A DNA stretch of 64,000 bases from Psococerastis gibbosa (lineage: Eukaryota; Arthropoda; Insecta; Psocodea; Psocidae), in contig OZ020492.1 in NCBI GenBank assembly GCA_963971405.1, positions 16,460,204 through 16,524,203 on the forward strand. The letters run 5' to 3'. Position 1 is the stretch's first letter. Every line of letters starts with the position of its first letter. Of this stretch, positions 1 to 64,000 are shown one piece after another. Made by a program: the position numbers and the translations under genes. The notes beneath the pieces are model-generated. The model saw only the letters and a list, made by a program, of their open reading frames with translations. It ran no database searches and was not told where the DNA came from.

Positions 1-584
1 TATTGAGCATGCAAATGCCTCTATAGAATGTAAGCTAATTAATACTGTTGAGAAGGTACCAATTCACCAACTTACTAAAAACAATTTGAAATTAATAGTA
101 GAGCAATGAAATTCAACAAACCTTGCCAGAATCCTTTTTAAATCTCACGAGTATTAAAATTCCCCAGACGACAGGGAGGTTAGAAAATCAAAATGGCGGA
201 AATAAGGGTTGCTAAGCCGATATTTTCGAGCACAATTACACATAACTATGATTTGCAGGAGAGTCCCGTGTGACTGTACACATTATATCTAATTTTAAAT
301 CGTCGACTGACTTGTCTCGCGGACGGCAAACTGACTGAAGTTTCGGGCTGCGGCCGTCGTTCGTCTTGGTCTCCCTCCCATCGCGTTTCAAAAGTTCGTA
401 CACACATTGCAGTGGTGACTAATCAATAGTAAAACGGCCTATCTGCGAAAACGACGTCACTCCCGCCGAGTTCCAGACAGTATTCCAGTCAACGCTTTGG
501 AGCAACAAGGGCTTATAGTAATATTGCAAGTAATGGTTCAAAGTCACACGGTCTGTTTTTAGGACATTAGGCTATATCCGGAAA
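1..584. other. no gene recognised
   Basis: No long ORF and no repeat that I can name. About 298-475 is visibly richer in G+C and CpG than the AT-rich surroundings, which could mark old exon or promoter sequence, but nothing else supports that. Confidence 0.4.
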
Positions 585-587
585 GGG

Positions 588-650
588 AGTCGAAAAAAAC
601 CTGGACAGAGCGGGACTGGAACCCATGCCTATCTACACATAGAATTGAAT
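588..650 (-). repeat. tRNA-like SINE head fragment (family R)
   Basis: On the minus strand the segment contains a degenerate polymerase III box B (GGGTTCCAGTCCC) followed by GCTCTGTCC. The same order, box B then CGCTCTGTCC, occurs at 3415-3436 on the plus strand. The two look like diverged copies of one tRNA-derived repeat. The head alone is too decayed to assign a parent tRNA. Confidence 0.35.
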
Positions 651-764
651 TAGTTTGAGTGTTCTCGTGAATAGACGGTAGGACTGATATTTGGCATGAA
701 TATAGTGTAGCCTATTATTTATAAATATTTCAATTTAACTATCGTTGATATGTACAGTTAGGAG

Positions 765-905
765 TAAAAGAGGGTCAGAGGCCCTAATCTCGATATATTT
801 AATTTTTTTAATGAAGCCTTTATTACTGTTATTATTATTATTAATATTATTATCATTATTATTATATGCCCTTAGTCCGTCGAGTAACGGACGAAGGAAA
901 TAAAA
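765..905 (+). repeat. (ATT)n-tailed repeat end
   Basis: GGCCCTAATCTCG is followed by a T-rich link and an imperfect (ATT)n run at about 828-868. The same motif order occurs at 35775-35877, so this is a dispersed repeat with an ATT microsatellite tail, not chance low complexity. No coding capacity. Confidence 0.5.
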
Positions 906-934
906 ATATAAAAATATATCAACCTCATTAAGAA

Positions 935-3120
935 CAGATCAAGAGAGAAGGTGTTTATTACGAGAGCCTCACCCAGGTGAACAAACAGTTGCTATATGAA
1001 ACGAAGAAACACGCAGCGGACTTCAGCAAGTATGTGTGGACAAAAGAAGGAAGAATTCTAGTCAAAAAGGAAGAAGGAGGAAGAATAATTCAGATTAAGA
1101 ATAATAACAGCAAGATATTTTAAACCTAATATAGGATTGTAAAGGTGATGCAACACCCCCACGACCTAAAATAGACAACTTCACATTTTACAACAAACTG
1201 TAAATAGGCCAGCAGAAATGTTATTTCTATTACAGCCGATTAAAAATTATTCACGTCCATTAAGGACTTGCGAATTATTCATTTAAACATGACAAGCATA
1301 TGAATAATTATTTCAATCAGTTTTTAATTTTAATAACTGAATTAGAGCCAGATTTAAAAAAAATAAATAAATATAAGTAAACCTGTACAGTATTAAAAAT
1401 TATATAAGCAATTCTCCTTTTGCCAACCAAATTAATGAACAGGGAGGGGGAATGCTTATATATGTTAAGGAAAAAAAAACATTAATTTAATGTCAATGGA
1501 AAATATCCTAGTGAACGTTACAGTGAGCCCTAACCTATGCTTTGACGTACTTGCAGTAATGCAGTATATAGGCTGCATAAAAACGCAATTTTATTTCGTC
1601 AATGAGCTGGAAGGAATGACAAAAAAATCTATAGTCATCGGGGATATAAATATTAATCTTTTAAAAAAATCACAGCAAAAGACGATTATTTTGACTTGAT
1701 GGTTAACAGCGGATATGAAAAATTTATAACGACATCGACTCGAGAGCATTTTAAGGATAATGAATTGCTAAATATCATGTATATATCATTGCTTTGTCAA
1801 AAACTATATGGTGATTAACTCAGTGGTTCTACAATCTACATCATACTTAATAAAAAATAAAATTATACATATAGCAGACAATATGGTTTTCAGAAAGCGA
1901 AAAGTGCTGAAAAATGCCTCGGATATTTTGGTGAATATTGCAACCACCAACTTCACCTAAACAACAACATTTTAATCCTCTTCTTAGATTTCTCCAAAGC
2001 GTTTTACGTAATGCCACTTGGTAATAATTAAACAACTGCAGGAAATAGGAATTAGCGGCACCGAGCTTGAATGGTACAAAAATTATGAGCATGGGTGTCC
2101 CGCAAGGCAGTTTGTTGTTGTTATGTATTAACGGTTAATAAATTAGTAGACTACTTAAAAGAAATGGAGGTATTTATGTACCTACGCAGATGGTATGGCA
2201 CTCGTAATTGCAAACAAAGATGTGAAAGCAGCTGGCATGAAAATGAACTCTGCAATAAGGCAAATTCAACAACTGACCCCTGTCAATTAACTTTAAGAAG
2301 CCAAAAATCATGTACATGAGGAATAGAGGAACCAAACAAATTCGAAAGCAAATACATATTCCACAAGCATGGATGTCTGCACTCCAGCAATACCTGCAAT
2401 TGCACCCAATACATAGACATGGTAAAAAAGCACAAATACTTGGGGTTAACCATTGGCAGCCGTCTAAACTGGCAATCGCATAGAGAGTCATTGGGTAAAA
2501 GACTGCGATCTGGGAGTGCAGCTCTCCATAAACTAAAATACGGGATGCCAAGGAAAGTAATAAAAAATGTTTATCACGCCCTGATAGAGTCTGTAATAAC
2601 TTATGGAATAACAACTTCGTGCAGGGACGAAAACACTTGAGTAAATAAATTGCAAAATGCCCAAAATAGAATAATAATTAAGAATATACATATATATAGA
2701 TATATATATACCGAATATATATATATGTATAAATTGTGCAAAGTCGTTTAATTTTACTACTCTACACATTATGTTTTGTTTCCACGAAGTCACGAGAGAA
2801 ACCCTACATTGAAATATAAGTCCCTTGAAATATTATTATTATTATATTATTAATAATCCTCTATATTACTATTAAACCTAAAACAACTCTATGCATTTAA
2901 AGTAATTAAATATAACTTCTTTGACAAGAATTTTAACATTGAAACAGATAACAACACACATCACAATACTCGAAATCCAAAAAAGGTCAATTTGAAACAA
3001 GCCTAAATTTACAACAACTACGGGGTAGATTAAATAGTATAACCAAAATTTTAAATGAATTGCCCATACAACTTAAAAAATTAACAAAATAGGAGAAATA
3101 AAAACGAAAATAAAAATGGC
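935..3120 (+). pseudogene. decayed non-LTR retrotransposon (CR1/Jockey-like)
   Basis: Remains of both reading frames are in the expected order. Near 1030-1125 the plus strand reads KYVWTKEGRILVKKEEGG, typical of the end of the LINE ORF1 protein with an FP-type C-terminal domain. At 1627-1662 SIVIGDININLL matches the endonuclease GDxN motif. At 1976-2005 ILFLDFSKAF matches the first reverse transcriptase block. At 2434-2480 KYLGLTIGSRLNWQSH is the RT C-terminal block. At 3060-3090 LPIQLKKLTK looks like the protein end. Stops and frameshifts separate all of these, and the YADD block is not recognisable. The copy is dead. The clade is inferred from motif style only. Confidence 0.72.
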
Positions 3121-3382
3121 TCTTGAACTAAAATAAGTTACTTCGCTTTAAAATTAATCTTTAAAACTTACTTTACTTTTTACTTAAATTACTTTTTACT
3201 TTAATTTATAATTTAAAATGGTATGAAACTGATTTGAAATTAAAAACGTGAAATTGAAGACATGTTGCATCATCTATAGCGTTTACTGTGCGAGCCCGAC
3301 AAGTTTATTAACTTGGGGGCCCACAGGTTTTTTTGTATTACAAGGGTATAATTGTTTACATTTATAAATATATTCCTTCGGT

Positions 3383-3460
3383 GCAGGGAGTACCAGCCGA
3401 AGAAGAAGACCGTGGGTTCGAGTCCCGCTCTGTCCAAATGTTTTAGACTCTATTTTTCGG
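3383..3460 (+). repeat. tRNA-derived SINE head (family R)
   Basis: GTGGGTTCGAGTCCCGC is a consensus-quality box B. The upstream part is compatible with a decayed tRNA half, but no complete cloverleaf can be drawn, so this is not a tRNA gene. Related heads lie at 588-650, 28640-28720, 40075-40170 and 50730-50850. Confidence 0.45.
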
Positions 3461-3723
3461 AAGTAAGGTCCAGAAGAAGTGTCACTTCAAACGGAAGTCA
3501 ATTTTATGTTTTAAATATGGGGTTTTCTGCGACAACAGAGGGACAAACCTTCCAGACATAAATAATCAAATTTCACAGGAAATATCAATCACAGTATTCG
3601 TAGAGCCATCAATTAGGTTACATCTCCTAGAAGAAATTTGACTGTGCATTTTCATATAATTAGTGTGTGTCACCAGCACTGATTGGCGGATCTTGATTTC
3701 AATTAGTGTGGCCAGCCTTAAAA

Positions 3724-4345
3724 ATAGTGAGTGTTGCGTAACCAAACTCTTGCAGTTCATTCCATAAAAATTAATAACTTATAATGTTTACTCGTGACAA
3801 AATGTAAAACAGAATAGTGGCTAAGGGAGAGGATCCTCTGTCCGTCCACGACCCTAAATACTCTATGTGTTGTAGTGCCATGGCGTTTTTATTTAATAAC
3901 AAATAAGCTGAGAACAACAAAAAAAAATAGTGAGTGTTGCATAACCAAATTTTTGCAGTTAATTCCATTGAAATACCAATTAATAACTTATAATGTTTAC
4001 TCGTTACAAAATGTTAAATAGAGCAGTGGCTAAGGGAAAGGATCCTCTGTCCGTCCACGACCCTAGATACTCTATGTGTTGTAGTGCCATGGCGTTTTTA
4101 TTTAAAAACAAATAAGCTGAGAACAACAAAAAAAATAGTGAGTGTTGCATAACCAAATTTTTGCAGTTAATTCCATTGAAATACCAATTAATAACTTTCA
4201 ATATTTACTCGTTACAAAATGTTAAATAGAGCAGTGGCTAAGGGAGAGGATCCGCTACCAGTCCATAGCTCTAGACACTCAATGTGTTGTAGAGTGCCAC
4301 GGCGTTTTTTATAAGAAAGAAACTGGACAGGACACTTGTAGAGTA
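3724..4345 (+). repeat. tandem repeat, three units of about 205 bp
   Basis: ATAGTGAGTGTTGC recurs at 3724, 3927 and 4135 (periods 203 and 208). Each unit continues through AGGATCC, CGTCCACGACCC or a variant, TGTTGTAGTGCCA and a run of A. The third unit diverges after about 4310. Related, more diverged units continue at 4380-4925 (interrupted by a hAT MITE) and near 5235-5330, and a fragment sits at 31660-31690. No protein is encoded: minus-strand ORFs across the units are by-products of the repeat. Confidence 0.85.
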
Positions 4346-4379
4346 GTGGTACAGGCTCGGACTATCATTATTATTTACA

Positions 4380-4925
4380 GTTAAAACCATTGATAGACCA
4401 ATAGCTTACAATATTAACTACGGGCTTGTAAAGCCCAGCGATAACAATTCTATTGTAATGTGCATAATATACCGTATCTTGTCTTGGAAATTCATTCATT
4501 CATCGTAAATAAAGCAGTGGTCTAGAGCAGGGGTTCCCAAACTGTGGTCCACATACATATATCAGGTGGTCCATGGAGCAAAGTAAGAAATAAAGAAATA
4601 AAACAGCTGAGTTATTGGAAATTAGAAGTAAAATAGAGTAAGTCTTGGCACTGAACTATAAAATCCAACCGATACCAGTCCTAAACATTTAATCAAATAT
4701 TAGCATGAAATTGTAGGCACAAATCATCCTAGAATTTTACAATTAATTGTCCTGTTACAGCCATGATGGTCCACGGATAATCAAAAAATAATCTAGTGGT
4801 CCACGGACAAAAAAGGTTGGGAACCCCAGGTCTAGAGAAAGGATCATCTACTAGTCCACTGTGTTGCAGTGCCACGGCCTTTTGTTTTGTTTGTTTATAA
4901 CAAATAAGCAGGCGAGAAGCCATGC
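4380..4925 (+). repeat. diverged tandem-repeat unit interrupted by a hAT MITE
   Basis: The segments before 4520 (AAAGCAGTGG) and after 4837 (AAAGGATCATCTACTAGTCC, then TGTTGCAGTGCCACGG) together read as one unit of the preceding 205-bp tandem repeat. The repeat was present before the insertion at 4528-4829. Confidence 0.6.
4528..4829. mobile_element. hAT MITE, 302 bp, with 8-bp target duplication
   Basis: The ends are imperfect inverted repeats: CAGGGGTTCCCAAAC on the left and, reversed, CTGGGGTTCCCAACC on the right, both followed by a copy of GTGGTCCA or GTCCGTGGACC. The flanks GTCTAGAG (4520-4527 and 4830-4837) are a perfect 8-bp duplication, the hAT hallmark. No transposase is encoded. 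A truncated right end of the same family is at about 25195-25235. Confidence 0.93.
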
Positions 4926-4929
4926 ATAC

Positions 4930-5845
4930 ATATTTCTAACTTGTAGAAAAGGTTAGTAGCATGCATCCCAAAACCTACTGCCACTTTTTGATGACTCCTG
5001 CGGGCCTAATATAGCGTTTAGTAATAACTTATTCCTAGAGTTAAAAATGTATAACAAAACAATTTTGATTAGCACTTTCCGTGGTAAAATTATCTTGTTT
5101 AATTTTTAAGTTTTTAAGTTTTAATCCTAGGTTAAGATTAAATAAACGCCACAGTAGGCCCGCAGCAGGCACATCCGGTCCGGAATAGTCCAATTGCTAG
5201 AGAACTAGACTATAAAACGGAAGTTGCTGACAAAACGTCTATCATAGAGCAGTGATCAAGAGAGAGAGGATCCTCTACGAGTCCTCAGGTCTGGTCTGGG
5301 TTTTCCTGCTACGGCGTTTTTCCAGCAGCTACATCGCTCTTACTCTGGACATAAATATCGCATTTACATCATGATGTGCGTGTTCAGAAGCAATAATTTT
5401 AATTTCTACTGCATTGCGAATGTATATGTTTTATTGCCATAGAGTTACTACTCCCATGGTTTCTCATAGCGCTCGTAAAATTAATAATCATAAATTTAGT
5501 AGGGTTTTCTACTGGTTTACTTATCTGAATCTGAAGGTCCAAACCAGTGGCGGACACAGCTTTTTAATGGGGGAGGGGGGTGGTTTCAACACTAGTCCGT
5601 ACCACATCTTACGGCCGAAGAATTCAACCACTCACTCCATAAGTTGAATTCGCTATAACGAAATGTTTGCTTACGGCATGGGTCTCCTTAATATTTATGA
5701 AACCGGGATCGTTTGTCCCGTTTCCGTAGCTACTCAATAATAGCCCCCACACACGCATCTGTGCTTTAGGCGGTTTACCTTATAAATTGTCTATATTAGC
5801 GTAACAACCAATTCGTTTGTGTTCAATTCTAATAAATAATTAAAT
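4930..5845. other. no gene; repeat remnants
   Basis: 5235-5330 resembles the 205-bp tandem repeat of 3.7-4.9 kb. At 5543, CAGTGGCGGACACAGC followed by a G run looks like the left end of a hAT MITE, but I could not find its partner or a target duplication. Otherwise unassigned AT-rich sequence. Confidence 0.4.
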
Positions 5846-5849
5846 ATTA

Positions 5850-6290
5850 CCTTAATAGCTCAACTCTTCTTCTGAGATCGCAATCAGAAAGATTGATTTG
5901 CAGCAACTCCCTGCATATCATCATCCAGCTCTCTCGGTCCTGCACCTTCCTCTTCAACTCTTGGTACGCTCCTACGTCCTCCTTCAGATGATCCATGAAT
6001 TCCTTCTTCGGCCGCCCTTTTCTATTGGTTCCTTCCATAACTGTGCCCTAAATGATGGCGTATACCAGATTTTCTTGCCTTACCTATTTTTTTTTCTTCT
6101 ACTTTTTATATGAGGTAGCAGCTGTCCCTCATCTTCAATAGCCTCTAGCACATTCATTCGTCACGTGGTCTCTCCTTCCGTAACACGACATTTCAAACAC
6201 TTCAAGCCTCTCCAGTTCCTTATCTGCTAAACTACTGATATAATAAAAATGACAGCCAACGAGGACTGGTAGATTATCCTCTCCCTTGAC
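5850..6290 (-). pseudogene. RTE-type reverse transcriptase, C-terminal remnant
   Basis: The minus strand from about 6038 reads GTNRKGRPKKEFMDHLKED and then DRESWMMICRELLQINL. This is the characteristic RTE ending (GRPxxxW-type motif, then a D-R-W-rich segment). Further upstream on the minus strand (6130-6230) more of the same domain is visible in other frames. 5'-truncated and frame-broken, with no RT active site. Confidence 0.7.
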
Positions 6291-6631
6291 CACTGCTCTA
6301 TTTGTGATGTTGAGGTCAGCAACATGCCCGGCAGCCGCGACTTTCCCACCATTGAAGGTATGGTACCGATTAGGGTTGGATGGAACATCTTTGGTACTGA
6401 TTAGGGTTGGATGGAACATCTTTCCAGTTATTCAACCAACTGGACTATTCCTGACTGATACAGCATGCGTTAGTCTTAATAAGGCAATCAGAAATAAATT
6501 GTACAAAGAATTGTGCATTATCTATAACACGTATACCCCATTTAGGTCTTCTTCGGTTCTTTTCATGGTTTACCTGCAATTTTCTAGCTATGTAGTTGTG
6601 TAAAATAACTCACATCAGTGAAATTTAAACT

Positions 6632-6790
6632 GACTTCGATCGCATAGTGGTAGCTTGTTTGTACTTGTGAAAGTCTCTACTTATCATGCGATCGGTGACC
6701 TGTCGTAACTCAACATACTGTAGGTATTACCTACAGAGGCAACTGTGGAGGTTATTCGGATATAGATTCATTGAATTGTTTGTGCATGTG
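6632..6790 (+). repeat. SINE family F, diverged copy
   Basis: GACTTCGAT-x-GC-A-GGTGGTAGC followed by ATGCGATCGGTGACC and CTACAGAGGC matches two better copies at 28015-28205 and 57332-57520. In those copies TGGCCAGGTGGTAACG resembles polymerase III box A and GATCGGAGAC resembles a degenerate box B, and both end in A-rich tails. That suggests a tRNA-derived SINE. Confidence 0.6.
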
Positions 6791-6813
6791 CATGTATGCG
6801 AATAATATAATTA

Positions 6814-7672
6814 AAAGAACCGGTCCGAGTTTTAGTAGATACAGAATATGAGTAATTTCATGGTAAATAATTTTCCAGTGGTCACATTTCCGATATCTCG
6901 GCGGGGGGGGGGGGGGGGGGGTTTCCACCTGACGCACTGGAAGTGAGATAAATTCTAGTCAGACCAACACATTAATTACCACACAACAATAATGGCAGGG
7001 CACGCAATGCATTTATGCATTTGAGCGCGAATTTTCAATCACTTTTTCAAAAAATAATTTTTTGTGCAAAGCCAAATAGTTTTTTTGGAAAGCAACCTGT
7101 CCGGTTTCGTTAGTCAATTTAACACCTAAATCATACCTGAAGGTAGAAATCATCGATAGAAAGGTGTCGCAGAAAAATTATTTTTTAGTCATTTTTCATT
7201 AAAATTTAGTCATTTTTATTTTTTTACCCCCAGAAGCAAACTATCAAGGGGCAAGCGACCCCCGCATTTTGTCAACATTAATAATGACTACAATATATGT
7301 GAATTTAAAAGATATCCTTGGAGCCGTTTTTGAGAAATTTTTGTTAACGTTCTTTTTTGGAGTTTTTTGAGAATAAACCCCCCCAAATTGAATTGGCCCA
7401 AAATAAAATAAAAATAGTCCCGAGGCATGATTTTTGTAAACCTACATGCCAAATTTCATCAAAATCGACCGAGTAGTTTGCCCGGAAATCGATGAACTGA
7501 CAGAACTACAGACAGACAGACAGAGACAAACAGAGCGACAGACACAGACATTTCGTAAAAACCACATTTTTGGGTTCCTGGGACCTGAAAACGTGTAAAT
7601 CCGTTGAAATCTCGGAATCGAAAATTTCGACTATCACAAAGCTTTCCTTATACTACCTATAAATTGGAAAGC
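6814..7672 (-). repeat. repeat family A, near-complete copy
   Basis: An ~860-bp repeat. Read on the minus strand it starts TGCTTTCCAATTTATA and ends AAGAACCGG reversed (ACCGGTTCTTT). Internal landmarks in order: a (GTCT)n microsatellite, GGGCAAACTA, GATTTTGATGAAATT, TTGATAGTTTGCTTCTGGGG, CGGACAGGTTGCTTTCC, GGTCTGAC, and a long G/C run (6902-6921 here). GCTTTCCAATTTAT at one end and its reverse complement near the other give subterminal inverted repeats. No ORF is conserved between copies, so it is non-autonomous. Elements with the same GTCT and 'GATTTTGATGAAATT' core are widespread in arthropod genomes, but I cannot name the class with certainty. Confidence 0.85.
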
Positions 7673-7689
7673 AAAAACTCGTCTTTCCT

Positions 7690-8165
7690 AACCACTGTTC
7701 AATTTTGGATAATTTGGTCAGCAACGTGAACGGCTACCGCGTCCACTGACGGTAAATGTAAGGTACCAGTAAGGGTAGGGTGGTCAGGTGGAAATTTTTC
7801 ATTTAATACCGATTCTCGAATCTCGACCTTGCCTTTCAAAGTCCACCTTATCAATTACATAAATGTTTATGGAATTAAATAGAGAAAAAATTACAAGTGA
7901 GTGGCACAGAAGCAACCGGACAAAGTGCACAAATGAAGTTATCCCAAAAAATGTAACAAAAACTGGGCGATATTTTTTTGTACATGCATGTTTTATGTAA
8001 TTCTAAGGAGTAGTTTGACCCCAAATCGAGACATTTCGTAAAAACCATTTTTTTTTGTTCCTCGGACCTCAATACATATTTTAAATACGTTGGTAACTCG
8101 AAATCGACAATTTCGACCAACACAAAGCTTTCCTTAAACTATAATATAAATAGGAAACCATAAAA
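7690..8165 (-). repeat. repeat family A, partial and decayed
   Basis: Starts at TCAGCAACGTG and reaches the family start at 8100-8160 (CACAAAGCTTTCCTTA then AAATAGGAAACC). The GTCT microsatellite and the middle are lost. It lies head to tail with the copy at 6814-7672. Confidence 0.65.
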
Positions 8166-9244
8166 TTAAATAAACTGGGGAAATGAAAAATGCTTTACAG
8201 AGCTGGGAAATAAATTTCTGACTGGAATATGAAATAGCAAAAATAAACTTCATGTTTGCAGGAAAGATTGAATTGAAATTGAAAGATTGAATTGCCATAC
8301 AGTTTATTTTATTATCTCGTTTAAGTTTAAATCAGGCGCGTAGGTAACTGGAAAATGTTCGACAAAATACCCGGTTAGATATTACATCCGTCCCCTTTGC
8401 GAAATGGTGGCTATGCAACAGGGACACAAGCGGGTATTTTTATTTAAACATTGGCTGTGGCCTTCCATTATACGTATGTACTATTTTTGGCTTCCGTGGA
8501 GATGGAAAGAGACTCTGCTAAAAGACGCCCGAAGTCTTTTGACCTGCTTTGCTGTGCTGTCTTGGCCCACCTGCCCGGGAACAGCGCAGGATAGCATCAG
8601 CAATCAGGTAGAGCAGGTAGTATCAGGACGTCATGCTCTTACTCACTAAGCTCTACTCCCTTCCCACAGCAGAACTTGGAGACTGCATCTGCTGGTAGAA
8701 GCTACGAAGGATTTAATCATGGTGATTTGGAGATGGTGGATCCAAAACAGACAGAAAGCAGTGGTTGTAAAAATGTTGAGTGTAATCAAAAACAGTACAA
8801 CCCAACAATTAATTGTACCGGTAGCACAAAGGCTGAATCGATGGCAACAGATCTTCTGCGTATTTGTTGCCATAGAATCAGCCTATATAGGCCTACACCC
8901 ACCCATTTACTCCAATGCATCTCGAAAGTTCTGCTGCGTAGCCTGATTTGTTTCTTCAGAAGTGGAGAATTTGCTTAACCAACACCAGTGCCATTTCTTG
9001 CTTCCCTATATCACAAATTGGACCCTCTTGCGACGCGTATCAGTACTTGGTTAAGTTATGCTTTAGCCTGTTTCGTTGCGTCAATGGTAAGCTTGCCTCA
9101 GCTTTACCAGTTAGTAGCCAAAAGTTCATACGGAAATAATACTTAATAATGTCTGCAATCCACGGGGTCGTTGGCATTGGACAAGGGTCATATGGGCCAC
9201 TATTGTCTATTGGTAAGCCTGGGTCCATAAAAGGTAATTGAAAT
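8166..9244. other. unassigned, with short shared segments
   Basis: ORFs at 8404-8649 and 8676-8978 have no recognisable family. CCCATTTACTCCAATGCATC at 8898-8922 recurs diverged at 9998-10020, so part of this is repetitive. GTCGTTGGCATTGGACAAGG at 9168-9187 recurs at 38771-38790, flanking a MITE, which marks a further dispersed repeat. Confidence 0.4.
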
Positions 9245-9785
9245 TGAAATTAAAAAAAACGACTTTATGACTTTATTGAAAACAAAAGAGGAACAATAAG
9301 ACTATAAAGCCTTCTTTCATGCTAACCCTAAAAAACAAAACTATTTTATTATTGATAAAAGTTTAAAATTAAATGGTGAAGAAACAAGAGAGGAAGAGAG
9401 GGGGAAAAGGGTTAAATACATACATAAATAAATAAAGCTTGTATTGCGTTGCCAACGGACACAGTTCAAATAAGACATCACTTACAATATAAAACATAAA
9501 CAATACCCTAGAAACAATCAGTAGGAGAAAAAAAAGTAGCATCTTATTGATTTGTCAAACAGGTAGCACCTATGTACATAAACATACAGTTGTTCAATAT
9601 GAACTGTCACAACATCGACATTCGTTTAAATTCATTTAGGCTTAGCGGAAATGGATCCAGTTTTGACTCTTCAATACGTTTCAAGATCCTTTCAAACGGT
9701 GCTTGCGAAAGGCCAATATAGATAAATAACACTTTAGATCTCGTGTGGCCTATATTAATCCTAAACTGAACCCTCTCAAGAATAT
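9245..9785 (-). pseudogene. 5'-truncated CR1/Jockey-like LINE, 3' end only
   Basis: 9586-9785 on the minus strand matches the end of the LINE at 13217-14280: TTGAGAGGGTTCA, GGCCTTTCG, GGATCTTGAAAC, TTGAAGAGTC and CATATTGAACAA occur in the same order. The remaining sequence down to 9245 is AT-rich and is best read as 3' untranslated region, but this is inference because the other copy has no comparable downstream sequence. Confidence 0.65.
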
Positions 9786-10332
9786 ACGGGGGGGGGGGGG
9801 GCGGTCCATTCCCATCACCATTACAAGACTGGAGAGAGTTTTCTAAGGTACATCTCTTTAATTATTTTCTTAAAGCTACTGAGTGAACTAGGTGCCCCTG
9901 TCAATAAAAAAATACAATTAAAACTACTACTAACCCACGGGGGCTAGTAGTGCTCAAAAAATTTATGTAGCCGTTGAATCGACCTCTGTGCACCACCCCA
10001 TTTGCTCCAATATATATCATGATAGCTCTGTTGCGGATCTGGCCATAGAATCTACCTTTGTGCAAGATTTGGGGTCAATAGTCTCAACCGCAATGCACGT
10101 GGGCGCGGGCCTGGACTCAACACGTGCATCCTGCCGGTGAGTTGTGGTGTCCATAGCCTATCATACCTGTTCCACCGTATTCTTTTATCGGCCCAGCCCG
10201 CATTGGGCCCACGTGTAGGCAAATCCCTATCACGTTTCACCGTTCACAGTACCTACGAGTACACGAGTACCAGTCCACACTTCGCAATAATAGACATATC
10301 TGTTTACGTATGATTTTCGCTCTATTTATACG
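9786..10332. other. unassigned; G run
   Basis: A G run at 9790-9801 and the shared segment at 9998-10060. 10060-10250 is G+C-richer, with CACGTG twice (10098 and 10120 area) and again near 10210. A 62-codon minus-strand ORF there has no recognisable family. Confidence 0.35.
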
Positions 10333-11290
10333 TTAGCATAGGAAAAGCTTTGTGATGGTTGGCGTTTTTATTTCGAAATTTCAGTGGATACACGTTTTTA
10401 GGTCCCAGGAAAAAAAAGAAAAAAATGTCTTTATTTTCCTTATGGGAGAATTGTGGGCCTTTTGGCCCACTCTTACAATTAACTAATGGAAAGTGGATTT
10501 TACGAAATGTCTATGTCTGTCGGTCTGTCTGTCGGTCTGTCTGTCTGTCGATTTGTCAGCAAACTACACGGCCGATTAATTTATATGAAATTTGGCCTGT
10601 GGGTTCACACAAATCATATCTCGGGCAGGGACGGATCCAGCCCATCCAGATTTTTTTTCTGGGGGGGGGGGGAGGTAGTTGTGTGTCAAAATAGGAAAAA
10701 CAAATGTAGGATCTATTAAATCAGAACGTAATAAATCAATTTACAATAGATTTACCAAATTTTGGGGGGCAGCTACCCCTCCTACCCCCCCTACCTCCAC
10801 CCCCCCCCCCCCTGTATCCGTCCTTGATCTCGGGGAATATATATTGGGCTCAATTTTTGGGGGTTTTACCCCAAAAAAAAAACGGATGAAACATTTTTGT
10901 CAAAAACTGCTCGAACGATTTTTTTTAAATCCACATATATTGTAGTCACTATTAATTTAAACAAATTTCAGTAGGTCACTTGCCCCTTTAGAGTTTGGTT
11001 CTGGGATAAAAAAAAACATCTCATTTTTCATATTTTTCGTTGGAACCTTTCTATCGATGCTTTCTAACTTCAGGCATGTTTTTGGTCTTAAATATAGTAA
11101 CAAAACCGAACAGGTTGCAAAGTTTTGGTTTTTAATAAAAAAGCATTTTTTGAAGAAATTATGGATACATCATACCTTAACACATTGCACACTCTGCTAT
11201 GGTAACTGTTATGTATTGTATTGGTCGGCCCATCTTAGACTATACAAGCGTCCCCTGCGTCCCATCGATCAATTCAGTGCTTAGGATAGG
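10333..11290 (+). repeat. repeat family A, split by a hAT MITE
   Basis: Family A from ATAGGAAAAGCTTTGTGATGG through the GTCT microsatellite (10515-10555) to CACAAATCATATCTCGGG. It resumes at 10827 with ATCTCGGGGAATAT and runs to the distal part near 11290. The interruption is the 201-bp element at 10626-10826. The conserved 3' terminus is missing or decayed. Confidence 0.75.
10626..10826. mobile_element. hAT MITE, 201 bp (family M)
   Basis: Ends CAGGGACGGATCCAG and, reversed, CAAGGACGGATACAG. The 8-bp flanks ATCTCGGG (10618-10625 and 10827-10834) are a perfect duplication and also line up with the interrupted family A sequence. G-rich and C-rich runs sit just inside each end. Family M right ends without a recognised left partner occur at about 35600-35716, 45290-45313 and 59945-59970 (GGGCTGGATCCGTCCCTG). 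Confidence 0.93.
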
Positions 11291-11464
11291 GAAAGTCGAG
11301 GAAACCGAAATTTTTCACAATCAAAAGCTAGAAAATGATGGAAGTGTGTGATGCGGACCAGAATCCTTTTGAACTAAAGTCAGCGTCCACACTAAATCCG
11401 TCTTTCTGTCCCAATTAGAGAGAGGACTGTAGTACAAACTAAAAATGGGTTGTAACTTTCTACT

Positions 11465-11630
11465 AAGACATGCGGCAGCAGAGTGGCACGAAATCCAAAA
11501 ACTGTAGTCCCACACTAGCTTCCCTTTCTGGCCATGCTTCGGACGGCATGTAATGCAGGCGGTCCTGGCCCCTAGTCGGTGTAGTCGTAGGAGTGTAGCT
11601 CTAGCTCCGCTGGGTTCGCTTAAGTGTCTT
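11465..11630 (+). repeat. diverged tRNA-Glu-derived SINE (family B)
   Basis: TTTCTGGCCATGCTTCGGA, GGCATGTAATGCAGGCGGTC and CTCCGCTGGGTTCGCTTA follow the body of the family B SINE in order. The head (GAGTGGCACG) is badly decayed. The 109-codon minus-strand ORF over this region is an artefact of the SINE. Confidence 0.6.
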
Positions 11631-11686
11631 TGACTTTTGGGGATGTACACTCATTTTGTATTGGGCTCGTTTCAGCCATCCTATAC

Positions 11687-11808
11687 CATCATGAGTAGAG
11701 GAAGAAGAACGCAATAATCCACAGTAAAATACTTTAATAGTTAACTAAATTTAACTATTAAAGTATTTTACTGTGGATCATTGCGTTCTTCTTCCTCTAC
11801 TCGTGATG
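11687..11808. repeat. 122-bp near-perfect palindrome
   Basis: Arms 11687-11744 and 11751-11808 pair at 56 of 58 positions around a 6-nt loop. The mismatches are in CATCATGAG/CATCACGAG and CAATAATCC/CAATGATCC. It lies 70 bp before a Harbinger MITE. It could be a tiny foldback element, or a cloning or assembly inversion joint. Confidence 0.92.
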
Positions 11809-11881
11809 TTCTCCAAGTTCCACGAAGTCACCAAGGAAACTCTCACAAGGATCCTAAAGCATACCGAAATTCGTTCGATAA

Positions 11882-12266
11882 GGTGCCCATTCCATTAACC
11901 GGCTAGGGCTATTTCCAACAACGGTGACGTGGTAGCAGTCATTCAAGACTTAGGTGACGTTTCCACCGATCTCACATTGCAGAATTGACGGAAATGTTTA
12001 TTTTCCTCTATGGAATAGTTAAAATTGATCAATGATCATACAGTAAAATCACAAACAAACAAACTAAAATTAAAAAATGGCGTCATGGGATATGTTAAGT
12101 ACAAACATTTTAATAGATTTCTATAAAAAAAAAAAAATCTAATTTCCGTCAATGTCATTTGCATTCTGCAATGTGAAGTCGGTGGAAACGCAACCTAAGT
12201 CTTGAATGTCTGCTACCACGTCAATGTTTTTGGAAATAGCCCTAGCCGGTCAATGGAATGGGCGCC
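11882..12266. mobile_element. Harbinger-type foldback MITE (family C), 385 bp
   Basis: Long inverted repeats of about 130 bp, starting GGTGCCCATTCCATTAACC on the left and GGCGCCCATTCCATTGACC (reversed) on the right, meet around a loop containing AAACAAACAAACTAAAAT. The flanking trinucleotide is TAA on both sides (11879-11881 and 12267-12269), as expected for PIF/Harbinger elements. The family recurs at 32967-33346, 33427-33794, 51719-52102, 58556-58933 and as halves. No transposase. Confidence 0.88.
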
Positions 12267-12278
12267 TAAAGCCTCCGA

Positions 12279-12437
12279 CAGGGCCGTAGCCTGAGAGGGG
12301 GGCCAGGGGGTCCGGACCTCTCCCGAAATATTTGCAGTGTACACTAGATAGAATGGAGTTTTAAATATATTGAGGTTACCTCACCCCCGGTTACGTCAGA
12401 TGGACCCCTCCCGAAAAAATTTCTGGCTATGGCCTTG
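12279..12437. mobile_element. hAT MITE, family G, 159 bp
   Basis: Left end CAGGGCCGTAGCC, right end reversed CAAGGCCATAGCC. Flanks GCCTCCGA and GCCTCCAA (12271-12278, 12438-12445) match at 7 of 8 positions. Internal CTAGATAGAAT and CCCGAAA blocks are shared with the copies at 25829-26007, 38800-38973 and 53249-53896. Confidence 0.85.
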
Positions 12438-12796
12438 GCCTCCAATAAAGCTAAAAACCGATAATATAATAACATTGATGTAAGCAACGCACGGTTAATT
12501 GCGCAATAAAGAAACAAAACAAAGGGTTTTGTCAGGATCAAGATAAACTTATGCATGAAGGCACGATTAAATGACATAACTGTCAATACATCTAGCCCAT
12601 GTTACAGTACTTATTCGTCTAATGGCTTAACTGAGGTTACAAGTTCATTTGATTTCTTAATGTTTTTATTACATAATGTCGACGATTCCATAATAATGGG
12701 ATAAGGAAACTCATTGTAGAAGGTATTTATACTTAATTTAGTTGGTATTTTCTCATTAATTCAAGATTATTTACTGCAGTAATATTATTGTTTTCT

Positions 12797-13200
12797 TATT
12801 AATACTTAGTATAAGGAAAGCTCTGTAATGGTTGAAATTTTCGGTTTCGGGATTTCAGGGGATTTACACATTTTGGTCCCAGAAACCCAAAAAATGTTTT
12901 TTTTTACGAAAAGTCTGTCTGTCTGTGGGTTTGTCTGTTTGTCGATTTCTGGGCAAACTCCCCGGTGTATTTTGATGAAATTCGCAATGTTCGTTAACAA
13001 AGTTCATACCTCTGAATAATTTTCTATTATTTTATTTTGAGCTAACTCAATTTTAATGGGTTTTATATGGTTAAAGAATTATCGTATTTCTAAAAGACAG
13101 TTTCACCAATTTTTATTTTAAATCATACATATTATAGTGGTTATAATCGCAAAAAAAAACCAATAGATTGCTTGCCTTTGACAGGCTAATTAAAAAAAAT
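12797..13200 (+). repeat. repeat family A, 5' part
   Basis: Begins TTATTAATACTTAGTATAAG and continues AAAGCTCTGTAATGG, GATTTACACATTTTGGTCCC, a short GTCT run (12915-12945), GGGCAAACTCCCCGG and the GCTAACTCAA block. It fades into AAACCAATAGATTGCTTGCC. No ORF conserved with other copies. Confidence 0.7.
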
Positions 13201-13216
13201 TCTCCTTTCGTGCATC

Positions 13217-14280
13217 ATGGTCACTTTGTGCTTAAGCTTTAAGCGAACTTTGACATTCCACCATATCTTGTGTTACTTATTCAATCGTATTTGCAATCTC
13301 GCTCGCAATATGTCATGTACAGAGGCGCCTATTCTGACCCATACGGTATACAGTGGTGTTCCGCAAGGCAATATTCTGGGGCCACTCCTGTTTTGCCTCT
13401 TCTTGAATGATTTGGCCAGCTTTGTTCCTAGTTCAAATGTTTTATTATATATGCTGACGACCTGAAGATTTTTAATGTTATTGACGATGTTGATAAGTGT
13501 GAACAGATGCAGTCGAACATCGATTTGGTGTCGGAATGGGCTCTACTGAATAAATTGACTATCCGTAGTGGAAAATGCGAAATTGTTAGATATGGTACGG
13601 GTAATATGTTTATATATGACTATGTACTCAATGGCAATACGCTAAAATCCAGTTTTGAAATAAAAGATCTTGGGGTGCACTTCTAGTCTGATTTTTCTTT
13701 CAGTGCCCATGTAGAAAATTCTGTTAAAGCTGCTGATAATAAGGTTCTTGGCTTTGTGATAAGAATGTGCTATAATTTTACGAATGCAAGAACACATATC
13801 CTATTGTACAATGCCTTTGTTAGATCTAGGCTTGAATATGCCTCTTTAGTATGGGATTCTAATATAGCTAGCAGATCTGCCTCTATAGATAAAGTACAAA
13901 AACGTTTTTTGCGTTATCTCTACTTTAGGAAATTTGGCTTATATCCTCACTATTTATTTCATCCAATAAGGACCAACCAATTACTGACTAATTTTGAGAT
14001 AAGCTCTCTTGAGCGTAGAAGGAATGTCTCTGATTGTGTTTTTATTTACAAGCTGTTGAACGGTCTCATAGACTGCCCTTCTATTCTTGAGAGGGTTCAT
14101 TTTAGAATTAATATAGGCACACGAGGTCTAAATTGCTATTTATCCATAGCGGCCTTTCGAAAGCAACGTTTCAAAGGATCTTGAAACATATTGAAGAGTC
14201 GAAACTGGTTCCATTTGCGCTAAGCTGAAATGAATTTAAAAGAATGACGATGTTATGACATTTCATATTGAACAATTGTG
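13217..14280 (+). pseudogene. CR1/Jockey-like reverse transcriptase remnant
   Basis: The frame from 13217 reads SGVPQGNILGPLLFCLFLND (RT block 4). A one-base frameshift near 13450 then moves the YADD catalytic box (YADDLKIF, about 13448-13471) into another frame, which runs to a TAG at 13684. A third segment, 13756-14184, holds the C-terminal domain (RSRLEYASLVW, QKRFLRYLYF). Block order and spacing fit a 5'-truncated RT. The same 3' end is found inverted at 9586-9785. Not functional. Confidence 0.85.
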
Positions 14281-14482
14281 GTGGTCGCCGGAAGACGGGT
14301 ATAAGGCTCAATATACCCTTTTTCCGGAGAACACGTTTTTGGACGTCACACTTGATTCTAAACGTTCCCTGAAAATTGAATTCAATATCTCGAACGACCA
14401 CGAAGATATGAATATTTTTCTTTATGTAGGCCTACATCCGCGAGAAATGGATGACAATTATTTATATATAATATTTACCTGA
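14255..14482 (+). CDS. short ORF of unknown function
   Basis: The frame encodes 75 residues containing FPENTFLDVTLDSKRSLKIE and then IFLYVGLHPREMDD. The composition is protein-like and not low complexity, and no repeat I recognise covers it beyond the first codons, which belong to the LINE end. The style faintly resembles the extracellular region before the GAIN/GPS domain of polycystin-1-like proteins. That is a guess from pattern only. It could be a stray exon or chance. Confidence 0.2.
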   Translation: MTFHIEQLWWSPEDGYKAQYTLFPENTFLDVTLDSKRSLKIEFNISNDHEDMNIFLYVGLHPREMDDNYLYIIFT

Positions 14483-14669
14483 TTGCTTTATTCATTTGAG
14501 AGTTAGATCTAATCTGTAGAAACGTTCGATGTGGGTATTCCGGACAGGCCTAAGGCTACACGTATTTTAAAACTTTAGAAGCGATTTTCTCAAAACACAG
14601 ATTTTGCTTACAGACCCGGAAGGTCTTCCGGAGACCGCCTCAATTGTATGTTTTACGTACATAGGTGTT

Positions 14670-15015
14670 TGACAAATCGATAAGATGCTTTTTTTTTTTT
14701 TTTAATGTTTTCGATGTTAAATAGAGTAACAAACCCCGAACAGGCTGCTTACCCAAGTAATATTTCGTTTTTTTATATTTAGTTATTTTTTTGAAGAAAT
14801 TATGGATAATTCATAGGTACCCCAACATATTCCCTACCCTGTCATCTATTAAATTGCGCTGCCCGCTATGCAATCGTCCCATCAATTGGAATAAGTAAAC
14901 TCGAAATGTAAACCTGAACTGAAATTTAACTGTAAGACAATTTTTTAACATAGAACTATTACAGTACCTATTCTTATTGATAAATAGGAAAGCATGTACT
15001 GGTTCACTCAATGTC
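14670..15015 (+). repeat. repeat family A, 3' part
   Basis: Contains the family blocks GTTAAATAGAGTAACAAA, AACAGGCTGCTTACCCA and GAAGAAATTATGGA, and ends near GATAAATAGGAAAGCATG with a changed terminal ACTGGTTCACTC. Confidence 0.65.
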
Positions 15016-15029
15016 GTAGCCGTAGCTAT

Positions 15030-15874
15030 AGTAAGCTAGTAGCTAGTAGCTAGTAAAATGCTTCTGATAGTAATAAAATCAGAGAATGTTAATACTCCTC
15101 TTAGTATAGTGATAGCAGTTCTGTTGTTCCAGGTGTAACAAAAGTTCACAATGAATAATCGCTCGAAGCTTCTGCTAACCATATTATTTTCAAGCAAAAT
15201 TTGTCAGATTATATTGGAATTGTAGAAAAGATTCCAAGAACTTTATCTGACGAGGCTAGTCAACAATCAAGATTAAAATCACCAAGTCACGAATCTATTC
15301 CACACATGTTTATTCATCCTGAAAATTCCCCAAAATTCATAAATGCTGATAAAATCACATTTGGAAAGGAAAGGCGCAGGAAACTTTTAACAGGAGTTCC
15401 AGTTTATTCTGCATCGTTGACATTGGAGAATTTGATTACCTACCGAGACACCCAAATTATCTTGAGCCGGGGTACCATATTTATTCAAGAACCTCGTAGC
15501 AATCCCGGGCTTGTTAAAATATTCATCCAGGGTGCGCTTGAATTACTTACAAGTTTGACGGCGATTACGGTCATTAAAAATACTATCCAGTATTTTTACG
15601 ATATAAAAAAAAAATGACGAAAGTTAATCCCTATTAATATGAGTTAGAGACAGTTCTTTTCTGAAGTAAATGGGTTCAAGTAGTACCACCCTTCAGCTGG
15701 TTATGAAGAAGAGTTGATTGTTTTAGCAGTGAGAAAAATTGAACTAAATTTAGGCCACTAATGTTGAAATGTTTAAATTTGGTTTTGTTTTGGGATGAAA
15801 GCAATGGTCTTATAGAATTTAAACACAAAATGTTTGGTAACAAAATAGATAATATATTCATGCCGTTGATGGGT
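15030..15874 (+). pseudogene. unknown secreted-type protein, tandem copy 1 (broken)
   Basis: The start at 15151 gives MNNRSKLLLTILFSS, a signal-peptide-like beginning, but a frameshift and a stop follow at once. The frame then continues from about 15204 as SDYIGIVEKIPR and stays open to 15617 (LENLITYRDTQIIL). Beyond a TGA, later blocks (FWDESNGLIEFKHKMFGNK, about 15780-15845) are in another frame. Every block has a counterpart in order at 17590-18500, so the two are diverged tandem duplicates 2.5 kb apart. The layout (signal peptide, hydrophobic beta-like segments, an FWDxSN block, then F-G-N-K-I) recalls divergent arthropod ionotropic receptor N-terminal regions. That is a weak inference. 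No ligand-binding or pore region is visible. Confidence 0.45.
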
Positions 15875-15924
15875 TAATTGATAAATTGGAAAGAATGCAA
15901 GAGTTCACTCGTACGGGTTCTTCA
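15875..15924 (+). repeat. repeat family A, 3' terminus only
   Basis: TTGATAAATTGGAAAG is followed by GAGTTCACTCGTACGGGTTC, the family A terminal block with changes. It truncates gene copy 1 at its 3' side. Confidence 0.55.
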
Positions 15925-15937
15925 ACAAATGGCTATA

Positions 15938-16056
15938 GTTGGACTTACATTGCCTGCTGTGGGGATAGTCATTGGAGGCAAGGGCCTCACAATCATCAAA
16001 AAAATTAGGGCGGGGCCCATGTCAGGGGAAAGGGGCTCCGCTCCAATAAGTCCAAC
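15938..16056. mobile_element. possible small TA-flanked MITE, 119 bp
   Basis: GTTGGACTTA at the left end and TAAGTCCAAC at the right are perfect 10-bp inverted repeats, each flanked by TA. That would fit a Tc1/mariner-like MITE, but ten bases is little evidence and I see no second copy. Confidence 0.35.
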
Positions 16057-16059
16057 TAA

Positions 16060-16409
16060 CCCTGTGTTCGATTATATTCCTCCAAGGTCATTAACATTTA
16101 CCAATAGATTTATTGCAGTAATAGTTTTCTCAATCTCAATCATGCTAAAATATGTAGTACAACTAATACATATATTATCATTGCACAATAGAACAATATT
16201 CTTCATGAAGATGAGTTACATGTAGACTTTCACCGAAAATTAAGTTGGTTCTAGTCCCAAACTTGCTGCATATGGAGACCATGCGAAGCAGGCTGTCCCA
16301 GGCATTTGCTGTTGAAGGTCAATGAGTGCTTTAATAGCCCTAACTCCATTAGGTTGGCTTTGTAACAGAAGAAAAGTCATTATTTATTTATTCCATAATT
16401 TATCTACTT
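16060..16409. other. unassigned; SINE scrap
   Basis: 16333-16363 (AATAGCCCTAACTCCATTAG then GTTGGCTTTG) is the tail part of SINE family B in plus orientation. The rest is AT-rich and unassigned. Confidence 0.4.
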
Positions 16410-16800
16410 CATCTGGCTCTGCAGCCTTTTATGAGCTTTGGCCTGCTCGACAACATTCTTCACCCATCTTGTTTTCGCTCCACTGCTTATATTGGCCCCA
16501 ACGCCAAGAACGGTTCCTAACTCGTCCTTCGAGCGATTTCGTGACTATACTCGTCATCCGCCTCCGTCACTCTTAAAATGTACATTGCCCTCTGTCCTTC
16601 TATCCTCTCTTGGATTATACATGCAGAAGGCGATACTTTTGGTTTCTCATCACATGGCCGAAGTATGCTAGCTTGTTTCTTAACCGTCAGCAGCAGCTCG
16701 GCATCTGTATCCATTCGCCTCAGCCTCAGCCTCAGCATTATGGACACGATCTCTCCAGGATATGAGCAGTATTTAACAATATTTTTCACCGGGGGAGACT
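16410..16800 (-). pseudogene. RTE-type reverse transcriptase, C-terminal remnant
   Basis: Minus strand reads DTDAELLLTVKKQASILRPC and then IIQERIEGQRA. This is a frameshifted form of the RTE block LLLTVKKRKLTYFGHVMR that is readable at 43860-43930. Only the connector and early C-terminal part is present. Dead. Confidence 0.65.
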
Positions 16801-17254
16801 CCCGCCCCCCCCCTTTCTCCAGGATATAATATGTATAAAACCTCACTAATTTGAGTTTATTTATCAATTTTATTTCTCCGGGGCTGACCCCCGAACCCCG
16901 CTTTCTCTGCGCCTGGTACCACCATTCAGAACAGGTTCAGCAATTTGGCCGTCATGCATATAGAGAATGAGGCGACTAGGTCGCAGAACTTGTACAAAAA
17001 TTTCAGGAGATTAAAAACTATTTTTTTTTTAATTTTTAAAATTTCTTTGTTTTACAGAACATGAATAGTTTAGTGTATAATGTATTTCAAACACATTAAA
17101 AAATAGTCAAATAATAAAAAAATCATATAATTTGCTAAGCAGACTTCAGAAGTGAATGAGTAATGGATCGAAGTCTTGGGGGTCCTAAAGCTCGTCCCCC
17201 CTCCAGAAATTATTGGGATTTTCGCCAATGTCTATACTACACGTCGACATTGAC
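16780..17254. repeat. GGGGGAGAC/CCCCCGAACCCC repeat fragment, then AT-rich
   Basis: CCGGGGGAGACTCCCGCCCC at 16789-16808 and TGACCCCCGAACCCCGC near 16885 match the interior of the long family G hAT copy (53330-53610) and the repeat at 31980-32400. 16920-17160 is AT-rich with nothing recognised. TTGGGGGTCC...CCCCCC at 17176-17202 is another hint of a G/C-rich repeat end. Confidence 0.45.
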
Positions 17255-17345
17255 TCCTGCAAAGTTTCAGTCTCAAAGATTAGTAGCCTATATATTACTT
17301 TTGGTGATCTATATCTACCAGCAATCGAATGTATTTCCTACATAG
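17255..17345 (+). repeat. dispersed sequence also found around the 24-kb SINE
   Basis: TTTTGGTGATCTATATCTAC then CAGCAATCGAATG recurs at 24014-24023 plus 24207-24235, where it is split by SINE family B. This copy shows the uninterrupted state of the site. Confidence 0.65.
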
Positions 17346-17589
17346 TCTGCAATCAATAAATGAAACATTAATTTGAACATGACACCTACAATGGAGGTTG
17401 TGGTTTAGTTCGCATAGGTAATTTTTGTCTTTCGTTAAAGCCGTTTTAGAATAGGTAATGGAATTTATTAAAGAGCATGGGTCTATTCCATCAAAGGATA
17501 TAGCATTCCTAATGACAATAATTTGCAATACTGACAAGTAAATTGTAGCTTTAATTCAGAAAAATGTATTCACAACGCCCTCACCTTTT

Positions 17590-18512
17590 TGATGGCAAAG
17601 AAATCAGAGAATGGCATTGGAGTTAATACATTTAGTATAGTGGAAGCCTTTGTTCCAGTTGTAACATAAGTTCACGATGAATAGTCGCTTGAAGCTAGTA
17701 TTTATCATAATAATTTCAAGCTATAGCATTGTTTTTGCTTTGTACGTCGAAAAATGTCTTTACCGCGCAATCATGGCTACCGCAAAACCGACGGATTATA
17801 TTGCAGTTGTCGAAAACATTGCTGAATATCCAATGTATTTAACTGGCGAGCCTTACCTACATTCTAAATAAATGGCTCTCATAAGATCAAGTCACGAGGG
17901 TATATAATCTATAGTCATCCTCAAAATCCCTCAAAATTCAAAAGAGCTGATATAAGCCAAGGAAAACCGGAAAGCCCCAAGGTACTCTTAGTAAGTTTTC
18001 CAACTTGCAATTCAGCTTCGATATTAAATAATTTGATGTACTACCGAGATGCCGGAACTCTTTTGACACCAGACACCAAAATTTTCATATTTATTCATGG
18101 ACATTGTATCAATTGCATGCTTGCAGAAATATTCATCATGGTCTGGTTTGAATTCATTAGATTTTCCACGTCTATTGAAATAATTGAAGATACTGTATTG
18201 AATTTTTACACTTACACTATGCCACAAAGAAAAATCGAATTGACAAAAGTCAATTCCTGTAAATATCAGTTTGAGACAGATAAATTCTTTTCTAATATTA
18301 CTGACTTCAAGGATTACCAAGAATCAGCTGGTGTTGAAGATGAGATGGTGGCATTACAATTGAGTAAATTTTAACAATAATGGCAAAATGTTTAAACATG
18401 GTTCAGTTTTGGGATAAAAGCAATAGTCTAATTGAATTTCAGCACTATATTTTCGGTAGCGAAATAATAAATAGGTATTTATTAATGCCGTTGTGCTAAT
18501 AACAACCTTCAA
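17590..18512 (+). pseudogene. unknown secreted-type protein, tandem copy 2
   Basis: A 64-codon frame from 17677 starts MNSRLKLVFIIIISS (strong signal-peptide character) and reads PTDYIAVVENIAEYP, then stops at 17869-17871. A one-base shift continues through HPQNPSKFKRADIS to ILNNLMYYRDAGTLL (about 18020-18065). That frame is open as far as a TAA at 18372 and includes VLNFYTYTMPQRKIE. A third frame, 18382-18501, gives AKCLNMVQFWDKSNSLIEFQ (20 residues) and ends PLC. Introns could explain the frame changes, but no clean GT-AG pairs stand out, so pseudogene is more likely. Parallel to 15030-15874. Family unknown; an ionotropic-receptor-like origin is only a suggestion. Confidence 0.45.
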
Positions 18513-18985
18513 TGTTTTTTGGCTCTAATCGTCATACAGATTAAGTAATGGTTTTGGTATCCCGATTCTAATGGGAGAATTCAACTAGTCCACCATTTAC
18601 TCTGCCTTTCATCCCGCATAATTTGGTTAATGACGCAAGTATTGGTCATAGTAACATCGAAAGCATTAACTATATGTCTCCTTCCTGTCCTAATACTTTC
18701 TTAAATTCACTTTGCGTGGTGTTTGTGTGCCACTTTGAAATTGGAGCTTCAGACAACAAAGTCCTGCAACTACTGAATCGCCTTGGCATCAGCGTTCGTA
18801 ATGTTGTATAATTATCTTGTAAAATTTTTAACTCTCACATCTCTTACAAGAGTCGGCAACTATCATAAAAACTGAAGGTTTTGTTTTTCATGTTGCTGTT
18901 ATTTGTTGTTGTTGTTGTTTTCCTTGAGATGCAATTATTGTGTTTCGATTGTGTAATTAATATAATTCTGTGTGCATTCAGAACA
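18513..18985. other. unassigned
   Basis: A 62-codon ORF at 18623-18811 ends KVLQLLNRLGISVRNVV. I cannot place it. A GTT/TGT run lies at 18900-18920. Confidence 0.3.
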
Positions 18986-18989
18986 TCTA

Positions 18990-20330
18990 GATTCATTGTT
19001 AATTTTAGTCAAATTTGTTTTGTCAATACCATCGTCGAAACTACAATTTGGATTTCGATGAAATTTACTCGCTTGCTCTTTGATAGTTTGCGTCTGGGGG
19101 TAAAAATCGGTTGGTCTGTAAATTCGATTTACGCCTAAATCACTAAATATTACTTAAAAACAAAATGCATCTGCCCTTGCTTGATCACGACATGGGTATA
19201 ATTAAAATTAAGATATGCCTTCCACATCAGTCCAAAAAATTGCTTTAAACCCGTCCATGCAATTCAAAAGGGGATTGTTGGAAATGCGTCACATTTTACC
19301 AATTTTGTGTTCCACTCGTGTTTAAGGGGTGAAGGGGTGAATTTCAAAATATGTATTTAGACTCGTTTGAAACCTTAATTCATTCTGCTTCTAATGAGTT
19401 ATTCAAAATTACTTGCGGTTGAAAATTGCAGGCTGTGGAATTTTTTTACTCTTACTCTATGCATGTAAATTGAAAGAAAGGTACCCTTTGAACCTGTTTT
19501 CCGCCGAAACACGGATGGTTTATACACTCACCTGAGCCTGAGCGAAGAGACCGGCATTAAAACTGAATATATGTCTGGAAAGAGTATGAAAGGTGGAAAA
19601 GAACTAAAGCAGTTTGAAGTTTTCAAATTGATATTAACACCCCCAAAAGCCTATTTTCTATTAAAATCTGCAAATTTCGGCCAAATTTGGGCGCACCTCC
19701 TCACGTTTCCTCCCTTTAAAGTCGAACCCTTTGCCCTATCACAACATATATAGCATGGCCTGAAAGAGGAAGAATAGACGAAGACATGGGTTTAATTTAA
19801 ATTGAGATAGGCTTTCTACATCTGCCCAAAAAGTTGCTTGAAACCCGTCTAACGCTTTTTTGGGACAATGAGCGTTACACTTTTTCGTACATGCACCCAA
19901 TATTCTAGCCTGGGGTCATCGATTTATTAGACGCTGTCACGTCAAAAAAATAAATGACTCAATTTTCATGAAAAATCGCTTAAAAAAAGTCATCTTCTGC
20001 GGAACCCTGCGCTATCAATGACTTCTACCTTCAGGTATTTTTTATGTGTTAAATAGAATAACAAAACCGAACAGGATGAATTCCCAAAAAAGATTTGCTT
20101 TTGTGCAAAAAAATATTTTTTAAAGAAATTATGGAAAAATGCATACTCCAATAAATTGCGTTCCTGCCATTGTTACTAAAATGTACGTTATAATGTATTC
20201 GTTTTCCGGTTCTAGAATATGCAATCAATTCAGTGCTTTTGGATAGGGGATATCCGAGGCTGTAGCCACAGGGGGGGCTATTGATAAAACTATAGGAAAG
20301 CATGTTCGAGTAAACTCGGACCGGTTCTTT
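18990..20330 (+). repeat. family A 3' half broken by an internally repeated insert
   Basis: 19030-19130 carries the diverged blocks CTCTTTGATAGTTTGCG and CTGGGGGTAAAAAT. 19935-20330 carries the later blocks through AAAGCATGTTCGAGTAAACT and CGGACCGGTTCTTT. Between them, 19185-19340 and 19782-19905 are direct repeats of each other (GACATGGGT, then AAATTGAGATAGGCTTTC or a variant, CCAAAAA-TTGCTT, AAACCCGTC), about 595 bp apart. The insert has no recognised coding sequence. Confidence 0.6.
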
Positions 20331-20693
20331 TCCTTATATCGATTGTTTAACCATTTCGGCTCATAAATATACACATCGATTATTTTTCAGTATAGGTATA
20401 GATTTTTCCGGGTTCAATAATCCACTATCCAGCGGCGGATTTAGCAATAGACAACTGAGGCATTTCGTAATTTTTTTTAAAGACTTTTATTTAGACCGAG
20501 GCCCATAGGTCCCTTGCCCAATGCGAGCCCATGGATTTCGGACATCATTATGTGTATTGATTCCGATGAATTTTTGGCCATTGGCAAACTTCTATACGTC
20601 CTCGGTATCCGTCTACACCAGCTACAAGCGATAATGGACAAGCTGAGATAAGCTTACCATTGGCGCAGTAAAACAGGCGAATGCATGACTTAA

Positions 20694-23515
20694 CCTCTTC
20701 GTGCATGACAGACTTCCCGCTGAGCTAGATTTTTTATTTTTTGGATTTGGGTCCCTTTGGGTTCCAGAAGTCTCCCTGATTTTTTTCAAAATTTTTCGAC
20801 TACTAGTTTAGCCTAAAAAACCTGTCGTCATGTGAGGACGCCATGCAAAAAGGGTATGGCTTATTTTGTCCACACATGGGGACATCAAATGAAAGGGTAT
20901 GCGATTATTTTAAAAAAAACAGTGTGGCATTGCTGTGAGAACAAAACTGTCTTTAATCTTGAACATACTTATGGACCTTTTTAGAGATAATTATGAAACG
21001 ATTCCATGCACTCAGGACAGACTGGCTCACTACACTTTTTGCAAATATACCTGGTCTTGCTCTTGCAAGTTAGTGCATGGCACCTCGAGGCATTTTTACT
21101 TTCCATCTTTTTGGGGTAGTGGTCGTTTCCATCAAACTTGATTTCTACCGAAACCTTGGCCACACCGGATTTCGTTTTCTTCAGAGGTACTGGGGAATTT
21201 GAAGGTCGCCCCCTCTTCAAGTCCGTGGTTCCTCTGGTTATAAGACTATTGGCAACACTCGCCTTGAAAGCCAGCAGTGATGCGTCCGTCGGAGTAGTTT
21301 GCTTCTTGTACAGCAGCCAGCTGTTCACAATAGAAATATTTAGCAAGTGGAAAAATATTCTTAGGTACCATTTTTTCGACTTGAAGCCGTGTGGGTAGTG
21401 GGCGATCATTCTGTCAACTAAATCCACCCCTCCCATAAACTTATTGTACTCAGCAATTGAATACGGCCGAGCAACTTCAATGCGTGATTTAGACTTGGGG
21501 TCCCAGCGTTTGACTTCATCCTCAGGTTGTGCCCCACAATAGGTGGAAATAGTATGCACTGGTTTCGAGTCTTTCCACCGAACTATGGTGATGTTATCGT
21601 CATTAGTAGTCACAGTATTCCAGCCTCTTTGGAGCAACTTTGCATTAACCAGAGTTTTTTCTGCCGCTTTGGCCCTATTTATCCGAAGGGTGCCAACAAC
21701 AAAAATTTCGTTCTCCCTCAAAGTCTGAAGAAGAACCAGAGAAGTGAATAGATTGTCAATAAAGAGTTTGTGCCCCTTACCGCCAATACCATGACATAGA
21801 CGCAAAACCATGTCCCCTATAGGACCATACACAGTGCGTGGAGCTGTAGTTGACTGATACGGTTCGATACAGTGGACATATCCATCGGCATTAGCTCTGG
21901 CCCAAAACTTAAAGCCCCATTTTGTCGGCTTGTTTTTTATATACTGTTTCAAACCGCTCCTACCCTTAAAAGGCACAATCATCTCATCGATAGCTTGGTG
22001 CTCCATATTATTGCCCGCTGAATGGAACGATGTATGCAGCATCTCGAAAATAGGGCGCAGTGTCCAATATTTGTCAGTGGTGCTCGGTTCGCCGTTATCA
22101 GCGAAATGTAGGAATCTTTTTATGTCTTCGAACCGATTAACAGACATAAAGTCTGCAATGCAGCTCAACCGCAAACCTTTGATACTTGACCAATACATTC
22201 GGCTCCTAGGATATTTTAGATATGTCATAATAATATTTATTCCTAAGTAAACCTGGAGCTCTTTGTATGTAAGTTTCAGCTCCTTACCAGTAATCAAAGC
22301 GTACTTATTGCTCTCTTCAACTATATGATGCATAATATTGTCTGTAAACAAGGCACTGAAGAAATCGTACGGAGTTTTGCCACTAATGGAAATTGCCTCA
22401 CTTCCTGTATATTGAGGTGGCTTATTGGAGAACTCGTTGTCCTTACCAGGATACCATTTCGTGGACACGTTCGGTTTGCTTTTGCTACGAATAAGTTCTA
22501 CAGAAATAGGAATATATTTGAGTTCCCCAATTTTTCGTCGTCTTGGCGGTGGTGTTGTTGTTGATGTTGATGGCGCACTGTCCGGAGAACTAGGGCTAGG
22601 TACGGGTACTGCTATTGAATCGCATATCACTGAAGGCGGTACAGTAGTAAGAACACTGGCAGAAGCAGGCGCAGAAGTAGGAGAAGTTGGCAAATTGGGA
22701 AGATGATCGATGTCTAGTAAATCAAAGATAAGGCTGTCCTCAGCTTCTCTAAGTAACTCGGAAGTCCTAAATATCACTCCGTCAAATGGTTCACGTTCAG
22801 TTTCTGGCTTCTCCCAGCCGTCGTCGTCGCCGTCGTCAGAATCATTATTATCCATGTCAGAACCAGACGGAGGGTCAGCATCTAATGCCATTAGCTCCTC
22901 AATTTCTTTCTGACTCAGCGGTCGTTTATAACCTACAAAAGCAAAAAACAAATCGTTAAATGGACGAAAACAAAGCCAAAGTAGGTATAGCGGCTGTAAA
23001 GTGGGTGCCAAACCTCTAGCGGCCCATTAATAATATTTTGGCTTAATTAACAGTGCGTGCAAAAGCCAGAAATGAATAAAATAAAATGAATTATAATAAG
23101 TAATAATGGCACATTGTTATGTCATGCACGCATGGTGTCCTCAGGTGTGGACACAAGGTCTACCTTCAAAAACACCAAGAGGATAACAAACAAATGGCTT
23201 GCCAACTATTTTGCTGTTATTTAGCACCTATTAGTAGCCTAAAATAAAAATTATGAATCCAAATTATAAAATATTTAATGTATTAAAAAAATACTTACGT
23301 TTGGAAGACATTTAATTTGCAAAAATACAACAAAATTGACTTCAAGCTTCTGGAACGTGTACAAATATCTAAAATATTGAGATGGAGTTGTTTGTTTATT
23401 GTAAATTCATATCGTCTGAAACGATTTCGATAATCGATCGTGGCATCAGACTCGTTTTCGCGCCAATATTCGAAACTTTCTACTGTCCTCACTTGAGGAC
23501 GCATGCATGAAGAGG
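20694..23515 (-). mobile_element. complete piggyBac transposon, 2822 bp
   Basis: TTAA at 20690-20693 and at 23516-23519 flank inverted ends CCTCTTCGTGCATG (left) and CCTCTTCATGCATG (right, reversed). Subterminal motifs also mirror each other: CATGTGAGGACGCCATGC at about 20830 against ACTTGAGGACGCATGC at 23491, and GTCCACACATGGGGAC at 20868 against GTGTCCTCAGGTGTGGACAC at 23137-23156. One intact transposase gene fills the interior on the minus strand. TTAA target, ends and gene together make this a full autonomous-type copy. Confidence 0.96.
20981..23311 (-). CDS. piggyBac transposase (two exons, intact)
   Basis: Cut-and-paste transposase acting at TTAA in the nucleus. Exon 1 is only 13 nt (23311-23299: M-S-S-K plus one base). 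A 366-bp intron (23298-22933) has GTAAGT and TTTTGTAG ends. Exon 2 runs 22932-20981, giving 654 residues starting MSSKRYKRPLSQKEIEEL. The apparent start at 23011 lies in the intron. Residues 1-150 are acidic, then S/T/P-rich. The DDE/DDD domain follows with D320 (IDEMIVPFKGR), D397 (KLFIDNLFTS) and D508 (FMGGVDLVDRM), the family's three catalytic aspartates. The C-terminus is a cysteine-rich zinc-binding domain (CHALTC, CKKC, CPEC), as in piggyBac. No stop or frameshift is present, and all catalytic positions are kept. Confidence 0.95.
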
Positions 23516-23819
23516 TTAACCAAGTACAGATACTAGTCCGACAATGACAACTGAGCCAATGCCTATATCCGCGCGCGCGTATACATTAAAGATTTTTTAT
23601 AAAACAGTATATGCAGAGGTCAAGCAAGGGAAAAACATTTTAGTTAAGGATAAGAAAGTAGGTTATTTCGATTATAAACATTTAAAAAAAAAAATGAAAA
23701 TAGTGATTTATTAGTGAACAACCCCCCCCCCCCCCCTTAGTATACATACAATAATTACTAATGTCTGCGTCAAGGGCAGTGCCTATATCCGAGCTAAGCC
23801 GAATCCGCCCCTGACTATA

Positions 23820-24277
23820 ATCGTCTGCAGGAATAAGGTGACGCCCGTGTGTGGTTTACACTGGCTATAAAATATTGGTTAAATATACGTTGAGAATCGT
23901 GCAGACACAACATTTTAAGTTAATATTGGGTTTATACTGTAAGTACTACCTATATATACTCTACGTTAACATGACACCTGCAAAGAAATCCTCGAAGATG
24001 AGTAGTATACTTGTCTTTTGGTGATAAATAAATAAATAAATAAGGACTTTTTTGTTCTATTACTAAGCCAACCTAGCGGAGTTAGGGCTATAAAGCCCTC
24101 TCTTACACTCAACTAGGAAGGCCCGGGACCGCCTGCTTTACATGCCCTCCGAAGCATGGCCAGAAAATGTAGGAAGTGTAGGACTCGAACCAACAACCTT
24201 TCGGGTCATCTATATCTACCAGCAATCAAATGAATTTCCGTTATAGTCTGTTATTACTATTTTACCTTAATTAGTCC
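23820..24277. repeat. dispersed repeat split by SINE family B
   Basis: 23960-24023 and 24207-24250 match 17240-17345 on either side of the SINE. 23820-23960 is unassigned AT-rich sequence. Confidence 0.5.
24024..24206 (-). repeat. SINE family B, tRNA-Glu-derived, 5'-truncated
   Basis: The minus strand carries box B (TTGGTTCGAGTCC), then TTTCTGGCCATGCTTCGGAG, GCAGGCGGTCCCGGGCC, a hairpin GGGCTTTATAGCCC and CCGCTAGGTTGGCTTAGTAA, and ends in a (TTTA)n tail (plus strand AAATAAATAAATAAATAAG). The tRNA 5' half is missing here. Insertion in a sequence seen intact at 17255-17345. Confidence 0.85.
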
Positions 24278-24677
24278 AGGGCTGCCAGATGTCCGGTTTT
24301 CGCCCGGTTTTCAATGGTTTGTCCGGCTGAAAATTTGTTGACGAACCGGACAATGTATTGTCCGGTTTTTAGGGATTACCCAAAAAAGAATAAAATTTAT
24401 TACTAAACTAGGTAATAATCAATACCGCAAAATAGAAAATAATTATGTTTTTTTCCATCATTCATTAACTTCGCAATTTTGAATTTAGTCGCTTAATTTT
24501 TAAAAAAATGACAATTGTATTTTTTACCGAAAATTCAAAAACATGGTAAAATTGGAGTCTCAGAAAAAAATGATATTAGGCCTAGTTAAAATTAGAGTTG
24601 CAGAAAAATATTGACACCATGTAAAATGACTTTTGAGTTCATGTCCGGTTTTGAACTTCGCTGGATCAGGCAGCCCT
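24278..24677. mobile_element. hAT-like MITE (family N), about 400 bp
   Basis: Left CAGGGCTGCCAGATGTCCGG, right reversed AAGGGCTGCCTGATCC. Internal CCGGACA blocks sit near both ends. The related element at 34256-34662 has an 8-bp duplication. Here no matching flanks are visible. Confidence 0.65.
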
Positions 24678-24879
24678 TTTTATTACAATTTTATTGTTCA
24701 CCTCAAAGCGACCGAAATTATTATGTACCAGCAGTAATAGCAGTTTCGGAAAAATAGGGACTCGCGAATTGAGCATATAAATCCTTGTAGGCCTATCATG
24801 GACCGAAAATAATAATATTGACAAATTCGATCCTGAATGACTCATGTTCTAAACTATCCATGCTATTGGTTATTGCTTT

Positions 24880-25190
24880 CCAATTTATACTTAGTATAAG
24901 GAAAGCTTTGTGACGGTCGAAATTTTCGATTCCGAGATGTCAACGGATTTACACGTTTTAAGGTCCCAGGAACCCAAAAAAGTGGTTTTTACGTAATGTC
25001 TGTCTGTCTGTCGTTCTGTCTGTCTGTCTGTCTGTCGTTCTGTCTGTCTGTGCATCGATTTCCGGGCAAACTACCCGGTCGATTTTGATGAAATTCGGCA
25101 TGTAGGTTCACAAAAATCATACCTCGGGACATTTTTTTTTTTTTTTTTTCGCTAACTCAATTTGGGGGGGTTTTATTCTCAAAAAACTAT
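24880..25190 (+). repeat. repeat family A, 5' half
   Basis: From TTGCTTTCCAATTTATAC through a long GTCT/GTTC microsatellite (about 25000-25055), CCGGGCAAACTACCCGG and GATTTTGATGAAATTCGGC to GGGGTTTTATTCTCAAAAAA. It is then joined abruptly to a truncated hAT MITE end. Confidence 0.85.
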
Positions 25191-25192
25191 CT

Positions 25193-25240
25193 ACTGCTCC
25201 ACGGACAAAAAAGTTTGGGGACCGTTGTACTAGAGGGTTT
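25193..25240 (+). mobile_element. truncated hAT MITE right end
   Basis: TGCTCCACGGACAAAAAAG then TTTGGGGACC resembles the right end of the 302-bp MITE at 4528-4829 (GTCCACGGACAAAAAAGGTT). Only the terminal 40 bp or so remain. Confidence 0.55.
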
Positions 25241-25439
25241 CATAGCCCTTTAAATTTAACTCCGGCAGGTTGGTTCAGTAATGGAACGAAATCTTATTAT
25301 TTGTTGATTTATTATTTAGTATAATAGTGCTTAAATTGTTCACTTTGGCAAGTTCCTGCAAGGTGAATTCCAACAAAAAGCACTGTATTTCTACAAGCTA
25401 TTGCCAAGCTGTATACATAAATAATAAATACATAAAATA
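25240..25439. other. unassigned AT-rich sequence
   Basis: No ORF or repeat recognised between a truncated hAT end and the next SINE. Confidence 0.3.
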
Positions 25440-25625
25440 AATATTGACTTTTTGTTCTATTACTAAGCCAACCTAGCCCTCTCTTACACTCAACTAGGAA
25501 TACCCAGGACCGCCTGCTTTACATTCCCTCCGAAGCATGACCAGAAAATGTAGCAAGTGTGGGACTCGAGCCAACAACCTTTCCGGTGAAAGTCAGAGTC
25601 TGTACCACTACTCTACATGTCCCGT
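25440..25625 (-). repeat. SINE family B, tRNA-Glu-derived, full head
   Basis: Read on the minus strand: ATGTAGAGTAGTGGTACAG (A-box region), a D-arm-like GAGTAGTGG-GACTC, CTTTCACC (anticodon loop of a Glu-UUC type tRNA), box B GGTTCGAGTCC(C/A), then the family body with CCATGCTTCGGAGG, and a tail ending in AAAAAGTC and TTTATT repeats. The GCGGAGTTAGGGCTATAAAG hairpin part is deleted in this copy. Confidence 0.85.
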
Positions 25626-26455
25626 CATGCCATACACACTACAATACTATACAATTAAGTCATTAAAGAAAAGCTAGTGTAGGCAGGCCTCTATCCAACA
25701 ACCTTTCAGGTGAAAGTCAGAGTTCACACCTCCCGTCATACACAATACAATGAAATACTAAAAATACCCAATACAACTTAACCAATCACGGGTAGCTACA
25801 GATACAGTTACAGGTAGATACATACAATCAAGGCCGTAGCCAAGGGTGGGTTCATGGGGGTTCAACCCCCCCCCCCCCCCCCGAAATGAAATGGCTTCAT
25901 ACTAGATAGAATCGGATTTTGAGAGGAAAAATAAAAACTGCTATGTAATATCCAATGAAATTTCTAACCCCCCCCCCCCCCCGAAAAAAATCCTGGCTAC
26001 GGCCTTGCATACAATTGACCTTTGTTTTACTTGCCTAATACCGCCAGCTTTACATGGCCTTAGATGCTACTGTAGGACTCGAACCAACAACCTTTCAGGT
26101 GAAAATCAGAGTTCTCACCACTACACTACATGCCCCGCCATGCCATACGCAATGCAATACTATACTACAAGTACACAAAGCAACGCAGCCATGCACAGGT
26201 AGGTACAGTTACAGTTACAGGTAGGTACATACTAATGACCTTTGTTTTACTTGCCCAATACCGCTAGCTTTACAGGCCCTTAGAAGCTACTGTAGGATTC
26301 GAACTAACAACCTTTCAGGTGAAAATCAGAGTTCTCACCACTACACTACATGCCCCGCCATGCCATACGCAATACAATACTATACTACAAGTACACAAAG
26401 AAACGCAACCATGCGCAGGTAGGTACAGATACAGTTACAGATAGGTACAGTGCCT
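25626..26455 (-). repeat. array of SINE-head duplicates, unit about 219 bp
   Basis: TGACCTTTGTTTTACTTGCC starts at 26017 and again at 26236 (period 219). Each unit holds a minus-strand SINE B head (GGACTCGAACCAACAACC or variant, CTTTCAGGTGAAA), CTACACTACATGCCCCG, and the ladder GGTAGGTACAG-TACAG. Earlier, more diverged units lie at 25626-25828. The hAT MITE at 25829-26007 separates them. Confidence 0.75.
25829..26007. mobile_element. hAT MITE, family G, 179 bp
   Basis: Perfect terminal inverted repeat CAAGGCCGTAGCCA, perfect 8-bp duplication CATACAAT (25821-25828, 26008-26015), C runs at about 25867-25882 and 25968-25982. Internal AATGAAATGGCTT and ATAGAATCGGATTTTGAGAG are shared with 38800-38973. 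Confidence 0.95.
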
Positions 26456-27025
26456 GAATGAGTCTCCATTCAAGACTATCGTCCTATTCAAACAATTTCA
26501 TTTATGAATGAACTGATCCTTTTCCCAATAACATCTTCCCCCACTCCAAAATCCAAAAGTGAAAGTTTCCGGGAAAGTCTTTGATGGTATCAATGAAAGG
26601 CTTTGGCCTTCACCCTGAGTTCCGTTATCAGCAAAACTGTCAACGGTTTGTGTAAGCGTTATCACCTTACTACTACTTCCATCTACGGGCATCGGTTTCA
26701 ACTTCCAAAGTCACCCGGTTAAAGAGAGAGCTTTAAGTACTTAGCCTACCAACAATGGTATTCCATTTTACTCGGGCTTTTCCACTGAGGCCTCGTGTAG
26801 TGTTACTTCACTTGCGTTATTCTCCGTGATACGCAAGCAACACGGTTCAGCACCGGTCAATAAGCCCACTGCCCTCTAAATAACTCACCGCTTTAGAACG
26901 CCCCTATTGAGTAAAACTTGTGATTAAATAATTCTAATATTTTTTTTTTTTAAAATGAGCTAAAATTGACGTATTTTTTTTATTTTTGGTTGCGCGTGTT
27001 AATTTTGTTATTTTACTGGTGGCTC
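26456..27025. other. apparently low-repeat sequence, no assigned gene
   Basis: Contains a 67-codon minus-strand ORF (26498-26701; FPETFTFGFWSGGRCYW) that I cannot assign to a family and that is not seen elsewhere in the window. 26780-26930 is G+C-richer than its surroundings and holds no repeat I recognise. It could be promoter or 5' untranslated sequence for the putative exon at 27026. Confidence 0.3.
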
Positions 27026-27870
27026 ATGGATCAGCCTGGACTTGTCGTTACCGGTAAGTAAATGTTTTTGAAAAAATGAAAATCGAAAGGGTTACGTTCC
27101 CTCGTGGGCTTTGTAAGTCAAGGACGTTTGATGTCAGGGACCTTTACTACTGAGGAATTTTGTTTACACTAGCGTAATTTTGAATATTTTATTTTTTATA
27201 CTCATTAATTTAGCTTTGAATTTATTTATTTTACATTTTTTCTGATATTCATTAATAGACTTAATAGGGGATGATAACCTTGTAGGTACATGTGCTTCGA
27301 GTTCCCGCGTTTACATGATCATATTTTTATTTTATAACGGTTTTTTTTTTTTTTTTTTTTTAATTGACCAGCCCTTTACTGTTGCCAGAATTTCTTTAAA
27401 AAAGGATCTTGAAATGTTTTTTTACATAAAATTTTATGCTTGTTTTCTACTTCTATTATGAATGGGGTAAAGTGACCTAGTTATTTCAGAATGAAACGTT
27501 TATCAATGGGACGAATTAACGTTATTTCACATTTCATTCATTTCTTTAATTCATTATTTATAATTCATTAATTTTCTATTTTCCGATTTTTGGAAAATCG
27601 ATTGAGACACTACATGAGGTTGCAGCCTGGGATCGCAATATAGGGAACTGGGTCATTCAAAAACGGTACGGTGTTTCGTGTTTCAAACAGGGTTATTGTA
27701 CTTTTCCGTAAAATTTTCATTTTAATTAAGGCGTTTTATTTCTGTGGGTAGCGATTTACTGGATTTATTAATTTTTCTTTTAATAAGAGGTCAAATCGAT
27801 TAAGGAACTTCATGGAGTTGCGGCCTGGGATCTCGAAAAGGGGAACTGGGTCAATGTGGTTTTCGAAAAA
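27026..27870 (+). other. putative small exons with a duplicated coding-like block
   Basis: At 27026 ATG opens MDQPGLVVT and runs into a consensus splice donor (ACCG|GTAAGT at 27053). Downstream, 27598-27657 and 27795-27854 are about 75% identical over 60 nt and translate to SIETLHEVAAWDRNIGNWV and SIKELHGVAAWDLEKGNWV. Differences keep the reading frame and the A-A-W-D/G-N-W-V core. The second block follows a T-rich tract ending in AG (27787). This may be a small spliced gene or duplicated alternative exons. I recognise no family and cannot show a complete gene. Confidence 0.3.
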
Positions 27871-28014
27871 AAATTCAAATAGTCTTTTTTATTTTTATTT
27901 TTATTTAAAGGTTAATCGCGTACAAACAATTTCATGAAAATATTATTATATAAATTAAGTATTTTCTTCTTATTTAGTGGAATCGTGGTGTAGTGGAGTT
28001 GAGTTGCCCTCTAA

Positions 28015-28205
28015 TCGACTTCGATGGCCAGGTGGTAACGTGCTTGCACTTGTGCGAGTCTTTACACGCCATGCGATCGGAGACGTGGCGTAACTCAACA
28101 CGGGAACCAACCTACAGAGGCGGCTGAAGAGGTCAATTGGATACATTCCTTAAATTGTTTGTACGCATTTAACCTTTTTATAAAATAAAATAAAATAAAA
28201 AATCC
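28015..28205 (+). repeat. SINE family F
   Basis: CGACTTCGATGGCCAGGTGG with a box A-like TGGCCAGGTGGTAACGTGC, box B-like GCGATCGGAGAC, AACCTACAGAGGCGGCTGA and an AAATA-repeat tail (28185-28205). The copy at 57332-57520 is highly similar; 6632-6790 is older. Confidence 0.75.
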
Positions 28206-28424
28206 TTTGTCAGTCGAGAACAATGTACTAAGCTCCTAATTAATACAGACTTCTGGGGTTTTTTGTTTAAAATTTCAATCAACTTAAGGCGCTTTGAACA
28301 TACTTACCTAGGATTATGAATGTAAATTTTGAATTTCATTGAAGAATAATGAAACAAGGCTTCAAACTGGCTTTGACTACTGGTGATTTGTCCAAATTTC
28401 CTTTAGTGTATGTTTGTTTTTGCT

Positions 28425-28560
28425 TTAGTATTTATGCTTAGCATGAGGAAAGGACAGTCCAAATTTTTGATTTCGAGATTTCATATTTTGAGGTCCCAGG
28501 AACCTAAAAAGGTTTTATTTACGAAATGTCTGTCTATTCGTCTGCCTATCTGTTCGTTAG
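28425..28560 (+). repeat. repeat family A, 5' fragment
   Basis: TTTATGCTTAGCATGAGGAA, GATTTCGAGATTTC, TTTTGAGGTCCCAGGAACC and ACGAAATGTCTGTC follow the start of family A. It breaks off in the microsatellite. Confidence 0.7.
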
Positions 28561-28639
28561 ATTACTTTATGGTGCATAATACTGATATTAAACTAACACA
28601 TGTTGAAGATGTAACCTCCTAGTTATAACTGAAATTAGA

Positions 28640-28724
28640 GGATTTTGAAAAACCTGGAGTTGGCGGGATTCGAACCCACTATCTCCGGGGCATCGTCTTC
28701 ACCACTGGGCTCTTATTATCCACC
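28640..28724 (-). repeat. tRNA-derived SINE head (family R)
   Basis: The minus strand reads GAGCCCAGTGGTGAAGACGA (box A region) and then GTGGGTTCGAATCCCGCC (perfect box B), followed by AACTCCAGG and TTTTTCAAAA. The spacing between the boxes is tRNA-like, but no acceptor stem closes, so this is not a tRNA gene. A hAT MITE is inserted immediately upstream. Confidence 0.6.
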
Positions 28725-28732
28725 TCAGTATC

Positions 28733-29373
28733 CAGGCGCGGATCTAGAATGAGACCAAGGAGGGGGCTAAGATTAAATAAGATTTTTTTTTAAATAGGGC
28801 TGAAATATTGGGGTTTTACGTATTTTCAGAGCAATAAGGGTTGTATCTTATAGGTAATTAAGAGTGTACAGCCCGTAGGAAATTGGCAGCCCGAAATTTA
28901 ATAGTTTTTATTTTTTATTTAATTAACTAAGCATGTTATTAAAGATTTGGCTCATCAAAGTTGTAGAAGACTACTTCATGCATCATATAATAAGGTATTT
29001 TTAGTTTTCGAAATTGGAGTTTTTTTTTATAAAATCGATAATACGTGAATACATTTGCTTGTTTCTGGAAAAACTACAATTTCGAAAATTAAAAATATCT
29101 TATAATATGATGCATGAAGTAGTCTTCTACAACTTTGATGAGCCAAATCTTAATAACATGATCAGTTAATTAAATAAAAAATAAAAACTATTAAATTTCG
29201 GGCTGCCAATTTCCTACGGGCTGTACACTCTTAATACAGCCGAGGATAAGGGGGCCCGGGGGTCACCCCCCGGAGGAAAATTTGTGAAATATAGGACTGA
29301 AATAGGGGGGTTTTACGCATTTTGAGGAACCTAATGGGGGGCTATAGCCCCCCCCCCCCTAGATCCGCGCCTG
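28733..29373. mobile_element. hAT MITE (family D) containing a second MITE
   Basis: Ends CAGGCGCGGATCTAGA and its exact reverse complement, with a perfect 8-bp duplication TCAGTATC (28725-28732, 29374-29381). Removing the nested element and its TTAA leaves about 268 bp of original element with GGGGTTTTACG and CCCC runs, a composition shared with the repeats at 31.8-32.4 and 37.8-38.1 kb. Confidence 0.94.
28862..29230. mobile_element. TTAA-flanked foldback MITE, 369 bp
   Basis: Inverted repeats of about 165 bp beginning GAGTGTACAGCCCGTAGGAA fill nearly the whole element. The loop is AT-rich. TTAA flanks both ends (28858-28861 and 29231-29234), as for piggyBac-mobilised elements. The ends do not match the complete piggyBac at 20694-23515, so a different piggyBac subfamily would be the driver. 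A TAA-type Harbinger reading of the same ends is the alternative. Confidence 0.85.
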
Positions 29374-29385
29374 TCAGTATCTATA

Positions 29386-29445
29386 CTAATTGATAAATAG
29401 GAAACATTTACGGGTCCACTCGTACCGGTTCGTTTATTTTATCTT
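29386..29445 (+). repeat. repeat family A, 3' terminus
   Basis: ATTGATAAATAGGAAACATT then GGGTCCACTCGTACCGGTTC is the terminal block of family A. Only this end remains, next to the hAT MITE. Confidence 0.55.
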
Positions 29446-30734
29446 TTCTGTCCCATAAAAGCCGATGATTGTTCCAGTAGGCTAGCTGGTAACTTCCGTG
29501 TTGCAATATCTATTAAGAGATATAATCTAACACCCATGACTTTTTTCTACAAAGCCAAATTTCTCAGCAATGTTATATTATGGGTAGTTTAAGAAGTACA
29601 TAGAAGAAATATTCCGCTACATTGTAATAATTTTATATATAGTGTCAGGTGCTCCAGGCACCTGACAATAGTAATATTTAGCCGGCACTAACACCCATAT
29701 GTCACAGACGTGAAAAAAAAACAAAGTTCACAATACGTAGCCAATACTATACGACGAATTCAAATTTAGTTGAGCATTTCTTCTACTTTATGGCATCTGA
29801 TTTATGGCTATTTGATCGTTTATGAGGAATTTGACTCAGTACACAAAACTACTTCAGATTCCAATTCAAGTTCCGATTCTACTTCCTATTGTCACTTATG
29901 TTCCATAACTACGATAAGTTTAAGAATAAAATACCACAGACAGATTTTCTGTGGAACTACCACCCATTTTAAAATTTGAAAGAATTAAAACAACCGGTTT
30001 CCGAGGTCATCTTATCGAAACCGGTGTTTTTAACTTTTGGCCATCTTAAGTAATTTTATTTAATTGTTATTATTCATGTATCCTTGGACAACGGTAGATG
30101 AAATATAATAATATTGTAAAATTATTATTATTTATTTAATTTATATATTTACAATTTTAACAAAAATTAATTATTTATACATACTTATAATTATAATTAA
30201 TTAATAAAAGCTAAACCTAAGTCTAAAGTTAAATCTGAATCTAAAAATAAAGTAATGCAATGCACATTCTAGGATTGTAGTTTGTGGGAAGCTCGTGTTA
30301 GCCAATGTTTTAATCGTTAAATTGTTTTATTAATTATTCTTTTATTGTTCAATATACAGGTAATGTTTCATATTCCGAAAGAAAACTTGATTCTGATATT
30401 ATTGCATACCCATATATTTGTAGGAGTAAACGCGATATTTCTACTTGCGAACCATTCACCTCGACCTCATCAGAATTCTTTTCTTTTCACGCTGTTGCTT
30501 GTAATATTTTCAGCCTGAAGTTATTAAGTTGTTAATAGGATGATTAAAATATATTATTTTAAAAACAATATATTTATTATATAATATATATAATAGATAA
30601 TTCCTGAGAAATTTGATTTTGTTCCAAAAACAGTTATTGGCGGTGCCCGATTTGCCCTCAACGTCTCCGCTTGGTAACAAATTAATTGTTCTTAAGCTGT
30701 ATGTCTATAAAAAAAAATTACTTTTTTGTTGTTG
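29446..30734. other. AT-rich, no gene recognised
   Basis: A 69-codon ORF at 29770-29979 is serine-rich and unassigned. 30080-30240 is very AT-rich with short repeated TAAATCTAAG-like words. A short inverted pair, CAACCGGTTTCCGAGG and GAAACCGGTG, lies at 29990-30025. Confidence 0.35.
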
Positions 30735-30880
30735 ACGTTTTTGTTGTTCTATTACTAAGCCAACCTAGCGGAGTTAGGGCTATAAAGCCCTCTCTTGGCT
30801 CTCTTACACTCAACTAGGAAAGCCCGGGACCGCCTGCTATACATGCCCTTCGAAGCATGGCCAAAAAATGTATCTAGTTA
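30735..30880 (-). repeat. SINE family B, head missing
   Basis: TTCTATTACTAAGCCAACC, CGGAGTTAGGGCTATAAAGC and GGCCCGGGACCGCCTGC-type blocks are present on the minus strand. It contains a small internal duplication of CTCTCTTGG or CTCTTAC and stops before box B. Confidence 0.8.
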
Positions 30881-31184
30881 TATTGTATAATTATATTGTA
30901 TGTTATTTCGTTATGGCTTCTTGTGATGTATATAGCCTATATCTGGATAGTAATTAACGTATGCTTATTATTGCTTCGTTATTCATGGAGAATTTTGCTT
31001 TGAGCCTTGCTATGAGTAACGAATTAATTCTTGTGAGCTAAATTTGCATTTCATAGAGCATTTTGTAGTGCTTGCTTGCAAGTATTTGTAGCGTATAATT
31101 GGTTGTAATTTATCTTTGTTCTCTCTGCTTGCTGCTTCTTCTGTTCTACCCCTTTAAATGGGGTGGGCTGCAGTTATAGTAAGT
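30881..31184. other. AT-rich, no gene recognised
   Basis: No repeat or ORF identified. Confidence 0.3.
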
Positions 31185-31610
31185 AAGGTAAGGAATTAAG
31201 TAAGTAGACTCGTTCCCGGCATGTCTCAGCTTGCCCATTATCAATTGTAATCGGTGTAGGTTGAGAACAAGTTTGCCAATGGCCAAAAATTCATAGAGGA
31301 GCAATGGCAATAATTTCAGTTACAGTACTTAAGTTTACTAAAAATACTAAACTAAAATAGTACTAAAGGAATTAAGTAAGTAGACTCGTTCCCGCCTTTG
31401 GTTAAGTCAATCCGACGGCTGCTACAACCTCAATAATTAGCATGTCTCAGCTTGCCCATTGTCACAGTCTTTTAATCAGTGTAGGTTGTGAACAAGCGAA
31501 CTATAGTGAACTATAGTACTATGAATTATAGTAAGTAAAGTAAGGAATTAAGTAAGTAGACTCGTTCCCGCACTTGCTTAAGTCAATCTGACGGCTGCTA
31601 CAACAGTCCA
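31185..31610. repeat. irregular direct repeats
   Basis: GGAATTAAGTAAGTAGACTC then GTTCCCG occurs at about 31192, 31368 and 31545. In the second and third copies it continues TTAAGTCAATCxGACGGC and TGCTACAAC. CATGTCTCAGCTTGCCCATT occurs at 31219 and 31441. The spacing is about 175 bp with rearranged intervals. No protein is encoded. Confidence 0.75.
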
Positions 31611-31839
31611 TACTGAACATCAGCAATACTTTATGCAAAGATAAACCGATTCTTAGTATGTTACATAACCAAACGTTTGCAGTTCAGATCTTAATACTTA
31701 CCATACAGGTGTGAGACCAGAAAAGAAATAGAATAGAATCATTGGTTATGAAAAAAGGCGTAACTACACTTTTGATTATTTGTGTCGACGTAATTGGGAC
31801 AGCTATATAAAAAAGAAAACATAATAATGTCTGGAAACA
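31611..31839. other. scrap of tandem-repeat family and unassigned sequence
   Basis: TACATAACCAAACGTTTGCA at 31661-31680 resembles the unit of the 3.7-kb tandem repeat. The rest is unassigned. Confidence 0.3.
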
Positions 31840-32430
31840 CCTCCTCCCCCCCCCCCTGAGGTCTTGCGATTAGTTAGTGTTACAGGTGCGGCAGTATAAA
31901 AATGTTTGAGACAGTGGACCCCGAGGATTACGCAGTTTGAAAGTAGTGAGGTGTTTTACAGACACAAATTCATACAACTGCAAAGATGGGGGCTCGGGGG
32001 TCTCCCCATGGAAAGGCATTTCATAAAATTAGAAAAAATTATTGGGGTCTACGGATTTTGACAGCAGTAACCTTTAGAGATTTCAGAGTAGTACTTACTG
32101 AAAGTACCCCAAACATGCAACCTGGAGGCCCACAGGAATTTATATATATAAAAATAAATTTTTTATATATATTTAATTTAAATATATACTTACAACCAAA
32201 GGGTCATTAGAACGAGATTAACAAAATTACTAGAACTGCACTGTATTGCATATACAAGTATTAATATAGGTTCGAATTAGTGGGGTTTTACGCATTTTGA
32301 ATGTAAAAAAAATAAAGGTTTTAAAGATGAAAAGTTATTAATAAAACTGTAATCTGGTGGTGGGGTCTCCCCCGGGCGATTAAAAATAAAAATAAATAGG
32401 GGTTTTTGATACACAACGTTATGCCAAGTG
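31840..32430 (+). repeat. GGGGTTTTACG / GGGTCTCCCC repeat
   Basis: C run at 31844-31855, then GATGGGGGCTCGGGGGTCTC, a GGGGTTTTACGCATTTTGA block at 32281-32300 and GGGGTCTCCCCCGGGCGA at 32362-32380. The same blocks occur inside the long family G hAT copy (53300-53610, opposite orientation) and at 37770-38110. It is likely the interior of one or more hAT elements whose ends I cannot define. Confidence 0.6.
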
Positions 32431-32699
32431 TGAGGCCTGATGAAGAGACCAAATTCATCATTTTAAAAAAAACGTTAACTTCAATTTCTGTAAATTGATA
32501 GATTTAGAGCTGTGTCCTTTATCTTTCAAAGGAGCGAGATGTCTACAAATATACAGAGGACAAGAAGAAAGTGAATTTTGTTACACTTATCCCTGCAATT
32601 ATATTTTAGTTCTAAACTTGCTGCATCCTTAAAGACGTTACTTTCAAGGAAATTACGCATGTTTTGTTCAAACCTCTGAAGCCCAAACCACTCATAATC
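32431..32699. other. unassigned
   Basis: No ORF or repeat recognised. Confidence 0.3.
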
Positions 32700-32966
32700 C
32701 CGTCTACTTAGTTACTTTTACCGCGCCTTATCATCATGGAGGGTCGGTAGCACGACAGCAGCGTTTCCACACAGTCCTGTTCTGTGCTTCCTAGGCGGAG
32801 AGCCCCAAACTTCTCATATCTCCGGAAATCTTTCTTCCCAGTGTAACTTTTGGCCTCCCTGGTGGTCTTCTTCCTTGTATCCCCCGGTTTGTTACTCTTT
32901 TCGTCACTAGGTGGTTTTCGTCTGTACGTAGTACGTGCCCCCACCAGTTCAGCCTCTTTTCTCTAA

Positions 32967-33346
32967 GGCGCCCATTCCACCGACCGGCTAGGGCTATTTA
33001 CAAAAACGGTGGCGTGGTAGTAGACAGTCAAGACTTAGGTGGCGTTTCCACCGACCTCGCATTGCAGAATGCAAATGACATTGACGGAAATTAGAATTTT
33101 TCTTTTTATAGAAATCTATTAAAATGTTTGTACATAACATATCCCATGACGCCATTTTTTAATTTTAGTTTGTTTGTGATTTTGCTGTATGATCATTGAT
33201 CAATTTTAACTATGGCACAGAGGAAAATAAACATTTTCGTCAATTCTGCAATGCGAGGTCGGTGGAAACCCCGCCTAAGTCTTGAATGTCTGCTACCAAG
33301 TCACCGTTTGTTTAAATAGCCCTAGCCGGTCGGTGGAATGGGCGCC
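32967..33346. mobile_element. Harbinger-type foldback MITE (family C), 380 bp
   Basis: GGCGCCCATTCCACCGACC at both ends in inverted orientation, long paired arms, TAA duplication at 32964-32966 and 33347-33349. Inserted in RTE coding sequence. Confidence 0.93.
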
Positions 33347-33426
33347 TAAGTTTCGGGTTCTCATCTAATGCCTTATATCTTGGTTTCTACGTTGGTCACT
33401 CAGCGTCACACCGCAGGATCTCCTTA

Positions 33427-33794
33427 GGCGGGGTTACCACCGACCGGCTAGGGCTAATTACAAAAACGGTGACGTGGTAGCAGACATTCAAGACTTAGGT
33501 GGCGTTTCCACCGATCTCGCATTGCAGAATGCAAATGACACACAACAATTCGTTATTTTTATAAAAGTCAATCAATATGTTGGTGCTCAACATATCCCAT
33601 GACGCCATTTCTTAATTTTATTTTAGTTTGTTTGTGATTTGATCAATTTTAACAATGGCATAGAGTAAAACAAACATTTCCGTCATTTGCATTCTGCAAT
33701 GCGAGATCGGTGGAAACGCCACGTAAGTCTTGAATGTCTGCTACCACGTCACCGTTTTTGTAACTAGCCCTAGCCGGTCGGTGGAAACCCCGCC
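33427..33794. mobile_element. Harbinger-type foldback MITE (family C variant), 368 bp
   Basis: Ends GGCGGGGTTACCACCGACC and, reversed, GGCGGGGTTTCCACCGACC, so the outermost bases differ from the GGCGCC subtype. TTA duplication at 33424-33426 and 33795-33797. It lies only 80 bp from the previous copy, in the same RTE. Confidence 0.92.
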
Positions 33795-33900
33795 TTAGCA
33801 TTCTCATTTCTGCTACGTGAATCATATTTCCTTCACACTGTCGTACGGCCCGTCTAGACATGCATTTCTTATGAGAAAGCAACAATGGGGTGAGTCTCTT

Positions 33901-34255
33901 TCAGCTTTTATGGGTGATTTACACAAGTTGTCAATTTTCTTCATCTATTATGAATGTAACGTTACGAAACGTTTTTGTGGTGGGTCTGCGATCATAGTAT
34001 TTTAGTTTTTGGAGCTCAAAGTATGTTAGATAAAGTTTTTGGTGAGAACAGTGCTGATCTCGATAACGTCTAGTTGTTCGGACTTGTTCAGTTTTTTTTA
34101 CTGGTGTCTGAAGTAAGATGGTATTTTATCTTAATACTGTAATATCTACACATCTAGTACATATAAGTCAAAAGAAAAACAACTAAATTCGGGGGGGGGG
34201 GGTGTATGAACAACCAAAACCCGCCCCTGCATACATGCCTGGATAGTAAAAAATG
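33901..34255. other. unassigned; G run and a MITE end
   Basis: G run at about 34191-34202. AACCCGCCCCTGCATAC at about 34219 looks like the right end of a CAGGGGCGG-type hAT MITE with no visible left partner. Confidence 0.35.
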
Positions 34256-34662
34256 TAAGGCTACCTGATTTTTGAAACTTCAAAGCCGGACATGATGTGA
34301 GTCAAAATGAGTCAAAATGTTTTATTGGACTAAGATTCCTGCAGAACACTGGTTATACCTGCATCATATAAAATATAAATATTACACGTTCTCATTTCTC
34401 AACGATTAATGGACAATGGACCATAAGTAAGTAGGTACGTACTAATAATGCTTAGGTATGCAAATATACCTGTTATTCGTATTTTGCAGTTATGGCTCAG
34501 TGATAAAAAGATATGTTTTTAACGTCTCCTCAAATGAAACAATTTTCTCCAATTTTCTCAAAAGCCGGACAGTTTGAGGATTTTCAAAAATGTCTGGGGA
34601 CTCCTGACAGGGCACCTGGATAGCGGTACTGTCCGTACTAAATCCGAACATCTGGTAGCCTT
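34256..34662. mobile_element. hAT MITE (family N), 407 bp
   Basis: Left TAAGGCTACCTGATTTTTGA, right reversed AAGGCTACCAGATGTTCGG. Perfect 8-bp flanks AAAAAATG (34248-34255, 34663-34670). Because the flank is A-rich the duplication is weaker evidence than usual, but the shared family with 24278-24677 supports the call. Confidence 0.8.
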
Positions 34663-34670
34663 AAAAAATG

Positions 34671-35074
34671 TTAGTTACGCCTTTTCTAATACCACGGAAA
34701 AATACTTAAAAGCGCGAGGTCTGATATGAGAATAAATTAATCTTACCTGCAATAACATAGATATTAAACTGTAGTTGTTTTTTTGTAATGGATCATGTTG
34801 AGCCCGATGCATTAAGGCAGATTTAACGCAGCAGATCTTTAGGGAGATCTGTTATTGGGGGAAAGCCGTGCCAGCATTATCTCAGCAGAGAAAACTCTGA
34901 CTCTGACTATGTATTTATGCACCAGCCCATTTCCACTAATGAAGATCTGCCAGCAGATATGATGCGTAGAATCTGCCTTTCTGCGGCCAAAGGGCAGCCA
35001 AAGACTATCCTTACCTTCTAGCTTATCGCTTGATTAAATATCGAAGAAATTGCTTGCGCATTCACGATTTTTCC
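34671..35074. other. unassigned
   Basis: AGATCTGCCAGCAGAT and CAGCAGATCTTTAGGGAGAT show local short inverted and repeated words at 34830-34970. No gene recognised. Confidence 0.3.
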
Positions 35075-35285
35075 TATTTATTCGCTAAGGAAAACTGATT
35101 GTCGAGATTTCACCGGATTCACACGTTTTAAGGTCCCAGGAACCAAATTAGTGGTTTGGGTGTCCGTCAGTTAGTGGATTTTAATGGAATTCGGGATATC
35201 GGTTCGTAAAAATCATGCCTCGGAGTATTTTTTTTAACTTAATTTTGGGGGGTTTTACCCTCAAAAAATTACTTTTAAAAAATAA
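35075..35285 (+). repeat. repeat family A, internally deleted
   Basis: GCTAAGGAAAACTGATTGTC, GATTTCACCGGATTCACACG, TTTTAAGGTCCCAGGAACC, then directly TTTTAATGGAATTCGGGAT and AAAAATCATGCCTCGG. The microsatellite is absent. Confidence 0.65.
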
Positions 35286-35403
35286 ACAAAAAAAATTCAA
35301 CCGCGGCCAACCAAAAGAACAAAGGTTTCATTATTCTAACGCAATAACCAACCAAACCCAACTCTTTGTCTATTCTTCATTAATTGTCTCAATGGCCAAT
35401 AAT

Positions 35404-35600
35404 CAGGACATGTTGAGTAGTGGTACGGACTCTGACTTTCACCCGAAAAGTTTCTGGTACGAGTCTCACACTTGCTACATTTTCTGGGCATACTTCAGAA
35501 GGCATTTAAATGAGGCGGCCCCGGTCCTTCCTAGTTGAGTGTAAGAGAGGGCTTTATAGCCCTAACTCCGCTAGGTTGGCTTAGTATTACAACAAAATTA
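35404..35600 (+). repeat. SINE family B, complete head
   Basis: The plus strand shows TTGAGTAGTGGTACGGACTC (A-box/D-arm), TGACTTTCACCCGAAAAG (anticodon arm; loop CTTTCAC as in tRNA-Glu UUC), a mutated box B GGTACGAGTCTC, then GCTACATTTTCTGGGCATAC, GTAAGAGAGGGCTTTATAGC and CCGCTAGGTTGGCTTAGTAT. Best copy for reading the head. Confidence 0.9.
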
Positions 35601-35716
35601 ACAAATCAATTGTAAGAAAATTTATTACGCTCTGATTTAATCGATCCTACTTATGTTTTTCCGATTTGCCCCACAACTACCCCCCCCCCCCCCAAATGGG
35701 CTGGATCCGTCCCTGC
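35601..35716. mobile_element. hAT MITE family M, right end
   Basis: TTATTACGCTCTGATTTAAT, CGATCCTAC, a C run (about 35681-35694) and the terminus GGGCTGGATCCGTCCCTG. The same series is at 59880-59970. No left end or duplication identified. Confidence 0.6.
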
Positions 35717-35764
35717 CTAAGGGTTTGTACTGGCCTCACCCACCCAAATGAAGACATCGTAAAT

Positions 35765-35827
35765 CGTAAGAGAGGGCCATAGGCCCTAATCTCGCTGTAT
35801 CTACCGTATTATCTTTTTCAATAACGA

Positions 35828-35878
<51 letters not shown>

Positions 35879-36188
35879 GATCGCTCGATAAGTGGAAGCT
35901 TGAGCGTGATAATGTTAATTAATAACAAATTGTTGTTTCTCAATATATGCACCTTGTCCGGGGTTCCTGGTCAAGGAAAAAAGTGAAGTGACTGAAGTGA
36001 TTACTATTATTATTATTGGGATAATAAAAATAAATGATTAAGCTTTGTTTAGCAGCACTGTATGAGTCTTTTGTCCCAAATAAGCGCTAGCTTGGGGATG
36101 CGGGATGGTATTATTATGTATTGTATTTTTGTAATATAAGCTCCTTGTCCAGGGAATACTGGACAAGGCAAAGAAAAAGAAAGAAGAA
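35765..36188 (+). repeat. ATT microsatellite and relative of the 62-kb tandem unit
   Basis: GGCCCTAATCTCG and (ATT)n to 35877, then GATCGCTCGATAAGTGGAAG, CTTGAGCGTGATAATG and GGTCAAGGAAAAAAGTGAAG. These are the core words of the tandem array at 62113-64000, here as a single diverged unit. CTCCTTGTCCAGGGAATACT (36140-36160) repeats CACCTTGTCCGGGGTTCCTG (35950). Confidence 0.65.
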
Positions 36189-37269
36189 GAAGGCTCCGCG
36201 TCGAATGGTAGATCCAGTTGGGGGCACAGTTTTTATTTTGGGGAAGGTCATCCCTTAAAAAAACAACCCAAGTATAAGCTCAGTATAAAAATAATACGCT
36301 ATTTAATTTAAGTAACTCAATTGGGTTTTCCGAACAGTTCAGGTTGGTACATAAAAATAGCCCTATAACGAAACAAAAGCATTTAAAGATGTATTACAAT
36401 AACACTTTTCATATTTCACATTTTTTTTTTTAAATACCTAAGTTGTTATTTTGCGGCCTTTTTAAAATTTGGGGGGAGGGTCATGACACCCCGTGACCCT
36501 CCCCCCCCCCCCACCACTGGGTTGAACAACCACGAACGGACGCTGGATAATGTAAGGTACCTAAGTCTTGTATACTCGTAGCTTGAGCTAAATAACTTAA
36601 AAATTCATATTCTATGTATTTATTCATAGCGTGCACAGAAGCGTGTTGCGTTATAGACAGAGCGAAAAATTTGCAACCCTTTTGCGTAACATGAAAAAGA
36701 ATTTATAATTTTTTTTACATAGAGTACAGTATTTTTTTTACTTGTTCCGACTTATATCGAAACATTCTTGCTGTGTTATTTTTCCATACCTTTCAAACCA
36801 TAACATATTATACTTTACAATACCATATTTACCATATTAGTTGTATCCCATTATAAAATTGAAATGAAAACAGTTTATGAATACTCTATTGTAAATTCCA
36901 CAGTTCATTGGCCACTTTCTGACGAAAATAAGAAAATACTAGGTGTTTGCTAGCAGGGGGCAAAACTACCGGCTACTTTTTCTACTGTTGATAAATAATA
37001 AAATTAGTTTACTGCCCCCCCCCCCCCTCAGAGCTTTCATTCTTACTAGAGGGAGGCAGGCAGAGCCAAGCAAACCTTTCAAGGCGCCACTCCCCCCCCC
37101 CCTCCATTGAAAAATACCTATTGAAATTACACCAAACAGGGATTTCCCACGGAGGATTTTTTTAGGGAGATTCATCTACCTATTGAGATGGCGACCAATG
37201 TTCGACTTCCGGAAAATTGCTTCGCAACTTTTCATTTCATGACCCCTTGAGCCTAAAGCCACCCTCCGT
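36189..37269. other. no gene; G/C-run repeat ends
   Basis: 36205-36525 begins near CCAGTTGGGGGCACAG and ends CCACCACTGGGTTGAAC with a C run before it, a possible hAT MITE without a visible duplication. C runs at 37016-37027 and 37091-37101 suggest another G/C-rich repeat. ORFs across these are low complexity. Confidence 0.35.
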
Positions 37270-37769
37270 TAAAATGTTATATATGTTTGTATATACAGGT
37301 ATGTATGTATTTATGTATATCGATTTTAGGAAACAGTTTAACTTCCGTAAATATAGTCCGATTTTTATGAAACTTACTGCACAAAAATTGACCATACAGA
37401 TATCTTGATCGAATTCGTTAACCAGCTAGATCCACTACCTATTTAGTTACAAGATGGCGGCCGATTGAAACTTTATATAATTCATATCTCAGTTAATATT
37501 GGTTGCAGGGGAATGAATTAAAATCTGACTGAAAGCCCGTATTATTACCAACGATAATAGTATTTAACACTTTTTACGAGGAATCAACCATTTCAAGGTG
37601 GCGTCCAGTCAAAGTGAAAATAATTTGAATAGTGAAGTTCATAGTCGGCTTGTGGTTTGAAATTTAGAACACAAGAGTGTTTTTTGTGTTAGTATGTTGT
37701 GGTCGGGGAAATAATGAAGTATTGTTTACTTTTTATTACATACATTGCGTAGGTAGCGTAGAGGAAAAG
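37270..37769. other. decayed repeat with GATTTTTATGAAACTTAC, then unassigned
   Basis: TATGTATTTATGTATATCGA, CTTCCGTAAATATAGTCCG and ATTTTTATGAAACTTACTG (37310-37385), then ACAAGATGGCGGCC at 37450. The layout recalls family A (microsatellite, then a GATTTTxATGAAAxTT core) but the bases differ, so it is a distinct, older element. Confidence 0.4.
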
Positions 37770-38110
37770 CAGGGTCTGAGAAATCTCCCTACACCTTATC
37801 GGCCAGAGCCGAAAAGGATTTTTTAATATAGTGTAATGGTGTAAGTTTACGTATATATTAGTAAAATTTGTTTTTTACACATTTCGAGAGCAAAAATTTT
37901 AAATTTTACAAATGCATCACACATTAGTTAAACCGCAAACAGGGTGGTTGGGGTCTCCCCCGGGAATTTTTTTTAGAAAGTAGGCCCAAAATAGTGGGGG
38001 TTTACGTATTTAGATAACAGTTATGTTATGATTTTACAGACGTAGATTCATGTAACTACAATATACGATACGCGATCGTGAATTGAGGCTATACGTGCAT
38101 TGACGACCAT
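37770..38110 (+). repeat. GGGGTTTTACG / GGGTCTCCCC repeat
   Basis: GGTTGGGGTCTCCCCCGGGA at 37947-37966 and GTGGGGGTTTACGTATTTAG at 37993-38012, as at 31840-32430 and inside 53249-53896. No ends identified. Confidence 0.5.
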
Positions 38111-38349
38111 AGGAAATACATTATAGGTTAGCAATTTTAGCAATTTCAGAAGAAAACATAAGGGTTAATCTTGCATGAAAAACCAATATCCGCTGCTTAC
38201 ATTGTTTGCTTTCAAGTAGCGGGTTGTTCGTAGCAAAAAGGTCCTTTCAGCTTTAAACCCCTTCTTCTATACGTGATTTTTGTATGATTAAAATTTTACG
38301 GTTTATGGCCTATGGAAGCCCCGGTAGGAAAAAAAAAAATTGAACAATG

Positions 38350-38535
38350 CCTTTTTGTTCTAATACAAAGACAATCTAGTGGAGTTAGGGCTAAAAAGCC
38401 CTCTCTTACACTCAACTAGAAAGGCCCAAGACCGCCTGCTTTACAAGCATGACCAGAAAATGTAGCTAGTGTGGAACTCGAACCAGCAACTTTTCGGGTG
38501 AAAGTTAGAGTCCCTACCACTACTCTACATTTCCT
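38350..38535 (-). repeat. SINE family B
   Basis: The minus strand carries GTAGAGTAGTGGTAGGGACT, CTAACTTTCACCCGAAAAG, box B GGTTCGAGTTCC, and the body through CCACTAGATTGTCTTTGTAT. An 11-bp stretch of the body (GCCCTCCG) is lost. Confidence 0.85.
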
Positions 38536-38539
38536 GACA

Positions 38540-38799
38540 AAGAAAGGATCATATCGGCGTGACCAACAAATAAAAAATGCACCCCTTCTGTTGACTCACT
38601 TTTGTGTTGCACTAGCTAAGCAACTTGAATCGGTTAGGAGCTTGCATAATGTCAGATAGCAATCGACATAACACGGCACAGTGGGCGTTGGAGAGTTCTA
38701 TAATGAATGACTCTTACCCGATCTTGGTTACTTCATGATTACGCCTGTTACATTGTGTCAATCTATGGAGTCGTTGGCATTGGACAAGGCCCAATGGGC
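38540..38799. other. unassigned, ending in a dispersed repeat
   Basis: GTCGTTGGCATTGGACAAGG (38771-38790) with the flank after the MITE (GGGCCACTACGGTCCATAA) equals the sequence at 9168-9230, showing the site before insertion. Confidence 0.45.
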
Positions 38800-38973
38800 C
38801 AAGGCCGTAGCCATGGGGGGTTCATGGGGGGTTCAAACCCCCCCCCCTCCGAAATGAAATGGCTTGATACTAAATAGAATCGGATTTTGAGAGGAAAAAT
38901 GGAAACCACTATGTAATATCCAATGAAATTTCTAACCCCCCCCCCAAAAAAAAAAATCCTGGCTACGGCCTTG
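38800..38973. mobile_element. hAT MITE, family G, 174 bp
   Basis: Perfect CAAGGCCGTAGCCA inverted repeats and a perfect 8-bp duplication CAATGGGC (38792-38799, 38974-38981). Very similar to 25829-26007. An empty counterpart of the target is at about 9186-9210. Confidence 0.95.
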
Positions 38974-38981
38974 CAATGGGC

Positions 38982-39458
38982 CACTACGGTCCATAACAAT
39001 TCCCTCAGGACAGTATTATTATCATTCCGTATATAATTTAGAGAGAAATAATTTAAAAAGTATGATACAACAGTACAAACGTTGCTGCTGAGCCTCCAAC
39101 AAACAATCTTAGAAGTCTACGCAGGTCCACTGAAGAAGTCAACCGCAGATGTTGACGAAACGTTGGAAAGTACGCTTTCAGAACGGCCATAGCATATTCC
39201 GGATTCTAATGCTTCGTAAATTTAAATAGTTCTTCTATTCTTTATTCAAAATTTTTTATGTAGAAATTTTAAATTTCGTTTTTCCTCACTGCTCAAATGA
39301 AGCGTGGAAATAAAAAACGGGTTAAGCGCCGAAAATTGGAAATTAGTTTTATCACTTAAATATGATCAAGTGGCATGGTCAATGTCCTGTAAACAGCGCC
39401 AAGCGACAGTGGCCAAATTGTAGTTGCAGTTGCTAAATAGATGGCAAGTGTGTCATAT
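38982..39458. other. unassigned; possible retroelement tail
   Basis: GAAGAAGTCAACCGCAGATG then TTGACGAAACGTTGG (39130-39165) has the 'GAA..G...C-GAAACGTTGG' shape often seen near the 3' end of invertebrate retroelements. I can go no further from sequence alone. Confidence 0.3.
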
Positions 39459-39705
39459 GAGGAGCTTGGTTACAAACGTGGCCAACTCCATTTTTTTACA
39501 AAATGGGGTTTTGATCCGACCTTGCAGAAAATTTTAATATCCACCTGAACGTTGTAAAATAAAGTGACAAAAGTAGCCAGATTGCGCACAGAAGTGCTGA
39601 GAAGTCTAGGGTTAGCTATAAACTTAATGCAATTTTCAACAGAAAATCCACTCTCCTGAAAAATTCTACAACTTGGAGTTGGCCATGTTTGTAAACAGCC
39701 TCCTC
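39459..39705. mobile_element. foldback MITE (family Q), about 247 bp
   Basis: Left GAGGAGCTTGGTTACAAACG then TGGCCAACTCCA; right, reversed, GAGGAGGCTGTTTACAAACA then TGGCCAACTCCA. Inner parts diverge. The flanks (ATAT / AATAT) do not settle the duplication length. No coding sequence. Confidence 0.7.
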
Positions 39706-39799
39706 AATATCATGTCATGCATAAAAAAGTAAATTCGTGTCGGGGTGGTACTACCCGTGGTACAGGAGTTTTCAGGTTGCATCAACAGCCTCCTGTTTA

Positions 39800-39975
39800 A
39801 CCTATCGACAGTCAGGGAAGACTGCCGGGACCGCCGGCTTTACATGCCCTCCGAAGCATGGTAGTCAGAAGATAAATAATTGTACCACTAGAAAATTTTG
39901 GCATTCGGGTGGGACTCGAACCAGTCACCTTCTGGATGATAGTCCGAGTCGTTACCTCTACGCCATTCTGACTAC
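39800..39975 (-). repeat. tRNA-derived SINE related to family B
   Basis: The body GGGACCGCCGGCTTTACATG then CCCTCCGAAGCATGG is family B, but the head differs: box B is GGTTCGAGTCCCACC preceded (minus strand) by TCATCCAGAAGGTGACT, and A-box GTAGAGGTAACGACTCGG. This suggests a subfamily with a changed tRNA part. Confidence 0.7.
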
Positions 39976-40074
39976 ATATGCATTATGGCATAAAAACTCA
40001 TGATAACTGAAAATAGACATTTTGGCGGTCAACCCGGTTTTCATTTCCATTAAATAAATTTACTGTAGTGTAGG

Positions 40075-40170
40075 CAAGCCTTTAGCTTAGGTGTTATAGC
40101 GCTCCAGCCGCTGCAGCGCGCTGTTATTGCTGGTTCGTCTCCCCTACTCTTTTTAGATTTTTTTATACTT
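40075..40170 (+). repeat. tRNA-derived SINE head
   Basis: TTAGCTTAGGTGTTATAGCG fits box A and GCTGGTTCGTCTCCCC fits box B (GGTTCGxxTCC), about 50 nt apart, followed by CTTTTTAGATTTTTTTATA. The arms do not close into a functional tRNA. The tail resembles that at 50795-50815. Confidence 0.6.
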
Positions 40171-40189
40171 TCGAAAACGCTTACAGTTT

Positions 40190-40430
40190 TTGTGGTCCCA
40201 GGTTTTTGCTTTCTTATGCATGTGTTAGTAAGAGAGATTTGTGAAATTCAATTTCAAGATTTTAACGCATTTCCACGTTTTTCGTCAGGGACCCCAAGAA
40301 ATTGCACCGTCAGTCTATGTGCTTGTGTAGCGGTTTTTACCCAACCTACTGGATTTTGATGAAATTGACACGAAGGTGTATAAAAATTTCGGGCTATTTT
40401 CCTTTAAACATGAAAAGGCGCAGAAAATCT
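40190..40430 (+). repeat. repeat family A, strongly decayed
   Basis: GATTTTAACGCATTTCCACG, then GGGACCCCAAGAA, CAACCTACTGGATTTTGATG then AAATTGACACGAAGG. The blocks are in family order but heavily mutated. Confidence 0.5.
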
Positions 40431-40529
40431 TACATTTTCACCGACTTGAATATTTTCCAATAGCCTATAGTTAACTTTTTAAAAATGTAAGCTGCCAATA
40501 GTTGGGTTTTAAGACATATTCTTCTTCTG

Positions 40530-40890
40530 TAGTTGCAATCTAGCGATTGGTTTGCAGCAGATCTTTCCACCTCCTTCTCCACTCCTCCCTGTCTTGGGCC
40601 GTTCTCTTGAGTTCCAAGTAGGTTCCGCATCTCATATCTTTCGTGAGGTCTTCTGCGTACGCCTTCCTTGGTCGCCCTCTTGCGTTGGTGCCTTCGATTG
40701 TGCCTTCTATTATGGTGCTTAAGAGTCCTTCCTGTCTGATCAGGTTCTTCTCACCGAAATGGAGGCAATTAGGGATATTTTAACATTTATCCTTAGAAGT
40801 ACCTCTTCATTCGTTATGTGGTCTCTCCAAGATATTTTCATCATTCTCCTATAGCACCACATTTCGAGCATATTATCGACGTTTTATTAT
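40530..40890 (-). pseudogene. RTE reverse transcriptase, C-terminal remnant
   Basis: The minus strand gives GRPRKAYAEDLTKDM then RTAQDREEWRRRWKDLLQ, partly in the frame 40630-40430 and partly in others. This is the RTE C-terminus, as at 5850-6290. No RT core. Confidence 0.7.
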
Positions 40891-41940
40891 GTATTTCAAT
40901 TCCTTGAAAGTGAAAGTTCTGCTTTCAGCCTCTCATCGATATTTTTCAAAACCAGCCTAGTGACCTAATTTCAGGGGGAGTCCCTGCCCCTAAGCGAAAT
41001 ATTTAAAAGCGTACATTAATTTTCAAAATTTTCCCCCGTGGGAGACTCGCGAAGCCCTCCCGGCGATTGGTTAATTGTAGTGAACCACCTCAGCCTTGTA
41101 AAAGAAAGCCAATTTTTTATTTGGTCAGAGCCCTGTTTACCCCCTCCTTCAACTAACAAAAATCCGGAATCCATACCTGTCTAATTAAAATTACAAGACA
41201 AAAGAATAATCAGTCCTAGCAGTGGAAGCCTGGGATATTTCCACTCCATTCAAAATCAAAATGCCTTTTTATTTTTCCCTCATCCTTCCCAGCGAAATCC
41301 CTGGAAATAAACTGCACTTCTGAAATGAAATGAGAAATGAAAGTAAAATGCCATTTCATATTAATATTAATTCTCTGAAACATTATATTTTTCGTTTCAA
41401 TTGACGTCTTTCCTTTATGATGTACAGTGCACAGTTGCAAAAGAGGAATTCTGAAATTGGTTGTAAAATAACTCGGAAACTTCAAAATCCCAAGCTATAA
41501 CATTTTCCGAGTGGTTTGTGAAGGTAAGCGAGAGGGTGAATATCGATATTTGATATGTCAGCGGTTAAAATAGGGGAACGCTCCTAAAATAGCATTCTAC
41601 ACCGTGTTGATCTGTTTTATGCGTCCTTCTTATCCACGATAATCTTTCAAAGGGTTGAGGTCGCCCTTTTCACGAAAATCAAGAAGACTGGGAAATATTA
41701 TTTTTGGAAAGAGAAACATTTCATTGTCTTTTGAGAGCGGTATTTTATCACATTTCACGAGAAATTTAGTTTTTATTTCTCTCTGCTCGATCGTGAGATG
41801 AATGACATGATACATATAGGAGGAAATAGGGATCATCTCAATTTACAGTTTATTTACTTGGTTCAAATCGAGCTTGGTTTGACGTTTTCGCCTATTTCAC
41901 CGGGAGGGAGGTCAGATAATATCATTTTCTAAATAAATAA
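40891..41940. other. no repeat or gene recognised
   Basis: Two minus-strand ORFs (41216-41485, 89 codons; 41630-41836, 68 codons) have no family resemblance I know. A short GGGGGAGTCCC / CCCGTGGGAGACTCG patch at 40973-41050 is a remnant of the G/C-rich repeat. The rest looks single-copy within this window. Confidence 0.35.
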
Positions 41941-41944
41941 ATGA

Positions 41945-42129
41945 CATTTTGTTGTTTCTATTACTAAGCCAACCTAGCGGAGTTAAGGCTATAAAGCCCT
42001 CTCTTACACTCAACTAGGAAGGCCCGGGACCGACTGCTTTACATGCCCTCCGAAGCATGGCCAGAAAATGTAGCTAGTGTGGGACTTGAAGAAACAACCT
42101 TTCGGGTGAAAGTCAGAGTCCGTACCACT
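41945..42129 (-). repeat. SINE family B, main part (split by a hAT element)
   Basis: Body and head are present in minus orientation with a (TTTA)n tail at the left. The head is cut within GTACCACT and resumes at 43664 with the duplicated GTACCACT and TACATGTC. Confidence 0.9.
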
Positions 42130-43663
42130 CAGTGTTCGTCCGAGACCGAGACCGAGACGAGACTACGGGTCTTGGTCTCGATTTGCATGGTCTCGGTATC
42201 GGTCTCGAAAAAATGACCTGGTCTCGGTCTCGTCTCGAAAGTCTCGGTTTTCAAATAGGCATATATTATTGTAATAACCGCCTGGACAGTAGACTGCTAT
42301 ACTGCCCACTGAATTGCAATGCATGCATAAGCATGTTTTTTCCTCAGATTCTGGCCATCACGAACCCAGGGGCTGTCCCACCCCGGCCTCGGCTTATTCT
42401 AGTCCTAAGTTCAAGTTGGCATCCCTATCCTTGCTTAACTTATGGCGTTTGGCTTAGCCTAGAATTAGCGGAGGTCGTGGAACAGCCCTAAAAGTCTGCT
42501 GTCGCAGCTCTTCTACTTACAGTAGGTGGAACTCAAACAGTGGCGTCATTGCAGAATTTCCTTAAGGATGGCTTTGGGGGGGCAAGAACGGTTAAAATAG
42601 GTACACAGTGCATATTATTCATAGGGTCATAGGGCGACCCCCCCCCCCCCAGAGACCCAAATGGCGCTACTGACACATCGGATGCTCTAGTGCATTTACA
42701 ATTGTGACAGAGCTTCAGCACACGCCAAGGGGTACCCAGAAATATAGAAATATCAGAAATATTTCTCTAGGGGGGGCAGGGGGTGCGGTTTCATGCTATA
42801 GTAACTATTTGAATTGTTTTACGTGGGAAGTTTATCGAGTCTTCACCCCTGGGGTCCTCACTGGCACAAATACAGTATATACTGCGTATGGATAAATGCT
42901 TATGGAAATGTAATAATAATAATGACTGTCAAAATAAGAAAAGATTGAATATTGCCACTAAAACAATCATTAAAATGGGTCCAAAAGATTTTTTTTAGTT
43001 CTTTTAATTGAGGTATAAAAAAAAATTGGACCAACAAACCCCCTGGCAACATCGAGAATCGAGAAGCCAAGGAGGGGGCTTTGGGGTCTGAAGCCCACCC
43101 CCCTTGAATTGTAAAAAAAAAAAAAAAAAATCCTTGCATTGTTCTGTTTGATATTTTACCTGTTTTTTTTTCTCCCTCTAAAAACACTAAAACTGTGTGT
43201 TTTTGAATGTAAATTCTTAAAAATTTTCGGGGAGGGGGGTTTATACCTCCTCGACCCCCTGGTAGTTAGCCCCTCACGAAATAAAATCCTGGCTACGTGC
43301 TTGTCGAGAATCATAATCTGCAAGCAAGGAATGGAATAATTATATAGAATATATAGAAGATAAGCAAGATTGTTGTCTAGCTAAGCAAAACTCCGAACCT
43401 GGTGTAAACACATAGTTGACATAGTGCATAGGCCACATAGACGGAGATCATTCAATTCATTAACAGGGGCGTCATTATACGAGCGACAACTGAGTTCTTG
43501 CACAGAATGTATTACTATTACAGATTCACCAAACCCAAACCAAGATCATTTCGAGACGGTCTCGCTCGTGTTTTATTGGTCTCGAGTCTCGGTCTCGAAA
43601 CCGAGACTCTGAAGTAGTCTCGGTCTCGGAAAAAGTCTTGTTTCGAGACCGAGCCGAACACTA
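42130..43663. mobile_element. non-autonomous hAT element, 1534 bp
   Basis: Ends CAGTGTTCGTCCGAGACC and, reversed, TAGTGTTCGGCTCGGTCTCG, with a perfect 8-bp duplication GTACCACT (42122-42129, 43664-43671). Both subterminal regions are packed with a GAGACCGAGACC/GGTCTCGGTCTCG hexamer-like repeat (42138-42255 and 43550-43655). The interior has no transposase. It carries G/C-run repeats, including AAATCCTGGCTACGTGCTTG near 43287-43306, a family G end. The ORF over the left subterminal repeat is low complexity. Confidence 0.95.
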
Positions 43664-43690
43664 GTACCACTACATGTCTTGACTTACATG
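43664..43690 (-). repeat. SINE family B, 5' tip
   Basis: GTACCACTACATGTC completes the SINE head interrupted at 42129. Confidence 0.85.
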
Positions 43691-43849
43691 TGTCGTTCTC
43701 CCGCCACGCTTTGAAACGATTTGGTGAGGAATAGAGGCACACTATGGATTTGAGCATTTAGGTGCCGCCATACTGATATATACTGTATGTATTCCGATAC
43801 AATATTTCTGTATTGTACAGACTATTTTATATTTGTAATGTAATGGGGC

Positions 43850-44200
43850 ATTGATACAGAAGCCGAGTTGCTACTGACGGTTAAGAAACGGAAACTAACG
43901 TACTTCGGTCATGTGATGAGGAACAGAAAGTATCTACGAATGTACGATACCCTCACTTTCCGCGATGTAAGCAATCTAAAATGGTAGCTACTATACTGAC
44001 CGTTGTCCGTATTGTTATTTCATATTGGTAAATTAATGGGGAATCGGTACAAAAGCTAGTTGCTACTGACGGTTAAGAAACGGAGACTAACATACTTCGG
44101 TCCTATGATTAGGTACGAAAAGTATCGCCTTCTGTATGTAATACTCCAAGGGAAGATAGAAGGACTGAGGGATCCCGGCAGAAGAAGAACATACTGATTG
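43850..44200 (+). pseudogene. RTE remnant, two overlapping-type copies
   Basis: 43855-43945 reads DTEAELLLTVKKRKLTYFGH and then VMRNRKY, the RTE connector. 44040-44170 repeats the same sequence (GCTACTGACGGTTAAGAAAC, CATACTTCGGTC) with frameshifts and continues into GGAAGATAGAAGGAC, so the fragment is duplicated in tandem with about 185 bp offset. Confidence 0.75.
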
Positions 44201-44405
44201 TAAAACCTGAGGCAGTGGTTTGGCAAAAGCACGACTTCTCTTTTCATCTCATTACTCTCCAAGGTACAAATTGCCATGATGATCGCCAATCTTCGATAAA
44301 AGCGGCATTAAAAGAAAGATTTTAAATCAATTGCATAATTTAAATCTTAATTATTATCATAATTATTAATTTAAATACCTGCAAAGGCTTTCACATCCGG
44401 CGTCG

Positions 44406-44515
44406 AATGAAGAGCCAGTAGAATCCGGGCTGATGGGCCGTGGTCGAAATGAAAGTGAACTTCAACCTTCACTTTGACCACGGCCCATCAGCTCGGATTC
44501 TACTGGTACTTCATT
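44406..44515. repeat. 110-bp palindrome
   Basis: Left AATGAAGAGCCAGTAGAATC, CGGGCTGATGGGCCGTGGTC and the right arm (reversed AATGAAGTACCAGTAGAATC, CGAGCTGATGGGCCGTGGTC) pair with few mismatches around a short loop. A rearranged partial copy at 44645-44708 (AGTGGAATCCGG, GATGGGCCGCGGTC, GGATTCTACTGCTTCGTC) shows that it is a dispersed or duplicated foldback unit. Confidence 0.85.
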
Positions 44516-44709
44516 AAATAACCTCATTTATCGATAGCTTTAAAATCAAAGTAAATTAAAATCAGTTTCTTTATGGTACAGATATTCAAGGTAGAAACTT
44601 ATACAGAATATATAATTTAAAAACTTTCACGGTCGGAGTTATTTCATGAAGTAGTGGAATCCGGAATGATGGGCCGCGGTCAACCCGGATTCTACTGCTT
44701 CGTCAAATT

Positions 44710-45315
44710 TATATAAATTACGTTTGTGTAAATCGGAAAGCGATGGTAGACATCTTTGTTTCTGGTTGATGACAGTGGCGGCGCTATGGGGGTGCCTGGG
44801 TGGCCTAGCTCCCCGAAACTTCCTTCTCCCACCTACTTTTGAGATATTTTAAACGTTATTATATTGCAGATTTTTTTATATTCAAAAACGTCAAAATTGG
44901 TTAGGTTCACGGATTTTTTGCCAAATTACTCTTCAGATTTTGTTGAAATTCGGCATGTCTTGAATCGGCATGGTTTACAGAAGTCATCCCTCCCCCTAAC
45001 CCCCCCCCCCCCCAAAAAAAAAAAATCTCGAAAACGGCCTCCCAATTTTTTTACCACATTTTATTATGTATTCATTATTGGTATAATAAACAAAACCCAC
45101 CAGATCGCTTACCCCTGATAGTTTGGTTCTGAGGGCAACAAAATTAAAAACGGCTCAATTTTTATGACAAATTGACTAAAAAATTGCATTTGACGAAAAG
45201 CCTTTCCATCGGTGCTTCAGGCATGAATTTGGTGTAAAATGGAGTAAAGTAGATTTTTTTTCAATGAGGTTTAGGCTTGAAAATATTATTTTTTGATGGG
45301 CTGGATCCGTACCTG
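44710..45315 (+). repeat. family A remnant between hAT-like ends
   Basis: CAGTGGCGGCGCTATGGGG at 44774 resembles a hAT left end, and GGGCTGGATCCGTACCTG at 45298-45315 is a family M right end, but their termini do not match and no duplication is seen. Between them are family A blocks: CAAATTACTCTTCAGATTTTG, AAATTCGGCATG, a C run (45000-45013), CTTACCCCTGATAGTTTGG and GAGGGCAACAAAAT. Confidence 0.5.
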
Positions 45316-46066
45316 ACTCCTATGCATTATGGCATGCCTTGTCATTTACTAATATAGTACGTCCGTCCACCCATTCTAGGCTATGCAATATTATTCCATC
45401 AATCAACCCATTCCTTTAGGATAAGGAAAATTGTTTTAACCTAAATGTACCCATGGGAAAATTATAGAGCCACTTCAATGTACTTATATATAAATCGGAA
45501 ACGGGCTCTCTATTAAGGGACTGGTCCTTAATTGTGAATCTGCCGTCATTTGCTAATAACCGTTAAGTTAGTTGGTACTCACTGCAGTGCCGGGTTTGGC
45601 TATGGGGCACTGTGGGCCCGGGCCCCAGGGCCCCCACAAAAATGGGGCCCCCACAAAACGAAAAAATACAAATAAAAAATTGAAAAAATTAAAAAAAATC
45701 AAAACAGATAACTTTTTAAATTTTCGCGGGAAATTCGAACGCATCGTGGCATTAATGACTCATTTTTGATAAAAATTTAACAAAAAATGAAGTATGTCCA
45801 CTCCTGCTCTGAAACCACGATTGTTTTGCTTCATTAAATACAAATTGAAAATTTGAAATCAAATTTCTAAATTGAAACTACTTTTATCAGCACTTTCTGG
45901 TTGGTATATTGTTAAGGTAAGTAGCATAAGTTAATTCTTATATTAGAGGCGGAAGTACCTAATAGTTGTTCTTTATAAGATAAGGTCCTTATTTTTCGTA
46001 TTCTGCGCCCATTTACCACAATTCACAGAACGCATCAAAACTTTGTAAGCCTATTAATTTTAATAC

Positions 46067-46260
46067 GAAATGTGCCCAGCCACGTGGTCGCCACAAAATC
46101 GAGCACGTTATAAATATAAAATTCATTGGTCTAAAATGTTATATGTCATAAAATGTTATATTATAAGACGCATGATTCGGAATTTTGAGATGTTTTATAC
46201 AAAAGGGGATAAAAAATAAAATGTATTCGATTTTGTGGTGACCACGTGGCTGCACATTTC
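46067..46260. repeat. inverted repeat in the hAT 5' region
   Basis: GAAATGTGCCCAGCCACGTG, GTCGCCACAAAATCGA at the left and, reversed at the right, GAAATGTGCAGCCACGTGGT, CACCACAAAATCGA. Arms of about 36 bp enclose an AT-rich middle. It is either a small MITE that inserted in the transposon or an element-specific regulatory foldback, 110 bp upstream of the transposase start. Confidence 0.75.
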
Positions 46261-46370
46261 ATCTTAAGTAGGGCAATAGGAACAAGTGGACTAGATAATT
46301 AGGCTCTGGCTAGTGAGTTCTGAAAAAACTAATTTATTACAATTTTTATTTTTGATTCCGTAGTGAAATA

Positions 46371-49120
46371 ATGGATCGTCACAAGGGAAAACGCGAATAT
46401 GCAAGCGGCAGTGAAAAGCGGAAAATCGCAGCAGATAAAGAAAACAAAATTCAAGATGTTTTATCTAAAACGCGCCGTATAACGGATTTTGTAACAAAAA
46501 TAGAGACGGGTCCATCTACTCCTAGTTCTACTTCTAATTTTGTTGAAATGATGAGTGGTGATTCTGATTTTCCTGCATCTTCTCAAGTTATTGCTAGCCC
46601 TACCCAAGAGGTAAGAGTTTGACTTTAATTACTTAATTAAGGTGACCGCAATCAAAAATTACCGACCCCACTCACCCCAGTAATTCTTATGGAATTAAAA
46701 ATGGGGGACTCCTGTTAATTTACTGTATGAATTAAACCTACCTAAACTTGAGTCGGCCATGCCGAAAGGATTGTTTACAAAATTAATTACAACTGTAATT
46801 GTTTTACTTGTAGGCAGTAATTGATAACAATGACGAATCCGAAAATACTGCTGATGATGGATTTTGCAAAGAAAATGACGTGGGATTGTGGCCAGCAGTT
46901 CTTAGTCAACAACACATCGACTATTGGATCAAGAAAGGAAATTTGGAAACTCAGCATTGTAATGAAGATATTTTGAAAGAAAAAAGCTTGGGACAAGTAG
47001 ATGCAGTGAAAAGAAGAAAATGCCATGCAAGTTTATTCCTTCGTCAAACTCAGGCAGGCAAGTCTATAAGCCGCTCTTGGTTATGTTTTTCACCTAGTAC
47101 GGGGAAGCTATACTGCTTTTATTGTAAATTGCTCTGCAAATCAGCAAATCAGTTTTCAACTGAAGGGTTTGCTGACTGGAAGCATGCGTCTGAGCGTTTG
47201 AAAAGACATGAAACTACCGTAACGCATTTGCAAATAGTTTGCCAATTTAAGCATCTCTCAAACGAGGCAATGCGTATTGATCGTGAGTTGGCCACACAAG
47301 TGAAGGAGAGCATTGCTTATTGGCGAAACGTTCTAAACAGATTGATTTCCGTCATAATATTTCTTTCTGGACGAGGACTTGCCTTTCGAGGGGACAACGA
47401 AATTTTGGGATCAACCAAAAATGGCAATTATTTGGGAGTCCTTGAGCTAATTGCACAATATGATCCGTTTTTAGTAGGCCACTTAGAGAAGCATGGAAAT
47501 CGTGGCAGTGGTAGTGGCGGCGTTAACTACCTATCTGCCCACATTTGCGAAGAATTAATTGCGCTGATGTCCACCAAAGTTAGCGATGAAATAATTAAAC
47601 GCTTAAAAGCCTGCAAATATTATTCGGTTTCGGTAGATTCAACAACTGACGAAGGCCATATAGATCAAATGACTGTGATTGTCAGGTATCTAGAAGAAAG
47701 CACACCAAAGGAAAGATTTCTTAGTTTTATGCCAAACCAAGGCCATAAAGCTAAAGAATTATTTGATGGCCTCAACAAAGTTTTAAAAAAGTTCGGCCTG
47801 GATTTGAAAGATATTCGTGGGCAGTCGTATGACAATGCTTCCGCTATGAGTGGAGAATATAGTGGTCTACGCACTTTGGTGCTAAATGAGAATCCTTTGG
47901 CTTTATGGGTTCCATGTTTCAATCATTCCCTCAACTTAGTGGGCACAAAAGCGATGGACTCCTGCTCCCAATCGAAATTATTTTTTAGCTTTCTTGAGCA
48001 AATTTATGTATTTTTTACAAGTTCCACAGCTCGGTTCAACGTCCTTTCAAATGTTCTAAAAAGTGCTGCGAAGAAGTATGGCCACAACATACCAGTGCCC
48101 AAAAGAATCAGTTTAACCCGGTGGTCCTCAAGAGCGGAAGCTACTAATAGCCTAGTTTTGGGCTATAACGAAATACGAGAAGTCCTTAAAGATCTCTCCG
48201 AAGAAGATGTCCAAGCAAGTGGACTCTATTTGCAAATTACCACGTTGGAGATAGCAATTTACGCTGTTCTTTGGAACGATATACTGGCAAGGGTGAATGC
48301 AGTAAACATCAATCTCCAGAATCCAAGAATCGACATTAATACTTCGATCAGTGTGATGGAGTCCCTTAAGATCTTCATTGGGGAATTTAGGGATTCTTTC
48401 CAAGAATATGAGAAAAAGGGTGTTGAATTGTGTGGGCACAATTCTTATAAATCGGAAACTTTGCGGAAGCGGATCCGAAATGTGAGGCTAAATCCTTTGG
48501 ATTATGGGAAAACTGAGGAAGCTGAATTCAGTCATAGCGAGAAATTCCGAATCGAAAGTTTCATTCCCATAATTGACCAGTTTATGCAATCATTGGATCG
48601 GAGAATTTCAGCATATGAAGACATAAATAGGAAATTTGGATTTTTACAATATTTAGAAAAAATAAGCCCTGATGATTTGAAAACTAGGGCAGAGAACCTG
48701 GTGAGTTGTTACACAGGTGACTTGGACGGTAACTTGTACTTCGAGCTAGTACAGTTTCGTGAGTTTGTGAAATTATTTGTGATAGATGATGCACAAAAAA
48801 ACAATATAATCGAAGAAAAACGTATCAGTTTTGAACGGTTCATGTACAATTTGATTTTAGAAAGAGGAGTAGCTGATAGCTTTCCCAATGTAGAAGTACT
48901 TTTGAAGATGTACTTAGTTATAATGAGTGGCAACATAAGCAGCGAGCGATCTTTTTCCGTACTAAAACACATAAAAAATCCTCGTCGCACCAGTTCTTCT
49001 GAAGCTCGGCTTAGCCATCTTTCAATGCTGAATATAAATCACGACATAGTGGCAGCGTTAAATTATGACGATATAATTGACAGTTTTGCTGTAATAAAGA
49101 GTCGAAGAGTGCATCTTTAA
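46371..49120 (+). CDS. hAT transposase, ZMYM1/DUF4371-like (two exons, intact)
   Basis: Cut-and-paste transposase. Exon 1 46371-46610 (80 codons, lysine-rich; KRKIAADKEN could be a nuclear signal) ends at GAG|GTAAGAG. The 203-bp intron ends TTACTTGTAG|GCAG at 46813. Exon 2 46814-49120 stays in frame (phase 0), giving 848 residues. A TTF-type zinc finger lies at about 166-220 (C181, C184, H212, H218 in YCFYCK and KRHETTVTH). The hAT core shows D355 (SVDSTTDE), D420 (QSYDNASAMSG), C448/H451 (VPCFNHSLNL) and R516-W517 (SLTRWSSR). The dimerisation region has E at about 791 (SSERSFSVLK). All expected catalytic positions are kept. AATAAA overlaps the stop (49120-49125). Read from exon 2 alone the protein would lack its start. 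The spliced model restores one. Confidence 0.93.
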
Positions 49121-49420
49121 ATAAATTAAAATTTTGTGTTTATAATTAGGTACCTATTAATTTATTCCTTTTAAAAATACACCGCAGTGTCTACAGCTTT
49201 AGTTGAGTAGCCCTTAGGCTTGTATTGTACTATTGACTTGACTTTATATTACTAAGAATCGCTTTTCTTTTTTATAATGATTTTGCAACCTGTGTCACCA
49301 TTTTATAATTTATTGTGGGATATTCGTCTAAGGGGATTAGAAATTTCTCCCCGAGAAAGGGCCCCCACATAATTCGGGCCCACGGGCCCCCACAAGCCCA
49401 AACCCGGCACTGACTCACTG

Positions 49421-49830
49421 CGAAAGTAGACTTCTTCAATGACCAAAAGCCTGTTTCCATTTACGTCTTAGCACCTCAAATAATCAATTTCCAAATTGCC
49501 CTCGCGGGGGTTCTGAATTGCAAGAATAGAAGGTGAACTAAAGCTAATTCTAATCTCAAAACTCAAAGGTAGTAGGGATCATTACAAAATTTAACCCATT
49601 TGACATTCATGGAAATGATATAGGCCTTCTGAGAAATTGGAAAAGGATGAATGAATGGAGCAATGAATGAATTTATTTTCCTCTCATATTTATTACACCG
49701 GTACAATGTTATTATTACTGTTATTATTTAGAGAGTTGAACTGACTTATATCTTGGTACCTTTTGAGCAGCATAATTATTGGGATCTCATCAGTGCATCT
49801 CCATCATTCATTGATATAATCAATCATTAT
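49421..49830. other. unassigned
   Basis: No ORF or repeat recognised between the hAT duplication and the next family A copy. Confidence 0.3.
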
Positions 49831-50676
49831 TGCTTTCCAATTTATACGTAGTATAAGGAAAGCTTTGTGTCGGTGGAAATTTTCGATTCCGAGATTACAA
49901 CGGATTTACACGTTTTAAGGCCCCAGGAACCCAAAAACGGTTTTTACGAAATGTCTGTCTGTCTGTCGTTCTGTCGGTCGTTCTGTCTGTCTGTGCGTCG
50001 ATTTCCGGGCAAATTCGGCATGTAGGTTCACAAAAATCATACCTCGGGACCATTTCTTTTTATTTGGGGCTAACTCAATGGGGGGGGGGGGTTATTTTCA
50101 AAAAGACTCCAAGAAAACACCTTAAAAAATTATTTCTCAAAAACGGCTCCAACGATTTTTTTTAAATTCATATATAGTGTAGTCGTCTTTAATGTAGACA
50201 AAATGAGGGGGGTTGCTTGTCCCTTGATAGCTTGCTTCTGGGGGTAAAAAATAAATATAACTAAATTTCAATGAAAAATGACTAAAAAATAATTTTTCTG
50301 TGAAACCTTTCTATCGATTATTTCTACCTTCAGGCATGTTTTAGGTGTTAAATAGAGTAACGATACCGGACAGGTTGCTTTCCCAAAAAACAATTTGGTT
50401 TTGTGCAAAAAATTTGTCTTTTTGAAAAAATTATAGAAAATTCACGCTCAAATGCATTGCGTGCTCTGTCATTATTGCTGTGTGGTAATGTGTTGGTCTG
50501 ACCTATCTAGAATTTACCTCACCTCCAGTGACGTTAGATGGACAACCCCCCCCCCCCCCCGATATTTCGGAAATCTAACCATGGGAAAAGTATTTACCAT
50601 GAAATTACTCATTTTCTCTATCTACTAATTTTGATAAATTGGAAAGCATGTTCGAGTAAACTCGGACCGGTTCTTT
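49831..50676 (+). repeat. repeat family A, complete copy
   Basis: Starts TGCTTTCCAATTTATACG and ends CTCGGACCGGTTCTTT. All landmarks are present, with the G run in GGGGGGGGGG at 50081-50091 and the C run at 50547-50560. Confidence 0.93.
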
Positions 50677-50729
50677 ATAGTATTATATTATTAACAATAC
50701 AATCATTAAATTGTCTTAGATTTTAGTGG

Positions 50730-50860
50730 CATGCATATTTTCAGTACGTCCCGGCCAGCCATAGCCTAGATCGCGGGTTCGAATCCTAGCTAGTCTAGAT
50801 TTTTTATGATTCTCTAATTTTAGTAATAATAATAATAATAATAATAATAAACGTCTTATA
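50730..50860 (+). repeat. tRNA-derived SINE (family R) with AAT tail
   Basis: CGCGGGTTCGAATCCTAGC is an excellent box B, preceded by GCCAGCCATAGCCTAGAT (decayed A-box half) and followed by TCTAGATTTTTTATGATTC and (AAT)n at 50823-50849. No closed acceptor stem. Confidence 0.6.
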
Positions 50861-51469
50861 TTTACGGGGCGAGACTTAAGACTAGAAAGTCTTTTTCTGC
50901 CTAACCCACATCCAAAAACAATACAATTTACAAAATACATACGCTTAACGTAAACAATCTTATTCTAACAATGCATAAAAAGAACTTATTCTAAAGTGGT
51001 TACATCATTGATGGCTGTACTGCGAAATTTAGCTATGCGTACAAAACCCGATACTGCGGGGCTGCCCCTCTTATTAACGTCTGTAAACCCCTTCAATTAA
51101 AAACAAATCATGTGAATTGCATCACTCTATGTGGGATGAAAGATATGCAATAATAACGCTTTGAATGGCAACTTAATCATATTGTTATGAAACTGTAATG
51201 AAGAATTTTTTATTACGCGCCATGGTATCCTGTTACGGCCAATTACTCCATTTTGGAATCGAGTATAAAATTGGACGAATGGATTTGATACGAGAATCAA
51301 ATCAAATCAAAAAACTTGATTTCACTCGCAATCGACACCCATTGACCCGTAAGCTTTAGCATAGATCGCTCATTGATTTGCCAACTGTTTTAACTGCAAA
51401 AAATAATTTTTTTTTATTTCTTCAAAAAATTTAATTTTTTCCCTCTTTTTTACGTTCAACCGACCTATC
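50861..51469. other. unassigned
   Basis: No gene or repeat recognised. AATCAAATCAAATCAA at 51296-51311 is a short local repeat. Confidence 0.3.
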
Positions 51470-53026
51470 CAGTGGCGGCTTGTCCATAAGGGCAATGGGG
51501 CTACAGCCCTCCCAAAATTTCACAGGCAAACAAAGTAATTTCCTTTTAATAATAATAATAAAATAATAATCTGGATTTTGAAGAAAAATGCAACTGCTAC
51601 AATTCGGCTATGCTATGTGCGTGCTCGGGGCAACTTGGGGCAATTTGCAATTTAGCCCCGGGTCGCCATGAGAACCGAGTCAGGCAAAAGTTAAGAAGAT
51701 CGTTCGCACCATTGAAAAGGCGCCCATTCCATTGACCGGCTAGGGCTATTTCCAAAAACAGTGACGTGGTAGCAGACATTTAAGACTTAGGTTGCGTTTC
51801 CACCGATCTCGCATTGCAGAATGCATATGACATTGACGGAAATTAGAATTTTTCTTTTTGTAGAAATCTATTAAAATGTTTGTACTTAATATATCCCATG
51901 ACGCCATTTTTTAATTTTAGTTTGTTTGTTTGTGATTTTACTGTATGATCACTTATCAATTTTAACTATGGCATAGAGGAAAATAAACATTTCCGTCAAT
52001 TCTGCAATGCGAGGTTGGTGGAAACCCCACCTAAGTCTTGAATGTATGCTACCAAGTCACTGTTTTTGTAAATAGCCCTAGCCGGTCGGTGGAATGGGCA
52101 CCATAGAGTAAAATCACAAACAAACAAACTAAAATTAAAAAATTTCGTCATGGGATATGTTAAGAACAAACATTTTAATAGATGTCTATGAAAAGAAAAA
52201 CAAACATTTCCGTCAATGTCATTTGCATTCTGCAATGCGAGATCGGTGGAAACGCCACCTAAGTCTTGAATGTCTGTTACCACGTCACCGTATTTGTATT
52301 TAGCCCTAGCCAGTCGGTGGAAACCCCACCTTAGCATGTACACAAGGGGTATTCACTATCCGGTATTCAGCATGACAACCCGTGTTAAATATGTTATATC
52401 GAGAAACCCATTCTCGTTCATCCATGAAAACAATGGAAGCAAGGCACTGAAATTTAGCGAACCCTGAGGTTCGCTAAATCCAGCGAGGTCGGTGGAAACG
52501 CCACCTAAGTCTTGAATGTCTGCTACCACGTCACCGTTGTTGGAAATAGCCCTAGCCGGTCAATGGAATGGGCACCAAAGGTGTACATAACTTTTCTCTT
52601 ATGGACCTTGCAATGCAATTCCTGGCATATGCATTAATACATGGGCAGCGGGGCGGCGCCCCAAAAATGACTTTAAATGTTTCGTATTAATAATATCGTT
52701 GAATATTGGTATTTTTTTAAAATCATAATTTTAATAATTATTTTTGAGAAGAGTTTCACTATTTTGTCATGAGTGATGATTATTATAAAATTTTTCAAGG
52801 AACAATTTTTGACTAGGGAAGTCAGGTTCTGCCCAACGGCCAGGCAAACTCGCCAAGCTCCCAATGTAAACAAATATTACAAAAATGTAAACAGCGAGTG
52901 ATAAGACCTATTTGCCACATCGAAATGCCGAAGAATCTATTTGATATTCAAGTAGTGGTAAGTTAAAGGTATTACTAGTTTACAATTTGTTGCCCCACCA
53001 TTTTGATACACCACGAGCCGCCACTG
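51470..53026. mobile_element. hAT element, 1557 bp, carrying Harbinger MITEs
   Basis: Ends CAGTGGCGGCT and exact reverse complement AGCCGCCACTG, with a perfect 8-bp duplication GACCTATC (51462-51469, 53027-53034). Roughly 860 bp of the interior is Harbinger family C sequence. The remaining ~700 bp is AT-rich and has no transposase, so it is a non-autonomous hAT that later received MITEs, or captured them. Confidence 0.94.
51719..52481. repeat. left arm of a 763-bp inverted duplication
   Basis: Contains a full family C MITE (51719-52102), a partial one (52103-52336) ending GGAAACCCCACCTTA, and about 145 bp not seen outside the pair that end in the palindrome TTTAGCGAACC-CTGA-GGTTCGCTAAA. The whole segment recurs inverted, with exactly the same length, at 58171-58933. 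52485-52578 adds another half MITE outside the duplicated segment. Confidence 0.92.
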
Positions 53027-53039
53027 GACCTATCTGCAA

Positions 53040-53248
53040 AAATATAAATATATCCATTTATATTTCTGTTAAATGATATGTTTGCGCTGACTCGAATGTT
53101 TGTTTGTCGAATGTTTGTTTGTGACTTCACGCCGAGTCAGTCTACCGTTGAGACTCAGAGGATGCTGAACAAACGAGCTAGGCACGAGCCTGCGTATGCA
53201 GTCCACTTGATAACGTCGATCGCGGTACCGCGCGAAAGGTATGTGTTG
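53040..53248. other. unassigned
   Basis: AATGTTTGTTTGTCG and AATGTTTGTTTGTGA are a short direct repeat at 53095-53122. No gene recognised. The target duplication of the next element ends this stretch. Confidence 0.3.
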
Positions 53249-53896
53249 CAAGGCCGTAGGCAAGGGGGGGGGGCTTATTGGGCTGCAGCCCCCCCCCCCC
53301 CCGAAATGAAAACTTTTGAAAAACATTTCCGCCGGGGGAGACCCTCGGGCCCCCCTGTTTGCAGATATATGAATATGCATGCCTTTGTAAGCTTTGCTGC
53401 TGTAAAACCCCACTGTTTTGCACTTATATGTGGATTTTTTTCCCCGGGGGAGGCCCCCCTCTGGTTTAAATGCAATATTATATCTATGAGTAAGTATTCC
53501 GTTGTAAGCTTTGTAAAATCTATCTTTTGCTGCTGTTAAAATGCGTAAAACCCCACTATTGTGCACTAATATTTTCAAATTTTCCCCCGGGGGAGACCCC
53601 CGAACCCCCATTTGGGTTGAAATGCAATATTATTTCTATTCAACCTAAACCGTCGTAATGGTAACATTAGGATTTAGTCCGCATTTCCGCAAAATATTGT
53701 GTGTCAGTGTTCGCACCAAAACTAAGTCCGCCTAGAAATTGACGTTTGGTGTGCCTATGCTATCATATATACTCAGTAACACCATAACCTCAAAAGAATA
53801 CACTAGATACAATTGAATTCAAGAAATTTTTTGTACACTGGATAGGATCACAGTTGCCGCAGCCACCCCCGAAAAAAAATCCTGGCTACGGGCTTG
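53249..53896. mobile_element. hAT element, family G, long form, 648 bp
   Basis: Left CAAGGCCGTAGGCAAG, right reversed CAAGCCCGTAGCCAGG. Perfect 8-bp duplication ATGTGTTG (53241-53248, 53897-53904). G run at 53265-53272, C run at 53290-53302. Unlike the 159-179-bp copies, it retains blocks GGGGGAGACCCTCGGGCCCC and CGTAAAACCCCACTATTG, so it shows what the short MITEs have lost. ORFs here (to 180 codons) are produced by G/C-rich repeats and do not resemble a transposase. Confidence 0.95.
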
Positions 53897-54163
53897 ATGT
53901 GTTGTAATGTAAAAAGTTGATAAAAAATTATGAACTGTCGAAGCAATTGAAACGTTTGGCTCTTCGAGCCGGATAACTTGATTCGGTGTGAACTCAGTGT
54001 TTGACAAAGTTACAGTTTTTGACGATAAATCGCGAGCCGCGTGCAATCTACCTGTGGGAGGTTTGGGCTATTTAATGTACTGTATTTTACTTATGGTTAT
54101 GACTGATATTTATTTCACATTATTTAGTGACTTTTTTTTACTGTTTTTACGGTTTCGCACGAA

Positions 54164-54475
54164 TAGCACTTGACTAGGACGTCAACGATATTTGTTGTGG
54201 CAAAATTTCATCGGAAATAAGCAGCCAGCTATTAGTGTCTATTACGCATAGAGATACTGTACGTGACTCATAGCACTTGGCTAGTACGTCAACGACATTT
54301 GTTGTGGCCTAATTTCATCGGAAATAAGCAGCAAGCTATTAGTGGCTAGTAGGAATAGAGATACTGTACGTGACTTATCGCGCTTGGCTAGCAAGTCAAC
54401 GACATTTGTTGTGGCCTAATTTCATTGGAAATAAGCAGCCATCTATTGGCTATTAGGGATCTCTGTTGTGACTGA
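54164..54475 (+). repeat. tandem repeat, three units of 107 bp
   Basis: TAGCACTTG-CTAG-ACGTCAACG starts at 54164 and 54271, and a variant (TCGCGCTTGGCTAGCAAGTC) at 54378, giving periods of 107. Each unit contains ATTTGTTGTGGC, TTTCATCGGAAATAAGCAGC and ATAGAGATACTGTACGTGAC. The third is truncated. Confidence 0.92.
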
Positions 54476-54942
54476 TAAGTTATACTTGTGGGTTCTTCCT
54501 GCAAATTCAGCAATGAGTAAGTCAGGCAGTTATTTATTGACGCAGCGCGACACCATTGTAATTTGTAGCTAGTATTGGGAAGCTAACAGTGGATGTTCTG
54601 ATTTTGAAAAGTTAGCAGTTTGCAGTTAGAACAGTTGGCAAATCAAGGAGTGATATACCCCATGGTCCAATGGACCTGTTGTTACTGACTATGCCATGCA
54701 AATGCAGCAGGCATTGCTTTACTGACTTGTTAAACAGGCTGGGTCTAAGACGCATGCAATGCAGAAGTGAGTTTCACTTATTTCACGACGAATTAATTGA
54801 AAATGTCTTCTTCCGTAGCGAGTACCTCCCACCCCCAGTCTCCATATAACTATTCTTTTAATCAAAGCCTATTCCATAATAGCCTCTTTTGTATTTAATC
54901 CATCTGCGACCTGCATATCCAACTAGGAGAGGAATTAATTTT
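54476..54942. other. unassigned
   Basis: No repeat or gene recognised. Confidence 0.3.
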
Positions 54943-55830
54943 TGCTTTCCAATTTATACGTAGTATAAGGAAAGCTTTGTGTTGGTCGAAATTTTCGATT
55001 CCGAGATTTCAACGGATTTACACGTTTTGAGGTCCCAGGAACCAAAAAAAAGGCTTTTACGAAATGTCTGTCTGTAGCTCTGTCTGTCTGTCTGTTCATC
55101 GATTTCCGGGCAAACTACTCAGTCGATTTTGATTAAATTTAACATGTAGGTTCACAAAAATCATACCTCGAGACCATTTTTTTTTAATTTTGGGCTAACT
55201 CAATTTGGGGGGGGGGGTTTATTCTAAAAAAACTCAAAAAACAAGTCTAAAAAAAATATTTCTCAATAACAGCTCCAACGTTATCATTTAAATTCACAAA
55301 TATTGTAGTCGTTATTAATGTTAATAAAATGCGGGGGGTCGCTTGCCCCTTGATAGTTTGCTTCTTGGGAAAAAAATATAAATATAACTAAATTTGAATG
55401 AAAAATGACTAAAAAATAATTTTTCTGTGGAACATTTCCATCGATGATTTCCATCTTCGGGTATGTTTTAGGTGTTTAATAGATTAACAAAACCAAATAG
55501 GTTGATTTCCCAATAAAATATTTGGTTCTGTGCAAAAAATTATTTTTTGAAGAAATTATGGAAAATTTACGCTCAAATACATAGGGCTCTGTCATTGTCA
55601 TATAGGCTCTGTCATTGTTACGACTGTTACAATGTATTGGTGTGTTAATTCCAAAAAGAATATGAAATAGAGTTTTTTTGGGGTTTTTAATATATTGGGG
55701 TGGACCCCCCCCCCCCCAGGGATCCGGAATTTAGCCATAGGGAAATTATTTACTATGAAATTGCACATTATTTCTATCTACTAATTTATAAATTGGAAAG
55801 CATGTTCGAGTAAACTCTGACCGGTTCTTT
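54943..55830 (+). repeat. repeat family A, complete copy
   Basis: TGCTTTCCAATTTATACG to CTGACCGGTTCTTT, all landmarks, with an internal small duplication (GGCTCTGTCATTGT at 55590 and 55607). Faces the copy at 56370-57223, so the two form an inverted pair 540 bp apart. Confidence 0.93.
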
Positions 55831-56369
55831 ATTTTATTATATTAACTTATTTTTCTTCGATTTACAATACAAGAACAAGCTTATGACAAGGAAATTATAC
55901 AGTACTTGCAAGGCCATGCCAGTTTTTTTTTTTTTTTTGAGGGGGTTGGGTCCAAAAAATTGTTTCCGTAATTTATTAATAAAAGTCCATTCTATCCAGT
56001 GTTCAAATTCAAGTAAATTTATTCCAATTCTTCAAACTATACACGTTTACATAAAATGATAAATTGTATCACTAAAATATGTAATTAAAATTAAATTATT
56101 TGTGTCACGCCCTTTTATTTTTGTGGGGATCCCTTGGACCCCCCCCCCCTGAGCACTCACATCATTTGATCCCGAAAAAAAGAAATTGATACCACTCGGA
56201 ATCAATGAACAGGGAATCGATTTGAAATACTCAGTAATCGATAGAAATTACTCTATTCTGGAATAAACTCGAATGGAATCGAATGTACTTATTTACACGG
56301 CATCACAAACGGAATGCACTTTGAGAAATGAGCTTATTAGGTAATGCCGGCACATGTCCAACCAATTAG
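55831..56369. other. unassigned, with G/C-run repeat pieces
   Basis: GCAAGGCCATGCCAG followed by a T run (55910-55938) and GGGGGTTGGGTCC, and TGGACCCCCCCCCC at 56138-56152 in inverse order, suggest a MITE of family G type, but I see no duplication. Confidence 0.35.
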
Positions 56370-56607
56370 AAAGAACCGGTCCGAGTTTACTCGAACATGC
56401 TTTCCAATTTATCAATTAGTAGTTAGAGAAAATTAATAATTTCGTGGTAAATCATTTTCCTATGGCTAAATTTTCGATATCTGGGGGGGGGGGTTGTTTA
56501 CCTGACGTCACTGGAGGTGAGGTAAATTCTAGATAGGTCAGACCAACACATTACCACACAGCAATACTGGCAGGGCACGCAATGCATTTGACCGTGAATT
56601 TTCTATC

Positions 56608-56643
<36 letters not shown>

Positions 56644-57223
56644 AAAACCACAAAACCAAAAAGTGTTTTGCGAAAGCAACCTGTCCGGTTTCGTTACTCA
56701 ATTTAACACCTAAAACATGACTGAAGGTAGAAATCAGCGATCGAAAGGTTTAGCAGATAAATTATTTTTTAGTGAAAATTGAGTTATTTTTATTTTTTTA
56801 CCCCCACAAGCAAACTATAATGGGGCAAGCGATCCCCCGCATTTTGTCAACATTAATATCGACTACAATATATGTGAATTTAAAAGAAATCGTTGAAGCC
56901 GTTTTTGAGAAATAATTTTTTTACGCGTTTTTTATGAGTTTTTTGAGAATAAAACCCCCCAAATTGAGTTGGCCCAAAATAAAAAAAATCGCGAGGCATG
57001 ATGTTTGTGAACCTACATGCCGAATTTCATCAAAATCGAATGAATAGTTTGCCCGGAAATTGACGAACACACAGACATACAGACAGAGCGACAGACAGAC
57101 ATTTCGTAAAAATCACTTTTTTGGGTTCCTGGGACCTCAAAACGTGTAAATCCGTTGAAATCTCGGAATCGAAAATTTCGACCATCACAAAGCTTTCCTT
57201 ATACAACGTATAAATTGGAAAGC
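56370..57223 (-). repeat. repeat family A, complete copy
   Basis: Runs from AAAGAACCGG (the reversed terminus) to TAAATTGGAAAGC, with an extended A run at 56613-56640 and a short GTCT microsatellite. Confidence 0.93.
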
Positions 57224-57331
57224 TCTAATAGCAGGGGTGAACATTGTTTATTAGCTATTGGGACAATATACACAGTACATAGTACCACATCTTCGGATTA
57301 GTCGGGTTGGAAGAACTTGGCTTTTTATATA

Positions 57332-57520
57332 TCGACTTCGATGGCCAGGTGGTAACGTGCTTGCACTTGTGCAAGTCTTTACACGTCATGCAATCGGAGA
57401 CGTGTCGTAGCTCAACACGGGTACTAACCTACAGAGGCGACTGAAGAGGTCGATCGGATACATTCATTAAATTGTTTGTATGAGATTAATCTTAAAAAAA
57501 AAAAAAATAAAAAAAAAATG
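57332..57520 (+). repeat. SINE family F
   Basis: CGACTTCGATGGCCAGGTGG through CTACAGAGGCGACTGAAGAG to an A-rich tail (57495-57520). Differs from 28015-28205 at only a few positions in the head. Confidence 0.78.
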
Positions 57521-58170
57521 AATGACCTTATTAGGTTTATTAACATGCTTTTATAAATTACCACACCCGCTAACCCCCTCCCCCCTTCCCCACCCAGCTC
57601 ACCTAATTAGTAGTGGTGTGTTGCACAGAATTGAAAGTCACGGGCACCTCCACGATCACCCTTCTTCAAATATCCCAGAACTTGTCTAATACATTCTTCT
57701 TTTTTTTATTTTTTTATCTTGATTTTTGCATTCTCACAGCCATTTTTTATGTATCATAACATTCTAAACTGTTTTAAATTAATAAGGGGCCCTAGCACGG
57801 GTTAATCCTTAGGGGTCCCCCTACCACCAATGCTGTTGATTTAATTCTGGAAATTATTACTATATTATACCATTATTATATTACATATTACTCGTATATT
57901 TGCATACGCTATCAGCGGGACAAACTACTCTCTACAATAAATGTCGGCAAATTACAAAAATTGATTACATGGGCTCAATCGCACGCACTAATTATAAACC
58001 CAAAAGACTCAAGTTATTGTATTAGAAATATAGCAAAGTTATAATAATCAAAATTAACCACTCACACTGTAAATATGCTCTGATAAACTAATAAAAAATA
58101 GAATTAAATGAAAATGGCCAAAACCGTAATGCTGTTTCTCGACTTTTACGAAGCAGTCTATCTTTACGAT
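57521..58170. other. unassigned
   Basis: AT-rich with a C-rich patch at 57572-57600. No gene recognised. Confidence 0.3.
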
Positions 58171-58933
58171 GGATTTAGCGAACCTCAGGGTTCGCTAAAT
58201 TTCAGTGCCTTGCTTCCATTGTTTTCATGGATGAACGAGAATGGGTTTCTCGATATAACATATTTAACACGGGTTGTCATGCTGAATACCGGATAGTGAA
58301 TACCCCTTGTGTACATGCTAAGGTGGGGTTTCCACCGACCGGCTAGGGCTAAATACAAATACGGTGACGTGGTAACAGACATTCAAGACTTAGGTGGCGT
58401 TTCCACCGATCTCGCATTGCAGAATGCAAATGACATTGACGGAAATGTTTGTTTTTCTTTTCATAGACATCTATTAAAATGTTTGTTATTAACATATCCC
58501 ATGACGAAATTTTTTAATTTTAGTTAGTTTGTTTGTGATTTTACTCTATGGTGCCCATTCCACCGACCGGCTAGGGCTATTTACAAAAACAGTGACTTGG
58601 TAGCATACATTCAAGACTTAGGTGGGGTTTCCACCAACCTCGCATTGCAGAATTGACGGAAATGTTTATTTTCCTCTATGCCATAGTTAAAATTGATAAG
58701 TGATCATACAGTAAAATCACAAACAAACAAACTAAAATTAAAAAATGGCGTCATGGGATATGTTAAGTACAAACATTTTAATAGATTTCTATAAAAAGAA
58801 AAATTCTAATTTCCGTCAATGTCATTTGCATTCTGCAATACGAGGTCCATGGAAACGCCACCTAAGTCTTGAATGTCTGCTACCACGTAACCGTTTTTGT
58901 AAATAGCCCTAGCCGGTCGGTGGAACGGGCGCC
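58171..58933. repeat. right arm of a 763-bp inverted duplication
   Basis: Inverted copy of 51719-52481: palindrome GGATTTAGCGAACC to TTCGCTAAATTTC, the 145-bp specific part, the partial family C MITE (58320-58555) and the full one (58556-58933) ending GGAACGGGCGCC. Differences are scattered single bases, including ones that frame-shift the chance ORFs. Confidence 0.92.
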
Positions 58934-59105
58934 TATGATCATTGATCAATTTTAACTATAACATAGAGTAAAACAAACATTTCCGTCAATGTCATTTGCA
59001 TTCTGCAATGCGAGGTCGATGGAACGCCAACTAAGTCTTGAATGTCTGTTACCACGTCACCGTATTTGTATTTAGCCCTAGCCGGTCGGAGGAAACCGCG
59101 CATGA
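58934..59105. mobile_element. half of a Harbinger family C MITE
   Basis: GATCATTGATCAATTTTAAC through GCATTCTGCAATGCGAGGTC to GCCCTAGCCGGTCGGAGGAA is the right half of the foldback element. The left half is absent. Confidence 0.8.
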
Positions 59106-59169
59106 GAAACATGCTAGAGTGAGGTAGACTCGAACTCAGAGACAGAACCTGGTCCAGCCGATTTTGCTT

Positions 59170-59645
59170 TGATTATGCTGATGTGTTATTATTTGGTGGA
59201 TTACCTGAAACTCATAATTAATTACAAACAACATTTAAGAATGAACACATGTATTCGTTATATTTTCTCTTTCAAAAAACTGTCATATAACCCCATACTA
59301 CATAGAGTTGGCTATGGGCTTAAGATATTACATACAAAACTTTTTATTCCTAGAAACCGAACAAATTAATACAACCGTTCCTTCGCAGTGAACACCCCCA
59401 GACTTTGGAATTCCTTGCCCAAAAAAGGACAGAGAATAATTTGGGGAGAGTCAATGAAAGAGTGCTTGATATATTGTAGTATTACTATATTTTTCCTTTT
59501 CTATTGATGTTTTTTTGCAGGAAAAATATGGAATGTATGCTTATATGTAAACAAAAATTGGTTAACCGGCAGAGTAACCATTTGGAGCTAAAGCTCGCCT
59601 AATATAAAGACGTTTTTCATTTTATTTCACTTCATTTCATGACAT
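59170..59645 (+). pseudogene. CR1-like LINE, 3' end
   Basis: The frame from 59169 reads LRMNTCIRYIFSFKKLSYNP and GYGLKILHTKLFIPRNRTN, then after a stop RSFAVNTPRLWNSLPKK (59374-59424), the classic end of CR1/L2/Jockey proteins (R-LWNSLP). A 3' region with AAATTTTATTTCACTTCATTTC-like short repeats follows to 59645. A different family from the LINE at 13.2 kb. Confidence 0.75.
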
Positions 59646-59975
59646 TTCATTCAGCCTTTCGGCGCCGTGCCTATCGGTAGGGGGATACCAGTGTTCTTTC
59701 AGGTTTTTTTTTGTCAACGGACACTATAGTGCCTTTAGGCTTATGCAGTGACGAATGATCTTCTTTCACGCGTCCGGAGGACCCCCCCCCCCCTCCAAAT
59801 TTAGTAAATCTAGTAGTAGTAGATTTTTGGCAGAGTCCTAGGCCACAGTGAGGGCCCATAGGACACGAGTAAATAAATCTATTGTAAGTTCATTTATTAC
59901 GCTATGATTTAATCGATCCTACATATAGTTTTCCTATATTGACCCCCAAATGGGCTGGATCCGTCCCTGAGTCGT
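59646..59975. mobile_element. hAT MITE family M, right part
   Basis: ATTTATTACGCTATGATTTA, ATCGATCCTACATATAG and the terminus GGGCTGGATCCGTCCCTG at 59951-59968. A C run lies at 59782-59793. The left end was not found. The part before 59780 is unassigned. Confidence 0.5.
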
Positions 59976-60126
59976 AGTCGTGAATCTAGAGTTGGCGACA
60001 CACACTGCTCTGGTCAGATCTCTGTAGATAGTAGATCCTGTCTGGCCATTATTATTGCCGTTATTGCTCGTTTGTAGATTTGAGACGCCGTTTCATGACA
60101 TTGTCGATTATTGCTTTCCCATTTTT

Positions 60127-60987
60127 TGCTTTCCAATTTATACGTAGTATAAGGAAAGCTTTGTGACGGTCGAAATTTTCGATTCCGAGATTTCAACGGA
60201 TTTACACGTTTTGAGGTCCCAGGAACCCAAAAAAGTGGTTTTTACGAAATGTCTGTCTGTCTGTCGTTCTGTCTGTCTGTCTGTCTGTCTGTCTGTGCGT
60301 CGATTTCCGGGAAAACTACTCGGTCGATTTTGATGAAATTCGGCATGTAGGTTCCCAAAAATCATAACTCGGAACAATTTTTTTTAATTTGAGGGGGTTT
60401 TATTGTCAAAAGACTCCAAAAAAACGTCTAAAAAAATTATTTCTCAAAAACGGCTCCAACGATTTCTTTTAAATTCACATATATTGTAGTCGTCTTTAAT
60501 GTTGACAAAATGCGGGGGGTCGCTTGCCCCTTGATAGTTTGCTTCTGGGGGTAAAAAAATAAAAAATAAAAAATTTAATGAAAAATGACTAAAAAATAAT
60601 TTTTCTGCGAAACCTTTCCATCGATGATTTCTACCTTCAGGCATGTTTTAGGTGTTAAATTGAGTAACGAAACCGGACAGGTTGTTTTCCCAGAGAAGTA
60701 TTTAGTTTTGTAAAAAAAAATGTTTTTTTGAAAAAATGATAGAAAATTCACGCTCAAATGCATTGGGTGCCCTGCCAGTATTGCTGTGTGGTAATGTGTT
60801 GGTCTGACCTATCTAGAATTTACCTCACCTCCAGTGACGTCAGGTGGACAACCCCTCCCCCCCCCCCCCCCGAGACATCGGAAATTTAACCATAGGAAAA
60901 TTATTTACCATGAAATTACTCATTTTCTCTATCTACTAATTTTGAGAAATTGGAAAGCATGTTCGAGTAAACTCGGACCGGTTCTTT
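60127..60987 (+). repeat. repeat family A, complete copy
   Basis: TGCTTTCCAATTTATACG to CTCGGACCGGTTCTTT with a long (GTCT)n run (60250-60297) and a C run at about 60858-60872. TTGCTTTCCCATTT just before it (60111-60124) is a short duplication of the start. Confidence 0.94.
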
Positions 60988-61344
60988 TTATTTTTTCGCC
61001 CCCAAAACCAAACTATGAAGGGGATGCATTTTGTTTAGAATAATAACGACTACTGACCCCCTGGACCCCCTCTGGCTACGGCCATGACTTTGTTACAAGC
61101 ATTACTCCACTCCTGTTAATGTACTATAACACTACAAACTTAACCTAATTAACCGCCTTTAGAACCGGCGCACACAGAACCTCTCATTCCCACCCTATTC
61201 ATTACCCCCGTAGTGCCTTTGCACCCCTTGAGAAATTCGCGCCACAATACAGTGGTGGCGTGGCAATGGGGGATGGGGGGAGATGTGGTGGTGGTAAAGA
61301 CATCTTTGATATCCTAGCAACGATTCCCTAAAGGGAAAAACTAC
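60988..61344. other. unassigned with repeat ends
   Basis: 61000-61050 is a scrap of family A (CCCCCAAAACCAAACTATG). 61060-61085 (CCCCCTCTGGCTACGGCCAT) is a family G end. CAGTGGTGGCGTGGCAATGG at 61250 looks like a hAT left end without a visible partner. Confidence 0.35.
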
Positions 61345-61560
61345 AAAAGAGCCCGAGAAATTGTTGAGCTTTCAGATCCTGCTGTCCTTGAACATCTATA
61401 TCAGTTTTTAAAGATTGAGGAATTCAGTCAAGGTTCTAGAGTAGCGAAGGACACTTTTTTAGTTACTAGGTTAGGTTGCTTGGTGATTCTGTGGACTGTT
61501 TGGGGTGTTGTGGTCAGAAACATGCCCAGTAGCAACGTTTTTTTGCCCCCAGAACCAAAC
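61345..61560 (+). CDS. unidentified coding-like segment
   Basis: One frame is open from about 61345 and reads EIVELSDPAVLEHLYQFLKI and then EEFSQGSRVAKDTFLVTRLG. The helix-rich, non-repetitive composition looks like a real protein segment, and no other copy is in the window. It runs into family A sequence at about 61535, so it may be an exon fragment cut by a repeat. No start or splice sites established and no family recognised. Confidence 0.2.
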
Positions 61561-61850
61561 GATCAAGAGGAAAGCGATTGCATTTTATCGGCATTAATAA
61601 CGACTAAAATATACGTGAATTAAAAAAAAAATAGTTGCAGACTTTTTGAGAAAAAGTTTTTTATATTGTTTAGGGGGTGAAACCTCCAAAATTTATTTAA
61701 CCCAAAATAAAAAATTGTATGAATCAAGTGAACTTACGTGCCATATTTTATCAAAATCCATTGAGTGGTTTGTCCACAAATTGACGGTTAGTGATATTTT
61801 CGGCATTGGCATTGGGCACCTACAAATATTGTAATTGTCACTATTGTTTA
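61530..61850 (-). repeat. repeat family A, partial
   Basis: TTTTTTGCCCCCAGAACCAA, ACGATCAAGAGGAAAGCG, GCATTAATAACGACTAAAAT, AAGTGAACTTACGTGCCAT and TATTTTATCAAAATCCATTG follow the reversed order of the middle of family A. Both ends are missing. Confidence 0.65.
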
Positions 61851-62112
61851 TTTGATGATTAAACGAATTAATATTGTTATTATTATTATTAATATTTTAG
61901 AAATTTCTAACAAATTGCCGCTTAAACTAAAAGAATTGAACAAAATAGGGAAAAGAAAAAAGAAATAAAAAAAAATACTTAATTTCAAATACAGACTAAC
62001 TATTAGCCACTTTAGGCCTGATTATATCATCCTTAAGAGGGATCTCATCCATTTGCCAGAAGGCTGGAATGGGTACTCTATAATGGTTTATTATTGTTAA
62101 TTAAATTTTATT
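61851..62112. other. AT-rich; no gene
   Basis: ATT microsatellite at 61875-61900, otherwise unassigned. CATCCTTAAGAGGGATCTC at 62031-62049 is a short palindrome. Confidence 0.3.
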
Positions 62113-63174
62113 TCTTGCAGTGCCACTGCTTTAAGGTCGCTCGATAAGCGGAAGCTTGAGCGTGATAATTATGCTTATAAGAAATTACTGGTCAAAGAAA
62201 AAAAGTGAAGTGAAAAAATTATTATTATTATTATAAATTATAAATTTATTATTGTATTGTATTCTTTATATTATAATATGCTCCCAGTGCTGGGGGTACA
62301 GGCTGGGAAAAATTGTTAATTAAATTTTATTTCTTGCAGTGCCACTGCTTTAAGATCGCTCGATAAGCGGAAGTTTGAGCGTGATAATTATGTTTATAAC
62401 AAATTTCTGGTCAAAGAGAAAAAGTGAAGTGAAGTGAAAAAAATTATTATTATTATTATTATTATAAATTATAAATTTATTATTGTATTGTATTCTTTAT
62501 ATTATAATATGTTCCCAGTGCTGGGGGTACAGGCTGGGAAAAATTGTTAATTAAATTTTATTTCTTGCAGTGCCACTGCTTTAAGATCGCTCGATAAGCG
62601 GAAGTTTGAGCGTGATAATTATGTTTATAACAAATTTCTGGTCAAAGAAAAAAAGTAAAGTGAAAAAATTATTATTATTATTATAAATTATAAATTTATT
62701 ATTGTATTATATTCTTTATATTATAATATGCTCCCAGTGCTGGGGGTACAGGCTGGGAAAAATTGTTAATTAAATTTTATTTCTTGCAGTGCCACTGCTT
62801 TAAGATCGCTCGATAAGCGGAAGTTTGAGCGTGATAATTATGTTTATAACAAATTTCTGGTCAAAGAGAAAAAGTGAAGTGAAGTGAAAAAAATTATTAT
62901 TATTATTATTATTATAAATTATAAATTTATTATTGTATTGTATTCTTTATATTATAATATGTTCCCAGTGCTGGGGGTACAGGCTGGGAAAAATTGTTAA
63001 TTAAATTTTATTTCTTGCAGTGCCACTGCTTTAAGATCGCTCGATAAGCGGAAGTTTGAGCGTGATAATTATGTTTATAACAAATTACTAGTCAAAGAAA
63101 AAAAGTGAAGTGAAGTGAAAAAAATTATTATTATTTTTATAAATTATAAATTTATTATTGTATTGTATTCTTTA

Positions 63175-63930
63175 CTTTACTTTACTTTATCCGCGCCATA
63201 TCCCTTCGGAGGGGTCGGCGACTTGGATCTTCTTCTTCCACGCAATACGGTTTTCGGTGTCCTCTATGGTCAGGTTCAAGGTACTCAGGTCTTGTGCTAC
63301 CTTCGTCTCCAGGGTCAGCTTGGGTCGGCCTCTCGGTCTCCTGCCCTCCACGACGTAGTTCTCCACTCGGTACAACAGGTGTCCATCTTCCCTCCGTTTT
63401 GTATGTCCCCACCATGCCAGGCGCCGTTCTCTCGCCTTATCTACAATGCTGGCTGTACTAATATTTGCCCTGATGTCTTCATTCCTCCTCCTATCAGACA
63501 GCTTGCAGCCGATCGAATACCGGAGCATCCTCATCTCTGCGACATGTAAAAGGTTTTCTTCGCATTTCTTTAATGGCCAACATTCCGCACCATACAGCAT
63601 TGCAGGTCTCACCACCTGCTTGTAAATTCTGCCTTTGAGTTTTTTGGGCATTTTCTTGTCTTTCAGAATTCCAGACATATCTCTCCATTTGCTCCACCCA
63701 ACATTAATCCTGGCTCTCACATCATCTTCACAGCCCCCGTTTTCGTTTAGGATCGATCCTAGGTATTTAAACGTCGTCGCCTTCTGGAGTTCCTGGTCAT
63801 CTATTCGGATTGTTCCTGCCTCTTGTGTAAGGCATTCCATATACTCAGTTTTCTTTCGGTTCACTTTTAATCCTTGGTCTTCCATGATCTCCACCCATCT
63901 TTGGAGGGCCCTTTCTGCTTCTTCTCGGGA
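63175..63930 (-). mobile_element. 5'-truncated RTE retrotransposon insertion
   Basis: ATTGTATTCTTTA occurs at 63162-63174 and 63931-63943, a perfect 13-bp target duplication. On the minus strand the element ends in a short (TAAAG)n tail just before it. RTE elements typically end in such short tandem tails and are often 5'-truncated. The surrounding tandem unit reads through cleanly when the insertion is removed. Confidence 0.93.
63187..63927 (-). pseudogene. RTE reverse transcriptase, C-terminal third, frame intact
   Basis: Open from the truncation point (SREEAERALQRWVEIMEDQG) to the stop at 63187. It contains GLKVNRKKTEYM just after where YADD should be, KYLGSILNENGG, RPAMLYGAECWPLKK, LHVAEMRMLRYSIGCKLSDR, RLAWWGHTKRRED, GRRPRGRPKLTLETK and the terminal D-P-S-E-G-I-W-R-G. 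The endonuclease and RT active site are absent because of truncation, so it cannot function. The unbroken frame shows that the insertion is young. The N-terminal methionine at 63894 is internal, not a real start. Confidence 0.88.
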
Positions 63931-64000
63931 ATTGTATTCTTTATATTATAATATGCTCCCAGTGCTGGGGGTACAGGCTGGGAAAAAATATATATATTAT

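Follow-up and report, generated by a model that had tools for sequence, protein, structure and literature searches.

The 64,000-bp stretch of Psococerastis gibbosa DNA analysed here (the window) contains a hAT element of 3828 bp at positions 45585-49412, or 45577-49420 with its target-site duplications (Table 1). An earlier sequence-only reading had described this element as carrying a perfect 8-bp duplication, matching inverted ends and GGGCCC-rich subterminal regions. Our results agree on each of these features: ACTCACTG lies on both sides, outside the element, the first 15 bases are the reverse complement of the last 15, and GGGCCC-rich repeats occur at both ends. Furthermore, the length of 3828 bp and the 15-bp inverted ends fall within the ranges given for hAT elements in an excerpt of PMC3942097 (2.5-5 kb and 10-25 bp, respectively).

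Table 1. Coordinates of features in the window
Feature	Position	Strand	Remark
Left target-site duplication ACTCACTG	45577..45584	.	Perfect 8-bp, same as right side
Left terminal inverted repeat CAGTGCCGGGTTTGG	45585..45599	+	15 bp, perfect; reverse complement of last 15 bases
Left GGGCCC-rich subterminal repeats	45603..45663	+	Repeats D1, D2, D4, I6
Exon 1, transposase gene	46371..46610	+	80 aa (80 codons); no Pfam match
Predicted GT-AG intron	46611..46813	+	203 bp; open frame across join
Exon 2, including stop	46814..49120	+	768 aa; exon-2 residues 114-351 match DUF4371 and 678-742, weakly, the hAT dimerisation model
Zinc-finger-like C-x2-C...H-x5-H	47114..47227	+	Exon-2 C101, C104, H132, H138; conserved in relative P0002
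Putative first catalytic Asp	47636..47638	+	Exon-2 D275, protein D355; conserved in P0002
Putative second catalytic Asp	47831..47833	+	Exon-2 D340, protein D420; conserved in P0002
CxxH	47915-47926	+	Exon-2 C368-x2-H371, after D340; conserved in aligned relative
RW motif	48119..48124	+	Exon-2 R436-W437; profile A1 aligns it to Hermes TRWNS
Putative catalytic Glu in SSERSFS	48944..48946	+	Exon-2 E711, protein E791; profile A1 aligns it to Hermes AASERTFS
Right GGGCCC-rich subterminal repeats	49358..49402	+	Repeat analysis
Right terminal inverted repeat	49398..49412	-	Pairs with left 15 bp
Right target-site duplication ACTCACTG	49413..49420	.	Matches left copy
Paralogous empty site of copy L029	63173..63713	+	Repeat 98.9% identical over 541 bp to joined flanks; ATGCCAGG once

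A scan of the whole window for CAGnG ends lying 80-5000 bp apart and bounded by 8-bp duplications returned three other pairs, each with one or two mismatches in the first 14 bases and all with ends different from those of the 3828-bp element. The same difference had been pointed out in the sequence-only reading, which nevertheless offered the element as a possible source of transposase, noting that most hATs of the window are non-autonomous. Because the ends differ, the view of these other hATs as its clients is unsupported. The window contained no tRNA and no Rfam match.

Transposase gene and protein

Joining 46610 to 46814 yields a stop-free frame of 848 aa, as the sequence-only reading had proposed after removal of a 203-bp intron. 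Among the joins tried (donors 46601-46625, acceptors 46780-46900), only one alternative was likewise open, with a donor after 46616 (six bases later, the intron starting at 46617) and a product of 850 aa; the donor is therefore not fixed by sequence alone. Judging from the frame, the transposase transcript is predicted to be spliced. The final base of the stop codon is also the first base of an AATAAA.

Exon 2 matched Pfam DUF4371 with an E-value of 9.4e-20. Its match to Dimer_Tnp_hAT was under the cut-off (17.5 vs 21.4 bits), and that of the zinc-finger-like region to zf-C17orf113 (E 0.0053) was also under its cut-off. A DUF4371 search of the same genome revealed locus L113, which encodes an 850-aa open frame sharing 28% identity with exon 2. 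The alignment of exon 2 and L113 has in common D275, D340, C368-x2-H371, R436-W437, E711 and the C101/C104/H132/H138 residues. We take D275, D340 and E711 to be the putative catalytic triad, by analogy with Hermes.

Profile A1, made of exon 2 aligned with its same-genome relative, was then searched against the Protein Data Bank. It found four chains of the Hermes transposase of Musca domestica (4d1q, 2bw3, 6dww and 8edg, E 1.5e-5 to 6.6e-4), below which three unrelated chains ranked (E 0.017-0.059). For the best chain, 4d1q, the alignment consists of two segments, at the RW and SERxFS regions, which are individually weak (i-Evalues of 1.5 and 0.049) but give a whole-sequence E of 1.5e-5. Exon 2 alone returned one unrelated chain among the solved structures (E 0.51). 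The RW motif and the C-terminal SERxFS/dimerisation region expected of hAT transposases were thus found via profile A1, and together with DUF4371 these Hermes-like regions agree with the hAT assignment of the sequence-only reading. AlphaFold2 models built from one or two sequences were unusable (mean pLDDT of 34.1 and 33.7), so that the RNase H-like fold expected of the superfamily is putative here.

Copy number, identity and reading frames

The genome (409 Mb, 68 contigs, a single assembly) contains the exact left 40-mer of the element 170 times and the right 40-mer 169 times, and a control in which the 40-mer pattern was read backwards gave 0 matches. The first 100 left and 100 right ends by listing came from contigs C1, C2, C3, C12 and part of C13. 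Among these, we observed 97 pairs and three unpaired ends of each kind. Exactly 3828 bp separated the extremities of 77 of the 97 pairs, nine others were within 17 bp of that length, one measured 4043 bp and one 13,622 bp (L061, with a 9.8-kb insertion inside the intron), while the remaining nine were shorter (780-3694 bp).

All 39 scored loci of 914 candidates were 100% identical across 3812 bp. When copies were compared at full length (40, window included), 39 had the same 3828 letters; 39 of the 40 were the scored candidates of the match search, hence a non-random sample. The fortieth, L039, differs at its last base and has no clean duplication. Since the 39 full-length loci came from a match search, we also compared the first 30 left-end copies by position, over 1540 bp inside each element. 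Twenty-three of the 30 were identical. The others were L040 (6-bp tandem duplication), L053 (5-bp insertion and one substitution), L065 (one substitution), L061 (one substitution besides its intron insertion, and two further mismatches at the insertion edge), L041 and L058 (internal deletions), and L068, which ends at base 707 and continues directly with its duplication AAGAAGAC. With alignment edges excluded, the 43,758 bases aligned contain seven substitutions. L041 accounts for four, of which two adjoin the junction of its deletion, and L053, L061 and L065 have one apiece. Assuming an insect mutation rate of 2.9e-9 per site and generation, this would give a mean age of roughly 55,000 generations (range 22,000-114,000), which is a rough upper guide only, given the two substitutions at a deletion junction and the 23 unchanged copies out of 30.

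Intron and exons are equally unchanged, and selection on the protein therefore does not account for the identity of the copies. Its first 200 bp returned 153 matches at up to three mismatches, of which at least 100 were mismatch-free; this is a lower bound, as the list appears to be ordered by mismatches and all 100 matches listed were exact. On C1-C3, 62 of the 69 left-end copies carry the exact 200 bases among the matches listed. The intron is lost or split in four of the seven others (L041, L058, L061 and L068), and two more (C2:29026608 and C2:41617002) are internally deleted. The last, C3:19778368 (3844 bp), has no listed intron match and no explanation.

The DUF4371 search scored 150 rows of 476 candidates, and by score 99 of these belong to the family of the 3828-bp element. 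All 99 were stop-free and 96 had an identical 768-aa exon-2 frame, the three others reading 445, 769 and 770 aa, which bears out the description of the element as intact. Among the rows scored, the exon-2 frame is full-length in 57 of the 69 copies on C1-C3. No row was scored for ten copies: the seven pairs of 780-3694 bp, L068, L066 (right end absent among the matches listed) and C3:29048255 (one base short).

A second DUF4371 family in the same genome is represented by 36 rows of identical score among the 150 scored, 32 of them with a 732-aa frame, and is young. The left 28 bases of the 3828-bp element gave 245 matches at up to three mismatches, compared with 170 exact ones. When position 16 was given a non-consensus base and two mismatches were allowed, the search returned 170, a number fully explained by the exact copies; hence single-mismatch left ends are absent, and the 75 additional ones differ at two or three positions. 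These 75 may or may not belong to the 732-aa family.

Insertion sites and target preference

Of the 69 exact left ends on C1-C3, 64 are bounded by perfect 8-bp duplications (37 copies of the full-length set, 26 among the 27 further C1-C3 pairs, and L058). The duplications of two others (L033 and L050) are exchanged reciprocally, and three copies (L039, L066 and L068) have no perfect duplication shown. Matching 8-bp duplications were found for 27 of the 28 further copies, and all 66 verified duplications, including those of the window and of one C12 copy, are different.

When flanks were joined as if the element were removed, six of 39 matched across the junction in the DNA compared, and the three best were inspected. 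The joined flanks of L029 match a repeat within the window itself (Table 1), those of L004 match at about 94% with the target present once, and those of L003 match at 84% with two differing bases in the target. A minus-strand frame overlapping the L029 empty site matches RVT_1 weakly (E 9e-4, under the cut-off). The cleanest filled/empty pair is a self-insertion at C13:40399334, where one copy lies within exon 2 of another with CTGATGAT on both sides, a sequence present once in the window copy. The left end of the outer copy is not at the expected place.

We compared 88 left flanks (65 verified pairs, L058, L066, L068 and 20 left-only copies, with L033, L039 and L050 excluded), and the 8-base sequences of all 88 differ from one another. 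Against the window background of 0.31 for T and for A, position 3 was T in 43/88 (p 8e-4), position 6 was A in 39/88 (p 8e-3) and T was scarce at position 4 (12/88, p 2e-4), these single-position p-values being uncorrected for the number of positions tried. T3 and A6 occurred together in 21/88 vs 8.5 expected (p 8e-5). This trend was first noticed in 38 sites and recurred in 51 others. Insertion therefore favors nnTnnAnn as a preference rather than a rule, as the window target ACTCACTG has T3 without A6 and the self-insertion target CTGATGAT has neither. The pattern differs from those reported for other hAT groups. T4A5, the Buster signature nnnTAnnn given in excerpts of PMC3517528 and PMC10512250, was found in 3/88 vs 8.5 expected, and T2A7, the Ac-group signature nTnnnnAn given for Hermes in an excerpt of PMC10512250, in 14/88 vs 8.5 expected (p 0.07), with T2 (31/88) and A7 (33/88) each close to background.

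Recent spread and comparison with known elements

We consider it very likely that the window element is a complete, probably autonomous DNA transposon of the hAT superfamily, perhaps belonging to the Tip type, whose spread was very recent and may be continuing. The near letter-for-letter identity of its copies argues for this recent spread, and it marks recent rather than present movement. By family membership, the element would move by cut-and-paste with an 8-bp stagger, which fits the duplications, the empty sites, the self-insertion and the deletion derivatives. The spliced gene would produce an 848-aa DDE transposase recognizing the 15-bp ends and probably also the GGGCCC-rich subterminal repeats; this protein would excise the element and join it to a new site through cuts 8 bp apart, preferably at nnTnnAnn, and gap filling at the staggered cuts would create the 8-bp duplication. 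The short copies (780-3694 bp) and L068 are compatible with interrupted repair after excision, from which they could derive. The sequence-only reading saw one intact copy and judged it recently inserted, a view in keeping with identical copies that have perfect and all-different duplications; its call for a genome-wide comparison is answered by the 170 exact left ends and the 39 identical copies out of 40, and the other copies, which it allowed might all prove old and diverged, are for the most part near-identical. The larger finding is best read as a genome-wide burst of about 170 copies, ongoing or just ended.

All the sequence comes from one assembly, and alike copies might in principle have been multiplied by the assembler or by segmental duplication instead of transposition. 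This is extremely improbable, given that the 66 verified duplications and the 88 left flanks are all different and that filled/empty pairs exist. Gene conversion could hold old insertions identical, and the unchanged intron would suit it in that protein selection is not the source of the identity; however, duplications outside the element should then have eroded, whereas 64 of the 69 on C1-C3 remain perfect, and graded variants would be expected where we found 170 exact left ends, none with one mismatch in 28 bases and 75 with two or three. We therefore regard conversion as very improbable. More serious is the idea that a recent amplification has since been silenced, for instance by small RNAs, leaving copies intact but inactive. 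The internal deletions, the 9.8-kb intron insertion in one copy and the few substitutions indicate that some time has elapsed, whereas no fewer than 39 copies are identical along all 3828 bp, an observation that recent silencing could also accommodate; we see silencing as a possibility, though one we somewhat doubt, next to a family that may still be moving.

L033 (+) and L050 (-) lie 5.4 kb apart on C1 (region C1:33137541-33150597) and are flanked by CAGCTAAA/AGTACCCG and AGTACCCG/CAGCTAAA, respectively. These exchanged duplications suggest an element-mediated inversion by recombination between inverted copies. Assemblers have difficulty with identical 3.8-kb copies that lie inverted at a distance of 5.4 kb, and a mis-oriented segment would give the same picture without any real inversion. 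Conversely, 64 of the 67 other C1-C3 copies have perfect duplications, so that junctions are generally sound, and for Galileo of Drosophila an excerpt of PMC2775673 takes the same exchanged pattern as a mark of ectopic recombination. Mis-orientation is thus conceivable here but seems to us the weaker guess, and we retain the inversion as the suggested explanation.

DNA transposons in animal genomes are mostly regarded as decayed remains. We best read the window element as a new family of a well-known kind, hAT, unusual for its number of intact identical copies. The literature search returned comparators and, among the records listed, no report of this element, which does not prove that it is undescribed. 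No relative was confirmed in viral contigs (searched with the protein, profile A1 and left-end DNA) or genome contigs (protein), collections of viral and prokaryotic DNA that are silent on other animals.

Among the closest known elements is BuT2 of Drosophila buzzatii, a hAT of the Tip group. As excerpted from PMC3942097, it likewise has duplications of 8 bp, its inverted ends are short, its transposase gene is spliced and encodes both DUF4371 and a hAT dimerisation region, and it has short deletion derivatives in D. willistoni. BuT2 is smaller (2775 vs 3828 bp), with 12- vs 15-bp ends, five predicted exons vs two, and 643 vs 848 aa; unlike for the window element, few full-length copies are described in these excerpts. 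The title of PMC3942097 proposes horizontal transfer. Placing the window element in the Tip group is a lead only, and a weak one, drawn from the DUF4371 in common with BuT2. Tip100 of Ipomoea, likened here by description, is also a hAT with 8-bp duplications and is reported to be active in medaka, where three insertion sites were analysed (excerpt of PMC12511174). The Buster group (TcBuster, Mar) resembles the element in being hAT with 8-bp duplications. Harbinger-Snek of sea kraits is likewise a DNA transposon with an explosive expansion in one lineage, but it belongs to another superfamily, and horizontal arrival is demonstrated for Harbinger-Snek only (excerpt of PMC8437027).

The element, with its roughly 170 copies, the majority of the examined ones being intact and indistinguishable, offers material for studying the spread of hAT elements, the timing of host silencing and whether copies cause inversions. 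It would also be a candidate tool for gene transfer. Should the Tip placing be true, its nnTnnAnn sites would bear on the target preference of Tip-type hATs, which had not been investigated at the time of PMC3942097, according to the excerpt. A bolder reading, which we advance tentatively, is that this genome is in mid-invasion by at least two DUF4371 hAT families (the one with about 170 copies, mostly intact where examined, and the 732-aa one), that nnTnnAnn is the element's own target rule and maybe the missing signature of the Tip group, and that copies are already remodelling chromosomes by recombination. The nine of 97 listed pairs that are already deleted bear on the speed at which deletion derivatives originate.

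Rearranged and altered copies in the 409-Mb genome

We observed that one copy of the hAT element sits within exon 2 of another (loci L114 and L115, contig C13, position 40399334). The nested copy is flanked by the duplication CTGATGAT, and the left end of the outer copy was not found at its expected position (L116). On contig C1, two copies in inverted orientation (L033 and L050, 33137541-33150597) lie 5.4 kb apart, and their 8-bp duplications are exchanged with one another. Mis-orientation during assembly could account for this exchange, an explanation that we consider somewhat doubtful; the alternative is an inversion mediated by the element itself.

Furthermore, the intron of a minus-strand copy (L061, C2:11166664) carries a 9.8-kb insertion, for a total of 13,622 bp. 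Another copy (L039, C1:12762271-12766698) differs only by its last base; no clean duplication was found in its flanks, only the near-match CAATAGCC/CAATAGGC, which is displaced by a few bases.

Related families

Left ends differing from that of the hAT element at 2-3 of 28 bases were found 75 times, while none with exactly one mismatch was found in the genome. These 75 ends appear to be a discrete related group. Scoring 150 of 476 DUF4371 candidates revealed a second family in at least 36 places with equal scores. No stop occurs in any of the 36 rows, and 32 contain a 732-aa open frame, apparently reflecting a further recent burst.

Other elements in the window

The open frame of a piggyBac-like element matches DDE_Tnp_1_7 (E 3.7e-78) and, weakly at its C-terminal end, a zinc finger. 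The element is possibly intact, like the hAT element.

Coordinates of additional transposon features
Feature	Location	Strand	Details
piggyBac-like element	window 20690-23519	minus	TTAA at both ends; inverted repeats of 13 bp with 1 mismatch; open frame of 681 aa; domain matches
Candidate non-autonomous hAT, 1557 bp	window 51470-53026		termini CAGTGGCGGCTTGT with a single mismatch; duplication GACCTATC
Weaker non-autonomous hAT candidate	window 4528-4829
Weaker non-autonomous hAT candidate	window 10626-10826
Second DUF4371 family, example locus	C2:13100618-13101235

Inside the hAT element, upstream of exon 1, window positions 46060-46267 hold a 60-nt inverted repeat, imperfect (73%) and accompanied by additional arms. 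It may be a foldback sequence of older date, nested in the element and now a passenger.
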